The translations under genes and the position numbers were made by a program. Positions 1-64,000 of a stretch of DNA of 64,000 nucleotides are shown piece by piece (position 1 is the stretch's first letter; every line of letters starts with the position of its first letter). The stretch is from Chloroflexota bacterium (GTDB taxonomy: Bacteria; Chloroflexota; UBA6077; FW602-bin22; CADDYW01), in assembly GCA_021324795.1 (NCBI GenBank), contig JAJPIK010000027.1, forward strand, positions 1 to 64,000, in the 5' to 3' direction. Below the pieces are notes generated by a model. The model was not told where the DNA came from, made no database searches, and worked only from the letters and a program-made list of their open reading frames with translations.

Positions 1-2
1 CA

Positions 3-587
3 TCCCAGACCCGCGCCCTGCGCTGCGGGTCTCGCCATTTTCGATGCGCTCCCCTTCTCGGCGATTACTCTTGCCAACATGCCGGCGATCTATTCAGCCC
101 GCAACACTCTCAATATTGCGGCTTGAATCACGCGAGCATGACCGGCTCGGTGATCGTCATGGAGCCGCGAGATTACGAGGTCTGGCTGGACAGTGGCACT
201 TCTTACGATTCGGCTGCCTCGCTCGGAGCGAAGCTCTTTCAACAGTTAGGCTGCAACGTCTGTCATCGTGAAGATTCCGAGAGCCGAGCCCCTAATCTCG
301 AGGGGCTTTATGGCCACCCGGTGCTGCTGCAAAACGGCGAGACGGTGATCGCCGACGACAACTATCTCCGGACCACGATCCTCGATCCTACCGCCCAGAT
401 TCCCGCCGGTTACCAGCCGATCATGCCGTCATTCCGGGGTCGGGTCGATGAAACCGAGATCAATGAGCTCATTGCCTACATCAAATCGTTGGGGAGCGTA
501 TCGCCAGGTCTGCCGCCGACATCACCACCATCAGGTGCTATCCTTACGCCGCTCGCCCAACCACCGACTCCAGAGGCGAGACCGTGA
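3..587 (+). CDS. coxB: Cytochrome c oxidase subunit II, C-terminal part with fused cytochrome c domain (5' end outside window)
   Basis: The readable part holds the end of the CuA cupredoxin domain ([10 protein letters not shown], then GSVIVMEP) followed by a cytochrome c domain: CNVCH haem-binding motif at 252-266 and a distal Met candidate in QPIMPSF. This is the caa3-type arrangement in which subunit II carries its own cytochrome c. The gene overlaps coxA by 4 bases (GTGA), so the two are translationally coupled. Oddities: the 35 or so codons before QYCG do not resemble a subunit II beta-barrel in any frame, and the residue three before QYC that should be the first CuA cysteine reads as His (codon 105-107). 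An indel or poor sequence near the window edge is the simplest explanation; real loss of a CuA ligand is possible but less likely. Confidence 0.8.
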
Positions 588-2230
588 ACGTACAAACTCA
601 AGAGCAATCAGTCGACTATCTCGACACCGCGTACGGGATCAAATCCTGGCTGCTAACGACCGACCACAAGCGCATCGCGATCCTGTATATGATCTCGATC
701 ACGCTAATGTTCTTTATCGGGGGGGCAGCGGTGTCGATTATCCGTCTCCAACTCCTGACCCCGCAGGGAACCGTAGTCGACCCCGGAACCTACAACAAGT
801 TGTTCACAATTCATGGCATCGTCATGATCTTTTTCTTCCTCATCCCTTCGATCCCCACGGTGCTCGGCAACTTCTTTGTTCCACTGATGATCGGAGCACG
901 TGATCTCGCCTTCCCCCGGCTCAACCTGCTGAGCTGGTATATCTACATCACTGGCGCTCTCTTCGGCCTCTGGGCAATCATCGCCGGGGGAGTGGACACC
1001 GGCTGGACGTTCTATGTCCCTTACAGCACGGAATCGTCGACGACAAATGTGGTTGGCGCGGCACTGGCAATCGTCATCGTGGGCTTTTCGTCAATCCTCA
1101 CCGGCCTGAACTTTATCGTCACCACTCACCGGTTACGCGCGCCAGGCATGACTTGGTGGCGCCTACCTCTCTTCGTCTGGACGATCTATGCGACGAGCCT
1201 CATCTTTGTCCTGGCGACGCCAGTCCTGGCGATGACGCTCCTGCTCATCGCCGTGGAGAGGATCTTTCAGGTTGGCGTCTTCGACCCGGCACTGGGGGGC
1301 GATCCGCTGCTCTTTCAGCATCTCTTCTGGTTCTACTCCCACCCGGCGGTGTACATCATGATCTTGCCTGGCATGGGAGTGGTCAGTGAGGTCATCCCTT
1401 GCTTTTCCCGGAAGATGGTCTTTGGCTATCGCTACGTGGCGATCGCCAGTCTGGCCATCGCTGTCCTCGGTTTCCTCGTCTGGGGACATCATATGTTCGT
1501 GGCCGGCATGTCGGTGCCAGCGGCGATGGTTTTTTCCATTTTGAGCTACCTGGTAGCGATTCCCTCGGCGATCAAGGTCTTCAACTGGACCGCGACGCTG
1601 TACAAAGGATCGATCTCCTTGGATGCGCCGATGCTCTACGCGCTCGGCTTCATCGGTCTGTTCGCGATCGGCGGCCTGACTGGCCTGTTCCTTGCCGCCT
1701 TGGCCGTCGACGTCCACGTCCATGACACCTACTTTGTCATCGCCCACTTCCACTACATCATGGTCGGCGGCGCGGTCATGGCCTACCTGGGCGGCTTGCA
1801 CTACTGGTGGCCAAAGATGACCGGCCGCATGTATCCGGAGTTCTGGGCGCAGCTTGCGGCGGGAATTATCTTCTTCGGCTTCAATCTCACGTTCTTTCCG
1901 CAGTTCCTGCTTGGCTACCTCGGCATGCCCCGCCGCTACGCCGTCTATCCGCCGGAATTCCAGGTGTTGAACGACTTTTCGAGCGCGGGCGCGACGATCC
2001 TCGGCGTCGGGTACGTCTTGCCCCTGGTGTACCTGCTGCTTTCCCTCCGCTTAGGGAAGACGTGTGGGCCAAACCCCTGGGGGGCGACGGGTCTCGAGTG
2101 GACGACACCATCACCACCACCGGCCGAAAACTTCCTGGTCATCCCTGTCGTGACCAAGGAGCCATACCTCTACCATCGCCGCGGCCAAACCGAGCAGACG
2201 AACGAGAAAGTTGGAGGGCCGTTTGGCTGA
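584..2230 (+). CDS. coxA: Cytochrome c oxidase subunit I (A2-type haem-copper oxidase)
   Basis: Catalytic subunit of the terminal oxidase, reducing O2 at a haem-CuB centre and pumping protons in the cytoplasmic membrane. It has about 12 membrane segments. Visible ligands are His77 (low-spin haem, TIHGIV), His253 and Tyr257 (YSHPAVY), His302-His303 (WGHHMF) for CuB, and His388/His390 (AHFHY) for the two haems. The K-channel lysine (AIPSAIK, Lys331) and D-channel Asn/Asp (GNFFVP, ARD) are present. The helix VI glutamate of A1 enzymes is Ala255, and the preceding Tyr-Ser (251-252) is the hallmark of the A2 group known from Thermus and Rhodothermus. Starts with GTG overlapping the coxB stop. At 548 residues it is full length. 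Confidence 0.97.
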
Positions 2231-2867
2231 TTCGCGTCCTGATCCCATTCCCTTCCAGTATGTGACTCGGGAGCAACGTTGCGGGGCGGACCGTCTCGGG
2301 ATGTGGATCTTCCTCGTGACCGAGCTTTTGCTGTTTGGCAGCCTCTTTACCTCGTTCGCCGAATACGCAGCGCTGTACCCAACGGTCTTTCATGAAGCAA
2401 GTCTCCACCTGAACCTCGCGCTCGGTGCGCTCGACACTGTTCTTTTGCTCCTCAGCAGCCTCGCCATGGCGCTGGCCGTCCGTAGCCTTCGGGTTGGTCG
2501 CCGTCGGACTATTGGCCTCCTGGCCGCCACCGCCGGCCTTGGAGTGGTGTTCCTGGGGCTTAAGTTCGCCGAGTACATCCAGCACTACCACGAGCACCTT
2601 GCCCCCGGATTCGGATTTGCCTATCCCGGTCCCCAGGCTCAGCATGCCGAGCTGTTCTTCGTCCTGTACTTTGTCATGACCGGACTGCACGCCTTGCACC
2701 TGACGATCGGCATCATTCTTGTCGCGGCGATGCTCGTCCTGGTCCGACTCGGTCGATTCTCGCCGGAGCAGTATCTGCCACTCGACCTCGTCGGCCTCTA
2801 CTGGCACTTCGTCGACATTATCTGGGTCTTTCTGTACCCGACGCTGTATCTGATTGGTAGACACTGA
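2223..2867 (+). CDS. coxC: Cytochrome c oxidase subunit III
   Basis: Hydrophobic 214-residue protein with the family features of subunit [17 protein letters not shown] in the first helix, the conserved Glu in FAEYIQHY, the [10 protein letters not shown] segment and the C-terminal [14 protein letters not shown] signature. It is the stabilising, non-redox membrane subunit. I chose the TTG at 2223 because GGAGGG (2213-2218) lies 4 bases upstream; a TTG at 2211 would overlap that site. It overlaps the end of coxA by 8 bases and clearly belongs to the same operon. Confidence 0.93.
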
Positions 2868-2950
2868 GAACAGAAACCGGATGTTCTCTGTGTTGAAAGG
2901 TAGAGGTAGAGTCTCCACTCGCCAGGGGTGTGTCCAACTGGGAGGTTCAC

Positions 2951-3253
2951 ATGTCAGGAGAACCTTTAACTTCCGTCTGGACTTACGTCGCGGTCGGAAT
3001 GGCACTCCTCCTGCTCGCTGGCCTGAGTACTGGCCTGGCGCTGATTGATCTGCACGGCTGGAACACAGTCGCTGCTTTTGCCATCGCCGGAGTGAAGGCT
3101 GGCCTCATCCTGCTCTTCTTTATGCGTCTCAGGTACGGTCCCGGACTGGTCCAGCTCATTGCTCTTGGCGGCATTACCTGGCTCGGCATCCTTCTCGGAG
3201 GTACGCTCGACGATGTCCTCACCCGCGGCTGGCTCCCGGTGCCAGGAAAATGA
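2951..3253 (+). CDS. Cytochrome c oxidase subunit IV-like small membrane protein
   Basis: A 100-residue protein with three predicted membrane segments and the KAGLILLFFMRLRYG segment typical of the prokaryotic cytochrome c oxidase subunit IV family (usually KxxLVxxFFMHL). Its position straight after coxC supports that role. ATG at 2951 is preceded by GGGAGG at 2940-2945; a GTG at 2930 would overlap this site. The subunit probably helps assemble or stabilise the oxidase. Confidence 0.85.
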   Translation: MSGEPLTSVWTYVAVGMALLLLAGLSTGLALIDLHGWNTVAAFAIAGVKAGLILLFFMRLRYGPGLVQLIALGGITWLGILLGGTLDDVLTRGWLPVPGK

Positions 3254-3526
3254 GATCGCTACTGGCTCTTCGCTGCTAACCAGAGAATTATCGCCTCTGG
3301 TGACGCTGAACGAGCTCGGTCGGTTGCGCCGAATATCACTCGTAGAGAGGCCCAGGGACATTCGTGGTGCATTCGCCAAGGCCGTGCCACTGGAGATGCT
3401 GCGCGGAGTTTGTCCTTGAGCGCAGCGAAGGGCTCAGCATGACACGTCGCGGTATTTGGGGTGGATGGACCATTTAGAGGAGAATGCCTCCCCACCGAAG
3501 CTATAGAGCTGGACTAGACGCGGGTG
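3254..3526. other. Intergenic region between convergent cox and ABC-transporter genes, with an interspersed repeat
   Basis: No convincing gene. Around 3414-3445 lies a stretch (ccttgagcgcagcgaagg, then gctcagcatgac) of a repeat family that is common between Chloroflexota genes; a related copy in the opposite orientation is at 7966-8005. No strong T-tract terminator is visible. Confidence 0.5.
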
Positions 3527-4426
3527 CTACCCTTTCACCCCACTGATGACCAGGCCCTGGATGAAGTGGCGTTGCGCGGTAAAGAATACGACTAGGACTG
3601 GGATCAGCGAGATCGTCGCGATCGCCATCGTTCCCCCGAAGTCGATCGCGTAACGGCTGTTCAGCAACGCCATGCCCAGTGGGACAGTGAAAAGCTCGGT
3701 GCGATTCAGGTAGAGCAACGGCTCGAGAAAGTTGTTCCAGTGGAACGTGAATGAATAGATCGCTGCTACGCCAAGCGCGGGCGCCGACAAAGGGAGGACG
3801 ATCTGGCTAAACAGCCCAAACCAGCCGCAGCCGTCGATCCGAGCCGCGTCATCCATCTCGACCGGGATTGTCAGCATGTACTGGCGGAGCAGGAAAATGA
3901 CGAACGGGCTTCCTAACCATTCGGGAAGGAGCAGCGGTACCCAGGTGTTGACAAAGCCAAGCCGGGTGTAGAGCACGTAGCTCGGAATCATGATCGCCGG
4001 ATAGGGCAGCATGATCGTGGCGAGCATGGCGACGAAGAACGTGTCGCGGCCGGGGAAGCGCATCCGCGCGAAGGCGAATGCGACGATCGAGCTCGATGCG
4101 ATCACCCCGATCATCCCCAGGAGGGTAATAATAATCGTATTCTCGAAGAAGGTTCCGAATGGTAGCTCCTGGAACGGACGAACGTAGTTGCTGAACTCCA
4201 GATGGTCCGGAATCCAGACCGGCGGCAGCTTCATGATGTCATAGGGCGGCTTGATCGAGGCGGAGATCATCCAGAAGAATGGGAAGGTGAAGATCACCGC
4301 ACCGACGACGACAATGATGTAGAGGAGCACCCGGCCAATCCGCCGCAATGCCTGCTGGCGGCTTGCCATCGGCCGGTCCGCCGCGAGCGCTAGTGCGGCC
4401 TTCGTGTCTCGGGTGACGAGGTTCAT
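3527..4426 (-). CDS. Sugar ABC transporter permease, MalG/UgpE type
   Basis: Second inner-membrane permease of a carbohydrate importer (CUT1 class). A 299-residue protein with about six membrane segments and the cytoplasmic EAA loop seen as EMDDAARIDGCG, which docks on the ATPase. The ATG at 4426 overlaps the stop of the first permease (ATGA, 4423-4426), so the pair is translationally coupled. An in-frame open stretch continues upstream to 4855 but lies inside the other permease gene in another frame. No ATPase gene is present in the window; a shared MsmX/UgpC-type ATPase elsewhere is expected. Confidence 0.93.
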   Translation of the reverse strand: MNLVTRDTKAALALAADRPMASRQQALRRIGRVLLYIIVVVGAVIFTFPFFWMISASIKPPYDIMKLPPVWIPDHLEFSNYVRPFQELPFGTFFENTIIITLLGMIGVIASSSIVAFAFARMRFPGRDTFFVAMLATIMLPYPAIMIPSYVLYTRLGFVNTWVPLLLPEWLGSPFVIFLLRQYMLTIPVEMDDAARIDGCGWFGLFSQIVLPLSAPALGVAAIYSFTFHWNNFLEPLLYLNRTELFTVPLGMALLNSRYAIDFGGTMAIATISLIPVLVVFFTAQRHFIQGLVISGVKG

Positions 4427-5364
4427 CGGCGCCCCCCGCCTTCGTAGTAGACCCAGCGGTCCGAACTGCGGAAGACGAGCAGACTGAAGAAGAGGATGAT
4501 CAGGAACAATACCCAGGCGATCGAGGACGCGTAGCCAAAATGGAAGTTCTGAAACGCCTTCCGGTAGATCAGCAGCACCATCGTCAGGGTCGCGTTGTTC
4601 GGACCGCCCTGGGTGATGACATAGGCCGGGACGAAGACCTGGAAAGAGCCGATCATGTTCAGGATCACGTTGAAGAAGATTGTCGGGGTCAGCATGGGGA
4701 TCGTGATGCTGACAAAGACGCGCACTGCGCCCGCGCCATCGATCCGCGCTGCTTCCATCAACTGACTGGGAATCGACTGTAATCCCGCAAGGTAGAGCAG
4801 CATGTTCGTCCCGGTCCCCCACAGAGCAACCAACATCAGTCCGGGCAGTGCCCACTGCTCCGACCAGAACCAGCGCGGGCTCTTCATCCCCAGCGCCTCG
4901 AAGACCACCGCGGACAGGCCAAAATCCGGGTGCAGCACCCAGATCCAGACGAGTGCGACTGCGACTCCGGAGACGACCGCCGGCATATAGTACAGAGTGC
5001 GAAAGATTCCTTGGTATTTGATATTCTGATTCAGCAAGACGGCGATGGACATCGATAAGATAGTCGCGACTGGGACTAGGACGAAGGTGTAGATTGCCGT
5101 CACCTTCAGCGCCTGGCCAAAGAGCGGCTCGATCGTGAAGAGGTAATGATAGTTGTCTAGGCCGATGAAATTCATATGGGTTAGCATGTCCGAGTCGAAC
5201 AGGCTGAGGTAGAGCGAGTAGAGGATCGTGCCGGCCTGGAGCACGATGAAGTGAATGACGTATGGCGATATGAAGAGCAGGCCGAGCAGTGCCTCGACTT
5301 GCCGCTGAGAAAGATGACGTCTACGCCCCACCGCGGACGCCACTGTCTTCGTCGTTATGGCCAT
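4423..5364 (-). CDS. Sugar ABC transporter permease, MalF/UgpA type
   Basis: First permease of the importer, 313 residues, with six or so membrane segments and the EAA-loop motif QLMEAARIDGAGAVR near residue 215. It sits 6 bases after the binding-protein gene (5371-6864) and overlaps the second permease, giving the standard order binding protein, permease, permease. The substrate cannot be read from sequence; the sugar isomerase gene divergently transcribed at 7170 suggests a sugar or sugar derivative. Confidence 0.93.
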   Translation of the reverse strand: MAITTKTVASAVGRRRHLSQRQVEALLGLLFISPYVIHFIVLQAGTILYSLYLSLFDSDMLTHMNFIGLDNYHYLFTIEPLFGQALKVTAIYTFVLVPVATILSMSIAVLLNQNIKYQGIFRTLYYMPAVVSGVAVALVWIWVLHPDFGLSAVVFEALGMKSPRWFWSEQWALPGLMLVALWGTGTNMLLYLAGLQSIPSQLMEAARIDGAGAVRVFVSITIPMLTPTIFFNVILNMIGSFQVFVPAYVITQGGPNNATLTMVLLIYRKAFQNFHFGYASSIAWVLFLIILFFSLLVFRSSDRWVYYEGGGRR

Positions 5365-5370
5365 GATCGA

Positions 5371-6864
5371 TCACCGCGCTCCGTTCTTCTCGGCATTGGT
5401 GACCTGTTGCGCGATGTTCTTCATGTAGGAAGTGGGAGTGCCGCCGGTCACGAACAGCTTCTGGAGGGCCGGGACAATGATCTCCTGGGCGGCATTGTTG
5501 TCCTTGAAGAACTCGCGTCCCCCTGGGTAGCCCATCTGCATCGCCTCGATCGCGACGTTCAGGTTAGCGTTCTTGAGATTGGGCCGGGTCTTGACGGCGA
5601 TGTCCACCCACTGGTTCAGGACAGAGTGGCGGACCGGTACACGCCCGGTAGCCTTGACGATGGCGAGTTGATACTCTGGCCCGGCCACCCACTTCTGGAG
5701 CTCCCAGGCCTGGTCCTGGTTCTTCGACCCCTTCCAAATCGCTGTCCCATCAGTTGTTCCAAGTACCTTTCGCTGGCCGGTCGGACCCTTCGGGGTGTGC
5801 TGGTACGCCCACTCGAACTTGCCCTGGATATTGTCATCCATCTCGAACGGGTAGATCCCGTCCTCGGCCATCGCCATGATCCCGGTTGGAAAGTGGAGCA
5901 GGAAGGACTGGTTCTGGATCGCCAGCGGCTGGAGCATGACCTGCTCATCCCACATCAGCTTGCGCGACCACTCGAAGGCCGCGAGCGACTGGTCAGAGTC
6001 GAAGGCCGCTTTTGTGTTATCCGACGGATCGACGGTGTGGCCACCCCAGATGACTGGCTTGTACCAGTAGCGGTCCCAACTCCAGGCTGGGTAAGCCAGA
6101 CCGTACTGAGTGACCTTGCCGGAGGAATCCTTGGCCGTCAGTTTCCGGGCCGCTTCGGCGTAGTCGTCGTGGGTCCAGTCAGTCGTCGGATACTTCACCC
6201 CGGCTTTATCGAAGAGATCCTTGCGGTACCAGGTAAACATAATGTTCACATAGCGCGGCATGCCGAAGCGGATGTTGTTCAGCCAGGGCATGACGAAGTC
6301 GCGCCACTGCCAGTTGTAGAAATCCTGGAGGTCCTCGGCCTTGTAGTCACGGTTGACCAGCGGCTGGACGTCGACAACCTGGCCGCGCTCGACGAAAGGC
6401 GGCATGATGTCGCCCCACATGTCGAAGACGTCCGGGGCCGTCCCGGCGACCATCGAAGCAACAAGCTTGTTTTGCCAGTCATCCGGCGTCGGCATCACAG
6501 TGACCTTGCCGACGTCCGTGGCCTTTTCGAAGAACTGCGGCAACGTCGCCACTGACGCCTTCATCCACGCGTCGGGCTGGTTGACCTCCCAGGTCAGGTC
6601 AATCTTGCCCTTGCCTTGGGCAATCGCGGAAGCGCGAGGGGTCGGCGAAGGGGTCGCGGCAGCGCCGCCAGATGTCGGAGCCGCAGTCGTCTGGGTAGCT
6701 GCCGTCGAGGCCTGGGTAGGCTGCGCGTTTGCCGGGGAAGCCGTCATCGGCTGGGATGCCGCCGGCGCCCCACCTCCGCCCTGGCCACAGGCGGCGAGGA
6801 AAGCTGCGCCAATCAGACCAGTACCGGAGAGAAGGAACTGCTTCCGGGTAAGGAGTGTACGCAC
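5371..6864 (-). CDS. Extracellular solute-binding lipoprotein, family 1
   Basis: Sugar-binding component of the ABC importer. The N terminus has basic residues, a hydrophobic segment and the lipobox LAAC, followed by an Ala/Thr/Pro-rich linker of about 50 residues and then a family 1 binding-protein fold (AGTAPDVFDMWGD, AIWKGSKNQDQAWEL). About 497 residues. I start at GTG 6864 because AGGGAGG (6870-6876) lies 5 bases upstream and the signal peptide begins right there; the longer open frame to 6981 has no such support. A minus-strand promoter lies at 6982-7011. Confidence 0.92.
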   Translation of the reverse strand: MRTLLTRKQFLLSGTGLIGAAFLAACGQGGGGAPAASQPMTASPANAQPTQASTAATQTTAAPTSGGAAATPSPTPRASAIAQGKGKIDLTWEVNQPDAWMKASVATLPQFFEKATDVGKVTVMPTPDDWQNKLVASMVAGTAPDVFDMWGDIMPPFVERGQVVDVQPLVNRDYKAEDLQDFYNWQWRDFVMPWLNNIRFGMPRYVNIMFTWYRKDLFDKAGVKYPTTDWTHDDYAEAARKLTAKDSSGKVTQYGLAYPAWSWDRYWYKPVIWGGHTVDPSDNTKAAFDSDQSLAAFEWSRKLMWDEQVMLQPLAIQNQSFLLHFPTGIMAMAEDGIYPFEMDDNIQGKFEWAYQHTPKGPTGQRKVLGTTDGTAIWKGSKNQDQAWELQKWVAGPEYQLAIVKATGRVPVRHSVLNQWVDIAVKTRPNLKNANLNVAIEAMQMGYPGGREFFKDNNAAQEIIVPALQKLFVTGGTPTSYMKNIAQQVTNAEKNGAR

Positions 6865-6981
6865 TGTAACCTCCCTTATATAGTGTGTATACCTGGCATG
6901 CCAGGCGTCAGATGACACTGGGCCCTCTAGCATGGATTCCCGGCAGGGGCAGCCACCCAAGCGGTGATGCCCACGCTGCAA

Positions 6982-7011
6982 ATGTTAGCACCTCACCGGG
7001 ACGGCTGTCAA
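6982..7011 (-). promoter_or_regulatory. Promoter of the ABC transporter operon
   Basis: On the minus strand, TTGACA (7006-7011) and TAACAT (6982-6987) are 18 bases apart. The predicted transcript starts near 6975, leaving a leader of about 110 bases before the binding-protein gene. The 6865-7169 interval therefore holds two divergent promoters. Confidence 0.65.
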
Positions 7012-7101
7012 GAATCCAGAACTTCGGATATAAGGCCATTCGGTTGTTGACGCTCTATCGCCCTGAGCCGCAGCGAATGCCGGTATCGTTTTTCCATGGG
7101 T

Positions 7102-7130
7102 ATGACAGCAATACGTCTAGCTGCTATAGT
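7102..7130 (+). promoter_or_regulatory. Promoter of the sugar isomerase gene
   Basis: ATGACA (7102-7107) and TATAGT (7125-7130) with a 17-base spacer, and a TG two bases before the -10 box. The expected start site near 7137 leaves about 33 bases of leader to the ATG at 7170. Confidence 0.6.
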
Positions 7131-7169
7131 CACCCTATTGCAAGGCCATCATCGATGAGGAGGGTTTGG

Positions 7170-7961
7170 ATGAAGCTATCGGTGCGTGAAGGTGCCTATC
7201 GCGCCAGCCCGGCCGAGCTGCCGCTAGAGAACGCCTTTGCCGAGTTGGCACGTCTGGGATACCAGGGCGTCGAGCTGAGCACTCAGCCAGACCGGGAGGC
7301 GCGCGGCTATCGCCAACGGCGGGGCATCTGGGCCGGTAAGCTCGACGCGACGAAACGCGCGGCGATCAAGGCGGCTGCGGCGGCCAATCATTTAGAGATC
7401 CCCACGCTGTCCTCAGATTGGGCCTGGGGCTACTCGGACTTCCACCCGTTGCTGGCCGAGTGGGGCCGGGGCGCCGAGCTAATCGTCGAGGACGCGAAGC
7501 TCGCCGCGGATCTTGGCGCGAAGGTAATCCTGATCCACTTCGGCACTTCCACCGGGACCTGGGACCAGGCGAAGGGCATCCTGGAAGAGGTGGCCGCCGA
7601 GGCGGAGAAGCAAGGGGTCGTTCTCGGATTCGAAGGGAGCATCTGGTTCCGGACCGGGCTGGGCGGCCAGGAGACACTAGTCCGCATGGTCGACGAAATC
7701 GGCAGCGCCGGGCTCCGAATCTACGTTCATCCCCACGGCGACACTGCTTCCCAGGTCAAGTCAATCGAGGAGGTCGGTGACCGCATCTGCGCGCTCCACG
7801 CCTCGGCGCTGAACCCGGAAGTCGACTACGGGCAGGTCTTCACGGTGCTCCGGCGGGTCGGCTACGACTGGTACTGGTGCTTTGAGGTGGCCGAGGATCT
7901 CTTCGCTGCGAGCGCAAAGGGCTTCGATAAGCTGGCGCGTGAGTTCGGCTTGCCGCGATGA
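7170..7961 (+). CDS. Sugar phosphate isomerase/epimerase, TIM barrel (AP endonuclease 2 family)
   Basis: A 263-residue TIM-barrel protein of the xylose-isomerase-like superfamily. Typical strand-end motifs include GYQGVELS, LGAKVILIHFGTS, GVVLGFEGS and RIYVHPHGDTA, with acidic and His residues that would bind a divalent metal. Likely role is isomerisation or epimerisation of the sugar taken up by the divergent ABC importer; the actual substrate is unknown. ATG at 7170 has a strong GAGGAGGG site at 7157-7164. The open frame starting at 6885 extends through the promoter and is not the real start. Confidence 0.85.
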   Translation: MKLSVREGAYRASPAELPLENAFAELARLGYQGVELSTQPDREARGYRQRRGIWAGKLDATKRAAIKAAAAANHLEIPTLSSDWAWGYSDFHPLLAEWGRGAELIVEDAKLAADLGAKVILIHFGTSTGTWDQAKGILEEVAAEAEKQGVVLGFEGSIWFRTGLGGQETLVRMVDEIGSAGLRIYVHPHGDTASQVKSIEEVGDRICALHASALNPEVDYGQVFTVLRRVGYDWYWCFEVAEDLFAASAKGFDKLAREFGLPR

Positions 7962-7965
7962 TCAG

Positions 7966-8005
7966 CGGCAGGATCGTGATGCTGAGCGAAGCAGGACGAT
8001 CCTGC
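7966..8005. repeat. Copy of a dispersed intergenic repeat
   Basis: The stretch GTGATGCTGAGCGAAGC and its surroundings match, in reverse orientation, the element near 3414-3445 (GTCATGCTGAGC on the minus strand). The copy is flanked by the inverted words aggatcgt and acgatcct. It lies in the 190-base gap before the membrane protein gene. Confidence 0.5.
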
Positions 8006-8151
8006 AACTATCAAATTCGGAGAGGGAAGGATATCATGCGCCTATCGTGTTGGCGTTATCGGCTTCGCCCATCGGTACGTCAATGATCTGATCTGCTGCT
8101 TCAAGGCGTTGCCCAAGTTGGTCTATCGGGATAGGAGCTCGGAGGGAGCGG

Positions 8152-9540
8152 ATGCGGCGACGCAAGGATACGGTGGCATTGGGACGGGACAGAGGCCGTC
8201 TCCCTGTCTCGGCCTCCTGGCTCCTCTGGCTACCTGACTTGGCAATCGCAGCCCTACTGAGTGCACTCACCTATGTTGCCTATCGATGGGTGGCCGGGCC
8301 AAGCGTACTGCACCAGTCGAGCGAGCTACACTTCGTCCTGCTGGCCGAGGCACTCCTCCACGGGCGCCTCTGGCTCGACCCGACCCAGGCGGCGCGGCTG
8401 GGCGACATCACCGTCTTCGCCGGCCGCTACTACGTCGCGTTTCCGCCGATGCCGGCGATCCTCATGCTACCGTTCGTTGCCTGGAGAGGTCCGAGCTTCG
8501 ACGACCGCCTGTTCAGCATCGCCCTGGGATCGGTGAACGTTGGGCTGACCTATCTGCTGGCAAGGCGCCTGACCTGGCCAAGGTTTTCCGATCTGGCCGT
8601 CCCGATCGGCCGGATCGAGGCCGTGGCCGTCGCGGTCCTCCTGGGATTCGGCACGGTGGCCTTTTACAGCGCGCTGGCCGGGACGGTCTGGTTCGTCGCC
8701 CACATAGTCGCGCTCTGCTTCACCCTGCTTTACCTGCTGGAATGCACTGGCGCGTGTCGGCCACTCGTCGCGGGGGTGCTGCTCGCTGCGGCTTTCCTGG
8801 CACGCGCGCCGGCCATTTTCGGCCTGGTGTTCTGGGCGATCCTCGCGCTGCGGTGCACCAGGGGATTCCGTGAAGCACTTTGGCTGGCCAGTCGCTTTGC
8901 GATCCCGCTCGTTGTCGCGGTAGTGCTGCTCCTCGCTCAGAACTTCGTCCGTTTCAACTCGCCTTTCGACTTCGGCTACCGATCGATGCGAATTGCCAGC
9001 CAACTCCGGCCAGACCTGGAGCAGTACGGCCAGTTCAGCTCGCACTTCCTGCCGCGCAATCTCGCTGCCCTGCTCATCACCGCGCCGCTCGTGTCGCCGA
9101 CCGACCTGGCGACCTGGGTCGGCTCGGCCGACGGCCCGTCCGTCCTGCTCTATCGACTCACCACCCTGCCCGAGCCCGGCGTTCCGCCATTCCCAGTGAC
9201 CTTCGATCCCTGGGGCACCGGCCTCTGGGCGGTATCGCCCGCGCTTGCTTTCGGCCTGCGCCCTCCGGGCCGCCGTTACGCGCTCGCGTTCGCCGCCGGT
9301 CTCGCCGCGCTCGTCGTTGCCATCCCGGATCTGCTCTACTATAACACCGGCTGGTACCAGTACGGCTACCGCTTCGCCGCGGACTTCATCCCGTTCCTAC
9401 TGATACTCGTTGTCCTTGGTCTGCGCCGCCCTCTGCCCCCCGCGCTGCGTGCCCTTTTCGTACTCCTCCTTCTGATCTCCATCGCCAGCAATCTCCTCGG
9501 CGTGCGCTGGTTCCTGCACCTCCCACCGTACGAGGACTGA
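8152..9540 (+). CDS. Polytopic membrane protein, GT-C glycosyltransferase-like
   Basis: 462 residues with about ten to twelve hydrophobic segments. The periplasmic loop after helix 1 holds ELHFVLLAEALLHGRLWL, like the acceptor-binding loop of dolichol-phosphate-mannose type (GT39/GT87-like) enzymes, and the C-terminal half has YQYGYRFAADFIPFL, a motif seen in Chloroflexota and actinobacterial proteins of this class. Catalysis is not proven. ATG at 8152 has GGAGGG at 8141-8146. The gene stands alone. Confidence 0.7.
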   Translation: MRRRKDTVALGRDRGRLPVSASWLLWLPDLAIAALLSALTYVAYRWVAGPSVLHQSSELHFVLLAEALLHGRLWLDPTQAARLGDITVFAGRYYVAFPPMPAILMLPFVAWRGPSFDDRLFSIALGSVNVGLTYLLARRLTWPRFSDLAVPIGRIEAVAVAVLLGFGTVAFYSALAGTVWFVAHIVALCFTLLYLLECTGACRPLVAGVLLAAAFLARAPAIFGLVFWAILALRCTRGFREALWLASRFAIPLVVAVVLLLAQNFVRFNSPFDFGYRSMRIASQLRPDLEQYGQFSSHFLPRNLAALLITAPLVSPTDLATWVGSADGPSVLLYRLTTLPEPGVPPFPVTFDPWGTGLWAVSPALAFGLRPPGRRYALAFAAGLAALVVAIPDLLYYNTGWYQYGYRFAADFIPFLLILVVLGLRRPLPPALRALFVLLLLISIASNLLGVRWFLHLPPYED

Positions 9541-9739
9541 GTCCCTGCCCTTCAAGGAACCGAGGGAGGAATAAGCACAGAGCCCGACTGACCTTGGTCG
9601 GGTTCCTACCTGCGAGAAAGAGCGGACTTTCGGTCGGTCTCGCGCTAACTGATGATGGCCAATCTGTTCCCGATTCTTAGCCCATGCAAGCTTTACTTCG
9701 TGAAAGCGGAGATCAATTCCAGCACGCTTGAAAGTTCCC
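9541..9739. other. Intergenic leader region before the lysine operon promoter
   Basis: No gene. A short inverted repeat, CCCGAC (9583-9588) with GTCGGG (9597-9602), could end transcription of the upstream gene but lacks a T tract. I looked for a lysine riboswitch before asd and did not see its conserved core. Confidence 0.4.
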
Positions 9740-9769
9740 TTGACGGGTTTTTAATGGACGTGCTACACT
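9740..9769 (+). promoter_or_regulatory. Promoter of the asd-dap-lysA operon
   Basis: TTGACG (9740-9745) and TACACT (9764-9769) with an 18-base spacer. The start site should be near 9776, giving a leader of roughly 95 bases to the asd ATG. The leader is too short and lacks the motifs for a lysine riboswitch. Confidence 0.65.
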
Positions 9770-9872
9770 CGCGGCAGATTCTACGCCGGGATCTCATGGC
9801 CGGCCGCCCGTCCGAAGCTCTGACCCGGCTGATACCATTCAAGGGTGGGTGCCACAGGCCCACGAGGAAGAT

Positions 9873-10892
9873 ATGGCCCGCGACTACACGGTAGCCGTCG
9901 TCGGTGCAACCGGCTTGGTTGGCCAGACGATGATCACCGTTCTTGAAGAACGGAATTTTCCGGTGAGGTCCCTTCGTCCACTCGCGTCAGCGCGCTCAGC
10001 CAGTAGCACGGTCACGTTTCGCGGACAAGCCATTCCTGTCGAAGAGGTTTCCGAGGGGGCGTTCGAGGGAGTCGACGTTGCACTCTTCTCGGCGGGGAAC
10101 GACGTCAGCAAGCAGTTTGGACCGGTGGCCGCGCGGGCCGGAGCCGTTACCATCGACAACAGCTCAGCATTCCGCATGGATCCAGACGTACCTTTGGTTG
10201 TTCCCGAGGTCAATCCCGACGACGTGCTTCGTCACCACGGTATTATCGCCAACCCGAACTGCTCAACGATCCAGATGGTCGTAGCACTCAATCCCTTGCA
10301 CCTTCGCCGCCGGATCTGCTCGATCATCGTCGACACCTATCAATCGGTTTCAGGAGCAGGGAGCGCCGGCGTTGAAGACTTGAAGTCACAGATGGCAGCA
10401 ATGGTGGCCGGCCAGCCGCTACCGGAGCCACGGGGCCTGCCTCAGACGATTGCCGCGAATCTCTTCCCCCACATCGACGTTTTCCTCGAAGATGGCTTGT
10501 GCAAGGAAGAGTGGAAAATGGTCCACGAGACACGCAAGATCATGCACGCTCCTGATGTGGCGGTCGCGGCGACGACGGTTCGGGTTCCTGTCCTCTACGC
10601 CCATTCCGAATCAGTGCACGTGAGTTTCGAGGGGCCGCTGAGTCCATCCGAGGCACGCGCGATCTTGAGCGAGGCGCCGGGGGTCATCGTACAGGACGAT
10701 CTGGCTCATGCCATCTATCCGATGCCCGCGCCGGTTGCCGGGCATGACGAAGTATTCGTCGGCCGTATTCGCCCCAATCCTTGCTTGCCGAATGGCTTAT
10801 CGCTCTGGGTAGTTGCTGACAACGTTCGCAAGGGGGCGGCAACTAACGCTGTCCAGATTGCCGAGCTATTGATTCAGCGTGGCGCATTGTAG
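9873..10892 (+). CDS. asd: Aspartate-semialdehyde dehydrogenase
   Basis: Reduces aspartyl phosphate to aspartate semialdehyde with NADPH, the branch point for lysine and threonine. Cytoplasmic, 339 residues. The NADP-binding GATGLVG is at 11-17, the catalytic Cys130 in NPNCST, a GAGSAG loop follows, and the C-terminal half has the AHSESVHV active-site His. ATG 9873 is preceded by GAGG at 9864-9867; an upstream GTG at 9849 is less likely. First gene of the lysine operon; its product also feeds hom and thrC at the other end of the window. Confidence 0.96.
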   Translation: MARDYTVAVVGATGLVGQTMITVLEERNFPVRSLRPLASARSASSTVTFRGQAIPVEEVSEGAFEGVDVALFSAGNDVSKQFGPVAARAGAVTIDNSSAFRMDPDVPLVVPEVNPDDVLRHHGIIANPNCSTIQMVVALNPLHLRRRICSIIVDTYQSVSGAGSAGVEDLKSQMAAMVAGQPLPEPRGLPQTIAANLFPHIDVFLEDGLCKEEWKMVHETRKIMHAPDVAVAATTVRVPVLYAHSESVHVSFEGPLSPSEARAILSEAPGVIVQDDLAHAIYPMPAPVAGHDEVFVGRIRPNPCLPNGLSLWVVADNVRKGAATNAVQIAELLIQRGAL

Positions 10893-10930
10893 TGCAGTAG
10901 CGTCGTTCAGTTGTAAGGAGGGCCGCAACG

Positions 10931-11824
10931 ATGTTTTCTGGATGTCTGGTCGCGATGATCACTCCGTTTCGCAACGGCGAAATCGACGAGCCGGCGCTGC
11001 GCCGACTGGTCCAGTTTCACCTCGACAATGGCACCGATGGGCTCGTTCCCTGTGGGACGACCGGCGAATCCGTCTCGATGACCGAAGAAGAGCAATTGCG
11101 CGTCATCCAGATCGTGGTCGAGACAGTTAATCATCGGATTCCGGTGATCGCTGGTACCGGTACGAATAGTACGGCGAAAACGGTAAAGATGACCAAGGAA
11201 GCCGAAAAGCGGGGCGCCGACGCTGCTCTCTTGGTCACTCCCTACTACAACAAACCCACTCAGCAAGGTCTGTATCTCCACTTCGAAGCCGTGGCCAAGG
11301 CAACCGATCTACCGCTGGTTCTTTACAATGTCCCCGGGCGAACGAGTGTCAACATGCTACCGGAAACGGTCGCTCGTCTCGCGAAGATTCCGACGGTGGT
11401 CGCCATCAAAGAAGCCAGTGGCAGCATGGATCAGGTCAGTCAGATCGTGCAAAGCTGTCCGGAGAGCTTCTCGGTCTTGTCCGGCGACGATTCGCTGACC
11501 TTGCCCATGCTGTCCCTCGGTGGGACCGGCGTGATCTCGGTTGTCGGGAACATTGCACCGGCGGCGATGGCCGAGCTGGTCCGCAGCTATCGCCAGGGCA
11601 ACGTCGCGCGTGCTCGCGAGTTACACTACCAATTGTTTGACCTTTGCCGGGCGATGTTCTATGAAACAAATCCGATACCGGTCAAGACGGCGGCTGGGAT
11701 CCTCGGCCTGTGTGAAGCAGAGCTTCGCTTGCCGATGTGCCCGATGGGCGAAGCGAACCGGAAGAAGCTCGAGGAAGTCCTCAAGTCCTCGCCGGTGCTG
11801 CAACCGGCTGGCGTGACCAGGTAG
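10931..11824 (+). CDS. dapA: 4-hydroxy-tetrahydrodipicolinate synthase
   Basis: Condenses pyruvate with aspartate semialdehyde, committing it to lysine. 297 residues, TIM barrel of the DapA/NanA family. Schiff-base Lys160 in VAIKEASG, Tyr132 in LYNVPGR and the GTTGES loop at 42-47 are all present. The ribosome site AAGGAGGG (10915-10922) is strong and the ATG lies at 10931, 38 bases after asd. Confidence 0.97.
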   Translation: MFSGCLVAMITPFRNGEIDEPALRRLVQFHLDNGTDGLVPCGTTGESVSMTEEEQLRVIQIVVETVNHRIPVIAGTGTNSTAKTVKMTKEAEKRGADAALLVTPYYNKPTQQGLYLHFEAVAKATDLPLVLYNVPGRTSVNMLPETVARLAKIPTVVAIKEASGSMDQVSQIVQSCPESFSVLSGDDSLTLPMLSLGGTGVISVVGNIAPAAMAELVRSYRQGNVARARELHYQLFDLCRAMFYETNPIPVKTAAGILGLCEAELRLPMCPMGEANRKKLEEVLKSSPVLQPAGVTR

Positions 11825-11830
11825 GCGGTA

Positions 11831-12628
11831 ATGACGCTGGATTTAATTGTCAACGGGGCGACCGGTCGGATGGGGCGACAGGTGATCGCCGCAGCCAGCG
11901 CTTCACCAGCGTTTCGCATCGCCGCCGCGGTGGTTCGCCCTGGCTCGCCGAGTCTCGGCGTTGACGTGGGGATACTCGCGGGAGTAGCGGCGCTTGGGGT
12001 GGCGGCGACCGACGATGTCCGTGCGGCGCTTGCCGCGGGGGACGTCGCCGTCGACTTCAGCACACCGATCGCCGCAGTTGATTTCGTCGAACAGGCGGCG
12101 GTGGCAGGGAAACCGGTCGTCGTCGCGACGACCGGTTTGAATGCTGAACAGCTTGCGCTAATCCGAGCTTGCGCCGAGCGCAGCCCGGTGCTGATCGCGC
12201 CAAATCTAAGTCTGGGGATCAATGTGCTCGTCGAGATTCTGCCGGCCGTGGTGAAAGCGCTCGGCAGCGATTATGACGTCGAATTGATCGAAGCACACCA
12301 CCGGAACAAGAAGGATGCGCCGTCGGGCACGGCGATTGGACTTGCCGAGGCAATTGCTTCGGCACTCGGAAAACCTCTCAGTGAGCTAGAGCGCCATGGC
12401 CGCTGGGGCTTGGCGCCGCGCCAGCCCGGCGAGATTGGGATCCACGCGGTGCGGGCCGGCGGTATTGTCGGTGAGCACAGCGTTCTCTTTGTCAGTGACG
12501 GAGAGCAGGTTGAGATCTCCCACCGGGCGTTCAGCCGCCAGACCTTCGCGCTCGGTGCTTTGCGTGCCGCGCAGTTTCTGCGTGAGCAACCAGCCGGCTT
12601 GTATTCGATGCGAGACGTCATTCGTTAA
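11831..12628 (+). CDS. dapB: 4-hydroxy-tetrahydrodipicolinate reductase
   Basis: Reduces the DapA product to tetrahydrodipicolinate with NAD(P)H. 265 residues. The N-terminal Rossmann loop is GATGRMG and the substrate-binding signature is EAHHRNKKDAPSGTA, with the conserved His-His and Lys-Lys-Asp. The C-terminal SVRAGGIVGEH-like segment appears as AVRAGGIVGEH. Six bases after dapA. Confidence 0.97.
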   Translation: MTLDLIVNGATGRMGRQVIAAASASPAFRIAAAVVRPGSPSLGVDVGILAGVAALGVAATDDVRAALAAGDVAVDFSTPIAAVDFVEQAAVAGKPVVVATTGLNAEQLALIRACAERSPVLIAPNLSLGINVLVEILPAVVKALGSDYDVELIEAHHRNKKDAPSGTAIGLAEAIASALGKPLSELERHGRWGLAPRQPGEIGIHAVRAGGIVGEHSVLFVSDGEQVEISHRAFSRQTFALGALRAAQFLREQPAGLYSMRDVIR

Positions 12629-12647
12629 TCAAGGAGCTATCCCAACA

Positions 12648-13889
12648 TTGGAGGAATTTCGATACCGCGAGGGCGTGCTCGCGTGTGAGGGCGTACCGTT
12701 GAATGAGCTTGCCCAGGTTCACGGTACGCCGCTTTACGTCTACAGTGAGCGTTCAATTCGTGAGCGCTTCAAGGCCTTGGATGCCGCCTACGCCGATGTG
12801 CCACACCTGATTTGTTATGCCATGAAGGCAAATGATAACCTGGCGATCGTCCGTATGCTTGGACAGCTTGGCGCAGGCGTCGACGTTGTTTCGGGGGGTG
12901 AGCTATTTCGGGCGCGACGGGCCGGTATCCCCGCTAGTCGGATCATCTTTGCCGGCGTGGGAAAGACGCGTGGGGAGATCGCACAAGCAATCGAGGAGGA
13001 CATTCTGCTCTTCAACGTCGAGTCGCCGGCCGAGTTGGTGGCAATCGGCGAGGTCGCCTCGGAGAAACGCCGAGTCGCACGCGTGTCGGTTCGAGTTAAT
13101 CCTAACGTCGATCCGCAGACCCATCCATACATCTCGACCGGGTTGAAGAAAAACAAGTTCGGGGTTCCGACCGAACAGGTGGTCGACGTCTATCGGCAGG
13201 CACTGGATCATCCATACCTGGAGCCGGTCGGCATCCAGATGCACATTGGCTCGCAGCTTGTGCGCGTCCAGCCGATCGTCGACGCGGTGTCGCGGGTGAT
13301 CGAGCTGGTTCAGGAGCTACGAGTAGTAGGTATCCCCATTCGCTACTTTGACATTGGCGGTGGACTGGGCATTCGCTACCGAGACGAGCAGCCGGAAGGG
13401 CCGGCCGATCTTGCCTGCCGCGTCTTGCCGTTGATCGGATCGCTTGGCGTGACCTTGCTGTGCGAGCCGGGGCGCTTTATTGTCGGGTCTTCAGGGATTT
13501 TGTTGACCAAAGTCCTCTATCGCAAGGATAATGGAGCCAAGCGGTTCGTCGTCGTCGACGCGGGCATGAACGATCTGATTCGGCCGTCGTTGTATGACGC
13601 GCACCACGAGATCTGGCCGGTGCAGCAAAAGTGCGGTGAGGAAGTCGTCGATGTGGTTGGACCAATCTGCGAATCCGGCGACTTTCTTGCGCACGACCGA
13701 GTACTTCCGCCAGTTGCAGCGGGCGATCTGCTCGCGGTGCTCAGCGCGGGCGCCTATGGATTTGCCATGGCGTCGAACTACAATGCCCGGCCCAAGCCGG
13801 CAGAAGTGCTGGTGGCTGGAAACGCGGCGCGGCTGGTGCGTCGACGGGAAACGTACGAAGATCTCATCCGGGCCGAGGAGGGGCTGTGA
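12648..13889 (+). CDS. lysA: Diaminopimelate decarboxylase
   Basis: PLP enzyme that makes lysine from meso-diaminopimelate. About 413 residues. PLP Lys60 in YAMKANDN, the GGGLGIRY phosphate loop, and the CEPGRFIV and CESGDFLA active-site motifs are present. I start at TTG 12648, which gives the normal N terminus (EEFRYREG); AAGGAG at 12631-12636 lies 11 bases upstream. The open frame to 12396 lies within dapB. Its stop overlaps the next start (GTGA). Confidence 0.95.
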   Translation: MEEFRYREGVLACEGVPLNELAQVHGTPLYVYSERSIRERFKALDAAYADVPHLICYAMKANDNLAIVRMLGQLGAGVDVVSGGELFRARRAGIPASRIIFAGVGKTRGEIAQAIEEDILLFNVESPAELVAIGEVASEKRRVARVSVRVNPNVDPQTHPYISTGLKKNKFGVPTEQVVDVYRQALDHPYLEPVGIQMHIGSQLVRVQPIVDAVSRVIELVQELRVVGIPIRYFDIGGGLGIRYRDEQPEGPADLACRVLPLIGSLGVTLLCEPGRFIVGSSGILLTKVLYRKDNGAKRFVVVDAGMNDLIRPSLYDAHHEIWPVQQKCGEEVVDVVGPICESGDFLAHDRVLPPVAAGDLLAVLSAGAYGFAMASNYNARPKPAEVLVAGNAARLVRRRETYEDLIRAEEGL

Positions 13890-15061
13890 TCACTCAGGAC
13901 TTCGCGGTCGCTCGACGATTGACCGAGCTACCTCCCTATCTCTTTGTCGAGATCGACCGTAAGAAGCGAGAGGCCGCCGCCCGGGGCGTCGACATCATCA
14001 ATCTCGGGATTGGCGATCCAGACATTCCAACGCCCGCGTCGATCATTCGTGCGCTGGCGAAAGCGGCGCGTGAACCGGCGAATCACCGCTATCCCGAGTC
14101 GGAGGGGTTAGACCGGTTCCGTCAGGCAGTTGCCGATTGGTACCAGCGGCGCTTTGGCGTTGTGCTTTCGGCGCAGCGCGAGGTGCTGACGCTGATCGGA
14201 GCCAAGGAAGGGATTGGGCATCTTCCCCTCGCCGTGGTGAATCCGGGGGACGTCGTTTTGATTCCCGACCCGGCGTATCCAGTCTACCGCGCGGGAACGA
14301 TCTTCGCCGGAGGCGAGCCCTACGTCATGCCGCTCCGTCAGGAGAACGGCTTCTTGCCCGATCTTGACGCCATTCCCGCGTCGATTCGTGATCGGACGCG
14401 GCTCATGTTCATCAACTATCCAAACAACCCGACCGGCGCGGTCGCTTCAGTTGATTTCTACCGTCAGGTCGTTGACTTCGCTGCGCGCCATAACATCATC
14501 GTCGCTCAGGATAACACCTACTCCGAAATCTGCTTCGAAGGCTATCGCCCTCCCAGCTTCCTGGAAGCACCGGGAGCGCGGGATGTCGGCATCGAATTTC
14601 ACTCTCTCTCAAAGACTTTCAACATGACCGGTTGGCGTATCGGGTTCGCCGTCGGGCGGGCCGAAGTCATCGAGGCGTTGCGCCAGGTCAAATCGAATCT
14701 CGATTCAGGGGCGTTTCAAGCGGTTCAGGAAGCCGGCATCGCGGCGCTCGCGCTGGCGGAGTCAATCAGCGCGCGGAACAGTCGGATCTACCAGCGTCGC
14801 CGGGACGTCCTCGTGCGTGGCTTGCGAAAGATTGGTCTCGAGGTTGAATCACCTCGTGCCACTTTCTACGTCTGGCCACGTGTTCCCAAGGGATTCGATT
14901 CGGCCAGCTTTGTCACGACGCTAATTGAGCGCGCCGGCATCGTTTGTACGCCGGGCAACGGCTTTGGAGTTGAGGGTGAAGGATACGCTCGTTTTGCGCT
15001 CACTGCTGACGTGACGCGACTGCGTGAAGCGATGGCTCGCCTCGCCTCGTCCCTCAATTAG
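13886..15061 (+). CDS. dapL: LL-diaminopimelate aminotransferase
   Basis: Class I/II PLP aminotransferase, 391 residues. PLP Lys243 in HSLSKTFNMTGWR, NYPNNPTG at 177-184 and YPESEG near 69-74 match the DapL family, which converts tetrahydrodipicolinate straight to LL-diaminopimelate and bypasses the acyl steps. Location in an asd-dapA-dapB-lysA operon, with no dapD/dapC/dapE, supports this over other class I aminotransferases. dapF (epimerase) is not in the window. GTG start overlaps lysA by 4 bases. Confidence 0.9.
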   Translation: MITQDFAVARRLTELPPYLFVEIDRKKREAAARGVDIINLGIGDPDIPTPASIIRALAKAAREPANHRYPESEGLDRFRQAVADWYQRRFGVVLSAQREVLTLIGAKEGIGHLPLAVVNPGDVVLIPDPAYPVYRAGTIFAGGEPYVMPLRQENGFLPDLDAIPASIRDRTRLMFINYPNNPTGAVASVDFYRQVVDFAARHNIIVAQDNTYSEICFEGYRPPSFLEAPGARDVGIEFHSLSKTFNMTGWRIGFAVGRAEVIEALRQVKSNLDSGAFQAVQEAGIAALALAESISARNSRIYQRRRDVLVRGLRKIGLEVESPRATFYVWPRVPKGFDSASFVTTLIERAGIVCTPGNGFGVEGEGYARFALTADVTRLREAMARLASSLN

Positions 15062-15340
15062 TTGGTTTAAGCATTCGTCCTAAAAGACGAGGCCAACTGC
15101 CCGTTGGCCCCCACTGGACCGATTCAGAGTCCGAGCCCGGATTATTCGTCGAGAGTGGGCGGGGAGTATCTGTGCGAAGGGGGCTCGTGAATGATTCGGG
15201 TGTGGGATAATGGCAGAGATCCTATTCGTGTTCTAATCAGGCAGAGGGTACGTTTCTTGCCTTTCTAGAGCACGTAGGGTACCGGTTTTCTCGACAGAGT
15301 TCGGACAGAGCGTTTGGTCCTCTATCGGAAGGGGCTCACA
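15062..15340. other. Intergenic region with a 7-bp inverted repeat
   Basis: No gene seen. GGCCAAC (15091-15097) and GTTGGCC (15103-15109) form a perfect hairpin 30 bases after the dapL stop and may act as a T-tract-less terminator. A GATAAT at 15206-15211 could be a -10 box but has no good partner. Confidence 0.45.
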
Positions 15341-17191
15341 ATGAAGTGGAGTCGTCTCGCAAATCGCGCTAGCGACTACCTCCACCGCGTCAACGACCGC
15401 GTCCATGGGTTCGCGTGGTGGATGGCCGTTGGACCCTTCTGCATCGCGACCGACCTTCCGATGCTCACGGTCTCTGGCGGTCGCCCTTTACGCCTCAGTG
15501 GTGAGCCGAATCCCTACCCATCAACTGAGCTGCTTGGCCGCCTTCTGGCATTCGAGGGCCAGGTTCGGTTTGCGCGCTCACTTTTGATCCTCTTTCGTGC
15601 AGTCCTGATCTGCGGGGTACTTCTCGTGATCAGTCGGGCGCTCGAAATTGCGACCCACTGGATGACCTCTCCCTGGCTACCGCTCATTTTCTTCTTGGTG
15701 ATCGGCTGGGCGATTCACCTCTCCTTGCACCATTCGATCTCCACTTTCGAGGTTGCCCGCCTGATTGACAAGCGGATGGGGTTGCAGGCTCAAGTAGCAA
15801 CCGCCGTGGAGATTGCCTGGCAGCATCGTCAGCTCGACTCCTTGAGTCAGGCGCAAGCGCGTTTGGCGACCTCTCGTCTGCGTGAGTGTGAGCCACACCA
15901 GACGTTCCCTTTGGTCTTCCCTGGTAAAGATGTGCGAGCCTTCGTTGGTGTTGTCGCAGTCTATCTCGTGCTTTCAGTGATTGGCACGCTGGCCTTGAAC
16001 GTGCCGCGCCCACAACAAGCAATCGATGCCGAGCTCGCGAAGCAGGTGAGACAGGATGCCCAGGCGCCAAGTCCATTCGTGTCTATGGATGCCTCGGCCG
16101 CGCAGATCCAAACTCTATCGCCCTCGCCAGCCAATGATGCCGTGGGCCAGCAGCTCGATCAGCTCGACCAAGAGTTGAAGTCACAGGCGATTACACCGGC
16201 GGAATACCAGGCGCAGTTACAGTCTCTGCAGCAGCAGATTCAATCGCAAGCAAATCAGTCGCTAGCTGCACAAGAGGCCCTTCAACGTCTGGCCCAGGCT
16301 CTGAACGATTCCTCGACAACCCAGCCGATCAGCGACAGCTTGACTCAGGGCAATTACCAGCAAGCCGCAGCACAATTGAGTGATTTGGCAAAGCAAGTGG
16401 GCAATCTGTCGCCACAAGCTCAGGCGCAGCTTGCTCAACAGATGTCCCAAGCGTCCCAGCAAACTCAAGGGCTCAATCAGTCGATTTCCCAAAATGCCGC
16501 TCAGACTGCCGAGGCGTTACGCCAAGGGCAGTCCGGACAGGCCCAGCAATCCCTGCAGCAACTCGCCCAAGCGGTCAACAATGCGAACCAGCAGATCGCA
16601 TCCCAATCGCAATTGGGCCAGGATATGCAACAAGTCCAGCAACGGTTGGGCAGCCAAACGGCTGGTCAGCCTACCCAGAATGCTAGCTCAGCATCAGCAC
16701 AGGGGAATGGTCAAACGTCTGCGGATGCCCAAGGAGATCAGAATACTGGCAGTGACCAGATGAGCGCGAGTGATCAGGCTAGTGCTCAAGGGCAGAATGC
16801 AGACTCGCAAAATCAGAGTGGCGGCGCCACCTCTGGCGCATCGGTAAGTACCTCCAGTCAAGGCCAGGAGCAAGGAAATCAATCAAATGGTGCCGGGGCC
16901 GGAAGTGGTCCGGGCTCGAATCTCTTCGGTGGAGCACCGACCCCCCTCGACGTCAACGCTAAAAAACTGACGATTCTCGGCCAGGCAAGTGACAATGGCT
17001 CGAGCGATACGACCTCGGCCGGTGATCGCTCCAACCCCTTAACCGGGGCAACTGATAGTTCAATTGGAGTCACTGGTGGTAACGCTCCGACAGCGTCGAA
17101 TGCTCCGGTCAACGTTCACCAAGAAAGTAACGTTGTGCCCCTCGATTTGAAGCCCGTGGTGCGTGAGTATTTCAGCCATGCCGGTCCCTGA
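15341..17191 (+). CDS. Q/S-rich membrane protein of the DUF58/VWA operon
   Basis: 616 residues of unknown function. Two or three membrane segments lie in about residues 85-150 and another near 200-220. Residues 260-450 are a long Gln/Ala/Ser-rich stretch with a helical, coiled-coil look, then comes a Gly/Ser/Asn-rich low-complexity part to about 550. The C terminus ends with VPLDLKPVVREYFSH, which reads like a short conserved tail. It leads an operon with DUF58 and VWA proteins, so it is probably a membrane scaffold of that system. ATG 15341 has GGAAGGGG at 15328-15335. Confidence 0.8.
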   Translation: MKWSRLANRASDYLHRVNDRVHGFAWWMAVGPFCIATDLPMLTVSGGRPLRLSGEPNPYPSTELLGRLLAFEGQVRFARSLLILFRAVLICGVLLVISRALEIATHWMTSPWLPLIFFLVIGWAIHLSLHHSISTFEVARLIDKRMGLQAQVATAVEIAWQHRQLDSLSQAQARLATSRLRECEPHQTFPLVFPGKDVRAFVGVVAVYLVLSVIGTLALNVPRPQQAIDAELAKQVRQDAQAPSPFVSMDASAAQIQTLSPSPANDAVGQQLDQLDQELKSQAITPAEYQAQLQSLQQQIQSQANQSLAAQEALQRLAQALNDSSTTQPISDSLTQGNYQQAAAQLSDLAKQVGNLSPQAQAQLAQQMSQASQQTQGLNQSISQNAAQTAEALRQGQSGQAQQSLQQLAQAVNNANQQIASQSQLGQDMQQVQQRLGSQTAGQPTQNASSASAQGNGQTSADAQGDQNTGSDQMSASDQASAQGQNADSQNQSGGATSGASVSTSSQGQEQGNQSNGAGAGSGPGSNLFGGAPTPLDVNAKKLTILGQASDNGSSDTTSAGDRSNPLTGATDSSIGVTGGNAPTASNAPVNVHQESNVVPLDLKPVVREYFSHAGP

Positions 17192-18185
17192 GTCTCTCTC
17201 GCCGGTCGATCGCCTGCGGCAGGTGTTTGTGCATGGTGCGAGTCGTGCCCGTCGTCTCGTTCAAACGACTGCCAGACCTTATCACGGCAATGACCTGTCC
17301 AACGAGGCGAGCGAGCTGCTTCAAGAAGCATTCCTTCACCGATTGGAAAGGCTCAATCTGCTGACTCGAGGGATCGTCGCGCAAGGCCTGGCGGGTGAAC
17401 ACCGTAGTCGCCGACGAGCGAGCTCGATCGAGTTTGCAGATTACCGCAAGTATGTTCCGGGCGACGACTTCCGATTGATCGACTGGAATGCCTTTGCGCG
17501 CTTAGATGGGCTCTTCATCCGGCAAAATGAGGCGAAGGAAGACCTTACAGTACACTTGCTCGTCGACTGTAGCCAGTCGATGAACTGGGGGCAACCTAAC
17601 AAGCTCGGCTTCAGTCGTCGCCTTGCCGCTGCGCTTGGCTTCATGGCCCTATCGCGTTTCGACGCGGTCACCGCGGTGTATTTCGCCGACTCGCTCAGTG
17701 AGCGGATGCCGGTGGTACGTGGCAAAGGCCAGATTCACCGTCTGTTAACCTATCTGGATCACGCAGACGTCGGCGGAGTGACTCGGTTGGAACGGGCGGT
17801 TCGGGAGTATTGCGCGGGGCCAGTGCGTGGTGGGGTCGCGTTTCTGATCTCTGATCTATTGGCGGAAGACGACTGGCAGAGCGCGATCGTGCGACTGCTT
17901 GCCCAGGGAATGGAGGTCGTGGTGATTCACGTCCTCGCTCCCCAGGAGCTGCACCCGACCGTCGACGGTGAGATCGAATTGTTCGACTCGGAAACGAGCG
18001 AAGTCGTTGAGATGGTCGTCGGAGACGAGGCACGCCACGCCTACGAGCAACGGATCGAAGATTGGTGCAATAGCATCCAGGACTTCTGCCATCGTTCCGA
18101 AGTTGGCTATCTGCGTTTCGATTCAGCGCTGTCGCTCGAAGAGATTTTTCTGAATCGTTTGCGCCGTCGGAGGATTGTGCAATGA
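17163..18185 (+). CDS. DUF58 domain protein (VWA-like)
   Basis: 340 residues. The DUF58 signature is clear in YVPGDDFRLIDWNAFAR near residue 98-114, followed by a VWA-like fold whose metal motif is DCSQS. DUF58 proteins usually work with MoxR AAA ATPases and membrane VWA proteins in envelope maturation. Here the next two genes are VWA membrane proteins but no moxR is adjacent. Overlaps the previous gene; GTG 17163 and ATG 17178 are both possible starts. Its stop overlaps the next ATG. Confidence 0.9.
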   Translation: MSISAMPVPESLSPVDRLRQVFVHGASRARRLVQTTARPYHGNDLSNEASELLQEAFLHRLERLNLLTRGIVAQGLAGEHRSRRRASSIEFADYRKYVPGDDFRLIDWNAFARLDGLFIRQNEAKEDLTVHLLVDCSQSMNWGQPNKLGFSRRLAAALGFMALSRFDAVTAVYFADSLSERMPVVRGKGQIHRLLTYLDHADVGGVTRLERAVREYCAGPVRGGVAFLISDLLAEDDWQSAIVRLLAQGMEVVVIHVLAPQELHPTVDGEIELFDSETSEVVEMVVGDEARHAYEQRIEDWCNSIQDFCHRSEVGYLRFDSALSLEEIFLNRLRRRRIVQ

Positions 18186-20017
18186 CCCTTCTGGAGCCGG
18201 GCGCGCTCGTCGCGCTGGCTGCTGTTCCGCTGATCCTCCTGATGTACATTTTGCGACCCCATCATCGTCGACAGGTAGTGCCAAGCGTGCGCCTCTGGCA
18301 GCACCTCTCCAGCGATCTCGAAGGGCGTCCGCGTTGGCGGCTTCCCCTGGCAAGTCTTCTCCTGCTGCTCCAGTTACTGGTGGCCGGCGGAGTGGCGTTC
18401 GCCTTGGCTCGCCCTGCGCTTCCCGGCGCGACTCGCCAGCACTTAATTCTGGTGATCGACACGTCGCCGACGATGCTGTCGACGGATGTCAGTCCAAATC
18501 GGCTTGCGCTGGCGACGCGTGATGCCCGTGAGCTGCTTAGTCAGTTGAAACCAGAAGACCTAGCGACGTTGATCGCGATGGATCCATTACCCCGCATTGC
18601 CGCCTCGGGACAGGGCCCGACGGCCCTGGATGGGGCTTTGGGGAAGCTCACGGCGGCACCACGGCAAGGCGACGTGCGGAGCGCACTTCTATTGGCAGCG
18701 CAAACTGCCGCTCAATCGTCGGATACGCACAATCGGATCGTGGTTCTGTCGGATGGCACCTTCGACAACACTGCCTTGGCTGGACTAGGGCCTATTCCCG
18801 CTGACGTATCCTTCCAACAGGTAGGTGGAAGCGACGACAATCAAGCGATCACTGCTTTAAGCGTGCGGCCGATGATTGGCTCAATCGATCGCTATCTTGG
18901 TTTCGTTCAAATCACCAATTTTTCCCATCAAGATAAGTCGGTCGGGTTTCAGGCAACCGCGGATGGCATTCCTGTCGACCAGCGAACGTTGAAGCTTCCA
19001 GCGCGTGGACACGTTGAAGTGTCACTACCGTTGCCGGTGGGCACGCGGTCACTCGCGGTGAGCTTGCGCACCGACGATAAGTATGCTTTGGATAATCAAG
19101 CCCAAGTGTTGGTGCCGGCATCGACCGTCGTGCCAGTGACGGTCGTCGCGACTGACCCGACGATCTGGGAACGGGCATTGAAAACGCTGCCAAACGTCCA
19201 GGTGCGGAGCGTCGCGCCGGGCGCGTACCGCCCGGACAACGCCGCGGTCACCATCTTCGATGGATTTGTACCCGCCAGTCTGCCGACCGGTGCAATCATT
19301 CTGGTGGCTCCTCCGCAAGGGAATTCGCTCATTCAAGTCTCCGGAACGCTGCCGACCACGAATGTGATCCAGACCGATCCGGGGAATCCCCTATTCGATT
19401 CGGTCGACCTGACCGGGTTGGCAGTCCCCCAAGCTGACCGGATCGAGGGATTGAGCTGGGCCCAGCCGATCGTCGAAACCGGTGCAGGACCGGTCATGTT
19501 CCAAGGCGAACTGCAAGGACGTAACGTGGTCGTGATCGGTTTTGAACCCTCCCAGACGCAGTGGCCGGAGCGCATTGCCTTCCCGATTTTTGTCGCGAAC
19601 GTTGTACAAACGCTCGCGCCTGCCACCTTTCCAACGGCGATTGCCCCCGGCGACGTCCTCGACATCCCGGCGACTGGCAGTGCTGACCGGATGCTGGTTC
19701 AACTGCCCAATGGCAAGGTAGACGTCTTCGCCATGGCCGGGCGCCCAATTCGCTTTGCCGACACCGCGGCTAGTGGGCAATACACCGTTACCGCATTGAA
19801 AGGTACGACGATCGTCAGTCAGCAGCAATTCGTGGCGAGCAAGCTTGGTGTAGCCGAAAGCGACATCATGCCACGCGTTGATCCTCAACAGCTTACCCGT
19901 GTTGGTAGTCCACCCGGGCAGCCAAGCGAGCATGACGTCTGGCCATGGGTGGCCGGAGGTGCACTGGTCGTGATGAGTGCTGAATGGTTCTTGTATTTCC
20001 GTCGGCTGGCGCCGTGA
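18182..20017 (+). CDS. BatA-like membrane protein with VWA domain
   Basis: 611 residues. Starts with the BatA-type N terminus (two hydrophobic segments, about 5-20 and 55-80, around a PSVRLWQHL loop), followed by a VWA domain with metal motif DTSPT near residue 97 and DGTFDN. The large middle part is beta-rich and extracytoplasmic; a final helix lies at about 580-600. Coupled to DUF58 by an ATGA overlap. Likely part of a membrane complex with the flanking genes; the target is unknown. Confidence 0.85.
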   Translation: MTLLEPGALVALAAVPLILLMYILRPHHRRQVVPSVRLWQHLSSDLEGRPRWRLPLASLLLLLQLLVAGGVAFALARPALPGATRQHLILVIDTSPTMLSTDVSPNRLALATRDARELLSQLKPEDLATLIAMDPLPRIAASGQGPTALDGALGKLTAAPRQGDVRSALLLAAQTAAQSSDTHNRIVVLSDGTFDNTALAGLGPIPADVSFQQVGGSDDNQAITALSVRPMIGSIDRYLGFVQITNFSHQDKSVGFQATADGIPVDQRTLKLPARGHVEVSLPLPVGTRSLAVSLRTDDKYALDNQAQVLVPASTVVPVTVVATDPTIWERALKTLPNVQVRSVAPGAYRPDNAAVTIFDGFVPASLPTGAIILVAPPQGNSLIQVSGTLPTTNVIQTDPGNPLFDSVDLTGLAVPQADRIEGLSWAQPIVETGAGPVMFQGELQGRNVVVIGFEPSQTQWPERIAFPIFVANVVQTLAPATFPTAIAPGDVLDIPATGSADRMLVQLPNGKVDVFAMAGRPIRFADTAASGQYTVTALKGTTIVSQQQFVASKLGVAESDIMPRVDPQQLTRVGSPPGQPSEHDVWPWVAGGALVVMSAEWFLYFRRLAP

Positions 20018-20027
20018 GGCGAGAGCA

Positions 20028-22763
20028 ATGACACTGACCTTTACCAATCCCTTTGCCTTATGGCTGCTACTACTCCTTCCGATCATTGTCCTGGTCGGCT
20101 GGTTGGGTATCGTCTATTTGCCGCGTCAGGTTCGCAACGCGGCAGTCGTCGTTCGGGTGCTCATTACCACGGCCTTGATTCTCGCGCTCGCCCAGCCGGT
20201 TTTGCACCGGTCGAGCAACCTGCTGTCGGTCATCTACGTCGTCGATCGCTCGGCGAGCGCGACGTTTAATGGGGCGAGCGTTGCTGACCAATGGGTGAAG
20301 CAGGCGATGGCGCAAGCAGGACCCAATGACCACGTAGGTGAGGTGGATTTTGGTGCCAATGCAGTGGTCACGAAGCCCCTTGGCGTTAAGGCGACGGTCA
20401 CACCCATACCAACGGTTGACCCGAGCTCGACGAACCTCGCCGCGGCGCTCCACCTTGCGACCTCGCTCTTCCCGCCCACCGGGGCCCATCGGATCGTTGT
20501 CCTGTCGGACGGCCAGGCGAATGTTGGCGACGTGCAGGCCGAGGCACGCCAGGATTCGACGCGAGACGTCCAAATCGATGTCGTTCCGGTCAGCCCCCCT
20601 TCGTCGCTTCACGAAGTGCTGATTCGGTCGGTATCGGCCCCTCCCTATCTTCGGGTCGGGCAGCACTTTGACCTCAGTACTGACGTCTATAGCACGAGCA
20701 AAACGTCGGGAACCTTGACGCTTTTCCGTGATGGTCAGGCCATCAATCAGGGACAAGTCAATTTGACGCCGGGCGACAACCGTTTTACCGTAAGTCTGGA
20801 CGCGAAGGATGAAGGGTTTCACTCTTACGCCGCGGTGATCCAAAGCGTGGACGATACCTATTCGCAAAACAACCAAGCGTTCACTTACACCGTGGTGAAG
20901 CCAGCCGGAAAAATCGCGGTGGTTGCCGCGAATCCTCAGGATGCGAATGCCTTGGTTGGTGCCTTGAAGAACAGTGGCCTCAGCGTTGACCTGCTGGCAC
21001 CGCGAGCCATTCCCCCGAGCCTGAACGCCGTGAAAGGCTACGATAGCATAGTGGTCGTGAACACGCCGGCGACTGATTTCACGCTTGATCAAATGAAAAC
21101 CTTGGCTGGTTTTGCTCACGACCTGGGCCACGGCCTCGTGGTTATTGGCGGTGAGCAATCGTATGGCCTTGGGAAGTACGACGGTACGCCGTTAGGTGAC
21201 GCGCTGCCGGTCAATGGTACGGTGCCGGGCAACGTTGATAATGGCAAGGTTGCCTTAGTTCTGGTCATCGACAAGTCGGGAAGCATGGACGAGACTGAAG
21301 GTGGTGTCCGCAAGATGGCGATGGCAGACAAGGCTGCGCAGCTCGCGATTGGCATGCTGGCGCCAACGGATGACATTGGTGTCGTGGCGTTCGACACCGA
21401 TCCGACCTGGGTGATCCCTGTGCAACAGGTTGGTGACCAGAACAATCGTCAGAAGATTGAAGATCAGGTCGGTAAGATTGAAGCCTCCGGTGGAACGGAT
21501 ATCTTCCAAGCCCTGCAAGTTGCTTATAACGGGATCCATCAAAGTAATGCTCGCTATAAGCACATTATCTTGGCCAGCGATGGCAACTCTTTGGTCGATT
21601 CGGACTACACCCAGCTTCTGAATCACATTCAGCAGGAGCACATCACCCTCTCGACGATCGCGATTGGTACCGACGCCGACCTAAAGCTGATGCAGATGCT
21701 GGCCCAGAAAGGCAATGGGCGCTACTACTACACCGATCAGGCGGCCGACATTCCTCAGATCACGACCCGCGAGACGCGGATTGTCAGTGGCTCGGCCAAG
21801 GTTGATTCGCAGTTCCAGCCGATCGTCGCGACGCAGAGTCCACTCCTCCAATCGGTCGTCGCTCGCAATCTCCCGCAGCTCAGTGGTTACGTGGTGACGA
21901 CGCCGCGTGATTCAGCCGAGGTGTCCCTCCAGTCCGACCGAAAAGATCCGATCCTGGCGGAATGGAATTATGGCTTAGGCCGTGTCGCTGCCTGGACGTC
22001 AGATTTATCAACCCATTGGGCTAATGACTGGCTCAAGTGGTCGGGCTTCAACGGCTTCTGGTCGCAGGTAGTGAACTGGAGTATGGAGCCGGCCAACGAT
22101 CCGAATATTCAGACGTCCTACGACGTCAAAGGGTCTGTCGTCGACTTCAAAGTTGACGTTGTGAACGATCAAGGAGTTTTCCAAGATTTGCTCGATATGC
22201 GCGCGCAGATTCACCGGGCGAACGGGCAAATGACCGAAGTACCCCTGGTTCAAACGCGCCCGGGCCGTTATGAGGCCCAGTTCAGCATCACGACGCCTGG
22301 GGCCTACCCTATTGATGTCGTTCAGTACAAAGGTAATCAGGTGGTCCAGCAAGAAACGGCCGGGGTAGTCGTTTCATACCCGTCCGAATATCAGAATTTT
22401 GGCGTCAACCAGCAGCAACTTGCCGCGGTCGCCGCGATGACCGGTGGCCAGGTGCTTCATGATCCGTCCGAGAGTTTCCGTCGCGACAGCATCGACTTCC
22501 AGGGTCAAGATTCCGTCGATTTGTGGCCGTGGCTCCTCGCGCTGGCGGCCGTCTTGTTCCCGATCGATGTCGCCATTCGCCGGCTACGTGTCGATCCGCT
22601 TGACGTCATCCGTCGCGGTTGGGGAAACGGACGTCGCGGAGCGAGCGGACTTGGAAATTGGCTGGACGGGCAGCGACGTGGCGCAGGCCAGTGGCTTCGC
22701 CGCTCAATTGGCCTTGCGATTGGTTATACGATTGGGCTTGCTCGGCTGCGCTCTAATTCGTAA
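20028..22763 (+). CDS. Large VWA/glutamine-amidotransferase-like membrane protein
   Basis: 911 residues. Two N-terminal membrane segments, a first VWA-like domain with VVDRSAS near 70, an Ig-like beta region, a class I amidotransferase-like domain (GLVVIGGEQSYGLG near 370) without an obvious catalytic Cys, then a classical VWA domain with DKSGS near 415 and GGTD, and one final helix near 835-855 followed by a basic tail. This domain order is typical of large proteins next to BatA and DUF58. It lies 10 bases after the previous gene. Confidence 0.88.
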   Translation: MTLTFTNPFALWLLLLLPIIVLVGWLGIVYLPRQVRNAAVVVRVLITTALILALAQPVLHRSSNLLSVIYVVDRSASATFNGASVADQWVKQAMAQAGPNDHVGEVDFGANAVVTKPLGVKATVTPIPTVDPSSTNLAAALHLATSLFPPTGAHRIVVLSDGQANVGDVQAEARQDSTRDVQIDVVPVSPPSSLHEVLIRSVSAPPYLRVGQHFDLSTDVYSTSKTSGTLTLFRDGQAINQGQVNLTPGDNRFTVSLDAKDEGFHSYAAVIQSVDDTYSQNNQAFTYTVVKPAGKIAVVAANPQDANALVGALKNSGLSVDLLAPRAIPPSLNAVKGYDSIVVVNTPATDFTLDQMKTLAGFAHDLGHGLVVIGGEQSYGLGKYDGTPLGDALPVNGTVPGNVDNGKVALVLVIDKSGSMDETEGGVRKMAMADKAAQLAIGMLAPTDDIGVVAFDTDPTWVIPVQQVGDQNNRQKIEDQVGKIEASGGTDIFQALQVAYNGIHQSNARYKHIILASDGNSLVDSDYTQLLNHIQQEHITLSTIAIGTDADLKLMQMLAQKGNGRYYYTDQAADIPQITTRETRIVSGSAKVDSQFQPIVATQSPLLQSVVARNLPQLSGYVVTTPRDSAEVSLQSDRKDPILAEWNYGLGRVAAWTSDLSTHWANDWLKWSGFNGFWSQVVNWSMEPANDPNIQTSYDVKGSVVDFKVDVVNDQGVFQDLLDMRAQIHRANGQMTEVPLVQTRPGRYEAQFSITTPGAYPIDVVQYKGNQVVQQETAGVVVSYPSEYQNFGVNQQQLAAVAAMTGGQVLHDPSESFRRDSIDFQGQDSVDLWPWLLALAAVLFPIDVAIRRLRVDPLDVIRRGWGNGRRGASGLGNWLDGQRRGAGQWLRRSIGLAIGYTIGLARLRSNS

Positions 22764-22793
22764 AATGATTGCACCAATGACGTGGAGTATGTC

Positions 22794-23198
22794 ATGCTAT
22801 CCGACCGCACCTTACAGCGGCGCCCTCCGTCTCACCGACTTGGCGCGGTCAGATGGCTCAAGATCGCGAGCGTCGTCGGTTCGCTCGTCGCCCTCTATCT
22901 CATTATTGATGTGCCGCCGTCGACCATCTGGATCCGCGCGGCGTTGGTGAGCGACTTTAGCCTTGTCGCCACGGGTATCGCGTCGCTCGTCGCGTACCGC
23001 CTCAGTTTCCGCCTCTCCCATTCACGGCGCGCACAAGGAAACGTCAGCCAGTCCGTACGTCATGGCCTGGTCACTGGCCTTGTTGTTCTCCTCTTGTTGA
23101 GTCTCCAACTTCTCCGCATGCTCCGCCCGTTCAGTCTAGTCGTTCTGGTGGCTGTCTTCGTTGTCGGCCAGGTCTACGTTCTCCTGCACCGGCCCTAA
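22794..23198 (+). CDS. Small four-helix membrane protein
   Basis: 134 residues, four hydrophobic segments separated by short basic loops. I recognise no family. It is the last gene of the DUF58/VWA operon, 30 bases after the large VWA protein. ATG 22794 has TGGAG at 22783-22787; a GTG at 22782 would include that site. Confidence 0.65.
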   Translation: MLSDRTLQRRPPSHRLGAVRWLKIASVVGSLVALYLIIDVPPSTIWIRAALVSDFSLVATGIASLVAYRLSFRLSHSRRAQGNVSQSVRHGLVTGLVVLLLLSLQLLRMLRPFSLVVLVAVFVVGQVYVLLHRP

Positions 23199-23224
23199 AG
23201 CGCGGGCCAGATCGGTTGAGTGGG

Positions 23225-23335
23225 CGGTCAGAGAGCCTCACCTCGTCGGCTGCGGCCTCCACCCCTTCCCCACTGCAGGAGAGGGACAGGGAGTGAGGGA
23301 TCTCGGTGGCTCAGCCCAATGAAATAGCAACTTGC
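23225..23335. repeat. Dispersed intergenic repeat (palindromic, C-rich)
   Basis: The text around ccaccccttccccactgcag and gagagggacagggagtgagg is a degenerate form of a well-known intergenic element of bacterial genomes (ctcaccccct / aggggagagggg). A related piece is at 33200-33250. It fills most of the gap between convergent genes. Confidence 0.45.
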
Positions 23336-23429
23336 CTTAAGTCTTAGCCATTGATGGCTGCCATTCGCTGTGAAAGACGCAAGGTCTGTTGCGGGGACCG
23401 AAGAGGGCCCAGGGGCCTGCCCAACTCTG

Positions 23430-24743
23430 CTACACAGATCGCAGGACTTCCAGTCGTTCAAGAAGGTCGACCAGCACTCGACCGTCAAACCCAAGCGTCT
23501 CTCCTAGAGCGCGCTTGTATGCAGCAAGGTAAACTGAGAATAGGTTGCTCGGCATGTCCCGATAGGTGAGAAACCCATTCAACCATTGAATGTCTTGACT
23601 GAGCAACGTGAGGTCGCCGAAGGCAAGCGCGGCGGCGAGGGCGGGGGAAAGGTTATTGCCGCCCAGGACGATGTGGGCTTGGGTCAGACCGCGTTCTTCT
23701 AAGTCACGCCAGACGATGGCATCGATCAATGGATGCGCTCTGGCGAACGTTTCGCGCAGTGGAGAAAAGGGGTCGGAGTCGTCAGGTTCCCAGGTGGTGG
23801 AATCTTTACGTGTCAGGATCCGCTCCGTCGCCGCGACTGCCTGGCGAACGGTCTCGCCCAGGAATACGCCAGGAGTCTTCGCCCGAGTTGCCGCGGCCAC
23901 GTTGAAGATCCGGCCGCCGTAAGCCAAGCGCGGCCCAAGCGGAGCGATGCGGCGAGCGATCTCGAGCAAATTTCCAGCGGTCGCGAGCCGCTGCGCGAGG
24001 AGGATCACCAGATCAGGTTGAGTCTGCGCGATCGCCGCGCCGACGTTTTCGGCTGGCACGTCAGCGCCGAGGAACGTGACCTGCCAGCCGTGACGCCGGA
24101 GCAGGGTGCTGATGAATAAACCGGCGATCGAGTGTTGTTCACCTGGCGCACAGGCGACGAGGATGTGTTGGCTACGCCAGAGAGGCGGCGCCGCAGCGAT
24201 GAGCCGTTCGAAGTGACGCAGCACCATCTCTGAAGCAAAGTGCTCGTGATGTACCGACGCCTTGGCTTGATACCAGAGGTCGCCAATCTCGGCCAGTCCA
24301 CGTGCCACGACTTCAACGCTCACATCTTCCGGAGTGTAGAGTGCATATGCGTGGGTCAAGCAGACTGCTGCGGTTGATTCGTCAAACGCCAGACAGGCTT
24401 GTACCCAGGCTGCCCGGATATCATCGATCGCGTGGAGGGATGATACTGACGCTGGCGGTGTTGTGACCGCGGGTGATATTTGAAGTGGATCCTCGCCCTT
24501 GGCGACAAGCTGATTCCAGAGATCGACCGCTCGGCCAATGGTCATCCCTTCACGCTGACGCGCGACCAACCACCGCAATTGATCGATGTCCTGCTGAGAG
24601 TAGCGACGCTGGTGGCCCTCACTCCGGACCGGCCGCGGCACGCCGTAGCGTCGTTCCCAAGCGCGCAATGTGTCTGGCCGCAACCCTGTTTCGCGAACAA
24701 CGACTCGGACGTTATAAATCGCGGCCGCTCGCCCAGTGCTCAT
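23430..24743 (-). CDS. CarH-like B12-dependent light-responsive MerR-family repressor
   Basis: 437 residues. Residues 10-75 are a MerR helix-turn-helix (DTLRAWERRYGVPRPVR, then GHQRRYS). A four-helix cap follows with Trp157 and Glu167-His168, which is the W-x9-EH motif of CarH/LitR photoreceptors that cradles adenosylcobalamin. The cobalamin-binding fold has GEQHSIAG (His204 as lower axial ligand) and FLGADVP. In that family light breaks the Co-C bond, dissolves the tetramer and frees the promoter. Unusual is the extra C-terminal part of about 110 residues of unknown role. No carotenoid gene is in the window. Start at 24743 with GAGAGGA 7 bases upstream. Confidence 0.85.
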   Translation of the reverse strand: MSTGRAAAIYNVRVVVRETGLRPDTLRAWERRYGVPRPVRSEGHQRRYSQQDIDQLRWLVARQREGMTIGRAVDLWNQLVAKGEDPLQISPAVTTPPASVSSLHAIDDIRAAWVQACLAFDESTAAVCLTHAYALYTPEDVSVEVVARGLAEIGDLWYQAKASVHHEHFASEMVLRHFERLIAAAPPLWRSQHILVACAPGEQHSIAGLFISTLLRRHGWQVTFLGADVPAENVGAAIAQTQPDLVILLAQRLATAGNLLEIARRIAPLGPRLAYGGRIFNVAAATRAKTPGVFLGETVRQAVAATERILTRKDSTTWEPDDSDPFSPLRETFARAHPLIDAIVWRDLEERGLTQAHIVLGGNNLSPALAAALAFGDLTLLSQDIQWLNGFLTYRDMPSNLFSVYLAAYKRALGETLGFDGRVLVDLLERLEVLRSV

Positions 24744-24789
24744 GACGCATCCTCTCGATGTTGCTTGATCACATCCGTGGGGCCGGCTG

Positions 24790-24824
24790 GCTCGATTCTT
24801 CGAGCTATTCTACTCTTCCGAGCT
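24790..24824 (-). promoter_or_regulatory. Candidate operator and -10 box of the CarH-like gene
   Basis: On the minus strand TAGAAT (24807-24812) is flanked by CGAGCT words at 24801-24806 and 24819-24824 (plus-strand reading), and an inverted GCTCG (24790-24794) pairs with CGAGC (24801-24805). Such repeats around a -10 box suit autoregulation by a MerR-type dimer or tetramer. Not proven. Confidence 0.4.
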
Positions 24825-24855
24825 AGAAGAGGCGGTATCAAACGTTGAGCCCGGG

Positions 24856-24884
24856 TTGCAATCCGGAGTGGCCCGGGGTATAAC
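24856..24884 (+). promoter_or_regulatory. Promoter of tRNA-Phe
   Basis: TTGCAA (24856-24861) and TATAAC (24879-24884) with exactly 17 bases between them. Transcription should begin near 24891, only a few bases before the tRNA. Confidence 0.7.
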
Positions 24885-24894
24885 TTTTGAGCAC

Positions 24895-24967
24895 GCCGAG
24901 GTAGCTCAGTCGGTAGAGCACATGACTGAAAATCATGGTGTCGCCAGTTCGATTCTGGCCCTCGGCA
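24895..24967 (+). tRNA. tRNA-Phe (anticodon GAA)
   Basis: Complete cloverleaf: acceptor GCCGAGG (24895-24901) pairs with CCTCGGC (24960-24966); D stem GCTC/GAGC; anticodon stem CATGA/TCATG around CTGAAAA; T stem GCCAG/CTGGC with the loop TTCGATT. Discriminator A; a full CCA is not encoded. Its 3' half is repeated in degenerate form at 25278-25322, which marks it as an integration site. Confidence 0.96.
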
Positions 24968-24974
24968 CCCAGAA

Positions 24975-25017
24975 AGCCCACCGGGAAGCCTTAAACGGCT
25001 TCGGTGGGCCTTTTTGT
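24975..25017 (+). terminator. Rho-independent terminator after tRNA-Phe
   Basis: GCCCACCG (from 24976) with CGGTGGGC (to 25009), inner pairs GAAGCC/GGCTTC around TTAAAC, then CTTTTTGTTT. It lies 8 bases after the tRNA. Confidence 0.85.
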
Positions 25018-25050
25018 TTACCCGAAAATTGGCCGTTGATAGGAAGATGG

Positions 25051-25262
25051 CTAGGCGCACTCTTTTTGCGGCGGAGTGCCCCGAAAGAGGTCGTCCATGG
25101 CATCGGCGGCGCACGGACTTGAGGAACAGGTGGGTGTAGGCATTAGCGGTCACCCGGATAGTGCTGTGGCCGAGCATCTCGCTGATCGCCTTCAGGGGGA
25201 CACCTTGAGCGAGTAGGAAGCTGGACGTGTCCAGCCTCCTGGACTTGAGTAGACGGCGGTGA
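25051..25262 (-). pseudogene. Remnant of a tyrosine-recombinase (phage-type integrase) gene, C-terminal end only
   Basis: Read from 25231 leftwards the minus strand gives SFLLAQGVPLKAISEMLGHS, then TIRVTANAYTHLF, the classical C-terminal part of tyrosine integrases including the LGHS...T..Y catalytic Tyr region. After HLF the frame breaks; the true C terminus (ADAMDDLFRGTPPQKECA, stop TAG at 25051-25053) continues in a neighbouring frame, so there is a frameshift near 25105-25120. Upstream the HDLRHT box is damaged (RRLDTS) and the N-terminal two thirds are gone. It lies between tRNA-Phe and a decayed copy of the tRNA 3' half. Confidence 0.85.
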
Positions 25263-25277
25263 ACGGCTTAGATGGGG

Positions 25278-25322
25278 CTGAAGATCATAGTATTGCTAGT
25301 TCGGTTCTGGCCCTTCGCACCC
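25278..25322 (+). repeat. Degenerate copy of the tRNA-Phe 3' half (decayed attachment site)
   Basis: This 45-base stretch aligns without gaps to 24926-24970 (anticodon loop to just past the acceptor stem) with 37 identical positions; six of the eight differences are transitions. Such a repeat is what an integrase that targets the 3' half of a tRNA leaves at the far end of its element. The intact tRNA and this copy enclose only the integrase remnant. Confidence 0.8.
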
Positions 25323-25335
25323 TAAGAAAAGTTGA

Positions 25336-25367
25336 TAAAAAACCCGCGCTGCGGCGCGGGTTTTTTG
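25336..25367 (+). terminator. Rho-independent terminator
   Basis: CCCGCGC (25343-25349) pairs with GCGCGGG (25354-25360) around a short loop, flanked by AAAAAA and TTTTTT. The A and T tracts make it usable in both directions. It ends just before the oxidoreductase gene at 25387. Confidence 0.85.
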
Positions 25368-25386
25368 CGAGGTAGGAGAAGCAGTC

Positions 25387-26328
25387 GTGGCAAGCCACAA
25401 GCTTAAGATTTTACTGAGCGTTGGACTTGGACCCTGGGCTTTTGGCAAGGGAGGAGCAGAGGCATTTTGGCGGTTCGTCGATCGGGCCGAGGAACGTCAG
25501 ATCGACTCGCTCTGGCTGAGCGATCGGCCGGTCTCGCCAATTGGCGCTACCAACTTCGTGCTTGATCCGCTGATCGCACTCGCCGGCGTCGCCGCGCGAA
25601 CACGAAAGCTCAAGCTTGGTACGAGCATCTACGTCCTGCCGCTTCGAAATCCGGTCTTGGCGGCGAAGGAGCTCGCAACCGTCGATTTTCTGTCGTCGGG
25701 GCGCATGCTGCTCGCGGTCGGCGTTGGCAACGAAGAGACACGCGAATTCGCGGCGTGCGGGGTGCCGAAAAACGAGCGTGGTGGTCGCCTGGATGAAGCG
25801 ATCGGCGTGATGCGCCGGCTCTGGCACGAGCCGGAAGTCACGCACAACGGCCGCTATTTTCAACTCGATCGGATCGTCGTCGACCCCAAGCCGCTTGGAC
25901 CGATGCCAATTTGGCTCGGTGGCCGCAGCGACGCAGCGTTTCGCCGGATTGGACGCTTGTGCGACGGCTGGTTGCCTTCAGCAATCCGGCCCGAGGAGAT
26001 GGCTGACGGCATCGCGAAGATTCAAGCCGTCGCTGCGGAGTTCGGTCGACAGATCGAAGACGATCACTTTGGGGCAGTTTTGACCTACTACGTCGACGAA
26101 AGCTTGGAAAGAGCGAAAGCCCGCGCCGCGCCATACCTGCTGCGCCGGCGACCCGATTTTCCGCCCGAGGAATTTGCTGCACTTGGCACGCTCGACGACT
26201 GCACGGCCAGGATCCGTTGCTACGTCGAGGCCGGCGCAGCGAAGTTCGTCATGCGACCCACCGGCCCACCTGAGGCCATCTTCGAGCAGCTTGACGCTTT
26301 GGCAGAGCTCCAGCGACTGGTTGCATGA
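25387..26328 (+). CDS. LLM-class flavin/F420-dependent oxidoreductase
   Basis: 313 residues, bacterial luciferase-like TIM barrel. Family features include IDSLWLSDR near residue 39-47, LGTSIYVLPLRNPVLAAKELATVD-type segment (about 77-100), SSGRMLLAVGVGN, and PMPIWLGGRSDAAFRR near 176-190. Members use FMN or F420 and oxidise varied substrates; the substrate is not predictable. GTG start at 25387 with TAGGAGA about 8 bases upstream. Stands alone after a terminator. Confidence 0.88.
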   Translation: MASHKLKILLSVGLGPWAFGKGGAEAFWRFVDRAEERQIDSLWLSDRPVSPIGATNFVLDPLIALAGVAARTRKLKLGTSIYVLPLRNPVLAAKELATVDFLSSGRMLLAVGVGNEETREFAACGVPKNERGGRLDEAIGVMRRLWHEPEVTHNGRYFQLDRIVVDPKPLGPMPIWLGGRSDAAFRRIGRLCDGWLPSAIRPEEMADGIAKIQAVAAEFGRQIEDDHFGAVLTYYVDESLERAKARAAPYLLRRRPDFPPEEFAALGTLDDCTARIRCYVEAGAAKFVMRPTGPPEAIFEQLDALAELQRLVA

Positions 26329-26475
26329 TTCGCGAATAACCGTAGACTTACCGCTGGCCCGAGCGTCACTCAATCTGATGAAGTTGACACGCCGCCCTCA
26401 CGCCGTCGCTTTGCTCAGGGCAACGCTCTGACCTTTCTTCCGGAGGAAGAGAGAATTTCAGAGAGAGCAGTAGTC

Positions 26476-26889
26476 CTATTCCTCGACCTTTTCGATAGTC
26501 CAGCCAAACTCATCCAAGGCTGGGTCTGATTGCCAAACACGGTAGATTGGCCCGTCGCCTTGATAGCGTACGTAAAGGGCGTTCTCGGCCTCACGCACAA
26601 TGTGCCACCGGGGATCTCGGTCGATCGAGATTGTCGTCGAGTTGCGATGCCGCAGGACGTTGCAGCGGAGCGCTTTTCCGGTTTCCAGGATTTCATACCA
26701 GGGATAGGAGAAACTAACCGGCGGTGGATTAGGCAGGAGTGGCTTACCGTTGAGCAGCCGTCGCAATAGGGCGCTATGATCGACATCGTTGGCAGTCGCA
26801 TCGCTATAGCCGTTTTGCTGACGGGTTTCCAACCAGGTGCGGATGCAGTCAATCACGAATTCGATCTGTTCGGGGGATAGCGGTTCCAT
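26476..26889 (-). CDS. Hypothetical protein
   Basis: 137 residues, cytoplasmic by appearance, no recognised domain. The C-terminal half is rich in aromatic residues (FSYPWYEI, RWHIV, YRVWQSD, FGWTIEKVEE) and looks beta-rich. ATG 26889 has AAAGG at 26895-26899, 5 bases upstream; an upstream ATG at 26916 lacks such a site. Confidence 0.6.
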   Translation of the reverse strand: MEPLSPEQIEFVIDCIRTWLETRQQNGYSDATANDVDHSALLRRLLNGKPLLPNPPPVSFSYPWYEILETGKALRCNVLRHRNSTTISIDRDPRWHIVREAENALYVRYQGDGPIYRVWQSDPALDEFGWTIEKVEE

Positions 26890-27068
26890 GACAACCTTTC
26901 GCATCGAGCAATGCAAACAACGGCCATTGTACTACGTCAATGATAGACTGCTAGTTGCCAATTATTCCTATCGATCGAAAAAAGCCGCGTTGCCCGGCCT
27001 GAGCCGACGTTGACTGGGATTGGCGAACACGTTACCCTTACCGCCGGAACTCTTTGAGGGTCTGGCCA

Positions 27069-27130
27069 GTCGTTGCAAGTCATTGCAGTTGCACGTCATT
27101 GCACACGTCATTGCAAATGACGCAAATGAC
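27069..27130. repeat. Cluster of GTCATTGCA direct repeats upstream of a lipoprotein gene
   Basis: GTCGTTGCA (27069-27077) is followed by three perfect GTCATTGCA copies at 27079, 27095 and 27107, then by inverted words AATGAC (27116-27121) and GCAAATGAC (27122-27130). The array ends 25 bases before the GTG of the lipoprotein gene. It may be an operator or a slipped-strand expansion. Confidence 0.6.
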
Positions 27131-27154
27131 GAATCTCAGCTACAGTGGAGAAAC

Positions 27155-28342
27155 GTGCTTAAGTGGGTTTGCCTGTTCGTCATGGCCGTTATAGTCGCCG
27201 CGTGTGCCTCGTCTGTCCAGTCGACGCCGATTTCGAACAACTCAACGCCCAAGGCGGTAGGGCTCTCCTCGCCTGTCCCACTGACTACCTCGGCTACGGA
27301 TACGGAGGTGGCCACACCGACGCCCGTCATGAACGCGGCGCCAGCTTCGTCGCCGGCCAGTACCGAAGCTACGATAGGAAGTCCAAATCCCCAGGCTGAA
27401 GATCCGGTTCAGATCGTCAAGGAGGCGGCCACGGCCATGGACGAGTTGAAGAGTGTTCACCTCAAAGGGTGGTTCAGTGTCACCAATGGTACGGAAACTC
27501 CGGTCGCCAGTCCCACGCCCATGACGAACGGCCAACCAGATCTAGTACTCGAACGCTCCGGCCTGGCTGTGCATACCACGTCATTCGGGATCGAATCCAT
27601 TCAGATTGATGGGGTCTCGTACGAGCGATCGCAAGATAACCCACGGTGGGTGAAGCTTTCTCCGCTCGAGGTCACTCCCACGGCACCACTGAGCGCGCTA
27701 TTTCTCAATGACGTCATCAATCCCAAGGGTAAAACATTAGCGCAATTCGAAGGAACGCTTTGTCAGGTGATCACTGCCGAAAAGCCCGGTGCGAGTAAGA
27801 CTGATCCACCGACTAATTATAAGATGTGGATCGGCGTCAGTGACCATTGGGTTCGTCGTTTTGAGCAAACGAGCGACGGCCAATTCGGGAGCAGTCTGGC
27901 TATCGTCGATTTCTCGGACTTCAACCAACCGATCTCGATCACTGCACCAACGGATTTTGTCAACGCACCGGTCGTCCCGGTTGGAACCCGAGCGAGCCTC
28001 AACGGGGTTGCCCTCACCGTGACGGCAATTCACGACAACTTCAAGGCGGTGAAGCCCCCAAGTGCCGACTCTCGCTATCTTGCTGCGGACGTCACGATTG
28101 AGAATGTCGGGAAGACTCCACTCACCGCGGTCTACTTCAAGGTTGTCGACGACAACGGTAATAGCTATCAGGATGCTTCGGTGGCCGGAGTGCGAACTCC
28201 AAACCTGACCGGGATCCTGCCCGGTGCCAGAGTCCAAGGAACGGTCGTTTTTGAAGTGCCAGCTTCTCGCACAATCAAGGCATTGGTGGAGAGTGAGGAG
28301 TTGTTTGGCAGTGCTGGAATCGAGGTCCAACTTTCTCCATAG
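27155..28342 (+). CDS. Secreted lipoprotein with C-terminal DUF4352-like domain
   Basis: 395 residues. N terminus KWVCLFVMAVIVAAC is a lipoprotein signal with lipobox VAAC. A Thr/Pro/Ser-rich linker runs to about residue 80. Residues 85-260 look like an LppX/LprG-type lipid-binding sheet (MDELKSVHLKGWFSV, SYERSQDNPRWVKL). The last 115 residues (GTRASLNGVALTVTAIHDN, SRYLAADVTIENVGKTPL) match the DUF4352 Ig-like fold. GTG 27155 has TGGAG 4 bases upstream and puts the signal at the start; the longer frame from 27020 covers the repeat cluster and is rejected. Confidence 0.75.
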   Translation: MLKWVCLFVMAVIVAACASSVQSTPISNNSTPKAVGLSSPVPLTTSATDTEVATPTPVMNAAPASSPASTEATIGSPNPQAEDPVQIVKEAATAMDELKSVHLKGWFSVTNGTETPVASPTPMTNGQPDLVLERSGLAVHTTSFGIESIQIDGVSYERSQDNPRWVKLSPLEVTPTAPLSALFLNDVINPKGKTLAQFEGTLCQVITAEKPGASKTDPPTNYKMWIGVSDHWVRRFEQTSDGQFGSSLAIVDFSDFNQPISITAPTDFVNAPVVPVGTRASLNGVALTVTAIHDNFKAVKPPSADSRYLAADVTIENVGKTPLTAVYFKVVDDNGNSYQDASVAGVRTPNLTGILPGARVQGTVVFEVPASRTIKALVESEELFGSAGIEVQLSP

Positions 28343-28354
28343 CGATGCCGCCGG

Positions 28355-29047
28355 TCATTTCGTCACACTTCCGCTTACCGTCGCCGTGAACGGCTGATTG
28401 GCGTAGAGCAAAACTTTCCCTTGGAAACCATTCGGCACTACCTTGACGTCTCGGAGATTGACTACCACTTTTCCATGGGGAGGGACACTCGACCAGTAGA
28501 CGTAGGTACGGCCGGTGGTACTCGTGAAGATCTGCTCTACGTTTAGCGGGGTCGAGTTCGGGTTGGTAATCGTATAAACAGTCGGGGTTCTTGAGGTTCC
28601 CACGGAAGAGACCGCTGCTGGAACGGATGTTGGGGTCGGGGTTAGTCGCTTCGTTGCCGTCGCTGTCGGCGCAAGGGTTGGTATCCGCGTCGTCGCGGTC
28701 GGTGTTGGCATCAACGTCGGCGTCCGCGTTGTGGTGAACGTCGTAGACGGCGTGCTTGTGCTGGTCGATGTCGACGGGAGAGGCGTGGTGCTCGACGGTC
28801 GAGGCATGCTTGTCATGGTGGCGGTTGCACTCGCGACTGCCCGATTGCAGAAGACATCGCCCATGGCGCCGGCCAGGACGGATGGACAGTTGATTCTTGG
28901 GGATGCGCTAGGATCAGCTTTACTCAGGACGATCACCGCACTCGCCGCGATAATGATCAGAACCACGGCGCCAACGGCGAAGAACGTTGATCTCCGAGGG
29001 AACGAAGACGGGCTTTGCGGCGATCGATCCTGGTTCGGTTGGCTCAA
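28355..29047 (-). CDS. Membrane-anchored Ser/Thr/Pro-rich protein
   Basis: About 230 residues. One membrane helix at 22-42, then a low-complexity Ser/Thr/Pro linker (about 72-145), and a small C-terminal beta domain (VYTITNPNSTPLNVEQIF, TYVYWSSVPPHGKVVV) that looks like an adhesion or Ig-type fold. Function unknown. The TTG at 29047 has no good ribosome site, so the start is uncertain. Convergent with the lipoprotein gene. Similar in design to the gene at 54123-54848. Confidence 0.6.
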   Translation of the reverse strand: MSQPNQDRSPQSPSSFPRRSTFFAVGAVVLIIIAASAVIVLSKADPSASPRINCPSVLAGAMGDVFCNRAVASATATMTSMPRPSSTTPLPSTSTSTSTPSTTFTTTRTPTLMPTPTATTRIPTLAPTATATKRLTPTPTSVPAAVSSVGTSRTPTVYTITNPNSTPLNVEQIFTSTTGRTYVYWSSVPPHGKVVVNLRDVKVVPNGFQGKVLLYANQPFTATVSGSVTK

Positions 29048-29397
29048 GGCGATACATCCGAGCGCCGTGGGTTGGTCAACTCGGTCATCCGCTTCTCTCC
29101 CTCGAACAAATCTGCTTTGTTTTTAGCAGATCTTTCGAGATTGGACCAATTCTCCCTAAAGCTAAGGGTACTTTCTTACTATAGCCAGCCGACTGTGCGG
29201 ATAATATGATCGACGTGTCGCGAAAAAATGGACAGACGTTGCTAGATGCGCGAGGATGAAAGCGTAGCTCCCTACACTCTCCATCCTTTCGCAAGCCCGG
29301 TGATCCTCGACCTGCATCCCGTCGCCGGGCTATTCCTCTTCGGGAAGGACTGTATATTGAAAGCAATCGAACTCTCGACTGGACAGACGCTAGGCCT

Positions 29398-29424
29398 TCC
29401 ACCTTCCGGGAGGAGGAAGGTGGA
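29398..29424 (+). promoter_or_regulatory. Hairpin covering the ribosome-binding region of the next gene
   Basis: TCCACCTTCC (29398-29407) pairs perfectly with GGAAGGTGGA (29415-29424); the loop is GGGAGGA (29408-29414). The right arm abuts the GTG start at 29425. The loop shows a Shine-Dalgarno sequence but the stem buries the rest, so folding should affect translation. The 29048-29397 stretch upstream shows no gene. Confidence 0.55.
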
Positions 29425-30033
29425 GTGAAAAAGGTGACGTCGCGCGGACGGGTGAAGCGGCTTTTCGCGGTATGGCTTCGTTTTTCTCGTTGGCGGTACG
29501 GGCATCTGTTCCCGCGCATCCTAAGTTACGGAGTTATCTGGGCATATCTATTCATCATCTTCTTGCTGGATATTGAGGTTTGGCCAGGCTACAATCTCCC
29601 AATCTTTTACGCGATCCCAGTCTTGGTCGTGGCAATGTTCGAACCGCCTCGCTATGTTGCGACCATTGGTGTGCTCACCATCTCGCTTCAGATTCTCGGA
29701 CTCATGTATGAGCATCCTACCACGGATGTCTGGCCATTCACGATGTTGGGGGTCGTCGTTGTCTGTATCATCGCTGTCTGGCTGGCTGAGCAAAGGCAGC
29801 CAGCGCGGAGACGCGAGCAGGCGCTCGTACGAACGCAGATGACGAACAGAGCTCTCCGCCATCGGTTGCTCGTTTTGCTTGGATACATGCATCTTCTCGA
29901 GCTAGCGCCCACGTTATCGCCTCAATTGCAAGAAGAGATCATTGGGAGGGTCGGTACAGAAACACGCGAGCTCAAGAGTATTCTTGAAGAGCTCGACGAC
30001 AAGACCGACCCGGAGATTGGGAGCGGATTCTAG
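29425..30033 (+). CDS. Membrane protein resembling a sensor kinase that lacks the catalytic domain
   Basis: 202 residues. Three or four membrane segments occupy about 28-120 with YNLPIFYAIPVLVVA, like the N-terminal domain of several sensor kinases (DUF4118/MASE-like). After a basic linker the C-terminal 60 residues (NRALRHRLLVLLGYMHLLE, then GRVGTETRELKSILEELDD) resemble a dimerisation helix pair of histidine kinases, but no ATP-binding domain follows before the stop. Function unknown. GTG start. Confidence 0.6.
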   Translation: MKKVTSRGRVKRLFAVWLRFSRWRYGHLFPRILSYGVIWAYLFIIFLLDIEVWPGYNLPIFYAIPVLVVAMFEPPRYVATIGVLTISLQILGLMYEHPTTDVWPFTMLGVVVVCIIAVWLAEQRQPARRREQALVRTQMTNRALRHRLLVLLGYMHLLELAPTLSPQLQEEIIGRVGTETRELKSILEELDDKTDPEIGSGF

Positions 30034-30071
30034 GGGGCCTGGAATGGATAAGTAATGATATCCGCTAATGT

Positions 30072-30077
30072 TATAAT
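30072..30077 (+). promoter_or_regulatory. Candidate -10 box
   Basis: Perfect TATAAT 28 bases before the ribosome site GAGGAG (30094-30099) of the next small gene. No clear -35 partner. Confidence 0.45.
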
Positions 30078-30105
30078 CCGTGGGAGATCAACCGAGGAGC
30101 CGCTG

Positions 30106-30333
30106 ATGCTGTACCTGCCGAACGCCGCCGACGAAGCCAAGATTCGTGAGATCCTCGACCGCGAGGAAACCGCCGTGGTCGTCGAAGCAGGCGAGGGCAC
30201 CGAAATTCTGAGTGTCGCAAACTATCCGACTGTTTGTCGCGAATACTACCTCGGGCGCTTGGTTCTCGCGGTTTTTCGACGACCCGCTGACCTCGAAGGG
30301 CGTCTCGCGCTTGCACGTGCCAAAGCCCAATAG
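30106..30333 (+). CDS. Small hypothetical protein
   Basis: 75 residues (start MLYLPNAADEAKIREIL). No recognised family; the sequence alternates strand and helix with a final basic helix (RLALARAKAQ). ATG 30106 with GAGGAG 6 bases upstream; an in-frame ATG at 30055 lies upstream of the -10 box and is rejected. Tail to tail with the antiporter gene. Confidence 0.6.
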   Translation: MLYLPNAADEAKIREILDREETAVVVEAGEGTEILSVANYPTVCREYYLGRLVLAVFRRPADLEGRLALARAKAQ

Positions 30334-30342
30334 CCGGTCGGC

Positions 30343-31437
30343 TTATCTACTGGGTAGGATGTAGAAGACCGACGCCGCCATTGCGTAGATCGCAAGAAGC
30401 TGGAAGCCTTCGAGCCAATTTGTCTCGCCATCGTGCGCGACGTATGCAAAGATCGCGACGACAACCGCGAGAATTGCCAGCTCGAGGGGATCAAAAACCA
30501 GGTCCATGGGGTGCATCGCAAGGCTCAGCAGAAGCACGAGCGGTGCAACAAAGGTAGCGATCTGAATCGAGGACCCCGAAGCCACGTCAAGCGCGAGGTC
30601 GAGGCGACCGAGGCGGCCCACCCGAACGGCCGTGTACATTTCCGCGGCGTTGCCGGCGTTGGCGACAAGAATCATCCCTGTAAAAGTTTGAGTCCAGCCC
30701 AGGGTGCGAACCGCCGGTGTGACCGAGGCAACGAGAACGTCAGTCACCGGCGCGAGCACAATCGACGTTCCAAGCAAGACGAGGGCCGCTACACCCAGTG
30801 ACCAGCGGGGCGCTTCCGCTTCTACCACCGCTGCCTCGGCGGCGATCACCAAGCACTGCTCCCCCACCCGCTCACCCTCGACTCTCGGCCCACCGCTGAA
30901 GCCAAGGATACTGTAGACCACGTATGCAAGGTAGGCGAGCAAAAGGATCACCGCGAAGCCGATACTCAACCCTTCAAGAGGGACCGCGGGATGCACTGTT
31001 GCCGCGGCGACCGACGGTAACAAGAGGCCGGCCACGGCGAGCAGCATCAGGACAGTATGATGTCCAGCTTCGCGGGCGTCGAAGCGCACCAATCCCTTTG
31101 AGATACCAGCAGCGACAAAGGCTAGTCCGATAATGAAAGCTGAGTTGCTGATAATCGCCCCGATGAGCGTGGACTTGACGAAGCCGAGAAGTCCGGCCTG
31201 GACCCCATAGTAGCCGACGAGCAGATCGGGTACGTTACCGAAGGTTGCGTTGAGAATGCCGCCGACCTTCGGCCCCTTGGCAAGCGCGGCTTCGTCGGTA
31301 GCCATGCCGATCAGGCTAGCTAGCGGGACCACTGCGCCCAGCGCCGCGAAGAAGAGAATCCAGGCTGGGAGTCCCAACAGCCCACCCAGTAAGGCCACCG
31401 GCACCAGAGCTAACAGAGCGAATAACCAGCGCGGCAT
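30343..31437 (-). CDS. Ca2+/H+ antiporter (CaCA superfamily, Cax type)
   Basis: 364 residues, about eleven membrane helices. The two alpha repeats are clear: GGILNATFGNVPDLLVG near residue 60-76 and MILVANAGNAAEMYTAVRVG near 255-275, each with the acidic residue used for ion exchange. An acidic loop (AAEAAVVEAEAP) separates the two halves, as in bacterial Cax proteins. ATG 31437 has GGGAG (31444-31448) 6 bases upstream. Exports calcium from the cytoplasm. Confidence 0.9.
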   Translation of the reverse strand: MPRWLFALLALVPVALLGGLLGLPAWILFFAALGAVVPLASLIGMATDEAALAKGPKVGGILNATFGNVPDLLVGYYGVQAGLLGFVKSTLIGAIISNSAFIIGLAFVAAGISKGLVRFDAREAGHHTVLMLLAVAGLLLPSVAAATVHPAVPLEGLSIGFAVILLLAYLAYVVYSILGFSGGPRVEGERVGEQCLVIAAEAAVVEAEAPRWSLGVAALVLLGTSIVLAPVTDVLVASVTPAVRTLGWTQTFTGMILVANAGNAAEMYTAVRVGRLGRLDLALDVASGSSIQIATFVAPLVLLLSLAMHPMDLVFDPLELAILAVVVAIFAYVAHDGETNWLEGFQLLAIYAMAASVFYILPSR

Positions 31438-31479
31438 GAACAACTCCCGCTGGAATCGGGCAAGAACCAGGCCGGGGGA

Positions 31480-33048
31480 CTATTCCCACTCAATCGTCGC
31501 CGGCGGCTTGCTAGTCACGTCGTAGACGACGCGATTGACCCCCGGAACCTCGTTGACGATTCGTGAGCTGATGCGGGCAAGCACGTCGTGCGGTATCCGT
31601 GCCCAATCGGCGGTCATCCCGTCGTCACTGGTCACCGCGCGCACGGCAACCAGATTCTGGTAGGTTCGCCCGTCGCCCATCACCCCCACACTTTTGAGGG
31701 GCGTGAGCACGGCTAGGACCTGCCAGATCTCACGAGACAGCCCGGCCCGGTCAATCTCATCGCGGACGATCGCATCGGCCTCGCGGAGTAGATCGAGTTT
31801 GTCGCGAGTCACCGCGCCGAGGACACGCACCGCCAACCCCGGACCGGGGAACGGATGCCGGTAGATCAGGCTCTCCGGCAAGCCGAGCTCGAGGCCGATC
31901 TGGCGAACTTCGTCTTTGAACAGATATCGCAGTGGCTCGACCAAGGTGAAGCGGAGGTCCTCGGGCAAGCCGCCGACGTTGTGGTGCGTCTTGATGCGGG
32001 CAGCGCTCTTACTCGCGGAGGGGGTGGCGCTCTCAATGACGTCCGGGTAGAGCGTTCCCTGTACGAGAAAGTCGACCTCACCGAGGCGCCGGGCTTCTTC
32101 GTCAAAGACCGCGACGAACTCGTGGCCGATCCGCCGTCGCTTCTCTTCCGGATCTTCAATGCCTGCCAACCGATCTAAGAAACGCTGGCTCGCATTGACG
32201 TGACGTAAGTTCATACCCAGGTGGTTGCGAAATAGCTCGACGACGCCGTCCGCCTCATTCTTGCGTAACAAGCCATTATCGACGAAGATCGAAACGAGGC
32301 GGTCGCCGATCGCCCGGTGAACCAGAGTGGCGGCGACCGCGGAATCGACGCCTCCGCTCAGACCACAAACCGCGTGCCCATCGCCGATCGCTTCCCGGAT
32401 CTGCTCGACCGCCGATTCGATTAGCGAGGCGGGCGTCCAGCGCTGACGGCAGCCGCAGGTGTCACGCACGAAGTTCTCGAGGATCCTCGGCCCATCAGGT
32501 GTATGCTTGACTTCCGGGTGGAACTGAACGGCGAAAATCTGGCGAGCGGCCATCGCGGCGATCAAGCCCGATTCGCTGCGGCCAACGACCCGAAATCCGG
32601 CGGGAGGCTCGACGACCACGTCGCCATGGGACATCCAAACGTCGAATTGCTCGGGAAGTCCGCGTAAGAGGGGATCGTTCGCGTTGTCGGCCGTCCGCTG
32701 GACGACCTGAGGACCATATTCTCGTGACGTGGTTGGCTCGACTCGTCCATTTAGCACGGCCCCAAGGAGCTGCATGCCGTAGCAAATGCCGAGGACCGGT
32801 AAACCGGACTCGAGAACGTAGTTCGGTAGTCGGGGGGCATTGGGGTCATAGACGCTTGCCGGCCCACCCGACAAAATGAGGCCGCGCGGCCGTAGTTCGG
32901 CAACAGCCGACCAGGGCGTATCGATCGACACGACCTCGCTATAGACACCAAGCTCGCGAATCCGGCGTGCGATCAACTGCGTGTACTGCGAGCCAAAATC
33001 GATGATAACGATAGTTTCAGAGTTGCCCTGGGAACGAAAAAGCTTCAT
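31480..33048 (-). CDS. guaA: GMP synthase (glutamine-hydrolysing)
   Basis: Converts XMP to GMP using glutamine and ATP. About 522 residues. The amidotransferase domain holds [10 protein letters not shown] (catalytic Cys) and QFHPEVKHT (His, Glu); the ATP-pyrophosphatase domain holds the P-loop [12 protein letters not shown]; the C terminus ends [11 protein letters not shown]. Starts with MKLFRSQG at 33048. No ribosome site precedes it; the promoter at 33058-33086 places the transcription start within about 3 bases of the ATG, so the mRNA is nearly leaderless. Confidence 0.97.
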
Positions 33049-33057
33049 TATACGCAT

Positions 33058-33086
33058 ATTCTACCGGTCGAGGAGTGAAGCGTCAA
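33058..33086 (-). promoter_or_regulatory. guaA promoter
   Basis: On the minus strand TTGACG (33081-33086) and TAGAAT (33058-33063) with a 17-base spacer. Seven bases past the -10 box is about 33051, three bases before the guaA ATG. Confidence 0.7.
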
Positions 33087-33199
33087 CGCGAGTTTGCAGC
33101 GTTCCCGGGTTTTGCTTAGACTGGAAGACGACTAACGAGTGATACGTGATGAGCTACCAACGACCGGTGGGCAGTAAACCAGTGTCCAGGGATGGGTGA

Positions 33200-33250
33200 C
33201 CAGGTTGGGACTTTCCTCTCCTCCTGGAAGAGGATTAGGGTGAAGGCTGC
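33200..33250. repeat. Degenerate dispersed repeat
   Basis: ctctcctcctggaagagg followed by attagggtgaagg resembles the common intergenic element also seen at 23225-23335. It lies between divergent guaA and the dehydrogenase gene. Confidence 0.4.
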
Positions 33251-33304
33251 CTCCCGAATTGGATCTATCCAGAACATAGTTCGGTATGGATAAGCAGGGA
33301 ATAG

Positions 33305-34378
33305 ATGGCGATTGAGCAAAACTTGCGTGTTGATTATCAAAAGTTGCGGATGTTTGTTGGCGATGTATTTCGGTACTTCGGGGTTTCTGATACGGATGCC
33401 AACGTCGCGGCGGACGTTCTGGTCCACGCTGATCTGCTTGGCATCGATTCCCATGGGGTCGCGCGGTTGGCTGGACATCCAGATTACGTGCCAGGCCTGA
33501 AAGCTGGCGTCGTGCGGCCGCGAGTAGTGCCGCGGGTCATTCGAGAAACTGGTGCGGTTGCCTTGCTCGACGGCGCCTTCGGACTCGGCGGGGTCGTTTC
33601 AACCCAAGGCATGGAGCTGGCGATCGCTAAGGCGAAGTCGGAGGGTATCGGGGCGGTCACCGTCACTAACAGCCACCACTTTGGCATCGCTTGTCACTAC
33701 GCGATGCTTGCCCTGGATCATGGGATGATCGGCATCTCGATGACCAATGCCGCACCTCAGGTCGCACCCACCTTTGGCAAAAAGGCGCTGTTAGGCACGA
33801 ATCCAATCAGTGTCGCTGTGCCGTCTGGTCGAGAGCGGCCATTCATCCTGGACATGGCGACGAGCGTCGTCGCGGCCGGTAAGGCGGAGATCGCGATGCG
33901 GAGTGGAACGCAGACCCCCGAAGGCTGGCTGATCGACGCGGAGGGGCGACCTACCCGTGATCCTAATGTGATCAATGGAGGTGGTGCACTGCTACCGCTG
34001 GGGAGCGATCCCGAACGATCCAGCTACAAAGGGTACGGATTGGGATTAGCGGTCGACGTTTTATGCGGGGTACTCTCCGGGGCCGGATTTAGCAGTATTC
34101 TCGATCCGGTGCAACGGACGACTGGCCACTTCTTTCTGGCTCTCCAGGTCGACGCCTTCCGTCCCTTGGCTGACTTCGTCGGAATGATGGATCGAATGAT
34201 TCAGACGATGCACAATGCCGAGCCGGTGCCCGGCGCCGAGCGTGTCTACGTCCACGGCGACAAAGAATTTGCCGCCGAGCAGGATCGCCGGGCACATGGC
34301 ATTCCACTGCACCCCTCAGTCGTCGAGTCATTGAAAGGCTTGGCAAGGGAATGCGGCTTGAGCCTGCCGTTGGGCTAG
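33305..34378 (+). CDS. Malate/L-lactate/ureidoglycolate dehydrogenase family oxidoreductase (Ldh2)
   Basis: 357 residues, NAD(P)-dependent 2-hydroxyacid dehydrogenase of the Ldh2/MdhII/YiaK fold. Family motifs GIDSHGVARLAG near 49-60 (catalytic His), VTNSHHFG near 120, LGTNPISVAVPS near 164 and SYKGYGLGLAVDVL near 240 are all present. The convergent neighbours on the minus strand are a sugar-acid dehydratase-like enzyme and an epimerase, so a sugar-acid substrate is likely. ATG 33305 has AGGGA 5 bases upstream. Confidence 0.9.
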   Translation: MAIEQNLRVDYQKLRMFVGDVFRYFGVSDTDANVAADVLVHADLLGIDSHGVARLAGHPDYVPGLKAGVVRPRVVPRVIRETGAVALLDGAFGLGGVVSTQGMELAIAKAKSEGIGAVTVTNSHHFGIACHYAMLALDHGMIGISMTNAAPQVAPTFGKKALLGTNPISVAVPSGRERPFILDMATSVVAAGKAEIAMRSGTQTPEGWLIDAEGRPTRDPNVINGGGALLPLGSDPERSSYKGYGLGLAVDVLCGVLSGAGFSSILDPVQRTTGHFFLALQVDAFRPLADFVGMMDRMIQTMHNAEPVPGAERVYVHGDKEFAAEQDRRAHGIPLHPSVVESLKGLARECGLSLPLG

Positions 34379-34470
34379 AGCGATATTGCGAAGAACCTAA
34401 CGTTTGTTCTCTCGCCTAATGAGCTTTGACCAAATAACTTGGCACATTGGCGGTTGCCGCCACCCAGGCG

Positions 34471-35688
34471 CTATGGCCGAACGACGCTGCCGTCGGGGCG
34501 ACGGTCTTCGGCTACGTAGCGCGGTTGGCGAACGCGGTCGGGATCCAGCAGTTTCGCTGCTTTCTCTTCGTCGATGTCGATGCCCAGGCCAGGTTGATCG
34601 TTTGCGTAAAGATAGCCGCCTTTGAGCACAGCGTGGCCGGGGAACGCCTCGAGCTCCTCCGGTCGGAAATGATTGTCTTCCTGAATCCCGAAGTTGTAGC
34701 TTGCCAGATCCAAATGCAGCGCGGCCATCTGGTTGACCGGATCGGTATTGCCGCCTTCTTGCCAGGCGGTTTGTACGCCAAACCACTCGGCAAGGTGGGC
34801 AATCTTCTGCGCCGGCGTGATCCCGCCGACTTTGGATACGCGAACGCGGATGAAATCGATCAGACGCTCCGAGATCAGTGGCAGCCATTCGTTGGGGTTG
34901 ACGAAAAGCTCACCCATTGCTTGAGGCGTCGCGCATTGCTGACGGATCAGCCGGAAGTAAGCGATTTGCTCCGGCGGCAGAACGTCTTCGAGGAAGAAGA
35001 GGCGGTATGGCTCGAGCAGCTTGGCCAAGGTGACCGCCGAGGTTGGACGAAGGTGCTCGTGAACGTCATGGGTGAGCTTGACCCCAAAGCCGAGCTTGCT
35101 TCGTAGATGGGCGAACATGCGAGTAATGTTTTCGATGTATAGTTCATCGTCAAACACGCGTTCTTCCGGCGCGGCGTTCTCTGGTCGGTTTGCCTTTGCA
35201 CCTTCGATGAATCCACCGCCGCCGTACCCACCGAGTTGACAACGCACCACCTGATAGCCCTCCTCGAGATAACGACGAACGTCATCTTCCAAGGCATTGA
35301 CGTCCTTGCCACTCGCGTGGGCATAGCAAGGCGCCGCGGCCCGACAGGGCCCCCCGAGGAGCTTATAGACCGGCATGCCGGCTTCTTTCCCTTTGATGTC
35401 CCAGAGGGCGATATCGATGCCGGCCAAGGCAGCGTTGAGCACCGGGCCGTTTCGCCAGTAGCCTGCCTGGTAGGTAGATTGCCAGTTGTCTTCGATCTGG
35501 CCGGCGTCGCGACCGATCAATCGGGGGGCAAAGAATTGATCAATGACGGCGACGACAGCGTCGGTATAGTTGTAATCATGGGCCGAGCCGATGCCGTAGA
35601 GACCGGGCTGGTCAGTTTCGACTTTGACGGTTACCCAGGTTCCCGCCGGTCGGGTGCGGATGCAGCGAATGCGTGTGATCTTGGCCAT
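34471..35688 (-). CDS. Enolase-superfamily sugar-acid dehydratase, ManD/RspA type
   Basis: 405 residues, mandelate racemase/muconate lactonising enzyme fold with an N-terminal capping domain and a C-terminal barrel. Metal-ligand motifs are KLTHDVHEH near 208-216, FLEDVLPPE near 235-243 and MGELFVN near 260-266; AWQEGGNTDPVN near 310 matches the mannonate dehydratase group. The family includes D-mannonate and D-gluconate dehydratases as well as low-activity members, so the substrate is open. Fifteen bases after the epimerase gene. Confidence 0.88.
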   Translation of the reverse strand: MAKITRIRCIRTRPAGTWVTVKVETDQPGLYGIGSAHDYNYTDAVVAVIDQFFAPRLIGRDAGQIEDNWQSTYQAGYWRNGPVLNAALAGIDIALWDIKGKEAGMPVYKLLGGPCRAAAPCYAHASGKDVNALEDDVRRYLEEGYQVVRCQLGGYGGGGFIEGAKANRPENAAPEERVFDDELYIENITRMFAHLRSKLGFGVKLTHDVHEHLRPTSAVTLAKLLEPYRLFFLEDVLPPEQIAYFRLIRQQCATPQAMGELFVNPNEWLPLISERLIDFIRVRVSKVGGITPAQKIAHLAEWFGVQTAWQEGGNTDPVNQMAALHLDLASYNFGIQEDNHFRPEELEAFPGHAVLKGGYLYANDQPGLGIDIDEEKAAKLLDPDRVRQPRYVAEDRRPDGSVVRP

Positions 35689-35703
35689 TGTCGTCCTCCC
35701 TAT

Positions 35704-36561
35704 TTATTCGCGCCAGGTCAATCCGGCTTCCTGCACAGCTCGATCGAGATTGAGCTTGGCAGCCGGAATCTTGTCGTCGGGCAAATGCTCGATCAAGACG
35801 AAGCCATCCGGGCAGCATTGTTCGAAGCGGCGAAGATAGGTGACCTGATCACAGTAACCCTCGCCGAGCAAGCACTCGTGCATCGAGACCGGCAGGCTAC
35901 TCCGGACGGTAATGTCTTTCGCGTGGGCGCAGACGACGTACTTCCCACAAAGATCGAAGAGGTGATTGATCACAGATGTCATGTTCCAGAGATCGTCGAG
36001 CGAGCGAACAAAGTTGACCGGATCGGCGTTGAAGCGGAGGGCCGGCGAGTCGACCGCTTCGATGACGTCGCGTACCCGCTCGGCGGTATCCAGCGGACAG
36101 ACCGAGCCGCCCTCGATTGCTAGGGGGATTCCGACGTCCTCGGCTGCCGGTACGACTTGCTTGAGCGCGTCGACAAGACGGGTGATCGTGCGCAGGTGAG
36201 TGTTTTCCCGGTGCGGTGTCCAGGCGCCGGACGGATTCAGGCTTCCGGGACGGACGTAGATCGTGCCAGCATTCAGCCAGGATGCACATTGGCATGCCGC
36301 TTGAAGACCACGGATGCCAAGCTGGCGAGTCTCCGCGTTCGGATCGATGATGATCGCGTAAGCGGGATTCGCCTGGGCAACGGAAATTCCGCCGTCGCGG
36401 AGAATCTGCCCGGCGCGCTCGTACTCGTCGCGCCTGGCTTCTAAAGGATCTGGAATTCGCACAGTAACGCCGGTAAAGCCTTGTTCGCGTAGCCGCTTAG
36501 CAGTTTGTGGGGTGATCTCACGGGGATAAGCCGGCATCAAGCCGACGACACCAGAACGCAC
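35704..36561 (-). CDS. Sugar phosphate isomerase/epimerase, TIM barrel
   Basis: 285 residues of the AP endonuclease 2-like family. Metal-site motifs are IPLAIEGGS near 147, LRFNADPVNFV near 175, VVCAHAKDI near 208 and ECLLGEGYCDQ near 226. Together with the dehydratase downstream it forms a small catabolic operon. Its start overlaps the end of the truncated gene at 36537-36968 by 25 bases. Confidence 0.86.
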   Translation of the reverse strand: MRSGVVGLMPAYPREITPQTAKRLREQGFTGVTVRIPDPLEARRDEYERAGQILRDGGISVAQANPAYAIIIDPNAETRQLGIRGLQAACQCASWLNAGTIYVRPGSLNPSGAWTPHRENTHLRTITRLVDALKQVVPAAEDVGIPLAIEGGSVCPLDTAERVRDVIEAVDSPALRFNADPVNFVRSLDDLWNMTSVINHLFDLCGKYVVCAHAKDITVRSSLPVSMHECLLGEGYCDQVTYLRRFEQCCPDGFVLIEHLPDDKIPAAKLNLDRAVQEAGLTWRE

Positions 36562-36968
36562 GCAGCCTCCTCATCGGTGATGTTTTTGAAGTAACGATCG
36601 AGAAAACGGGTAATCGTAGGGTAGGCCAGGCGCTTATTCTCCAACTGGTTGGTCAACAGGTGCATCGGGGATCCCTCGGCGGCGAGCATCCAGAACCGAA
36701 TATTTCCGTCTCCGCCGATCTCGGTTCCGATGATCAGCCGTTCGGCATTGGAAGCGAACGTGGCCAGGCCCACCCCCTTGTCAGTAAACGTGAGCTGCTC
36801 TGGCCAGCCGCTACGGGCCGAGATCATCCACGCTCGGGAAATCCTACTCAGGGCAGAGACGAGAGAGGCCCGGGGGTTATCCGGTGAGAAACTTGGGCCA
36901 TAGCATTTTCGGGCGTTGAGAAAACGTGCGAACGCGAAAACTTTGGATTCCACGGCTAAGCTCGACAT
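36537..36968 (-). pseudogene. Internally deleted S9-type peptidase (beta-propeller start joined to hydrolase end)
   Basis: 143 codons. The first 100 or so resemble the start of a prolyl-oligopeptidase-family beta-propeller (SGWPEQLTFTDKGV, GTEIGGDGNIRFWMLAAEG, HLLTNQLENK). The last 30 (ITRFLDRYFKN) resemble the C-terminal helix of the alpha/beta hydrolase domain. The full-length family is over 600 residues, so more than 450 are missing in one step while the frame is kept. It still has a good ribosome site (GGAGGT, 8 bases from ATG 36968). Best read as a deletion pseudogene, though it may still be expressed. Confidence 0.6.
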
Positions 36969-37049
36969 TCGAGCGCACCTCCAACCCGAGTGATTATACC
37001 CGCTCCAAAGTTCATAAAATACATGCTAGTCGGCTGAACTATTTCCTTG

Positions 37050-37055
37050 TATAAT
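37050..37055 (+). promoter_or_regulatory. Candidate -10 box for the zinc-ribbon gene
   Basis: TATAAT at 37050-37055, about 115 bases before the ATG. The -35 region is weak. The leader (37063-37169) is long for such a small gene and could carry control. Confidence 0.45.
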
Positions 37056-37169
37056 TCCTGCGATAGGGTAGATTTATCTGCCGAACGAGGAAAGGCCCCG
37101 ACGGGCCGTACATCGAGCGCGCTGACAAATCGTCCTAAAAAATTCTTTTCTGAGGAGTCAGCGCGTAAG

Positions 37170-37508
37170 ATGGCTGATAAGACTCTCGTTTGTCGCGACT
37201 GTGGAACCCAGTTTGTTTTTACTCAGAGCGAGCAGGATTTCTACACCGAAAAGGGCTTCACTAACGAGCCCTCGCGGTGTCCATCCTGCCGCGCCGCGCG
37301 CAAGGCGTCGCGTGGCGATAGCTACGGCAGTGGGGCGGGCCGTGGCGGACAGCGCCAAATGTATCCGGCGGTCTGCTCACGGTGTGGGAAGGAGACCGAA
37401 GTTCCCTTCCAGCCGACGAATGGCAAACCGGTCTACTGCTCCGATTGTTTTCAGCTCGAGCGCGGCGGTGGCGCATCGCATGGTGGGTACCGCTCGCGGC
37501 GATACTAG
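37170..37508 (+). CDS. Zinc-ribbon protein (two CxxC-CxxC knuckles)
   Basis: 112 residues. The N-terminal zinc ribbon has CRDCG with CPSCR about 25 residues later, matching the probable zinc-ribbon (zinc-binding) family that has the FTQSEQDFYTEKGF signature. A Gly/Arg/Ser linker leads to a second ribbon CSRCG with YCSDCF, as in the CxxC-x-CxxC domain often called CxxC_CXXC_SSSS. Role unknown, possibly RNA or ribosome associated. ATG 37170 has GAGGAG 12 bases upstream. A very strong hairpin follows. Confidence 0.82.
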   Translation: MADKTLVCRDCGTQFVFTQSEQDFYTEKGFTNEPSRCPSCRAARKASRGDSYGSGAGRGGQRQMYPAVCSRCGKETEVPFQPTNGKPVYCSDCFQLERGGGASHGGYRSRRY

Positions 37509-37528
37509 ACCTTCGACCGTTGTAAGGT

Positions 37529-37579
37529 CCAAGTAAAAAGGGTGAGGCTTGTCAAGCAAGCCTCACCCTTTTTACTTGG
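37529..37579. terminator. Strong bidirectional terminator
   Basis: A perfect 23-bp stem, arms 37529-37551 and 37557-37579, loop TCAAG. The A5 and T5 runs sit inside the stem base, so it works in both directions. It starts 20 bases after the zinc-ribbon stop. Confidence 0.85.
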
Positions 37580-37770
37580 GGCGACACCTTCCTTGCTTGC
37601 TCCACTTCGAGCCGTCGATCTGGGCGACGATCCGAGTCGAAGACGATAAGGATCAGCTAATCTGAGCGGGCGGCTGGGGCTTTCTCACCACCGGTCTACT
37701 TTCCCCATCCGCATGGTATACTGACGCCCGGAAGTTCCCCCATCAAGATTTTAGGGCTGAGGAAAACATT

Positions 37771-38859
37771 ATGCGCGCTGCGGTTCTTCACGAACAGAGG
37801 AAACCCTTGACAGTAGAAGACGTCGAATTGGCCGATCCGGGAGAAGGCGAAGTCCTGGTCCGGATGGCCGCCAGTGGCGTCTGTCATAGCTGCTTACACG
37901 CCGCTGATGGGTCGTGGACATATCCCAATCTACCGGTTGTCCTGGGTGATGAGGGGGCCGGAGTCGTCGAGAAACTCGGACCTGGAGTTAAAGGACTCAG
38001 CGTTGGCGATCACGTGATCCTGTCCTGGGCACCGACCTGCGGCCGCTGCCGCTACTGCGTGACCGGCCGGCCGGTACTCTGCGAGCGACGGCCGCCGCCC
38101 GGCCGGATGTACGATGGGACTACCCGCATGCGCCTGAATGGGCAGCCGGTCTATCACTACGGTACGGTCGCAACCTTCGGCTCGCAGACCGTGGTGCCGC
38201 AAGACTGCGCGATTCCGATTCGGAAAGATATGCCCCTCGACAAAGCTGCGCTGATCGGCTGCTCGGTGACGACTGGCCTCTGTTCAGTCTTGAATATCGC
38301 CCAGGTGCCAGCCGGTGCGAGCATGGCGGTCTTTGGCACGGGAGGGATTGGCCTCAACGCGATCCAAGGTGGGGAGATCTGTGGCGCTTACCCGGTTATC
38401 GCAGTCGACGTCAACGACGCGAAGCTTGAATATGCGAAACAGATGGGAGCCACTCACCTGGTCAACGCTGCGAACGAAGATGCAGTCGCGGCGATCAAGA
38501 AGATTACCGGGGCCGGGGTGGCGTATTCCTTCGTCGCGGTTGGTGATGCTCGAGTTGCTGAACAGGCATTCGAAGCATTGGAACCAGGTGGCACCTGTAC
38601 GGTGATCGGCCTTCCCCCGACCGGCAGTCGCATCTCGGTCCCCTCTAGCCTCTTGGTTGGACCCATGCGGGTTCTCCGCGGCTCGTCCTACGGCGGTGCC
38701 CGGACCTTCGCCGATTTCCCGAGGCTGGTGGATCTCTACTTGAATGGCAAGCTGAAACTGGACGAGCTTATCACACGTCGCTATGACGTCAGCGAGGCGA
38801 ACGAGGCGTTTCGTGCCCTGGCGGCAGGTGAAGTGGCACGAGGCTTGATTGTCTTCTGA
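37771..38859 (+). CDS. Zinc-dependent medium-chain alcohol dehydrogenase, GDEGAG subgroup
   Basis: 362 residues. Catalytic-zinc candidates are Cys38 (GVCHSC) and Cys164 (IGCSVTTG). The usual ligand His in the GHE motif is Asp60 (LGDEGAG), and the usual Asp three after Cys38 is Cys41. The structural-zinc cysteines 90, 93, 96 and 104 are intact, and the NAD loop is GTGGIGLNAIQG. It resembles class III/aryl-alcohol dehydrogenases such as those acting on formaldehyde adducts or nitroso-glutathione-like thiol adducts, but the substrate is unknown. A TATACT at 37717-37722 may be its -10 box. Confidence 0.9.
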   Translation: MRAAVLHEQRKPLTVEDVELADPGEGEVLVRMAASGVCHSCLHAADGSWTYPNLPVVLGDEGAGVVEKLGPGVKGLSVGDHVILSWAPTCGRCRYCVTGRPVLCERRPPPGRMYDGTTRMRLNGQPVYHYGTVATFGSQTVVPQDCAIPIRKDMPLDKAALIGCSVTTGLCSVLNIAQVPAGASMAVFGTGGIGLNAIQGGEICGAYPVIAVDVNDAKLEYAKQMGATHLVNAANEDAVAAIKKITGAGVAYSFVAVGDARVAEQAFEALEPGGTCTVIGLPPTGSRISVPSSLLVGPMRVLRGSSYGGARTFADFPRLVDLYLNGKLKLDELITRRYDVSEANEAFRALAAGEVARGLIVF

Positions 38860-38866
38860 TTCTGGC

Positions 38867-39151
38867 TCACGCCGCTGATTGTGAGCGACTTGGGCCGAGT
38901 GCGGCGCGGATCTCGGCCCGTTGTTCTGGAGTGAGCTGGGCGAAGGCGTGGGCAAGACCAGTCCGGAAATCGCTGGCCAGCGCTGCGCTCGTCGCGTGAC
39001 TTGTCGCTACGGCTGGATCGCGAGTAACCCGCGCCCAATTCGTTCGAACCAGATGACGACGTGGCGGCACAGTCACCTTCGAAGCAGCCGCTGAATCAGA
39101 ACGGCCGCTCGCCACCTCGGGGAAGAGCGATTCCTGAATCCAGACTTCCAT
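38867..39151 (-). CDS. Small hypothetical protein
   Basis: 94 residues, Ala/Arg/Ser-rich, with a C-terminal helix FAQLTPEQRAEIRAALG. No recognised domain. ATG 39151 has GGAGAC a few bases upstream. Its upstream region holds the repeat array at 39179-39211, so it is probably regulated. Convergent with the dehydrogenase gene. Confidence 0.55.
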   Translation of the reverse strand: MEVWIQESLFPEVASGRSDSAAASKVTVPPRRHLVRTNWARVTRDPAVATSHATSAALASDFRTGLAHAFAQLTPEQRAEIRAALGPSRSQSAA

Positions 39152-39178
39152 CTTTTGTCTCCAGGCTCCCGGACAAGT

Positions 39179-39211
39179 GTTCGTCTGTTCTAATTATAGA
39201 ACGTCTGTTTC
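39179..39211. promoter_or_regulatory. Candidate operator between divergent genes
   Basis: GTCTGTT occurs at 39183-39189 and again at 39203-39209, exactly 20 bases apart. The centre is an inverted repeat, GTTCTA (39187-39192) and TAGAAC (39197-39202). The 14-mer at 39198-39211, AGAACGTCTGTTTC, resembles the Gram-positive type LexA box CGAACRNRYGTTYG at most positions. It lies 28 to 60 bases upstream of the small gene. Confidence 0.45.
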
Positions 39212-39295
39212 AATTGTCAAGAGTTCTTTGCTGCCGTTTCGTGAACTGGCTGTGCTATACTGAAGTTACGAACGGTCAGAAGCGAGGTGAGCGCG

Positions 39296-40204
39296 ATGGA
39301 GCATTTGACCGAGTATCATCACCCTAAGCTACGCGACCCGGTGTTGCTCGTCGCGTTTGCTGGTTGGAATGACGCGGCTGAGGTGGCAACGGGCGCGGTT
39401 CGCTATCTGATTCGCCGCTGGAATGCCGAGCTCTGCGCCGAAATCGATCCGGAGGACTTCTTTGTCTTTACCGAGACCCGTCCGCAGGTTCGCATCGTCG
39501 ATTCGATTCAGCGACGGATCATCTGGCCTCAGACCCAGTTTTTTTCTGCGCAACTCCCCAATTGCTCGCGTGACGCGCTAATTCTACTCGGAAGCGAGCC
39601 GCAGATTCATTGGAAAACTTTCATTAAGCTTGTCCTCGACTATGCTACGAGTTATGGGGTCGACGTCGTCGTCGCGCTGGGCGGCCTGGTGGCTGACGTG
39701 CTCCACTCGCGACCACCTGTTCTCACGGGCTCGATCTCCGATCCGGCGCTCGCGCGACGCCTAGCGGGCATGGGCCTTCAGCGTTCTGGTTACGAAGGTC
39801 CAACCGGCATTCTTGGTGTTCTTGGCTCTGCCTGCCGAGAGCGAGGGATTGTCAACGGCAGTATCTGGGGTAATGTACCTCACTACGTCGCGTCGACGGT
39901 TAACCCGGTTATTTCGGTCGCACTGCTTCAACGGGTCAGTGCAATGTTTGATTTCCCGATTGATTTGACCGAGATAGAGCGCTCTGCCGCGCGGTTCAAG
40001 GCTCAGGTCGAGGAAGCCATTGCCAGCGATGCCGAGGTCGCTAGCTACGTTCGTCAGCTTGAAGAGCGTGAACGATCCTCCGAGCTGGATCCGCCTTCGG
40101 AGTCCGAGACGGCGTCTCCCCCCGTCGAGCTTCCCAATCCTGAGACGGTCGTGCAAGAGCTCGAGGAGTTCTTCCGACAACGTAAACGCGATAGTGACGT
40201 GTGA
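39296..40204 (+). CDS. PAC2-family protein (proteasome assembly chaperone 2-like)
   Basis: 302 residues. The PAC2 signature is at the start (DPVLLVAFAGWNDAAEVATG), with ILLGSEPQIHWKTF and VVVALGGLVADVLHSRP further on and GIVNGSIWGNVPHYV in the middle. In actinobacteria and archaea such proteins sit near proteasome genes, but many bacteria without proteasomes have them too. A helical, acidic C-terminal tail of about 60 residues follows. ATG 39296 has GAGGTGA (39284-39290) at 5 bases and a TATACT at 39256-39261. Confidence 0.85.
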   Translation: MEHLTEYHHPKLRDPVLLVAFAGWNDAAEVATGAVRYLIRRWNAELCAEIDPEDFFVFTETRPQVRIVDSIQRRIIWPQTQFFSAQLPNCSRDALILLGSEPQIHWKTFIKLVLDYATSYGVDVVVALGGLVADVLHSRPPVLTGSISDPALARRLAGMGLQRSGYEGPTGILGVLGSACRERGIVNGSIWGNVPHYVASTVNPVISVALLQRVSAMFDFPIDLTEIERSAARFKAQVEEAIASDAEVASYVRQLEERERSSELDPPSESETASPPVELPNPETVVQELEEFFRQRKRDSDV

Positions 40205-40205
40205 G

Positions 40206-40724
40206 TCAGGCAATTCTGAGGGGCCGTCCGCAATCGGCACAGGCGAGCTGGTCATACTCGAGAAGCATGATGACCTCCGCGGCTGACGGCAAAGTCTCTC
40301 CTAAGCCGCGGAGTGCTCGATAAATGACTCGACGATGACGATTGGTGATAAATACGCCGGGGGCCGGCTGCCCGCTCCAGTCGATTGCTCCGAAGGCGCG
40401 ATGGGTCATCGCGGCCGGATCGCGGAGGATTGGGAAGGGTACTGTGACGTTTGGTACCGCGAGCCGCCCGGTGTCGGCCTCTTCCGGTACGATCAGCAGC
40501 GCGACTGCCTCTTCTCGGACTATACGAAAGTAAGCCCCGCGAAGCTGCCGTAAGAAATCGCGCGAGCTTTGGCGACTGTTCCATCCCGTGAACACGAGGA
40601 TGAGTCGATGCCCGATGAAATCGGTTGAGCCTAGCCAACGGCCGGTCAAGGCACGCAAGCAGAAATCGGGAATGATCTGACCGGGGCGAATTGCCTCGGT
40701 CACATTGGACGGTCGTGTAGCCAT
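40206..40724 (-). CDS. Peroxiredoxin/redoxin-fold protein lacking active-site cysteines
   Basis: 172 residues. The thioredoxin-like AhpC/TSA outline is visible (PGQIIPDFCLRALTG, RLILVFTGWNSRQSSRDFL, FPILRDP, PGVFITNRHRRVIY). At the position of the usual peroxidatic or CxxC cysteines it reads TGWNSRQSS, so there is no catalytic thiol there. A CADC pair appears instead at the extreme C terminus. It is divergently transcribed from the predicted selenoprotein at 40808 with only 83 bases between, which hints at a shared redox role. Confidence 0.75.
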   Translation of the reverse strand: MATRPSNVTEAIRPGQIIPDFCLRALTGRWLGSTDFIGHRLILVFTGWNSRQSSRDFLRQLRGAYFRIVREEAVALLIVPEEADTGRLAVPNVTVPFPILRDPAAMTHRAFGAIDWSGQPAPGVFITNRHRRVIYRALRGLGETLPSAAEVIMLLEYDQLACADCGRPLRIA

Positions 40725-40807
40725 TCGCCTTCCTTGACGGTAGCGCTCCGGAATATTGTTCTATTTGGCACGTCTCCAGGAGTAAAATTAACCCAAGGAG
40801 GAGAGAC

Positions 40808-41521
40808 ATGCCGATTATTTCGAGCAGCGATGCCCAAAAGATCCGCGAGATCTTTGAAGCAAAGTTGCAAGAACCGGTCACAGTTGAGCTGTTCACACAG
40901 CCACGATCGTTGCTGGTGGTTCCCGGTCGAAAAGAATGCGAGTATTGCGAACAAACCGAGCAATTGCTTGGCGAGGTCGCGGCTCTGAGCGATAAAGTGG
41001 AGCTCAAAACGCACGACGTGCGGGCAAATCCGGAGGCCGGATCAGCCTACGGAATCGAGCCAGGCATGGTGCCGGCCTTCGTTCTGAATGGGCAAAATCG
41101 CGGCATCATTCGTCAGTTTGGGATCCCTGCTGGTTACGAATTCCGTAGCCTGATTGATGATCTGATTGACGTCTCGGCTGGCTCGACGTCGCTTTCTCAA
41201 GCAACACGCGACGCCTTGGCGGCTTTGCCGAGCGATGTTCACATTCGGGTCTTTGTTACCCCTACCTGACCGTACTGTCCAACGGTGGCCAGGATGGCTC
41301 ACCAGATGGCTGTAGAGAGCGAGCGGGTGACGGCCGATGTCATCGATGCGAACGAGTTTCCGGAGCTCTCGGATCAGTATCAAGTCAGCGGTGTTCCGAA
41401 GATCGTCATCAACGACGAATTCGAGCTGATCGGGGCTCAACGGGAGACTCATTTCACCCAAGCGGTTGTCGCGGCGGCCAAGTCGTCGGGGTCCACTGAT
41501 GCGACCAAGGATCCGCGATAG
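40808..41521 (+). CDS. Protein disulfide oxidoreductase with predicted selenocysteine (in-frame TGA at 41267-41269)
   Basis: Two tandem thioredoxin folds, 237 residues when the TGA is read as an amino acid. The first fold has Cys44-Glu-Tyr-Cys47. In the second the codons after FVTPT are TGA-CCG-TAC-TGT, that is X154-Pro-Tyr-Cys157, where PDO-family proteins have CPYC. The residues after the TGA continue the family without break or frame change (PTVARMAHQMA, then VTADVIDANEFPEL, YQVSGVPKIVIND with the cis-Pro). So TGA replaces the N-terminal, nucleophilic Cys. A SECIS-like hairpin follows at 41279-41309. PDOs shuffle disulfides in the cytoplasm of thermophiles. Start ATG 40808 has AAGGAGG (40795-40801) 6 bases upstream. 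Alternatives: a nonsense mutation or sequencing error. Confidence 0.85.
41279..41309 (+). promoter_or_regulatory. Candidate bacterial SECIS element
   Basis: Stem GGTGGCCA (41284-41291) pairs with TGGC (41295-41298) and CACC (41300-41303), with a bulged T at 41299 and loop GGA (41292-41294). Lower pairs CCA (41279-41281) with TGG (41307-41309) extend it. If the closing A-U pair opens, the loop is AGGAU, close to the AGGUCU loop of the E. coli fdhF element, which also has a bulged U. The loop lies 22 bases after the TGA, within the usual spacing. Confidence 0.65.
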
Positions 41522-41663
41522 CGACATGGGCGTGGATTTATCTTGCATTTCCTGGGCTGAGTCGGACGAGGGGTAACCCGCGGTTTCGGGAGCGCTCGAT
41601 CGCCCCGCGGGGGCGGTCTGCCGGTTAGGAGCGATCTGGAGGCTCAGGAAGTGTCCTAACTTA

Positions 41664-41719
41664 CGAACAGAGACGGCCGCGATGACCTTCAGCACGGTCA
41701 TCGCGGCCGTCTCTGTTCG
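41664..41719. terminator. 24-bp perfect hairpin between convergent ftsZ and PDO genes
   Basis: Arms 41664-41687 and 41696-41719 are exact complements; loop TTCAGCAC. It begins one base past the ftsZ stop and 142 bases after the PDO stop. There is no T tract on either side. It probably ends transcription from both sides or protects the ftsZ mRNA 3' end. Confidence 0.7.
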
Positions 41720-41720
41720 C

Positions 41721-42794
41721 TTAGCGACGGCGTAAGAAGGCTGGGATCTCGATATCGTCGCTGGTGAACGTCGGCGCAGGGGTTGGTTCACGGGGTACCC
41801 TGACTGGTTGTGTCGCGCCTCGTAGCGCCGGCGGAGGCAGAACCTTGCCGTCGAAGCCAGTAGCGATGACGGTAATCTTAATCTCTCCTTGCAAACGAGG
41901 ATCGATTACCGCTCCGAAAATGATATTTGCTTCCGGATCGGCCGCCTTCGCGATGATGTCGGCTGCTTCGGTGACTTCAAAGAGAGTCATGTCTGGCCCG
42001 CCAGTGACATTGAACAGCACACCCTTCGCGCCCGTGATCGAGACTTCGAGCAATGGGCTGGCGATCGCTGATTTGGCCGCTTCAGTCGCTCGCTCTTCGC
42101 CCTCGGCCCGACCAATTGCCATGAGCGCTGAGCCAGCTTTTGACATAATCGCTTTGACGTCGGCGAAATCGAGATTGATCAGGCCGGGAACGGTGATCAG
42201 CTCGGCGATGCCTTGAATGCCATGGTGGAGAACTTCATCGACAACCTTGAAGGCAGCTTCGATCGACGTTTTTTTCTCGACGACCTGGAGCAATCGGTCA
42301 TTGGGGATGACGATCAGCGTGTCGACCTTATCTTTCAAACTGCTGATGCCTTCTTCGGCATTCGCTCGGCGGCGCGCTCCTTCGAAGGTGAACGGCTTCG
42401 TGACGACGCCCACGGTCAGCGCTCCGATCTCTTGGGCAATCTGGGCGACCACCGGGGCAGCGCCGCTGCCGGTACCCCCGCCCATTCCGGCCGTGATGAA
42501 TACCATATCGGCATCTTTGAGCGCCTCGTAAATCTGGTCACTCGTCTCTTCGGCTGCCTTGGTTCCAATGGCCGGTTGTCCACCAGCACCGAGTCCCTTG
42601 GTCAGCTTATCACCGATGTGAATCTTCCGGTCGGCGTCCGTCCGAGCCAAGGCCTGGGCATCGGTGTTGACCGCGATGAATTCGATGCCGCGAACTTCGG
42701 CTTGGATCATCCGGTTAACCGCGTTACTACCACCTCCCCCAACTCCCACCACTTTAATGTTCGCGAAGGAGACGATTTCCGGCATAGGCATCAT
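41721..42794 (-). CDS. ftsZ: Cell division protein FtsZ
   Basis: Tubulin-like GTPase that forms the division ring. 357 residues. Signature GMGGGTGSG at 103-111, N-terminal [14 protein letters not shown]7 loop [11 protein letters not shown] and the C-terminal peptide [12 protein letters not shown] that binds FtsA. I start at ATG 42794 because upstream sequence is not FtsZ-like; AAAGGAT lies about 11 bases upstream. Second gene of an ftsA-ftsZ pair, 109 bases after ftsA. Confidence 0.97.
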
Positions 42795-42903
42795 GGCATC
42801 ATCTATCCTTTTTGTGTGGGCGCGCTGATGCGCCAAACTAATGTGTGATGGCAGACGGCTTCCGACTGTCGTCACACAGAACCAAAGGTCCAACTCGGAA
42901 CTA

Positions 42904-44160
42904 TTATGGAAGAATAGCGCGCAGCCAACCCTTGAAGCGTCCGCTTGCTCGGCGAGTGTCAGCGGAATAGCGAGCAGTGCGTCCAGAGACCGAACGCATG
43001 TCGGTCGCTCGATCTCCGTACCGGGCGCCCCAGAGTATCAGGCCCACGCCGGTTGCGTAGGCTGATCCACTGACCGTGTCCACCAGCCCGTGGATGCCGT
43101 GGGGCGTTCCTTCTCGCACGGGTAACTGGAGAACCTCGGATGCCAGGTCGATAATCCCACTCAGTTGTGAGGTGCCACCAACCAGCACAACCCCGGCTGG
43201 CAACAATCCATCGTAGCCTGATCGTTTGATCTCGGACTGGACCATCAAGAACGTTTCTTGCAAGCGGGCTTCCGCTACTTCACAAATCGCCAGGCGCGGC
43301 ACGCTTTCGACGTGGCTGCGGCCAAAGGTGGTGACCTCGACCATCTCTTGGGGATCGACGTCACGGGTGAAAGCGTATGCGTGCTTGATTTTCAATTCAT
43401 CAGCTTCGGCAAACGGCGTCCGCAAACGCACGGCAATGTCATTCGTGATGTGATTGCCACCAACTGAGAGGACACCGGTATGCCAGACACTGCCGTCGAC
43501 GAAGATCGCGATCTCAGTTGTCCCACCGCCGATGTCAACCAGAGCGACGCCCATTTCTTTCTCTTCGTCGGTGAGAACTGCCTCGCTCGCGGCTAATGGC
43601 TTCAAAACAACTTGATCGACGTCAATGCCGATCTGATGGAAGCATTTCGTCAAGTTCTGAATTGCAGTCACCGCGCCAGTCACGATGTGAGCTTCGACGT
43701 CGAGACGATAGCCGAGCATCGCTACGGGATTTCGGACCCCTTCTTGACCATCGACGATGAAGTGGCGCGGGATCGCATGGACGATCTCCCGGTTGCTCGG
43801 CACGTTGATCACGCGCGCGGCATCCAGAGCACGGGCGACGTCTTCTTCAGAAATCGTTCGATCGGGATGTGAAACCGCGACGACGCCCCGGTTATTCAAG
43901 GACGTCACGTGAGCGCCGGCCAATCCAACATAGGCACTCACAACTTTGTAACCAGAAACGCGCTCAGCTTTCTCAACCGAGGCAGCGATCGATTCGACTG
44001 TCTGCTCGATGTCGACGACGACGCCCTTGCGTAAACCTCGCGAAGGCGCGACGCCCACGCCGATGACGTGTACGCTATTGTTGCGACTGATCTCGGCAAT
44101 TAGCGTCGTTACTTTGGTCGTGCCGGCGTCGACTCCGACAACGATGCGCTCCTTGGCCAC
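42904..44160 (-). CDS. ftsA: Cell division protein FtsA
   Basis: Actin-like protein that anchors FtsZ to the membrane. 418 residues. Actin-fold motifs: [16 protein letters not shown] (phosphate 1), [16 protein letters not shown] (phosphate 2), [14 protein letters not shown] (adenosine). The SHS2/1C domain lies at about 85-165. The C-terminal membrane helix is basic-amphipathic ([12 protein letters not shown]). A clear promoter lies upstream at 44237-44265. Confidence 0.96.
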
Positions 44161-44236
44161 CCTTGCCCTACCCCCGGCTTGAAAAGGTTGCCACTGAGTT
44201 CAGCGGCGCCTACCGCTCGCTCCGCCGGTCCTGCCG

Positions 44237-44265
44237 ATTATACTCCGGACCAACAGGCCGAGCAA
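44237..44265 (-). promoter_or_regulatory. ftsA-ftsZ promoter
   Basis: On the minus strand TTGCTC (44260-44265) and TATAAT (44237-44242) with a 17-base spacer, in the 122-base gap between sbp and ftsA. The start site is near 44230, about 70 bases before the ftsA start. Confidence 0.7.
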
Positions 44266-44282
44266 TAGGTAGCGGGCGACTC

Positions 44283-44651
44283 TTATGAAGTTTCTCTGCT
44301 TGGCTCGGGACGCACGCGTCGAAATCGAAAGACTAAGAGACGGCGAATCTGAGCCAGATTGCCGAATACGCGTACCCCAAATCCAACCACGGCAGCGAGA
44401 TTGAGCTGGACGCCGAGTCGGTCGCCGACGTAGGTGAGCAATCCGGCCAGGAACATGTTCGAAAGGAGACCGGAGATGAAGAGGGTCGTGTCGTAATCGC
44501 CCTCGAGCTCGGCGCGGGTGGCTCCGAGAATCGAATCCAGCGCCGCCAGGATCGCAATCGCGGTGTAGCGTGCATACTCGGCCGGGATCGAAACCGAAAA
44601 GATCAATCCAAACAGCACGCCGGCGAAGAGGCCAAGGGCAGGCAGCCACAT
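44283..44651 (-). CDS. sbp: Small basic protein, DUF1290 family
   Basis: 122 residues, three or four membrane helices. The family pattern is clear: MWLPALGLFAGVLFGLIFSV at the start, IPAEYARYTAIAILAALDSI, FISGLLSNMFLAGLLTYVGD and FGVRVFGNLAQIRR at the end. In Bacillus-type genomes this gene lies just before ftsA; the same order is kept here. Start at 44651 with GAGGAT 4 bases upstream; 7 bases after the protease gene. Likely affects cell envelope or division; exact role unknown. Confidence 0.9.
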   Translation of the reverse strand: MWLPALGLFAGVLFGLIFSVSIPAEYARYTAIAILAALDSILGATRAELEGDYDTTLFISGLLSNMFLAGLLTYVGDRLGVQLNLAAVVGFGVRVFGNLAQIRRLLVFRFRRVRPEPSRETS

Positions 44652-44658
44652 TCTATCC

Positions 44659-46065
44659 TCAGGAGCCTCCCCGCGCGAGTTGTTGAGCAATTCGTTGGGC
44701 GGTGTTCCCTTCGATCGAGAAGCCGATCAGTGGTTCGGCCGATCGGTGAGTAAATCGAATTTCGTCGTTGATCCCGATCACATTGCCCGATAGATCCAGT
44801 AGCATGCCGCCACTATCGCCCGGCAAAATGTAAATGTTTGAGAGAATGACTGGTGGATCGCTCATCGTCAGACGCTGAAACGTCCCGATACGAACGGCCG
44901 GTGGCGTTGGGAAGAAAGGCGAATAGCCAAGTGCACCAATCGTTTGGTCTGGTTCCACCCGACTGGCCGGCCCGAACCCTGCGGGCATAACGCCGGGACC
45001 GATTGCTTGAGCAGGTGTCTGGATGACCGCTAGGTCATCGTTGGGATCGGCACCGATGATCCGAGCCGGTAGAGCTGTTCCATTGATGTAAGTCACTTTC
45101 AAAGCCAGCGCGTTATTGACCACGTGATCGTTGGTCAAGACATCGCCATTCTTGTCTAGGACGACGCCGGATGCAAGACCAGCCCCATCGGGTAAGACAA
45201 CGTCAATGCGCACGAGTGATGGCAGCGCTTTCGCCGCGCTTGCCTTGATCGCGGCCTGGGTTTGGCTGTTGGGGTTCAGAAGCTGGCCAAGCGGCGCGAC
45301 GAGCTGGTCAGCGGCGTTTTCTGGTACGATGGCCGCGGCTGGCACCACGCCAAGCTCCTTGGCAAGATCGCCGGCATTCACGACGGTGACATCCCCCGGT
45401 TGCGCAAACGGCGTTGCGACGCTCCACTGTTGAAACGCGGCGCGCTCACAGCGAACGACAAAGACGTTCCCAAAGCTTGCCGCGGATTGGGGAAGCCCGA
45501 AGTCGTCCAGAGGATCCGGATCGGCGAAGTAACGAGCGCGAATCGCGGGATTCTGATTGAGAATTGCCAGGTGACGCGCGACGACCTGTGACCAGGAAAG
45601 AGTGCTATCGACGCGATTATCGCCGGTCGGCGGAATCTGCTGTGTCTTGGCGAGCGTTGGATCCAGCCCAAGCTGGGTGAAAATGTCGAAGACGTTTAGC
45701 AACTGAACGTGTCCGGTTTCTGGATGCCATTGCAAGAGTGCCTTTTGCGTCGCCTGGGTCAGGTAGCCGCCAAAAGTGAAGCGACGCGACGCGGGATAAC
45801 CGAGGCGATCGACGTCACCGAGGCGGGTGAATTCACTGTAGAAGTTTGCACTGCCGTCATTGGTAATCGTAAAGCCAGCAGCGATGCCCTGACCACTTGC
45901 TTGCGAGTAGAAATGTCCGCCTGGCACTGGGAAATCAGGTAGCGTCACAAATCCATCAGCAGCTAAGGCGGGAGAGGTTGTCGTTAACCCCAAAGTCAGG
46001 CTAATGATGAATCTGAACAGATGAAAAAACACGCGTTTAGTCGATCCTCTTCGAAGGCTGCACAC
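44659..46065 (-). CDS. Secreted trypsin-like (HtrA-type) serine protease with N-terminal LGYP module
   Basis: 468 residues. Signal peptide ends near ALA-AD at 35-36. Residues 65-225 form a module with FYSEFTRLG, LGYPASRRF and NPAIRARYFA, also found in the GH18-like protein at 51510. Then a chymotrypsin-fold protease with His314 (TNDHVV), Asp344 (NDDLAVIQ) and Ser418 (PGDSGG); no PDZ domain. GTG 46065 is chosen for its GGAGAGG site 5 bases upstream; an earlier GTG at 46080 covers that site. Lies directly upstream of sbp and ftsA. Confidence 0.85.
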   Translation of the reverse strand: MCSLRRGSTKRVFFHLFRFIISLTLGLTTTSPALAADGFVTLPDFPVPGGHFYSQASGQGIAAGFTITNDGSANFYSEFTRLGDVDRLGYPASRRFTFGGYLTQATQKALLQWHPETGHVQLLNVFDIFTQLGLDPTLAKTQQIPPTGDNRVDSTLSWSQVVARHLAILNQNPAIRARYFADPDPLDDFGLPQSAASFGNVFVVRCERAAFQQWSVATPFAQPGDVTVVNAGDLAKELGVVPAAAIVPENAADQLVAPLGQLLNPNSQTQAAIKASAAKALPSLVRIDVVLPDGAGLASGVVLDKNGDVLTNDHVVNNALALKVTYINGTALPARIIGADPNDDLAVIQTPAQAIGPGVMPAGFGPASRVEPDQTIGALGYSPFFPTPPAVRIGTFQRLTMSDPPVILSNIYILPGDSGGMLLDLSGNVIGINDEIRFTHRSAEPLIGFSIEGNTAQRIAQQLARGGS

Positions 46066-46100
46066 GGACGACCTCTCCACATCATTAAGGTCTGACGATC

Positions 46101-46106
46101 ATTATA
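46101..46106 (-). promoter_or_regulatory. -10 box of the protease gene
   Basis: TATAAT on the minus strand about 35 bases before the GTG at 46065, giving a start site near 46094 and a short leader containing the ribosome site. No strong -35. Confidence 0.5.
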
Positions 46107-46219
46107 GCGCCGTTTCGGTCGATAGGGCGGCTGTCATGCGACGGTGACGACAGAGGTACGTCTGGTCTCGAACTTGCTGGACCTTTCGCGCTGTGCTCTA
46201 TTGAGCTAACGAGGGGTCC

Positions 46220-46753
46220 ATGGTACGAGCAGTCCAACGGTCGCTGGTGATCAGCGCGCCAATCACCGGGCCAGACTTGATCCCGATCACCCTGAAAATC
46301 AATGGTCAGTCCTTTCAGCTTCAAGTCGAGCCGAGGCGTTCGCTCTTGGACGTGATTCGTCTCGACTTAGGGCTAACCGGTGCGAAACGGGTTTGTAACT
46401 TGGGGGAATGTGGTGCCTGCACGATTCTCGCGAATGGCAAACCAATCTATGCCTGTCTGGCGCTGGCAATCGAGTGTCAGGATAAAGAGATCTTGACGAT
46501 CGAAGGATTGGCAGTCGACGGACAGCTCGATCCGATCCAAGATGCGTTCATCCGTTACGACGCCGTTCAGTGCGGCTATTGCACGCCAGGTCAGGTGCTT
46601 GCCGCGAAGGCGCTCTTTGCCAGCAACCCGCGACCAAGTGATGAAGAGATCGATCGCGCGATGTCGGGCAACCTCTGCCGCTGTGGGACCTATTCTCATA
46701 TCCGTGACGCGCTCCGCGGGCTGCGGGAGAATCCGTCAGGAGGTAAGCGGTGA
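46220..46753 (+). CDS. Molybdenum hydroxylase, 2Fe-2S subunit (CoxS/XdhC-like small subunit)
   Basis: 177 residues with two [2Fe-2S] sites: plant-type cysteines 59, 64, 67 and 79 (CNLGECGAC, YAC) and the helical-domain cysteines 118, 121, 153 and 155 (CGYC, CRC). It passes electrons from the Mo centre to FAD. First gene of a three-subunit xanthine-dehydrogenase-family enzyme. The N terminus is about 20 residues longer than usual. The stop overlaps the next GTG. Confidence 0.95.
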   Translation: MVRAVQRSLVISAPITGPDLIPITLKINGQSFQLQVEPRRSLLDVIRLDLGLTGAKRVCNLGECGACTILANGKPIYACLALAIECQDKEILTIEGLAVDGQLDPIQDAFIRYDAVQCGYCTPGQVLAAKALFASNPRPSDEEIDRAMSGNLCRCGTYSHIRDALRGLRENPSGGKR

Positions 46754-49059
46754 CGAGAGTCGCGACTAGCCAGGTTGAAATCGAAGGACAGACCTATACT
46801 CGCTATACGATTTGGTCAGGGACCGAACTCCCCCTCTGGAAGACCAATGCTGCCCTTGCAGTAGTTGGACGCGACGTGCCCCGGGTCGACGCCGAGAGCA
46901 AGGTGACCGGCCGGGCACGCTATACCGCCGATCGTCTGCGGCCAGGTACTCTGTTCGCCAAGGTCTTGCGTTCCCCCTATGCACACGCGCGCATTCGTCG
47001 ACTTGATCTTGCCCGTGCGGCGGCCATGCCAGGGGTGCGAGTAGTGATCTGCCATCGCACGACACCGTCAATCAGCTTGAGCAATGGTCAACCCCTTTTC
47101 GACCGCACCGTACGCTATTTTGGTCAGGCGGTTGCCGCGGTTGCCGCCGATAGCGAAGAGATTGCCGAGGACGCGCTCACTGAGATCAACGTCGTCTACG
47201 AGCCTTTGCCTTTCGTCATCGATCCAGCCAAGGCCAGAGAACCCGGAGCGCCTTTGGTTCAGCCATGTGGGAATCTCCTGCCGCACGGTTACCCGCAGAC
47301 GTATGAGCGGGGCGATTTGGAGCGAGGGCATCAGGAGGCTGAGGTGACGGTGGAGCTTGAGTGTCGAACTCAGGCTGTCGTGCACCAATGCTTCGAGCCC
47401 CACTGTGCCCTTGCTGAATGGGACGGCGAGGGACTGAACATCTGGACCTCGACCCAATACATCCACGGCATAGCGGACGACGTCGCCCAGAAGTTGCGAA
47501 TTCCCCAGAACCGGATTCGCGTTCTCTCCGAGGCGATCGGCGGTGGCTTTGGCAGTAAGCAGTTCGCTGGCGAGGAAGTTTATCTCGCTGCACTGCTCGC
47601 CCGTCAGGCCGGGCGGCCGGTCCTCGTGTACTTCGATCGCATCGAAGAATCGATTGCGACTGGCTACCGTGAGCCAACCATCCAGAGCATTCGTCTGGGC
47701 GCGCGGTGCGATGGAACGCTCACTTTCATCGAGCACGAGGTGACCGTGGGCGTTGGTAGCTACGGCAGCCACGCGATGATGGTCTGTGGACCATCCCAGT
47801 TGCTCTATCGCTGCCCGAACGTGCGTACCGTGGAGCATGCGGTCTACACGAACTTGGCGCCGGCCCGTGCGTTTCGCGCACCAGGCTACACTGAGGGAAC
47901 TTTCGCGCTCGAATCGGCGATGGACGAACTCGCCAAGAAGCTCAATCTCGACCCTCTTCTTTTGCGACGACGCAACGAAGTCGATTTCGATCAGGTGAGT
48001 CGGCAGCAATACTCGCTGGATCCGATCGACGAGATGTACTGCCTTGGTGCCGCGATGGCTGGTTGGGATCAGCCAAAGCCTGAGCCTAGCCGCCCGAGCT
48101 GTCGCCGCGGACGCGGTATCGCCTCGCAAATCTGGGGTGGTGGTGGCGGTCCACCCGCTTATGCCTGGGTCAAAGTGGACTCGACCGGCACCGCCGATGT
48201 CGTTGTCGGATCCCAGGATATTGGGACGGGCACTCGGACAGCGCTGGCGCAGGTCGCCGCCGAGGAGCTTGGTTTACGTCTGACTGACGTCCGCATTTCC
48301 GAGGGCGACACGCTCAACGGACCTTACACGCCTGGGAGCGGTGGGTCGATGACCGTCGCGTCGGTTGGTCCAGCGGTTCGCGCCGCGGCTCAGCAGGCGC
48401 ATGAATCCATGCTACAGGTCGCAGCACACGTGCTCCAGTGGCCGGTTGATCAGATCACGATCAAAGACAGCGTGGTCCATTACGGGATGACGGGCGAGTG
48501 CGAGGCTTCGCTGCCAGACGTCTTAGCAAAGGTCAGCCCATTCGCGATCATTGGCCAGGGAGATCGCGGGCCCAACCCACAAGACGTGGCGATTCGAACC
48601 TTTGGAGTGCAGTTTGCCGAGGTCGAGGTCGACGTCGCGACTGGCGAGGTGCAAGTCGTCAATCAGTACGCTGTCCACGACTGCGGCCGAGTGATTAGTC
48701 CCAGACAGGCCGACAGTCAAATCGCGGGCGGGATTACCCAGGGTGTTGGCTATGCGTTGACCGAGGAGCTCGTCGTCGATCCGCAAACCGGTGTCGTCCT
48801 CAACCCCAACCTGGAAAGCTACCTGATTCCAACCGTCGCGGATAGTCCGCAGGTGGCTAGCCGGCCATTCGGCATGATCGACCAGGTGGATAATTCGTTA
48901 GGCGTCAAAGGTCTCGGCGAGCCACCGATCATTCCGGTCGCACCGGCCGTGGCAAATGCGATCGCTGATGCGATTGGTGTACGTATCACCGATTTACCGA
49001 TCACTCCGGCTAAAATCCTCGCCGCCTTGAATCAGGAGATCTCCCATGCAAGCGTTTGA
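46750..49059 (+). CDS. Molybdenum hydroxylase, molybdopterin-binding large subunit
   Basis: 769 residues, xanthine dehydrogenase/CO dehydrogenase family. Begins VGRDVPRVDAESKVTGRARYTAD-like segment (about 38-60), has GGGFGSKQ near 270, ARAFRAPG near 375, and GEPPIIPVAPAVANA near 725 with the active-site Glu of the GLGEPP loop. The VAYRCSFR loop with selanylcysteine typical of CO dehydrogenase is absent, so this is a hydroxylase of an aromatic or purine substrate, not CO dehydrogenase. GTG start, 4-base overlap with the small subunit. Confidence 0.93.
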   Translation: MTRVATSQVEIEGQTYTRYTIWSGTELPLWKTNAALAVVGRDVPRVDAESKVTGRARYTADRLRPGTLFAKVLRSPYAHARIRRLDLARAAAMPGVRVVICHRTTPSISLSNGQPLFDRTVRYFGQAVAAVAADSEEIAEDALTEINVVYEPLPFVIDPAKAREPGAPLVQPCGNLLPHGYPQTYERGDLERGHQEAEVTVELECRTQAVVHQCFEPHCALAEWDGEGLNIWTSTQYIHGIADDVAQKLRIPQNRIRVLSEAIGGGFGSKQFAGEEVYLAALLARQAGRPVLVYFDRIEESIATGYREPTIQSIRLGARCDGTLTFIEHEVTVGVGSYGSHAMMVCGPSQLLYRCPNVRTVEHAVYTNLAPARAFRAPGYTEGTFALESAMDELAKKLNLDPLLLRRRNEVDFDQVSRQQYSLDPIDEMYCLGAAMAGWDQPKPEPSRPSCRRGRGIASQIWGGGGGPPAYAWVKVDSTGTADVVVGSQDIGTGTRTALAQVAAEELGLRLTDVRISEGDTLNGPYTPGSGGSMTVASVGPAVRAAAQQAHESMLQVAAHVLQWPVDQITIKDSVVHYGMTGECEASLPDVLAKVSPFAIIGQGDRGPNPQDVAIRTFGVQFAEVEVDVATGEVQVVNQYAVHDCGRVISPRQADSQIAGGITQGVGYALTEELVVDPQTGVVLNPNLESYLIPTVADSPQVASRPFGMIDQVDNSLGVKGLGEPPIIPVAPAVANAIADAIGVRITDLPITPAKILAALNQEISHASV

Positions 49060-50017
49060 GCACGTCGACGCGATGACTGCGCGAGAGGCGGTTCAGTTGC
49101 TTGCCACGGATCCGCAAGCTCGGGCAATTGCCGGCGGGACCGACCTGATTCCGGAAATGCGTCTTGGAGTTCGGTGTCCTGACCGTTTGGTTAATTTGAA
49201 GACGATTCGCGACGCCTCGGGCATTCAAGAACTAGACGGGTACGTCCAGATTGGTGCGCTTACTCCCTTGAGCGACGTCGCACAGCATCCGCTGATTCAG
49301 AGCAAATTTCCGTGTCTCGTTCAGGCGATCCTTGACGCCGCGTCTCCCCAAATTCGCAATCTGGCGACGCTGGGCGGCAACCTTTGCCAAGATTCGCGCT
49401 GTTGGTATTTCCGAGGCCCGTTCCATTGTTGGCTGAAGGGGGGAACCTACTGCAACGCTGAGCACGGTGACAATCGGCACCAGGCGATCTTCGGCGGTGG
49501 TCCTTGCTTCACCGTTCATCCTTCAGATCCAGCGACGGCGTTGCTGGCTTTACGGGCTCGGCTGGGCGTGATTGGCCTCGACGGTGAGCGAAACTTATCG
49601 ATCGCTCAGTTCTTCGTCTTGCCCCACGATAACCATCGCTCGCTGAATTGCTTGCAGCCAGGTGAAGTGTTGAACCGCATTGACCTTCCCTGGCCGGCTT
49701 CCGGGGAGCGAGCAATATTCCTCAAAGCTATGGATCGGGCGGCATTCAGCTTTGCGCTGGCCAGTATCGCGTGCGTTCTCAAGCTCGAAGGAGAACGGAT
49801 CAACTCGGCACGAGTGGTCTTGGGAGGCGTAGCGCCAATCCCATGGCGAGCCAACGCCTGCGAACGAGCGCTCATTGGTCAGACGTTGAACGACAAAACG
49901 ATCAAGCAAGCGGCAGACCTCGCGACCCGAGGAGCCCGACCATTGGCCATGAATGGCTACAAACTGCCTTTGGTCCGGGCTTTAGTCGAGCGAGCCTTAG
50001 ACCAGCTCGCTTCCTAG
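49046..50017 (+). CDS. Molybdenum hydroxylase, FAD subunit with Cys-rich insertion
   Basis: 323 residues, FAD-binding type PCMH fold (AIAGGTDLIPEM near 27-38, TLGGNL near 108-113) and a CO_deh_flav C-terminal domain. Between 114 and 154 lies an insertion with Cys114, Cys119, Cys128, Cys136 and Cys154 (NLCQDSRCWYF, FHCW, TYCNAEHGDN). A similar loop in 4-hydroxybenzoyl-CoA reductase holds an extra [4Fe-4S] cluster. ATG 49046 overlaps the large subunit by 14 bases. Completes the small-large-medium enzyme. Confidence 0.9.
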   Translation: MQAFEHVDAMTAREAVQLLATDPQARAIAGGTDLIPEMRLGVRCPDRLVNLKTIRDASGIQELDGYVQIGALTPLSDVAQHPLIQSKFPCLVQAILDAASPQIRNLATLGGNLCQDSRCWYFRGPFHCWLKGGTYCNAEHGDNRHQAIFGGGPCFTVHPSDPATALLALRARLGVIGLDGERNLSIAQFFVLPHDNHRSLNCLQPGEVLNRIDLPWPASGERAIFLKAMDRAAFSFALASIACVLKLEGERINSARVVLGGVAPIPWRANACERALIGQTLNDKTIKQAADLATRGARPLAMNGYKLPLVRALVERALDQLAS

Positions 50018-50076
50018 ATCATGAAGCATAGCGCGTAAGCGGACGCTCCAACGTCAGGTGAGACCGTTCTGCACTC

Positions 50077-51084
50077 TCACTCCACGCCATTGACCTCGGA
50101 CTGGAAATGCTGAACGAGTTCGATTGCCCCATTAGTTGGCGATGCCTCGGCAAGCCAACGGGTCGACAGATCCGCGAGCTCGGCCGAGAGCGAAGGGTTG
50201 TCACGGTTCTCGATGAAGCGGCGAACGATTGCTAGGCGGCCATGCTCGGCGTTGGTGTCGAAGTTGTCCAACTCGTCGATCATCGCCTGGACGTCTGCGG
50301 TCAGGCGGGCGATGCGGGCTCGGGCTATCTCGCGACCTTCTTCGGTGGTCAACTTCTCGACGAAGTCGTTGCGCTTACCGTCGATCCAGGTCGGAATTCG
50401 CTCTCCAAGGTAGGTTCGGAGGTAGGATTCGAGGTTCTGGGCTAGGAACGCTGAAAGGTCTTCGCCTCGCCGAGCGTAGTCTTGCTCCTGACGATGCAGA
50501 CTGATCTGAATGTTGCGGTAGAAGGCGGGCAGACCAATGTTTGCATCAATCGTGTCGGCATCGTAGAGTGAGAGCGCAGCCGGAGTTGAATCCGGGCGGG
50601 GCTTGAGGTGAGCACGAATGATCTCACGCACAGCCGCGCAAAACTCGTCGCTATATCCGTAGTCCAGCAACAGGGCGGTCGCGATTTCGCTGCCCGAATG
50701 ATGGTGGACAGTGTTGGTCAAACCCATCTGGTCGTAGAGCATGGTGACCCGATTCTGGCGGGCCGGTGGAAGCTTCTCGTTGATCCAGAAGCCGTCGGCA
50801 TCGAGGACACGCTTTCCGTCGCGCATCATGATTTCACCATCGTAGGCCTTGGTGACGTCGTGCAAGGTCGCGGCAAATTCCAGGACGCGCAGGTCGCCAT
50901 CAATGCGCGCGGCAATTGTCCGTGCCAGGTTGCGGACCCGCATCACGTGGTCGAAGGTATAATTGCGCCACGAGAAACCGACCCAAATCTCATCCCAGAG
51001 CTGATAGGTCTCACGGACCAAATCCTCCAGATCGGCGAGCACCGCTTGATCATGGACTGTCAGTGCTCCGGTGATTATCGCCAT
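50077..51084 (-). CDS. HD-domain phosphohydrolase
   Basis: 335 residues. Metal motif: His in YTFDHVMRVRNLA, His-Asp in ATLHDVTKAYDGE, then HHHSGSEIA and DADTIDANIG with further ligands. HD enzymes hydrolyse nucleotides or phosphate esters; the substrate is not known. The C-terminal third is helical. Convergent with the molybdenum hydroxylase operon; stands alone. Confidence 0.82.
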   Translation of the reverse strand: MAIITGALTVHDQAVLADLEDLVRETYQLWDEIWVGFSWRNYTFDHVMRVRNLARTIAARIDGDLRVLEFAATLHDVTKAYDGEIMMRDGKRVLDADGFWINEKLPPARQNRVTMLYDQMGLTNTVHHHSGSEIATALLLDYGYSDEFCAAVREIIRAHLKPRPDSTPAALSLYDADTIDANIGLPAFYRNIQISLHRQEQDYARRGEDLSAFLAQNLESYLRTYLGERIPTWIDGKRNDFVEKLTTEEGREIARARIARLTADVQAMIDELDNFDTNAEHGRLAIVRRFIENRDNPSLSAELADLSTRWLAEASPTNGAIELVQHFQSEVNGVE

Positions 51085-51245
51085 CCCGAATCAGACCTCC
51101 CAGGAATTACCTTAGGCAAGCAATGGCACCAGTATAGCATGGCTTTGAAAAGTCAGGTAAAGCCCTACAGAAAGTGCAAGGGTTCCCTGACACACCTTCT
51201 GTACAGAATCCTCTATCCTGTTCATGGATGATGAATCCAGCGGTT

Positions 51246-51281
51246 GGGAGTGAACAACGACCGCGCCCGATGTTCACTCCC
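51246..51281. repeat. Inverted repeat in the 51085-51457 intergenic region
   Basis: GGGAGTGAACA (51246-51256) pairs perfectly with TGTTCACTCCC (51271-51281); outer words CGGTT and AACCG add pairs. No T tract follows. The remaining intergenic sequence shows no gene. Confidence 0.5.
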
Positions 51282-51457
51282 GATCAACCGTGCTGGATGG
51301 CTTATCCCAAGGCGAGGTTCACCAGGCTCGGTGGTTGGACAACGCTTTGTTGATCGCTCTGATGGCGGGACTTACCCGCTAGGTTAATACTCTCCTCTAG
51401 CCGAGGGTAAGGTGGCCGATCTGGTCCCAATCCCTTGGTTTTTTATTTCCTTCCTCC

Positions 51458-51486
51458 TTGCCGACCGCTCGATTTCGCCTTATACT
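51458..51486 (+). promoter_or_regulatory. Promoter of the GH18-like gene
   Basis: TTGCCG (51458-51463) and TATACT (51481-51486) with exactly 17 bases between. The start site near 51493 leaves a leader of about 17 bases that contains the GGAGGA ribosome site. It also shows that the open frame from 51435 is not the real start. Confidence 0.75.
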
Positions 51487-51509
51487 GGCTGGCCACCAGC
51501 GGAGGATAT

Positions 51510-53189
51510 GTGTTGTTCGGACGACTTCTGCTTTTCTCAGTTCTGATTGGCCTCGCCGTCATCTCATTCACTGACCCGGCCGTGGCAGCGTCACCAAGCG
51601 AGACGTGGGGGTTCTACGTTACGTACGATCCGGCCTCGCGCCAGTCCTTGTTGACGCACTTACATCAGCTCAACGTGGTGGTCCCGGACTATTTCGGTCT
51701 CACCGCGTCGAATGCAACCGATGGCGCGAACGATCCGACGTTGGACAGCGCCATCAAGGCGGCAGGTGTGCGACTTTTCCCCATGATCCAAAACCGCGCT
51801 CGTTTCGTAGCGCTCAGCCCGACCTTGAATGATCCAGTGCAGCGAGCCACGGCGGTCTCGACCTTGGTGAATCTCGCGCAACGCTACCGCTACGATGGCC
51901 TGACGCTCGACTTCGAAGGCGTTAGCCCAGATGACCGCGCCGGGCTCACGGCGTTCGTTGAGGCGCTGGCAGCCGCGCTCCACGCGCACGGACAACAGCT
52001 TGCGGTCACGGTACCCGCGTCGACCGGGGACATGAGCACCGGCTGGTCCGGTGCCTTTGACGATCGGGCGATTGGTCAGGCTGCTGATTGGGTTGTCGTC
52101 ATGGCCTATGGCTACCGAACTGCACAGAGCAGCCAGCCAGGCCCGATCGCTCCCTTGCCCTGGTTCAGTAGCGTCACCGCTCACGTCGCATCAGAGGTCC
52201 TGGCAGAAAAGCTTATTATCGGCATCGGTGTCTGGGGCTACGATTGGAATGTCAGTCAGCCAGGCAAGGCAAACGTGCTTCGCTATTCAGATGCCCTCGA
52301 ACTCATGAGCCGCTATCCTGGCACGCTGAGCTACGATACGACGGCCGCGTCAGCCCGGTATTCTTATCAAGCGCATGGCGTGGCACATCAGGTCTGGTTT
52401 GAGGACCCAAGTGGGCTCCAGCAGAAAATCATGGCGGCGTTACAGGTGCATGCCGCGGGTGTCGCCTTCTGGCGACTCGGCCAAGAGCCATCGGCGTTGT
52501 GGAGAAATCTGGATGCGCCCAGAGTTGGTGATTTCGCGATCCCGAATGGCTGGTTCTTCACTCAGACCGGCGGAGATACAGGACTTGGCTACCGGGTAAC
52601 GGACGAGGGGGGCGTGCAATTTTGGAGTGAGTTTCGGCGGCTTGGAGGAGTTGCCGTTCTGGGTTATCCGGTCAGCCGTCGCTACGTCGGCACGGACGGA
52701 TTCACCTACCAGGTATTCCAGCGGGGAGTTCTTCAATGGCGACCGGAGCTCGGGGTGGCTTATTTGGCCAATACTTTCGAACAGCTATCCGCGGCCGGTC
52801 AGGACAATCGGTTAAGTGCTCTTGGCATTCCGCTGCCGATCCGCGACGATGGCTCCGGTGGTGATTGGAACCGGGCGCGCGAGACTCGCTTGAAATGGCT
52901 GACGAATCCGGCGATCCGGGCGACCTACTTCGCCAATCCAAATCCTGGGACGATTCGTAGCTGGAATCTTGAGCAATCGATCCAGCTCTATGGCTTGCCG
53001 TCCTCGTTGCCAGTACAGAGCGGACCCTTCATCGTCCAACGCTTTCAGCGCGTTTCGCTTCAGCTCTGGACCGAAAACGTGCCGGGCATGCCGCCAAAAG
53101 GCAGTGTCGTCGGCATTCTCGGAGGGGACTTGCTGAAAGGAGCGGGACTGATACCGCCCGAGGCAGTGGCACCAGAGTCACCGTTTTAA
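51510..53189 (+). CDS. Secreted GH18-like glycosidase with C-terminal LGYP modules
   Basis: 559 residues. Signal peptide of about 27 residues (ends PAVAASP). The barrel has the GH18 signature YDGLTLDFEG with Asp134 and catalytic Glu136, plus WVVVMAYGY and GVAFWRLGQE near 180-190 and 330-340, close to spore-germination/chitinase-like hydrolases that act on peptidoglycan. Residues 350-555 carry the module shared with the protease at 44659: FWSEFRRLG, LGYPVSRRY, then NPAIRATYFA and FIVQRFQRVSLQLW. GTG 51510 (or TTG 51513) follows GGAGGA at 51501-51506. Confidence 0.85.
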   Translation: MLFGRLLLFSVLIGLAVISFTDPAVAASPSETWGFYVTYDPASRQSLLTHLHQLNVVVPDYFGLTASNATDGANDPTLDSAIKAAGVRLFPMIQNRARFVALSPTLNDPVQRATAVSTLVNLAQRYRYDGLTLDFEGVSPDDRAGLTAFVEALAAALHAHGQQLAVTVPASTGDMSTGWSGAFDDRAIGQAADWVVVMAYGYRTAQSSQPGPIAPLPWFSSVTAHVASEVLAEKLIIGIGVWGYDWNVSQPGKANVLRYSDALELMSRYPGTLSYDTTAASARYSYQAHGVAHQVWFEDPSGLQQKIMAALQVHAAGVAFWRLGQEPSALWRNLDAPRVGDFAIPNGWFFTQTGGDTGLGYRVTDEGGVQFWSEFRRLGGVAVLGYPVSRRYVGTDGFTYQVFQRGVLQWRPELGVAYLANTFEQLSAAGQDNRLSALGIPLPIRDDGSGGDWNRARETRLKWLTNPAIRATYFANPNPGTIRSWNLEQSIQLYGLPSSLPVQSGPFIVQRFQRVSLQLWTENVPGMPPKGSVVGILGGDLLKGAGLIPPEAVAPESPF

Positions 53190-53959
53190 ACCGAGGACTC
53201 CGCTCTCACCGGATTTCGCAATGTCCCGACCCCTTCGATCTCTACTTCCACTACGTCCCCGTCCTTTAGCGGACCGCTGCCGGCCGGTGTTCCGGTGAGA
53301 ATCACGTCACCGGGGACCAGCGTCATGATCTTTGAAATGTAGCTCACCAGATCGCAGGCACTAAAGTGGAGCAGTCCGGTCGAGGTCGCTTGGCGCGTCT
53401 CGCCGTTGACTCGCGTGATCAGTTGGCATTTGGCTGGGTCGAGATCCGTGGCGATACAGGGGCCCAATGGACAGAACGTATCGAAGCCTTTTGCCTTCGC
53501 CCACTGTCCCTCACGTCGCTGAACGTCACGCGCGGTGACGTCGTTGCTGCAGGTAAATCCGAAGATATACTCTCTCGCATGGGCTGGACTGACGTTGCGT
53601 GTATTCCGTCCGATGATGACCGCTAGCTCTCCTTCAAAATCAATGCGCGTCGACATTCGTGGCCAAACGATTGCCTCACCGGTCCCAATTACGGACGAAG
53701 GGGGTTTGAAGGAAATAATCGGCTCTTCAGGCACCGCCGGCAGCCCTTCCTGAGCCGGGTTTCGGTAATTAAGGCCGACCGCGATGATCTTGGTCGGTAC
53801 ACACGGTGGCAAGAGGACGATTTCCTTCATTGAACCGACGAGCAACCCGAGTTCGTGCGAGGTGGAGGTGAATGGGTTACCTTCCAGGGTGTAGACGTCG
53901 GCGCCATGGAGGACACCGTAGGCTGGCCGGCCGTTTTGGAGGAAACGAATGAGCTTCAC
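53186..53959 (-). CDS. Fumarylacetoacetate hydrolase family protein
   Basis: 257 residues. Metal ligands are in DFEGELAVIIG near residue 105-115 and the conserved FGFTCSNDVTARDVQ and GTPAGSGPLKDGDVVEVEIEG follow. Members hydrolyse C-C bonds or decarboxylate keto acids, for example in aromatic or homoprotocatechuate breakdown. Its stop codon overlaps the end of the GH18-like gene by 4 bases, tail to tail. Stands alone. Confidence 0.9.
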   Translation of the reverse strand: MKLIRFLQNGRPAYGVLHGADVYTLEGNPFTSTSHELGLLVGSMKEIVLLPPCVPTKIIAVGLNYRNPAQEGLPAVPEEPIISFKPPSSVIGTGEAIVWPRMSTRIDFEGELAVIIGRNTRNVSPAHAREYIFGFTCSNDVTARDVQRREGQWAKAKGFDTFCPLGPCIATDLDPAKCQLITRVNGETRQATSTGLLHFSACDLVSYISKIMTLVPGDVILTGTPAGSGPLKDGDVVEVEIEGVGTLRNPVRAESSV

Positions 53960-54122
53960 GTTTTCGCCTGACTCGCCTTCCCGGTCAGGTTTGGCGGGTT
54001 ATCGCCGAGTGGTAGTTGCCGGTGCGCTGAAGTCGTCCCAGCCGAGACGTACACGTTTCATGTCCTCTTTCCACCGAACAAAGTATACACATCGGACCCC
54101 GCCACGGCAACTGACGAGAGAC

Positions 54123-54848
54123 CTAGGGCTGGCTCACTGGGCTTGTTACGGTGCTACGAACGCTGGTTGCTGTTTTGGTCGGAATCACCGTGGGTGACGG
54201 GCTATGTATCGTCGTCGGAGTAGCCGTGGGCGACGTGATGGCGACATGGGTCGAAGTTGGACTGGGCGGCGTCGCGGTGAAGACCCCGGTGGTTGGCGAC
54301 GGCTTTACCTCGGTCGAAGTGGCGACAGCAGTTGACGTCGCGGTCGCGCGCTCAGTGGCCGTGGCGACGGGGATTTCCGTGGCGGTCGGTGGCATCGTCG
54401 GCTTGGGATGCGGTGTGTGTGTAGGGAGATGCCGCGGCGTTGGCCTGGGCGTGGCCGGACGGGCGGTTGGGTAAACGCGCTCGAGGACTGGTGTCCAAGT
54501 CGGATTTAGCTCAACCGTCGGCACCGGCGTATCGAAAACTTCCTCGGTTGCAGTCGCTGTTGGGAAGGGCGTTGGTGACATCGTCAACGTGGGCGAAGCC
54601 GTTGCCGTGGCGGTTGACACGATCGAGTTGTCCACGATACTGACTGGTGACGTGGGTATGGGGGGGGATGCAGAGGTGGTGGGTAGCGGGGTGCTAACCT
54701 CCGCGAGGTGCATTCGATCGGCGACGATAATCGCGGCAATGCCAAGAAGGTAAACCGCCGAGATTCCTAAGAAGGCGACGATGATTGTGGTTCGCTGAGC
54801 GGTCGGGTGCGCCCAGAACGCACGAACCCATTCGACAATACTGCTCAA
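54123..54848 (-). CDS. Membrane-anchored Thr/Ser/Pro-rich protein
   Basis: 241 residues. A cytoplasmic N terminus with VEWVRAFWAHPTAQR, one membrane helix at 21-43, and then about 195 residues of low-complexity Thr/Pro/Ser/Ala sequence with no folded domain. Such tails are likely O-glycosylated spacers or wall-spanning linkers in Chloroflexota. Start overlaps the serA stop (ATGA), so it is co-transcribed with serA, an odd partner. Confidence 0.7.
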   Translation of the reverse strand: MSSIVEWVRAFWAHPTAQRTTIIVAFLGISAVYLLGIAAIIVADRMHLAEVSTPLPTTSASPPIPTSPVSIVDNSIVSTATATASPTLTMSPTPFPTATATEEVFDTPVPTVELNPTWTPVLERVYPTARPATPRPTPRHLPTHTPHPKPTMPPTATEIPVATATERATATSTAVATSTEVKPSPTTGVFTATPPSPTSTHVAITSPTATPTTIHSPSPTVIPTKTATSVRSTVTSPVSQP

Positions 54849-56464
54849 AGCTGTACGAGCCGTGCCGCTTGAATTGGCGTTTCCGAGATAATCCTCTGGT
54901 AGAGGGACTGGTCAATTGGCTCGTCAACCGCGAGAACCATCATTGCTTCGCCACGGGGCTGCAGGCGTCCGACCTGCATAGCCGAAATGTTGACGTCACC
55001 TGCGCCAAGTAATGTGCCAATCCGACCAACGACGCCAGGCTGATCGACGTGGTGAACGAAGAACAGATAGCCCTCGGAGAGAACCACGTCAATCCGGTAC
55101 TGGTCAACCCGAACGAGGTGAGGCTCTGCATTGAGCACGGTCCCTGCCAGTTCTTGAATGAAACCACCTCGGCCCGGCACGCGCAGTGAGATCAGGTTAG
55201 CGTAGTTCTCCTGAGGGGTCGAGCAACGGGCCTCGACGATCTGGAGGCCCCGGGTGCGGGCCAGCAAGAGCGCGTTGACTAGATTGACGTGCTCGGGCGA
55301 TGCCGAAGAGAGTAATCCCTTGACGACCGCGGACTTGACGGCAGTCACGTCAAGGTCAGCGATCTGACCAGCGTAGGTAATCTCGATCCTGGAGAGGTGT
55401 TGATCGGTGAGCTGGCTCATCAACTCGCCGAGTCGCTCTCCAAGGGCGACGTACGGACCAAGCGCGGCGAGGCTCTCGGGCAGAATCGCGGGCGCATTCA
55501 CCGCGTAGCGGACCGGTTGGCCTTCCAGCACCGCGATAATCTGCTGAGCGACCTCGACCGACGCGGCGACCTGGGCTTCTTCGGTCGATGCCCCAAGGTG
55601 TGGCGTGAAGACAACGTTCGGTGCTTCCAGGAGGGCTCGGTTGGTCGGAGGCTCCTGAGCAAACACGTCGAGCGCGGCGCCAGCCACTTTCCCACTGGTC
55701 AATCCTTGGACAAGCGCGTCTTCCTCGATGACGCCACCGCGCGCACAGTTGACGATGCGAACACCCGTCTTCATCTGTTCGAACTGGCTCGTGCCCAATA
55801 GATTGCGAGTCGACGCGGTCAAGGGCACGTGTACAGTGATCAGATCCGCTTGCCCGATGAGCTGCTCGAGTGGTAACAGCTCGACACCGATTCGTGACGC
55901 GTACTCGGCGTTAACGAACGGATCACTGCCAATAAGGCGAACGTCGAAGGCAGCCAAGCGACGGGCAACTTCTGCGCCGATGTTGCCGAGGCCAATAATT
56001 CCTACTGTTTTGCCCTTGAGCTCAGTCCCGACAAAACGATTCCGCTCCCAGCGGCCGGCGATAACCGACTGATGCGCCTGTGGAATACGCCGAAACAGCG
56101 AAAGAATCAAGGCAATGGTGTGCTCCGCGGCGGCGACCGCGACGGCGGTTGGGGCATTGACGACGACGATGCCGTGTCGGCTTGCCGCCTCGACATCGAT
56201 GTTATCGGTTCCAATCCCTGCTCGGCCGATCACGCGGAGATTCTTAGCGGCTTCGATCATCTCCCGAGTTACTCGGGTACGACTTCGAACTACCAGGGCG
56301 ACACAATTAGGGATGATCGCGAGGAGTTCGTCCGGACTGATTGTCGGGTGGACATGAACATCGCCGAATTCTTGAAGGGCTCGAATGCCATCGTCGGCGA
56401 TGGTGTCGGCAACGATGATGTGGGGTGGGGCTGCGATTGTGTTCGCTTTCAAAACCAAGTACAC
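54845..56464 (-). CDS. serA: D-3-phosphoglycerate dehydrogenase
   Basis: First step of serine synthesis: 3-phosphoglycerate to phosphohydroxypyruvate with NAD. 539 residues, the long form: catalytic/NAD domains (GIIGLGNIGAEVARRL near 145, NCARGGVIEEDAL near 231, catalytic His in TPHLGASTEEAQ near 290), an intervening ASB domain at about 325-455 and a C-terminal ACT domain that senses serine. GTG 56464 has GAGG 4 bases upstream. Divergent from moxR with 54 bases between. Confidence 0.96.
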   Translation of the reverse strand: MYLVLKANTIAAPPHIIVADTIADDGIRALQEFGDVHVHPTISPDELLAIIPNCVALVVRSRTRVTREMIEAAKNLRVIGRAGIGTDNIDVEAASRHGIVVVNAPTAVAVAAAEHTIALILSLFRRIPQAHQSVIAGRWERNRFVGTELKGKTVGIIGLGNIGAEVARRLAAFDVRLIGSDPFVNAEYASRIGVELLPLEQLIGQADLITVHVPLTASTRNLLGTSQFEQMKTGVRIVNCARGGVIEEDALVQGLTSGKVAGAALDVFAQEPPTNRALLEAPNVVFTPHLGASTEEAQVAASVEVAQQIIAVLEGQPVRYAVNAPAILPESLAALGPYVALGERLGELMSQLTDQHLSRIEITYAGQIADLDVTAVKSAVVKGLLSSASPEHVNLVNALLLARTRGLQIVEARCSTPQENYANLISLRVPGRGGFIQELAGTVLNAEPHLVRVDQYRIDVVLSEGYLFFVHHVDQPGVVGRIGTLLGAGDVNISAMQVGRLQPRGEAMMVLAVDEPIDQSLYQRIISETPIQAARLVQL

Positions 56465-56518
56465 TAGCCTCGGAGTTTTACTCTCACACTATAAGACAAA
56501 CCGGGAAGGCGGGTCAAG

Positions 56519-57469
56519 GTGGCCTCAGTTAAAGAATTCGCGACGGCTGTCATCGACAATGTCGAGAAGGTCATCGTCGGAAAGCGAGCGGTGATCGAGC
56601 TGATGGTCGTGGCGATCCTCTGCGAGGGGCACGTCTTGCTCGAAGACGTACCGGGCGTTGGCAAGACAATGCTTGCCCGCTCACTGGCCGCGTCGCTCGG
56701 CGGTGTGTTTCGCCGGATTCAGTTCACGCCGGACCTCTTGCCTAATGACGTCACCGGGGTCTCAGTCTACAATCAGCGCACCCAGGAATTCGAATTTCGA
56801 CCTGGGCCAGCATTTGCGAACGTCCTGCTCGCCGACGAAGTTAATCGTGCTACCCCACGAACCCAATCCAGTCTGTTGGAATGCATGGGGGAGCGTCAGA
56901 TCTCGGTCGACGGGGTCACCCGAACCTTGCCGCGGCCGTTTCTGGTCCTGGCAACCCAAAATCCGGTCGAGTTCGAAGGCACGTTCACGTTACCGGAAGC
57001 ACAGCTCGACCGCTTCCTACTCCGACTGAGCATCGGCTACCCGGATTTCGACGATGAGCGCCAGATCATCGCAAATCTCCAACACGGGCATCCGATCGAT
57101 CGTCTCAGCAAAGTCGCCGATACCTCGGACGTCCTGGCGATGCAGGAAATGATCGCCGATGTCTACGTCGAGGATTCGCTGCGAGACTACGTCGTGCGAC
57201 TGGTCCGTGCCACGCGTTCACACCCGGACGTGGCACTCGGGGCGAGCCCACGCGGCACCCTTGCGCTTTTTAAGGCTTCCCAGGCGCTCGCGGCAATTCG
57301 CGATCGTGACTATGTTATTCCCGACGACCTGAAGTACCTAGCCCCCTATGCCCTGGCCCATCGGCTCATTGTCAAGCCAGAAAGCCAGTTGCGGGGTCGA
57401 ACCGGGACGCAGATTCTCCAAAGTATTTTGAGTGAGCTCGACGTGCCGGTGGCGATGTCAGGACGGTGA
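56519..57469 (+). CDS. MoxR-family AAA ATPase
   Basis: 316 residues. Walker A is GVGKTMLA near 46, Walker B VLLADEVNRA near 107, sensor 1 ATQNPVE near 150 and the SPRGTLALFKASQAL sensor 2 region near 243. MoxR ATPases act as chaperones that insert metals or mature partner proteins with VWA/DUF58 domains. Here DUF58 follows at once (stop then GTG), then a DUF4129 protein. GTG start with GGAAGG 9 bases upstream. Confidence 0.95.
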   Translation: MASVKEFATAVIDNVEKVIVGKRAVIELMVVAILCEGHVLLEDVPGVGKTMLARSLAASLGGVFRRIQFTPDLLPNDVTGVSVYNQRTQEFEFRPGPAFANVLLADEVNRATPRTQSSLLECMGERQISVDGVTRTLPRPFLVLATQNPVEFEGTFTLPEAQLDRFLLRLSIGYPDFDDERQIIANLQHGHPIDRLSKVADTSDVLAMQEMIADVYVEDSLRDYVVRLVRATRSHPDVALGASPRGTLALFKASQALAAIRDRDYVIPDDLKYLAPYALAHRLIVKPESQLRGRTGTQILQSILSELDVPVAMSGR

Positions 57470-58684
57470 GTGGTGTTTAGCCTCCTGCCAGCCGCGGTGA
57501 TCCTCTTCGTCATTGCCTCGCTTTTCAAGATCAGCTTCATCTACAACGTTTCCTATCTCCTCTTCGCGGTCTATTTCTTTGCGACCTTTTGGAGCCAGCG
57601 GACGATGAACGATCTGCGGGTGACGCGGTCGTATCAGGAGCGGGCCCTGTTGGGAGACGTGGTCGAGGTTAGGTTAGAGATCGAGAACCGTGGCTGGCTA
57701 CCCATTCCATGGCTGTTTTTTCACGATCGCTTACCGCTGGCTCTGATCAGCCCCCCCTTTTTTCGTCGTTTGATCTCCCTCCAACCCCATGAAAAGCGGT
57801 GCTTTCGCTACGAGCTCCATTGCCGACAGCGAGGCTGGTACCAGATTGGCCCTTTGACGGCCGGCCTGGGCGATGTTTTCGGACTGAGTTTCCGCCAACG
57901 TGACTACGCGGCCGGTGTTCATCTGACCGTTTACCCGAAGATTCTTCCGCTCGATGAGCTCGGCTTCCCGTCAAAGTCACCCTTCGGTGACCTTCGAACG
58001 CGTCAGCTTCTCTACGAGGATCCCTCGCGGGTCGTCGGCGTACGCGATTACCAAACCGGTGACAGTCTCCGCAAGATTAATTGGAAGGTATCGGCCAGCT
58101 CCGGCAGGCTTCAGGTCCGTAAGCTCGAACCAGCTATGACCCTGGAAACAGTGGTGCTGCTGAACGTGAATCGTTCTGAGTACGATCGACAGCACGCCTA
58201 CGCGGGCGCCGAGCAGGCGATCGTCGTTGCGGCAAGCGTCATTAACCATCTGGCAGGATTACGTCAGGAGATCGGTCTGCTAACCAACGGAGTCGATCCG
58301 GCGGTGCCGGACGCGACCGGTCTCGCTGGTTATCTGCCTGGCAAAGGTCGAGCTCATCTGATCTCGATCCTGGAATTGCTTGGTCGATTGAACGTCGTCG
58401 ACGAGCGACCATTCTGGTCCGAGTTGCGTCCCGAATTCCAACGGTTGCCCTGGGGGGCAACTCTCGTCGTCGTCACACCACGCGAAACGCCGGAGCTTTT
58501 GGAGACAATAATGCCTTTGCGCCGTGCCGGTTTTAACGTCGTGCTCGTCTACGTCGACTATCCCAATGCGCTGGTCTGGGAACCGGCCCAGCGGCATGCC
58601 GCGACGCTTGGTCTAACCGCCTACCGGATTTGGCGCGACGACGACGTGGAGATCTGGCGTCGTCTGGCGCGCACCGGGGTCTGA
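57470..58684 (+). CDS. DUF58 domain membrane protein
   Basis: 404 residues. Two N-terminal helices (about 5-20 and 25-45), a beta-rich region, and DUF58 with VVGVRDYQTGDSLRKINWK near 188-206, then a VWA-like C-terminal fold without a clear metal motif. It begins at the base after the moxR stop. Longer and membrane-bound, unlike the shorter soluble DUF58 protein at 17163. Confidence 0.9.
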   Translation: MVFSLLPAAVILFVIASLFKISFIYNVSYLLFAVYFFATFWSQRTMNDLRVTRSYQERALLGDVVEVRLEIENRGWLPIPWLFFHDRLPLALISPPFFRRLISLQPHEKRCFRYELHCRQRGWYQIGPLTAGLGDVFGLSFRQRDYAAGVHLTVYPKILPLDELGFPSKSPFGDLRTRQLLYEDPSRVVGVRDYQTGDSLRKINWKVSASSGRLQVRKLEPAMTLETVVLLNVNRSEYDRQHAYAGAEQAIVVAASVINHLAGLRQEIGLLTNGVDPAVPDATGLAGYLPGKGRAHLISILELLGRLNVVDERPFWSELRPEFQRLPWGATLVVVTPRETPELLETIMPLRRAGFNVVLVYVDYPNALVWEPAQRHAATLGLTAYRIWRDDDVEIWRRLARTGV

Positions 58685-58699
58685 GACGAATCTGAGACT

Positions 58700-60424
58700 A
58701 TGGACGGACGAATCGACCGCTTCGATAATGGATCAGCCGGGTCAAGCCCTGAGCTCACTGGCTGGTCGAAGCGAATTTTGCCTCCTGATCACATCCCTGA
58801 CCGTCGGGTTGACAGCCGCACCTGGGCTGAAGCCATTTTCGAACCGGTTGCCTTGATCGGTGCCCTGGTCTGCTTCGTTCTCGGAATTGTTGGCTTAGGT
58901 GTGGCCGTGGTCCCGACGTGGGATACGGCCTTTATCGCCCCGCTTACCGTCATGGTCGGCGTCGAGGCGTTCCTCTACGTCCGTGGTCTCGAGAGGCCCC
59001 GTTTCATTGCTCGCGACTGGCTCGTCTACCTCGTTCCGCCGCTTTTCTTGACTCGATTTCTTCCCTATCTGTTCGAACGAGACGTCAATGTCGGGCAAGA
59101 TATTTTAGCCTGGTGGAACAATCCTGGCTCATTTTTCACGGCCGCCTTTGTTGTCGACGCGCTCATCATCCTGCTGGCTTGGACGATTATTTACTGGTGT
59201 ACCCACTACCTGAATCAGCTTCGAGTACAGCCGGGTGAGCTCAGCGATTCGCAAAACGCGTCAATTCAGCGGGCGTACGAGGACACCACGCGAGCGCTGG
59301 ATCATTCCGAGCCGTTGCGCCAGCTTGGCCGGATCTATCTGACCGGTGGCGTCATCCTGGTCATCCTTGGCGCGCTGGCCTCGATTGGCACGCAACAACT
59401 GTTTACCTTCAACGCGCTCGAACAACTGATTGGTTTTCAGCGGCCGGCAGTCCAGCTCGTTCTCGCCAACGTCTTGCTTTATTTCGTGCTCGGCCTATTG
59501 CTCCTCGGAGAAGCTCATTTCGTTCGGCAGCGCACTCTCTGGCGAATCGATCGTTTAGCGATTCCTAATGAGGTCGAGAATCGCTGGATTGGCTCGGTGT
59601 TAGTATTAGTCGTCGTGGCGACACTCGTTGCCTTCATTTTGCCCACCAGCTATGCAATGACTCTCGGCGATCTGATTAGCGGCTTGTTCTTCGCAGTTAC
59701 CGAGGTCTTGGCGCTGATTGCCGCCGCGGTCTTCTACATTATCTTTCTCATTGCATCCCTCTTTCCGCGCCAGAGTGGGCCGGCGCACCCAGCGCCGGCC
59801 ATGGCGCCGTTTCCGCTAACCCCGACCGCAGCGCCGCCGACCGGATCATCGCCGCTCGATACCATCCGATCGCTCATCTTCTGGGCGCTCGCCCTCGGGA
59901 TTGTTGCCTATTCACTCAGCGTTCTCTGGAGGCGGCGGGGTGGCTGGCCGATTCAGATCGCCTGGTTGACTATTTTGCGACTCCCTTATGGCTTTCTGCG
60001 CAGCTTGCTGAGCTTGGTTCGTCGTGTCGGACGGGAAGTCGCCGAGGCCATGGCTCATGCCGTGCCCAGTTTTTTCCGACAAGCTCCGCCAGCCATCGTT
60101 CGTCCTTTCCGTCTGGTATCGTTAACGCGCATGAACCCGCGCGAGCGGATCGAATATTTCTATCTCTCGATTTGTGAGCGGGCGGCTCGACTTGGGCATC
60201 CGCGCCCGCAAGGGACGACGCCGGTCGAATACGAGGCAATGCTCCGTCGGGATCTACCAGTGGTTGACCCCGAGATGACGGCGTTGACCGAAGCGTTCGT
60301 TGAAGCACGCTACGGGCCGCGAGCGGTCTCGGCCGAGCAAGCCCAGACCGTGCGTAGACGTTGGCAAGCGTTGAAGTTAAAGCTCCGGCAGGCGCGCCTA
60401 TTGCGGGCGAAGCGTTCCCCGTAG
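58700..60424 (+). CDS. DUF4129 domain multi-pass membrane protein
   Basis: 574 residues. Eight or so membrane helices between about 48 and 355, a Pro-rich loop, one more helix near 395-410, and a C-terminal cytoplasmic DUF4129 domain (CERAARLGHPRPQGTTPVEYE, then ALTEAFVEARYG). DUF4129 proteins accompany MoxR and DUF58 and often lie next to transglutaminase-like proteins; no transglutaminase gene is here. Fifteen bases after DUF58. Confidence 0.87.
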   Translation: MDGRIDRFDNGSAGSSPELTGWSKRILPPDHIPDRRVDSRTWAEAIFEPVALIGALVCFVLGIVGLGVAVVPTWDTAFIAPLTVMVGVEAFLYVRGLERPRFIARDWLVYLVPPLFLTRFLPYLFERDVNVGQDILAWWNNPGSFFTAAFVVDALIILLAWTIIYWCTHYLNQLRVQPGELSDSQNASIQRAYEDTTRALDHSEPLRQLGRIYLTGGVILVILGALASIGTQQLFTFNALEQLIGFQRPAVQLVLANVLLYFVLGLLLLGEAHFVRQRTLWRIDRLAIPNEVENRWIGSVLVLVVVATLVAFILPTSYAMTLGDLISGLFFAVTEVLALIAAAVFYIIFLIASLFPRQSGPAHPAPAMAPFPLTPTAAPPTGSSPLDTIRSLIFWALALGIVAYSLSVLWRRRGGWPIQIAWLTILRLPYGFLRSLLSLVRRVGREVAEAMAHAVPSFFRQAPPAIVRPFRLVSLTRMNPRERIEYFYLSICERAARLGHPRPQGTTPVEYEAMLRRDLPVVDPEMTALTEAFVEARYGPRAVSAEQAQTVRRRWQALKLKLRQARLLRAKRSP

Positions 60425-60494
60425 GTGTGGTAAAATGAGCCGTGATTGCGCTGAAATAATGCGCGTCCGGTTGTCAATTACCACGGAGGGCGTT

Positions 60495-61571
60495 GTGCAA
60501 TTACGTATCCCCGGCCCCACCCCGATTCCCGAGGCAGTTCGTCAGGCGTCGGCTGGGCAGATGATCAATCACCGCGGTCCCGAGTTCGCGGAGCTGATCA
60601 CTGAAGTTACTCAAGGTATCAAGCAATTTTTCCAGACGAGCCACGATCTGTTACTGCTGACCGCCAGCGGAACCGGCGCACTGGAAGCCGCGATTGTCAA
60701 CACGCTCTCGCCTGGCGATCGAGTGCTCGCCGTGAGTATCGGTGAGTTCGGGGAGCGCTTTGCAGAGATCGCCCGCGCTTATGGTGCCGACGTTGTCCCA
60801 CTAACCTCGGAGCCCGGGCGTGCTGCCGATCCGGAAGCCATTGCCCGGACGCTCAAGATGAACGGCCCATTCAAGGCAGTGCTGTTAACCCACAATGAGA
60901 CGTCGACTGGCGTGACGAACGATGTCGCCGCCATCTCACAGGTTGTCCACCAGACGGACGCTCTCTTCCTCGTCGATGGAATTAGCTCGATTAGCTCAAT
61001 TGAGATGAAGGCAGACGAATGGGGCTGTGACGTCGTCCTGGCTGGTTCGCAGAAGGGCTGGATGGCGCCCCCGGGAATCTCCATGGTGAGCATGGGGCCA
61101 CGCGCCTGGGAGGCCTACGCCGAGGCGAGAATGCCCAGATTCTACTGGGATCTCGGTCGAGCCAGGAAGTCATTTGAACGTCGGCAAACGCCAGCTACTC
61201 CCGCGGTTTCCGTGCTTTATGCACTGCGGGCATCATTACGCTTACTTCTGGCCGAGGGGATGGAGAACGTATTCGAACGCCATCGCCGCTGTGCTGAGAA
61301 GGTTCGATCAGGAGTTAAGCAGCTCGGCTTGGAGCTTTTGGCCGACGAGGCACACGCCTCAAACACGGTGACCGCGGTCAAAGTGCCGAGTGACGTGGAT
61401 TGCTCTCGCCTGTTAAAGCTTCTCCAAGCCGACGGAATTGTCCTGGCGAGCGGCCAAGGAGCGCTGGCCGGAAAGATCTTCCGGATCGGGCATCTTGGGA
61501 TGATCGATGATGCCGATACCGAAGTGATTCTGGCTGGCTTGGCCAGGGCGTTGCCACTCGCGAAAAAGTAA
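60495..61571 (+). CDS. Class V aminotransferase (serine/alanine-glyoxylate or phosphoserine type)
   Basis: 358 residues, PLP enzyme. Start RIPGPTPIPEAVR, LTASGTGALEAAI, VDGISSIS and PLP Lys187 in AGSQKGWMAPPG. The family includes alanine-glyoxylate aminotransferase and the phosphoserine aminotransferases of archaea and some bacteria. serA is about 4 kb away, and no classical serC is present in the window, so phosphoserine formation is a fair guess. GTG 60495 has GGAGGG 4 bases upstream; earlier in-frame ATGs (60435, 60459) have no such site. Confidence 0.85.
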   Translation: MQLRIPGPTPIPEAVRQASAGQMINHRGPEFAELITEVTQGIKQFFQTSHDLLLLTASGTGALEAAIVNTLSPGDRVLAVSIGEFGERFAEIARAYGADVVPLTSEPGRAADPEAIARTLKMNGPFKAVLLTHNETSTGVTNDVAAISQVVHQTDALFLVDGISSISSIEMKADEWGCDVVLAGSQKGWMAPPGISMVSMGPRAWEAYAEARMPRFYWDLGRARKSFERRQTPATPAVSVLYALRASLRLLLAEGMENVFERHRRCAEKVRSGVKQLGLELLADEAHASNTVTAVKVPSDVDCSRLLKLLQADGIVLASGQGALAGKIFRIGHLGMIDDADTEVILAGLARALPLAKK

Positions 61572-61591
61572 CTAACTTCGAGGGTAGGTTT

Positions 61592-62875
61592 ATTAAATCG
61601 TTAAGCTTGGGCCTGCTCGGGGCCGGGGTCGTCGGATCGGGAACACTGGATCTGTTGGCTCGTCGGGGCGAGCAGATTGCCCGCTCGATCGGAGCGCGAC
61701 TGCAGGTCCGACGCGTGCTCGTTCGCGACCTTGCCCGTCCCCGCGCGGTGACGATACCCGCCGATCAGCTCACGACCGATCCGTCGACGATCCTCGACGA
61801 TCCGTCGATTGACGTCGTCGTGGAGCTCATGGGCGGCGAGAATCCCGCCGTCGAGTATATTGCGCGTGCTTTGGCCAACCAGAAACACGTGGTGACCGCC
61901 AATAAAGAGGTCATCGCTAAGCACGGACCGGAGCTTCTCGATCTGGCAAATCGCAATGACGTGAATTTGTTCTTCGAAGCAAGTGTCGGCGGTGGGATTC
62001 CGGTGATCAGCGTGCTTCGGCACGACTTGATTGCCAATGAGATCACTAGTTTGCGGGCAATCATCAATGGCACGACGAACTTCATCCTGACGGCGATGGA
62101 GCAGGGACGGAGCTACGACGAAGCGCTAGCCGAGGCGCAAAGGCTCGGCTATGCCGAAAGCGATCCAAGCAACGACGTTAGGGGAACGGATGCTGTCTAC
62201 AAGCTCGCGATCTTGAGTACGCTGGCTTTTAGAACAAACGTTCGACCCTCTCAGATCGGCTGTGTTGGAATCGATCAGCTCCGGCAGAAAGACTTCAAAC
62301 ACGCCGCCGGTATGGGGTACGTCATTAAGCTATTGGCATCGGCTGACGTTGGAGCAAAAGGAATCGTTGCCTCGGTGCGACCGACCCTGATCCCGACTAG
62401 CCATCACCTGGCGAGTGTCAAAGGTGTCTTCAACGCCGTCCTGCTTGACGGGGATCAGATCGATAAGTTCATGCTGTATGGCCAAGGGGCAGGCGCACGT
62501 CCCACGGCGTCGGCAGTCGTAGCCGATCTCTGTGCCATTGCGCACAACCTGCAACGCGGTGTGATTGACCGAATCGAGATTGCACCGCAAGACCGACCGA
62601 TCGTCGACCCCGGCGATATGCTTTCCCGGTATTACCTTCGCCTACAAGTTGCCGATCGACCGGGCGTGCTCGCCCAAATCGCCCAGGTGCTGGCCACCAA
62701 AGCGATTAGCATCTCCTCGGTCATGCAGCACGAGACAGATGAGACAACCGGGGTCGCCGAGATCGTGATCATGACCCATGCCGCCGTCGAGCGCGATTCC
62801 GCGGCCGCGCTTGCTGAGATTCGTCACCTCGACTCGGTCCGCGAAATTTCGGCCGTCTTACGGGTCGAACGATGA
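61592..62875 (+). CDS. hom: Homoserine dehydrogenase with ACT domain
   Basis: Reduces aspartate semialdehyde to homoserine. About 427 residues: NAD domain (GLLGAGVVGSG), VELMGGENPA, TANKEVIAKHG, catalytic domain with EASVGGGIPVI and NGTTNFILTAM, and a C-terminal ACT domain (about 345-420, RPGVLAQIAQVL) for threonine feedback. The start is unusual: TTG 61607 would remove most of the first beta strand, while ATT 61592 gives a normal N terminus (IKSLSLGLLG) and lies behind AGGGTAGG. I prefer ATT. Overlaps thrC. Confidence 0.93.
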   Translation: MKSLSLGLLGAGVVGSGTLDLLARRGEQIARSIGARLQVRRVLVRDLARPRAVTIPADQLTTDPSTILDDPSIDVVVELMGGENPAVEYIARALANQKHVVTANKEVIAKHGPELLDLANRNDVNLFFEASVGGGIPVISVLRHDLIANEITSLRAIINGTTNFILTAMEQGRSYDEALAEAQRLGYAESDPSNDVRGTDAVYKLAILSTLAFRTNVRPSQIGCVGIDQLRQKDFKHAAGMGYVIKLLASADVGAKGIVASVRPTLIPTSHHLASVKGVFNAVLLDGDQIDKFMLYGQGAGARPTASAVVADLCAIAHNLQRGVIDRIEIAPQDRPIVDPGDMLSRYYLRLQVADRPGVLAQIAQVLATKAISISSVMQHETDETTGVAEIVIMTHAAVERDSAAALAEIRHLDSVREISAVLRVER

Positions 62876-64000
62876 AGCTGCAATGCGTGGAATGTGGGGT
62901 GACCTACCCCACAAGCGAGATCGTGGTCCGTTGTATGTGCGGTGGTTTGCTTGACGTCGTCCACGATCTTGCCACCTTGCGACAGACCGTTTCGGCTTCG
63001 CAGTTTGACGAGCGCCTGACGATCCGTAGCGGACCACTGGCGAGTGGCGTTTGGCGCTTCGCGGAGTTGATTTTCCCGGACGCGTTGTCGTGCGTGGTCA
63101 GTGCTGCTGAGGGAAATACGAACCTCTACGCCAGTCCGCGTCTGGCGCAGTGGGTCGGGGCGGAGGGCCTTTTCCTCAAGCACGAGGGAGAGAACCCGAC
63201 AGGTTCTTTCAAAGACCGGGGTATGACGGTTGGGATGACTCACGCTCGAGCCGTTGGCGCGCGAGCGGTTGTCTGTGCCTCGACGGGCAATACCGCGTCA
63301 TCGCTGGCTTCTTATGCGGCGCGGGGCGGGTTACCAGCGCTAGTCCTGATGCCAGCCGGCGGGGTCGCCGCGGGTAAGCTGAGCCAGACGGTTGCCTATG
63401 GGGCGCGCACCATCGAGGTGCGGGGAGACTTCGACCAAGCCATGCGTTTGATCCGAGAAGTCGCGGTTTCGGAAAACATCTACGTGCTCAACTCGATCAA
63501 TCCCTTCCGCTTGGAAGGGCAAAAGTCGATTGCCTTCGATCTCTTGCAGCAGCTCAACTGGGAGGCGCCTGATTGGATTGTCCTGCCGGGCGGCAATCTC
63601 GGTAACACGGCTGCTTTCGGCAAGGCGCTTCGCGAAGCGGTCGATCTGGGTTTGATCAGACGATCGCCTCGCCTGGCAGTCATTCAGGCCGAGGGGGCGA
63701 ATCCGTTTTATCGTGCCTTTCGGCAAGAGTTTCAGCACTTTCAGCCGGTGATTGCCAAGACAGTGGCAAGTGCGATCAAGATCGGCAATCCGGTCAATTA
63801 TCCGAAGGCGGTACGCTCGATCGTTCAAACGAACGGGATCGTCGAACAGGTGACTGACCAAGAGATCATGGATGCCAAAGCGCAAGTCGATGCTGCGGGA
63901 ATCGGCTGCGAGCCAGCCTCAGCGGCCTCGGTAGCAGGGGTTCGTAAGCTCATTGCCACCGGCCAGATTAATCGTGGCGACCGGGTCGTCGCCATCCTGA
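62872..64000 (+). CDS. thrC: Threonine synthase (3' end outside window)
   Basis: Converts O-phosphohomoserine to threonine. 376 codons are visible without a stop. N-terminal zinc-ribbon (CVECG, CMCGG) as in many bacterial enzymes, PLP Lys in PTGSFKDRG near 110, STGNTASS near 143 and the glycine loop LPGGNLGNTAA near 240. ATG 62872 overlaps the hom stop (ATGA). Homoserine kinase is not seen in the window. Confidence 0.95.
   Translation, partial: MKLQCVECGVTYPTSEIVVRCMCGGLLDVVHDLATLRQTVSASQFDERLTIRSGPLASGVWRFAELIFPDALSCVVSAAEGNTNLYASPRLAQWVGAEGLFLKHEGENPTGSFKDRGMTVGMTHARAVGARAVVCASTGNTASSLASYAARGGLPALVLMPAGGVAAGKLSQTVAYGARTIEVRGDFDQAMRLIREVAVSENIYVLNSINPFRLEGQKSIAFDLLQQLNWEAPDWIVLPGGNLGNTAAFGKALREAVDLGLIRRSPRLAVIQAEGANPFYRAFRQEFQHFQPVIAKTVASAIKIGNPVNYPKAVRSIVQTNGIVEQVTDQEIMDAKAQVDAAGIGCEPASAASVAGVRKLIATGQINRGDRVVAIL

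Follow-up and report, generated by a model that had tools for sequence, protein, structure and literature searches.

The window, by which we mean the whole 64,000-nucleotide stretch of Chloroflexota DNA analysed here, carries a gene for a protein disulfide oxidoreductase (PDO) with one in-frame TGA (Table 1). A plain ORF call on this gene covers positions 40808-41269 and yields a product of 153 aa, truncated at the TGA. The initial annotation had placed this TGA at the first Cys of a C-terminal CPYC motif, and upon re-reading both its coordinates and its codon proved exact. It had also claimed PDO homology on both sides of the TGA; indeed, NCBIfam model TIGR02187, named PDO_seleno_TRX at NCBI, spans residues 7-222 of the window protein with 248.6 bits (cut-off 185).

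Table 1. Features of the PDO locus and of the selD gene in the same genome.
Feature	Position	Strand	Remarks
AhpC/TSA (peroxiredoxin-fold) like protein, 172 aa	40206..40724	-	PF00578 1.1e-7, 32.3 bits, cut-off 26; divergent neighbour
Shine-Dalgarno-like AAGGAGG	40795..40801	+	6 bases 5' of ATG, read from the sequence
Predicted PDO selenoprotein gene	40808..41521	+	ATG 40808, TAG 41519-41521; 237 aa with Sec154
N-terminal motif Cys44-Glu-Tyr-Cys47 (CEYC)	40937..40948	+	PDO active site
In-frame TGA, predicted Sec154	41267..41269	+	codon 154, sole in-frame TGA of the PDO gene
Predicted SECIS-like stem-loop	41273..41314	+	apical AGGAT 41291-41295, 21 bases between TGA and loop
Cys157	41276..41278	+	second Cys of C-terminal U-P-Y-C (154-157)
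Inverted repeat	41664..41719		perfect, 24 bases, 8-base loop; between convergent PDO and ftsZ genes
selD (L019)	C7:177239-178165 of own genome	-	one in-frame TGA, in SHGAGUACK

Two solved PDO chains match the window protein, 1j08_A with 9.9e-43 over residues 7-223 and 1a8l_A with 3.9e-41 over residues 3-223. We take these chains to be from Pyrococcus horikoshii and P. furiosus, respectively. Both active-site motifs of PDOs, CEYC and UPYC, are present. Pfam Thioredoxin_3 matches two stretches of the protein, one of them at 145-220, and together with the matches to the solved PDOs this suggests that the window PDO consists of two thioredoxin folds.

The gene order ADH, PAC2, PDO, FtsZ, FtsA of the window repeats at two loci of the same family (L153, L154). 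Across the phylum the most widespread neighbour cluster is found at only 7 of 54 TGA loci. None of the nine neighbours scanned around the window PDO gene is a trxB. The AhpC/TSA-like neighbour has no NCBIfam match and, judged by eye, lacks a Cys where the peroxidatic one usually stands, with a CADC near its C-terminus; since this Cys is missing, we do not claim the protein as a peroxidase partner. By eye, L153 has a similar gene at the corresponding position. The inverted repeat behind the PDO gene is possibly a two-way terminator.

The window's genome is a draft of 4.87 Mb in 124 contigs, 93.7% complete with 6.0% contamination. The initial annotation had made its reading of the TGA as selenocysteine depend on a Sec machinery in this genome, and the machinery is present: SelA (468.5 bits), SelB (352 bits) and SelD (386.6 bits) are all over their cut-offs, and tRNA-Sec scores 72.9 bits (gathering 47) and is also called as tRNA-SeC by ARAGORN. 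The selD gene is itself predicted to encode a second selenoprotein of this genome. Behind its TGA, AGGTC stands at the tip of a hairpin, which presumably resembles the loop of E. coli fdhF.

The predicted stem-loop of the PDO gene follows closely on the UGA and carries an apical G, as is typical of a bSECIS. In folding energy it does not stand out (z -0.56). Folding z differs little between the TGA and Cys groups of PDO genes (means -0.72 and -0.39, p 0.057), and raw folding energies do differ (p 0.0005). The Rfam SECIS models gave only a SECIS_3 match here, with 14.3 bits far under the gathering value of 63. Folding energy, being not significant, was dropped as proof of a SECIS, and codon counts were used instead.

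For the codon counts 53 distinct TGA regions were compared with 101 distinct Cys regions from loci L023-L132, identical regions being counted once; loci L190-L220 were used for the tree described below. Codon +7 in the TGA regions is GCC (36) or GTG (17) and no other. Ala at +7 is GCC in 36/36 TGA regions as compared to 6/10 Cys regions (p 0.0013), and Val at +7 is GTG in 17/17 versus 33/90 (p 4e-7). Where Arg stands at +8, it is encoded by AGG in 21 of 23 TGA regions, while 20 of 62 Cys regions use AGG or AGA (p 1e-6). All of these p values ignore relatedness and are therefore too small. The same holds for the binomial p of 2e-21 that results for Arg at +8 when AGG makes up 7.9% of the Arg codons in TGA genes, the 21 at +8 included. 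All 24 TGA regions with Ser at +8 encode it by AGT or AGC, as do 2 of 3 Cys regions. The RNA behind the TGA is thus constrained beyond the protein, and codon choice is the convincing signal. Pairing in the upper stem amounts to 0.784 of cells in the 45 TGA regions with AGN at +8 and to 0.615 in the 101 Cys regions; both groups exceed slid controls, and protein conservation therefore contributes to pairing.

Sec forms were also compared with their Cys sisters. The +7 codon of the Cys relative differs from GCC or GTG in four of six such comparisons (L053, L193, L046, L028) and is kept in two (GCC in L198, GTG in L038). L142 reads GCC-GTG-TTG-CTC-GCA and its Cys sister L046 reads GCC-GTC-TTA-TTG-GCT, the same amino acids in other codons; L041 and Cys L028 are likewise identical in amino acids and differ in codons. 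L137 (GTC-GCC-AGG-TTG) and Cys L193 (GCT-GCT-CGT-CTC) are separated by one Val/Ala change, and L053, the Cys sister of the window group, reads GCA-CGC. The pairs L142/L046 and L041/L028 offer a clean test bed for the needs of a bacterial SECIS. The 17 distinct regions with GTG at +7 (L034, L041, L048, L134, L136, L138, L142, L151, L164-L166, L170, L171, L174-L177) are predicted to carry a SECIS-like loop of a second type in the PDO gene, beside the one with GCC.

We searched 400 genomes of the phylum with the TIGR02187 profile and took all counts from the matches listed, outside of which lies a second TIGR02187 match of the window's own genome. Among the matches listed, at least 54 of the 400 genomes, the window's included, have a TIGR02187 match with one TGA. 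One genome (G283) has two such PDO genes and another (G190) an extra weak TGA match. Besides the window's own, 53 of 55 TGA rows were fetched; an 80-residue fragment (G197, still counted among the 54 genomes) and the weak match G190:C72, whose genome was already counted, were left out. Cys rows were fetched in part. All 53 fetched relatives, which had been selected since the profile search showed a TGA, have exactly one, which opens the C-terminal motif (U-P/R-Y/H/W-C), and none of the 53 has a TGA at the N-terminal motif. The proteins of the same-family loci L153 and L154 are 61.9 and 64.5% identical to the window PDO, with the TGA at the same codon. As the same codon is affected in these two and in all 53 fetched loci, the TGA is not due to chance or sequencing error. 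Of 80 named PDO loci, 79 have Cys at the place of Sec154 and one (L131) is a cut frame; as the query of this search had Cys at 154, and one pattern too, the count says little about how rare Sec is elsewhere. Both Cys at codon 154 and TGA versions in related genomes, which the initial annotation had looked to an alignment of homologues to reveal, were thus found. Among further PDO relatives, CRYS or CRFS stands for the C-terminal CPYC in L216 and L218; L217 shows no such motif and has neither CxxC nor CxxS.

Among the matches listed, a SelB that reaches the curated cut-off is found in 50/54 TGA genomes versus 256/346 others (p 0.0017; tallied by hand, with G328, absent among the matches listed, counted as lacking). 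All 38 TGA genomes of at least 90% completeness have SelB, and the four in which it was not found (G029, G212, G328, G197) are all less than 90% complete. SelB is common in the phylum (306/400), and its association with the TGA is therefore supporting evidence only. G029 belongs to the same order as the window's genome and has trxB beside its PDO gene.

Three alternative readings of the TGA were considered. A regulated double product, with the 153-residue form made at scarce selenium and the full Sec form otherwise, would fit the position of the UGA a few residues after the start of the second domain, the short form then being the N-terminal domain with CEYC plus a stub. We consider it improbable, as the N-terminal CxxC is missing in 7 of the 54 Sec proteins (L163, L167-L169, L172, L173, L178), whose short form would therefore have no active site. 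Still far less probable is that the TGA is read as another amino acid (e.g. Trp) by a changed code, or by plain read-through without Sec. The conserved C-terminal half does imply read-through as such, but TGA terminates 5 of 9 neighbouring window ORFs checked (4 of 8 among those with a Pfam match) and thus is an ordinary stop here, relatives without the TGA mostly have Cys at codon 154, and the genome has the full Sec machinery. That a Cys codon (TGC/TGT) mutated or was misread to TGA, leaving a dead 153-residue product, needs one base only and a draft assembly of 124 contigs might contain such an error, but this is next to impossible in view of the TGA at the same codon in 53/53 fetched TGA loci of other genomes, the coding composition that persists past the TGA (third-position GC 0.59 before and 0.71 after) and the codon constraint behind it.

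We are thus highly confident that the gene encodes a Sec-containing PDO with Sec154-x-x-Cys157, the Sec being inserted via SelB and the hairpin; the data show the open frame, the homology, the machinery genes, the TGA of relatives and the codon constraint, and from these and the literature Sec insertion, electron direction, partners and substrates are inferred. As to the initial reading, its placement of Sec as the nucleophile in the second CxxC is well supported by the machinery, the TGA of relatives and the codon constraint, and its further guess of a new family is not, as set out below. In the mechanism we propose, SelB with Sec-tRNA(Sec) would decode the UGA at 41267, aided by the hairpin that follows. 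The selenolate at 154 would attack disulfides and Cys157 would resolve the selenenylsulfide. An NADPH thioredoxin reductase would re-reduce the PDO, and electrons would pass from PDO to protein disulfides or peroxiredoxins. According to the parts of two papers on Sulfolobus solfataricus PDO used here (PMC7465337, PMC7278568), thiol-transferase activity depends fundamentally on the C-terminal site, isomerase activity requires both sites, and thioredoxin reductase and PDO regenerate peroxiredoxins. The Sec of the window PDO lies in this same C-terminal site, and the main active site of the window PDO probably runs on selenium. One thioredoxin reductase over cut-off is encoded in the window's genome, on another contig (C34:57369-58262). 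At two loci of the same order (L182, L184) the Sec PDO gene is preceded, at a distance of 161 and 189 bases, by a trxB of the same orientation (TIGR01292 over cut-off).

The relation of Sec and Cys forms was addressed by a quick LG+G4 tree built from 54 Sec and 133 Cys forms of PDO (187 proteins), identical proteins being counted once and L131 (less than 190 residues) being left out. The tree, in which some branches are long and Cys rows are incompletely sampled, needs 16 undirected Sec/Cys changes; starred branches force 10 of these. The window PDO groups with the two Sec forms of its family (support 92), and this group belongs to a starred set of 26 Sec and 11 Cys forms (37 rows). Cys forms among Sec rows include those of the Chloroflexota MAGs L060, L076 and L086. 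Six of the seven Sec proteins that lack the N-terminal CxxC, all but L178, form one starred clade. Cys forms without it exist as well (L199, L201-L203, L217, L219, L220, L075), so the loss is not tied to Sec. Tentatively, with slightly less than even confidence, we suggest that the C-terminal site of PDO in this phylum often changes from Sec to Cys or back through a single base, with a SECIS being built or dissolved in the same few codons in two or more loop designs (GCC-AGG/AGT and GTG), and that Sec alone carries the enzyme in the sub-clade of L163, L167-L169, L172 and L173, where the N-terminal CxxC was lost. If true, PDO would be a good natural series for the gain and loss of Sec.

Sec-containing PDOs are not new. 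In the sections used here, Zhang et al. 2006 (PMC1794560) list two sequences as 'homolog of AhpF, amino-terminal domain', and Carboxydothermus hydrogenoformans and Symbiobacterium thermophilum are the bacteria they name with it; two reviews, from 2022 and 2026 (PMC9312934, PMC13188914), place TIGR02187, with UxxC and one Sec, under predicted families, and a paper of 2024 (PMC11227280) describes four in Asgard archaea, taken as newly evolved from Cys forms. The portion used of the Sargasso Sea survey of 2005 (PMC1088965) makes no mention of AhpF. A new selenoprotein family, as guessed in the initial annotation and already contradicted by the model name PDO_seleno_TRX, is ruled out by these sources (in print since 2006), and the window gene therefore adds one more member to a predicted selenoprotein family that was already known. 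In the literature searched, with subscription papers mostly outside the search, no biochemical test of a Sec PDO member was found. Our additions are modest: the Sec form is common in the phylum sampled, with at least 54 of 400 genomes among the matches listed as compared to two bacterial sequences in 2006 and four archaeal ones in 2024 in the parts of these papers used, and to this come the 16 Sec/Cys changes and the 7 of 54 Sec proteins without N-terminal CxxC. Plain ORF calling cuts the gene of such a redox enzyme short at residue 153.

With the known Sec family (TIGR02187, example ABB15282.1, Zhang et al. 2006), as presented in the parts of the sources used, the window PDO shares the model, UxxC and one Sec. 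The archaeal PDOs of known structure (1j08, 1a8l) align with the window protein over nearly the full length and share both motifs. They have Cys at the C-terminal nucleophile, whereas the window protein has the predicted Sec there. Sec glutaredoxin and Sec thioredoxin, which are small single-domain proteins, likewise have Sec at the first CxxC position in a thioredoxin-like fold. They belong to families other than that of the window PDO (PF00462 and PF00085, respectively) and, in the section of PMC13188914 used here, stand as UxxC proteins above the 'predicted' heading.
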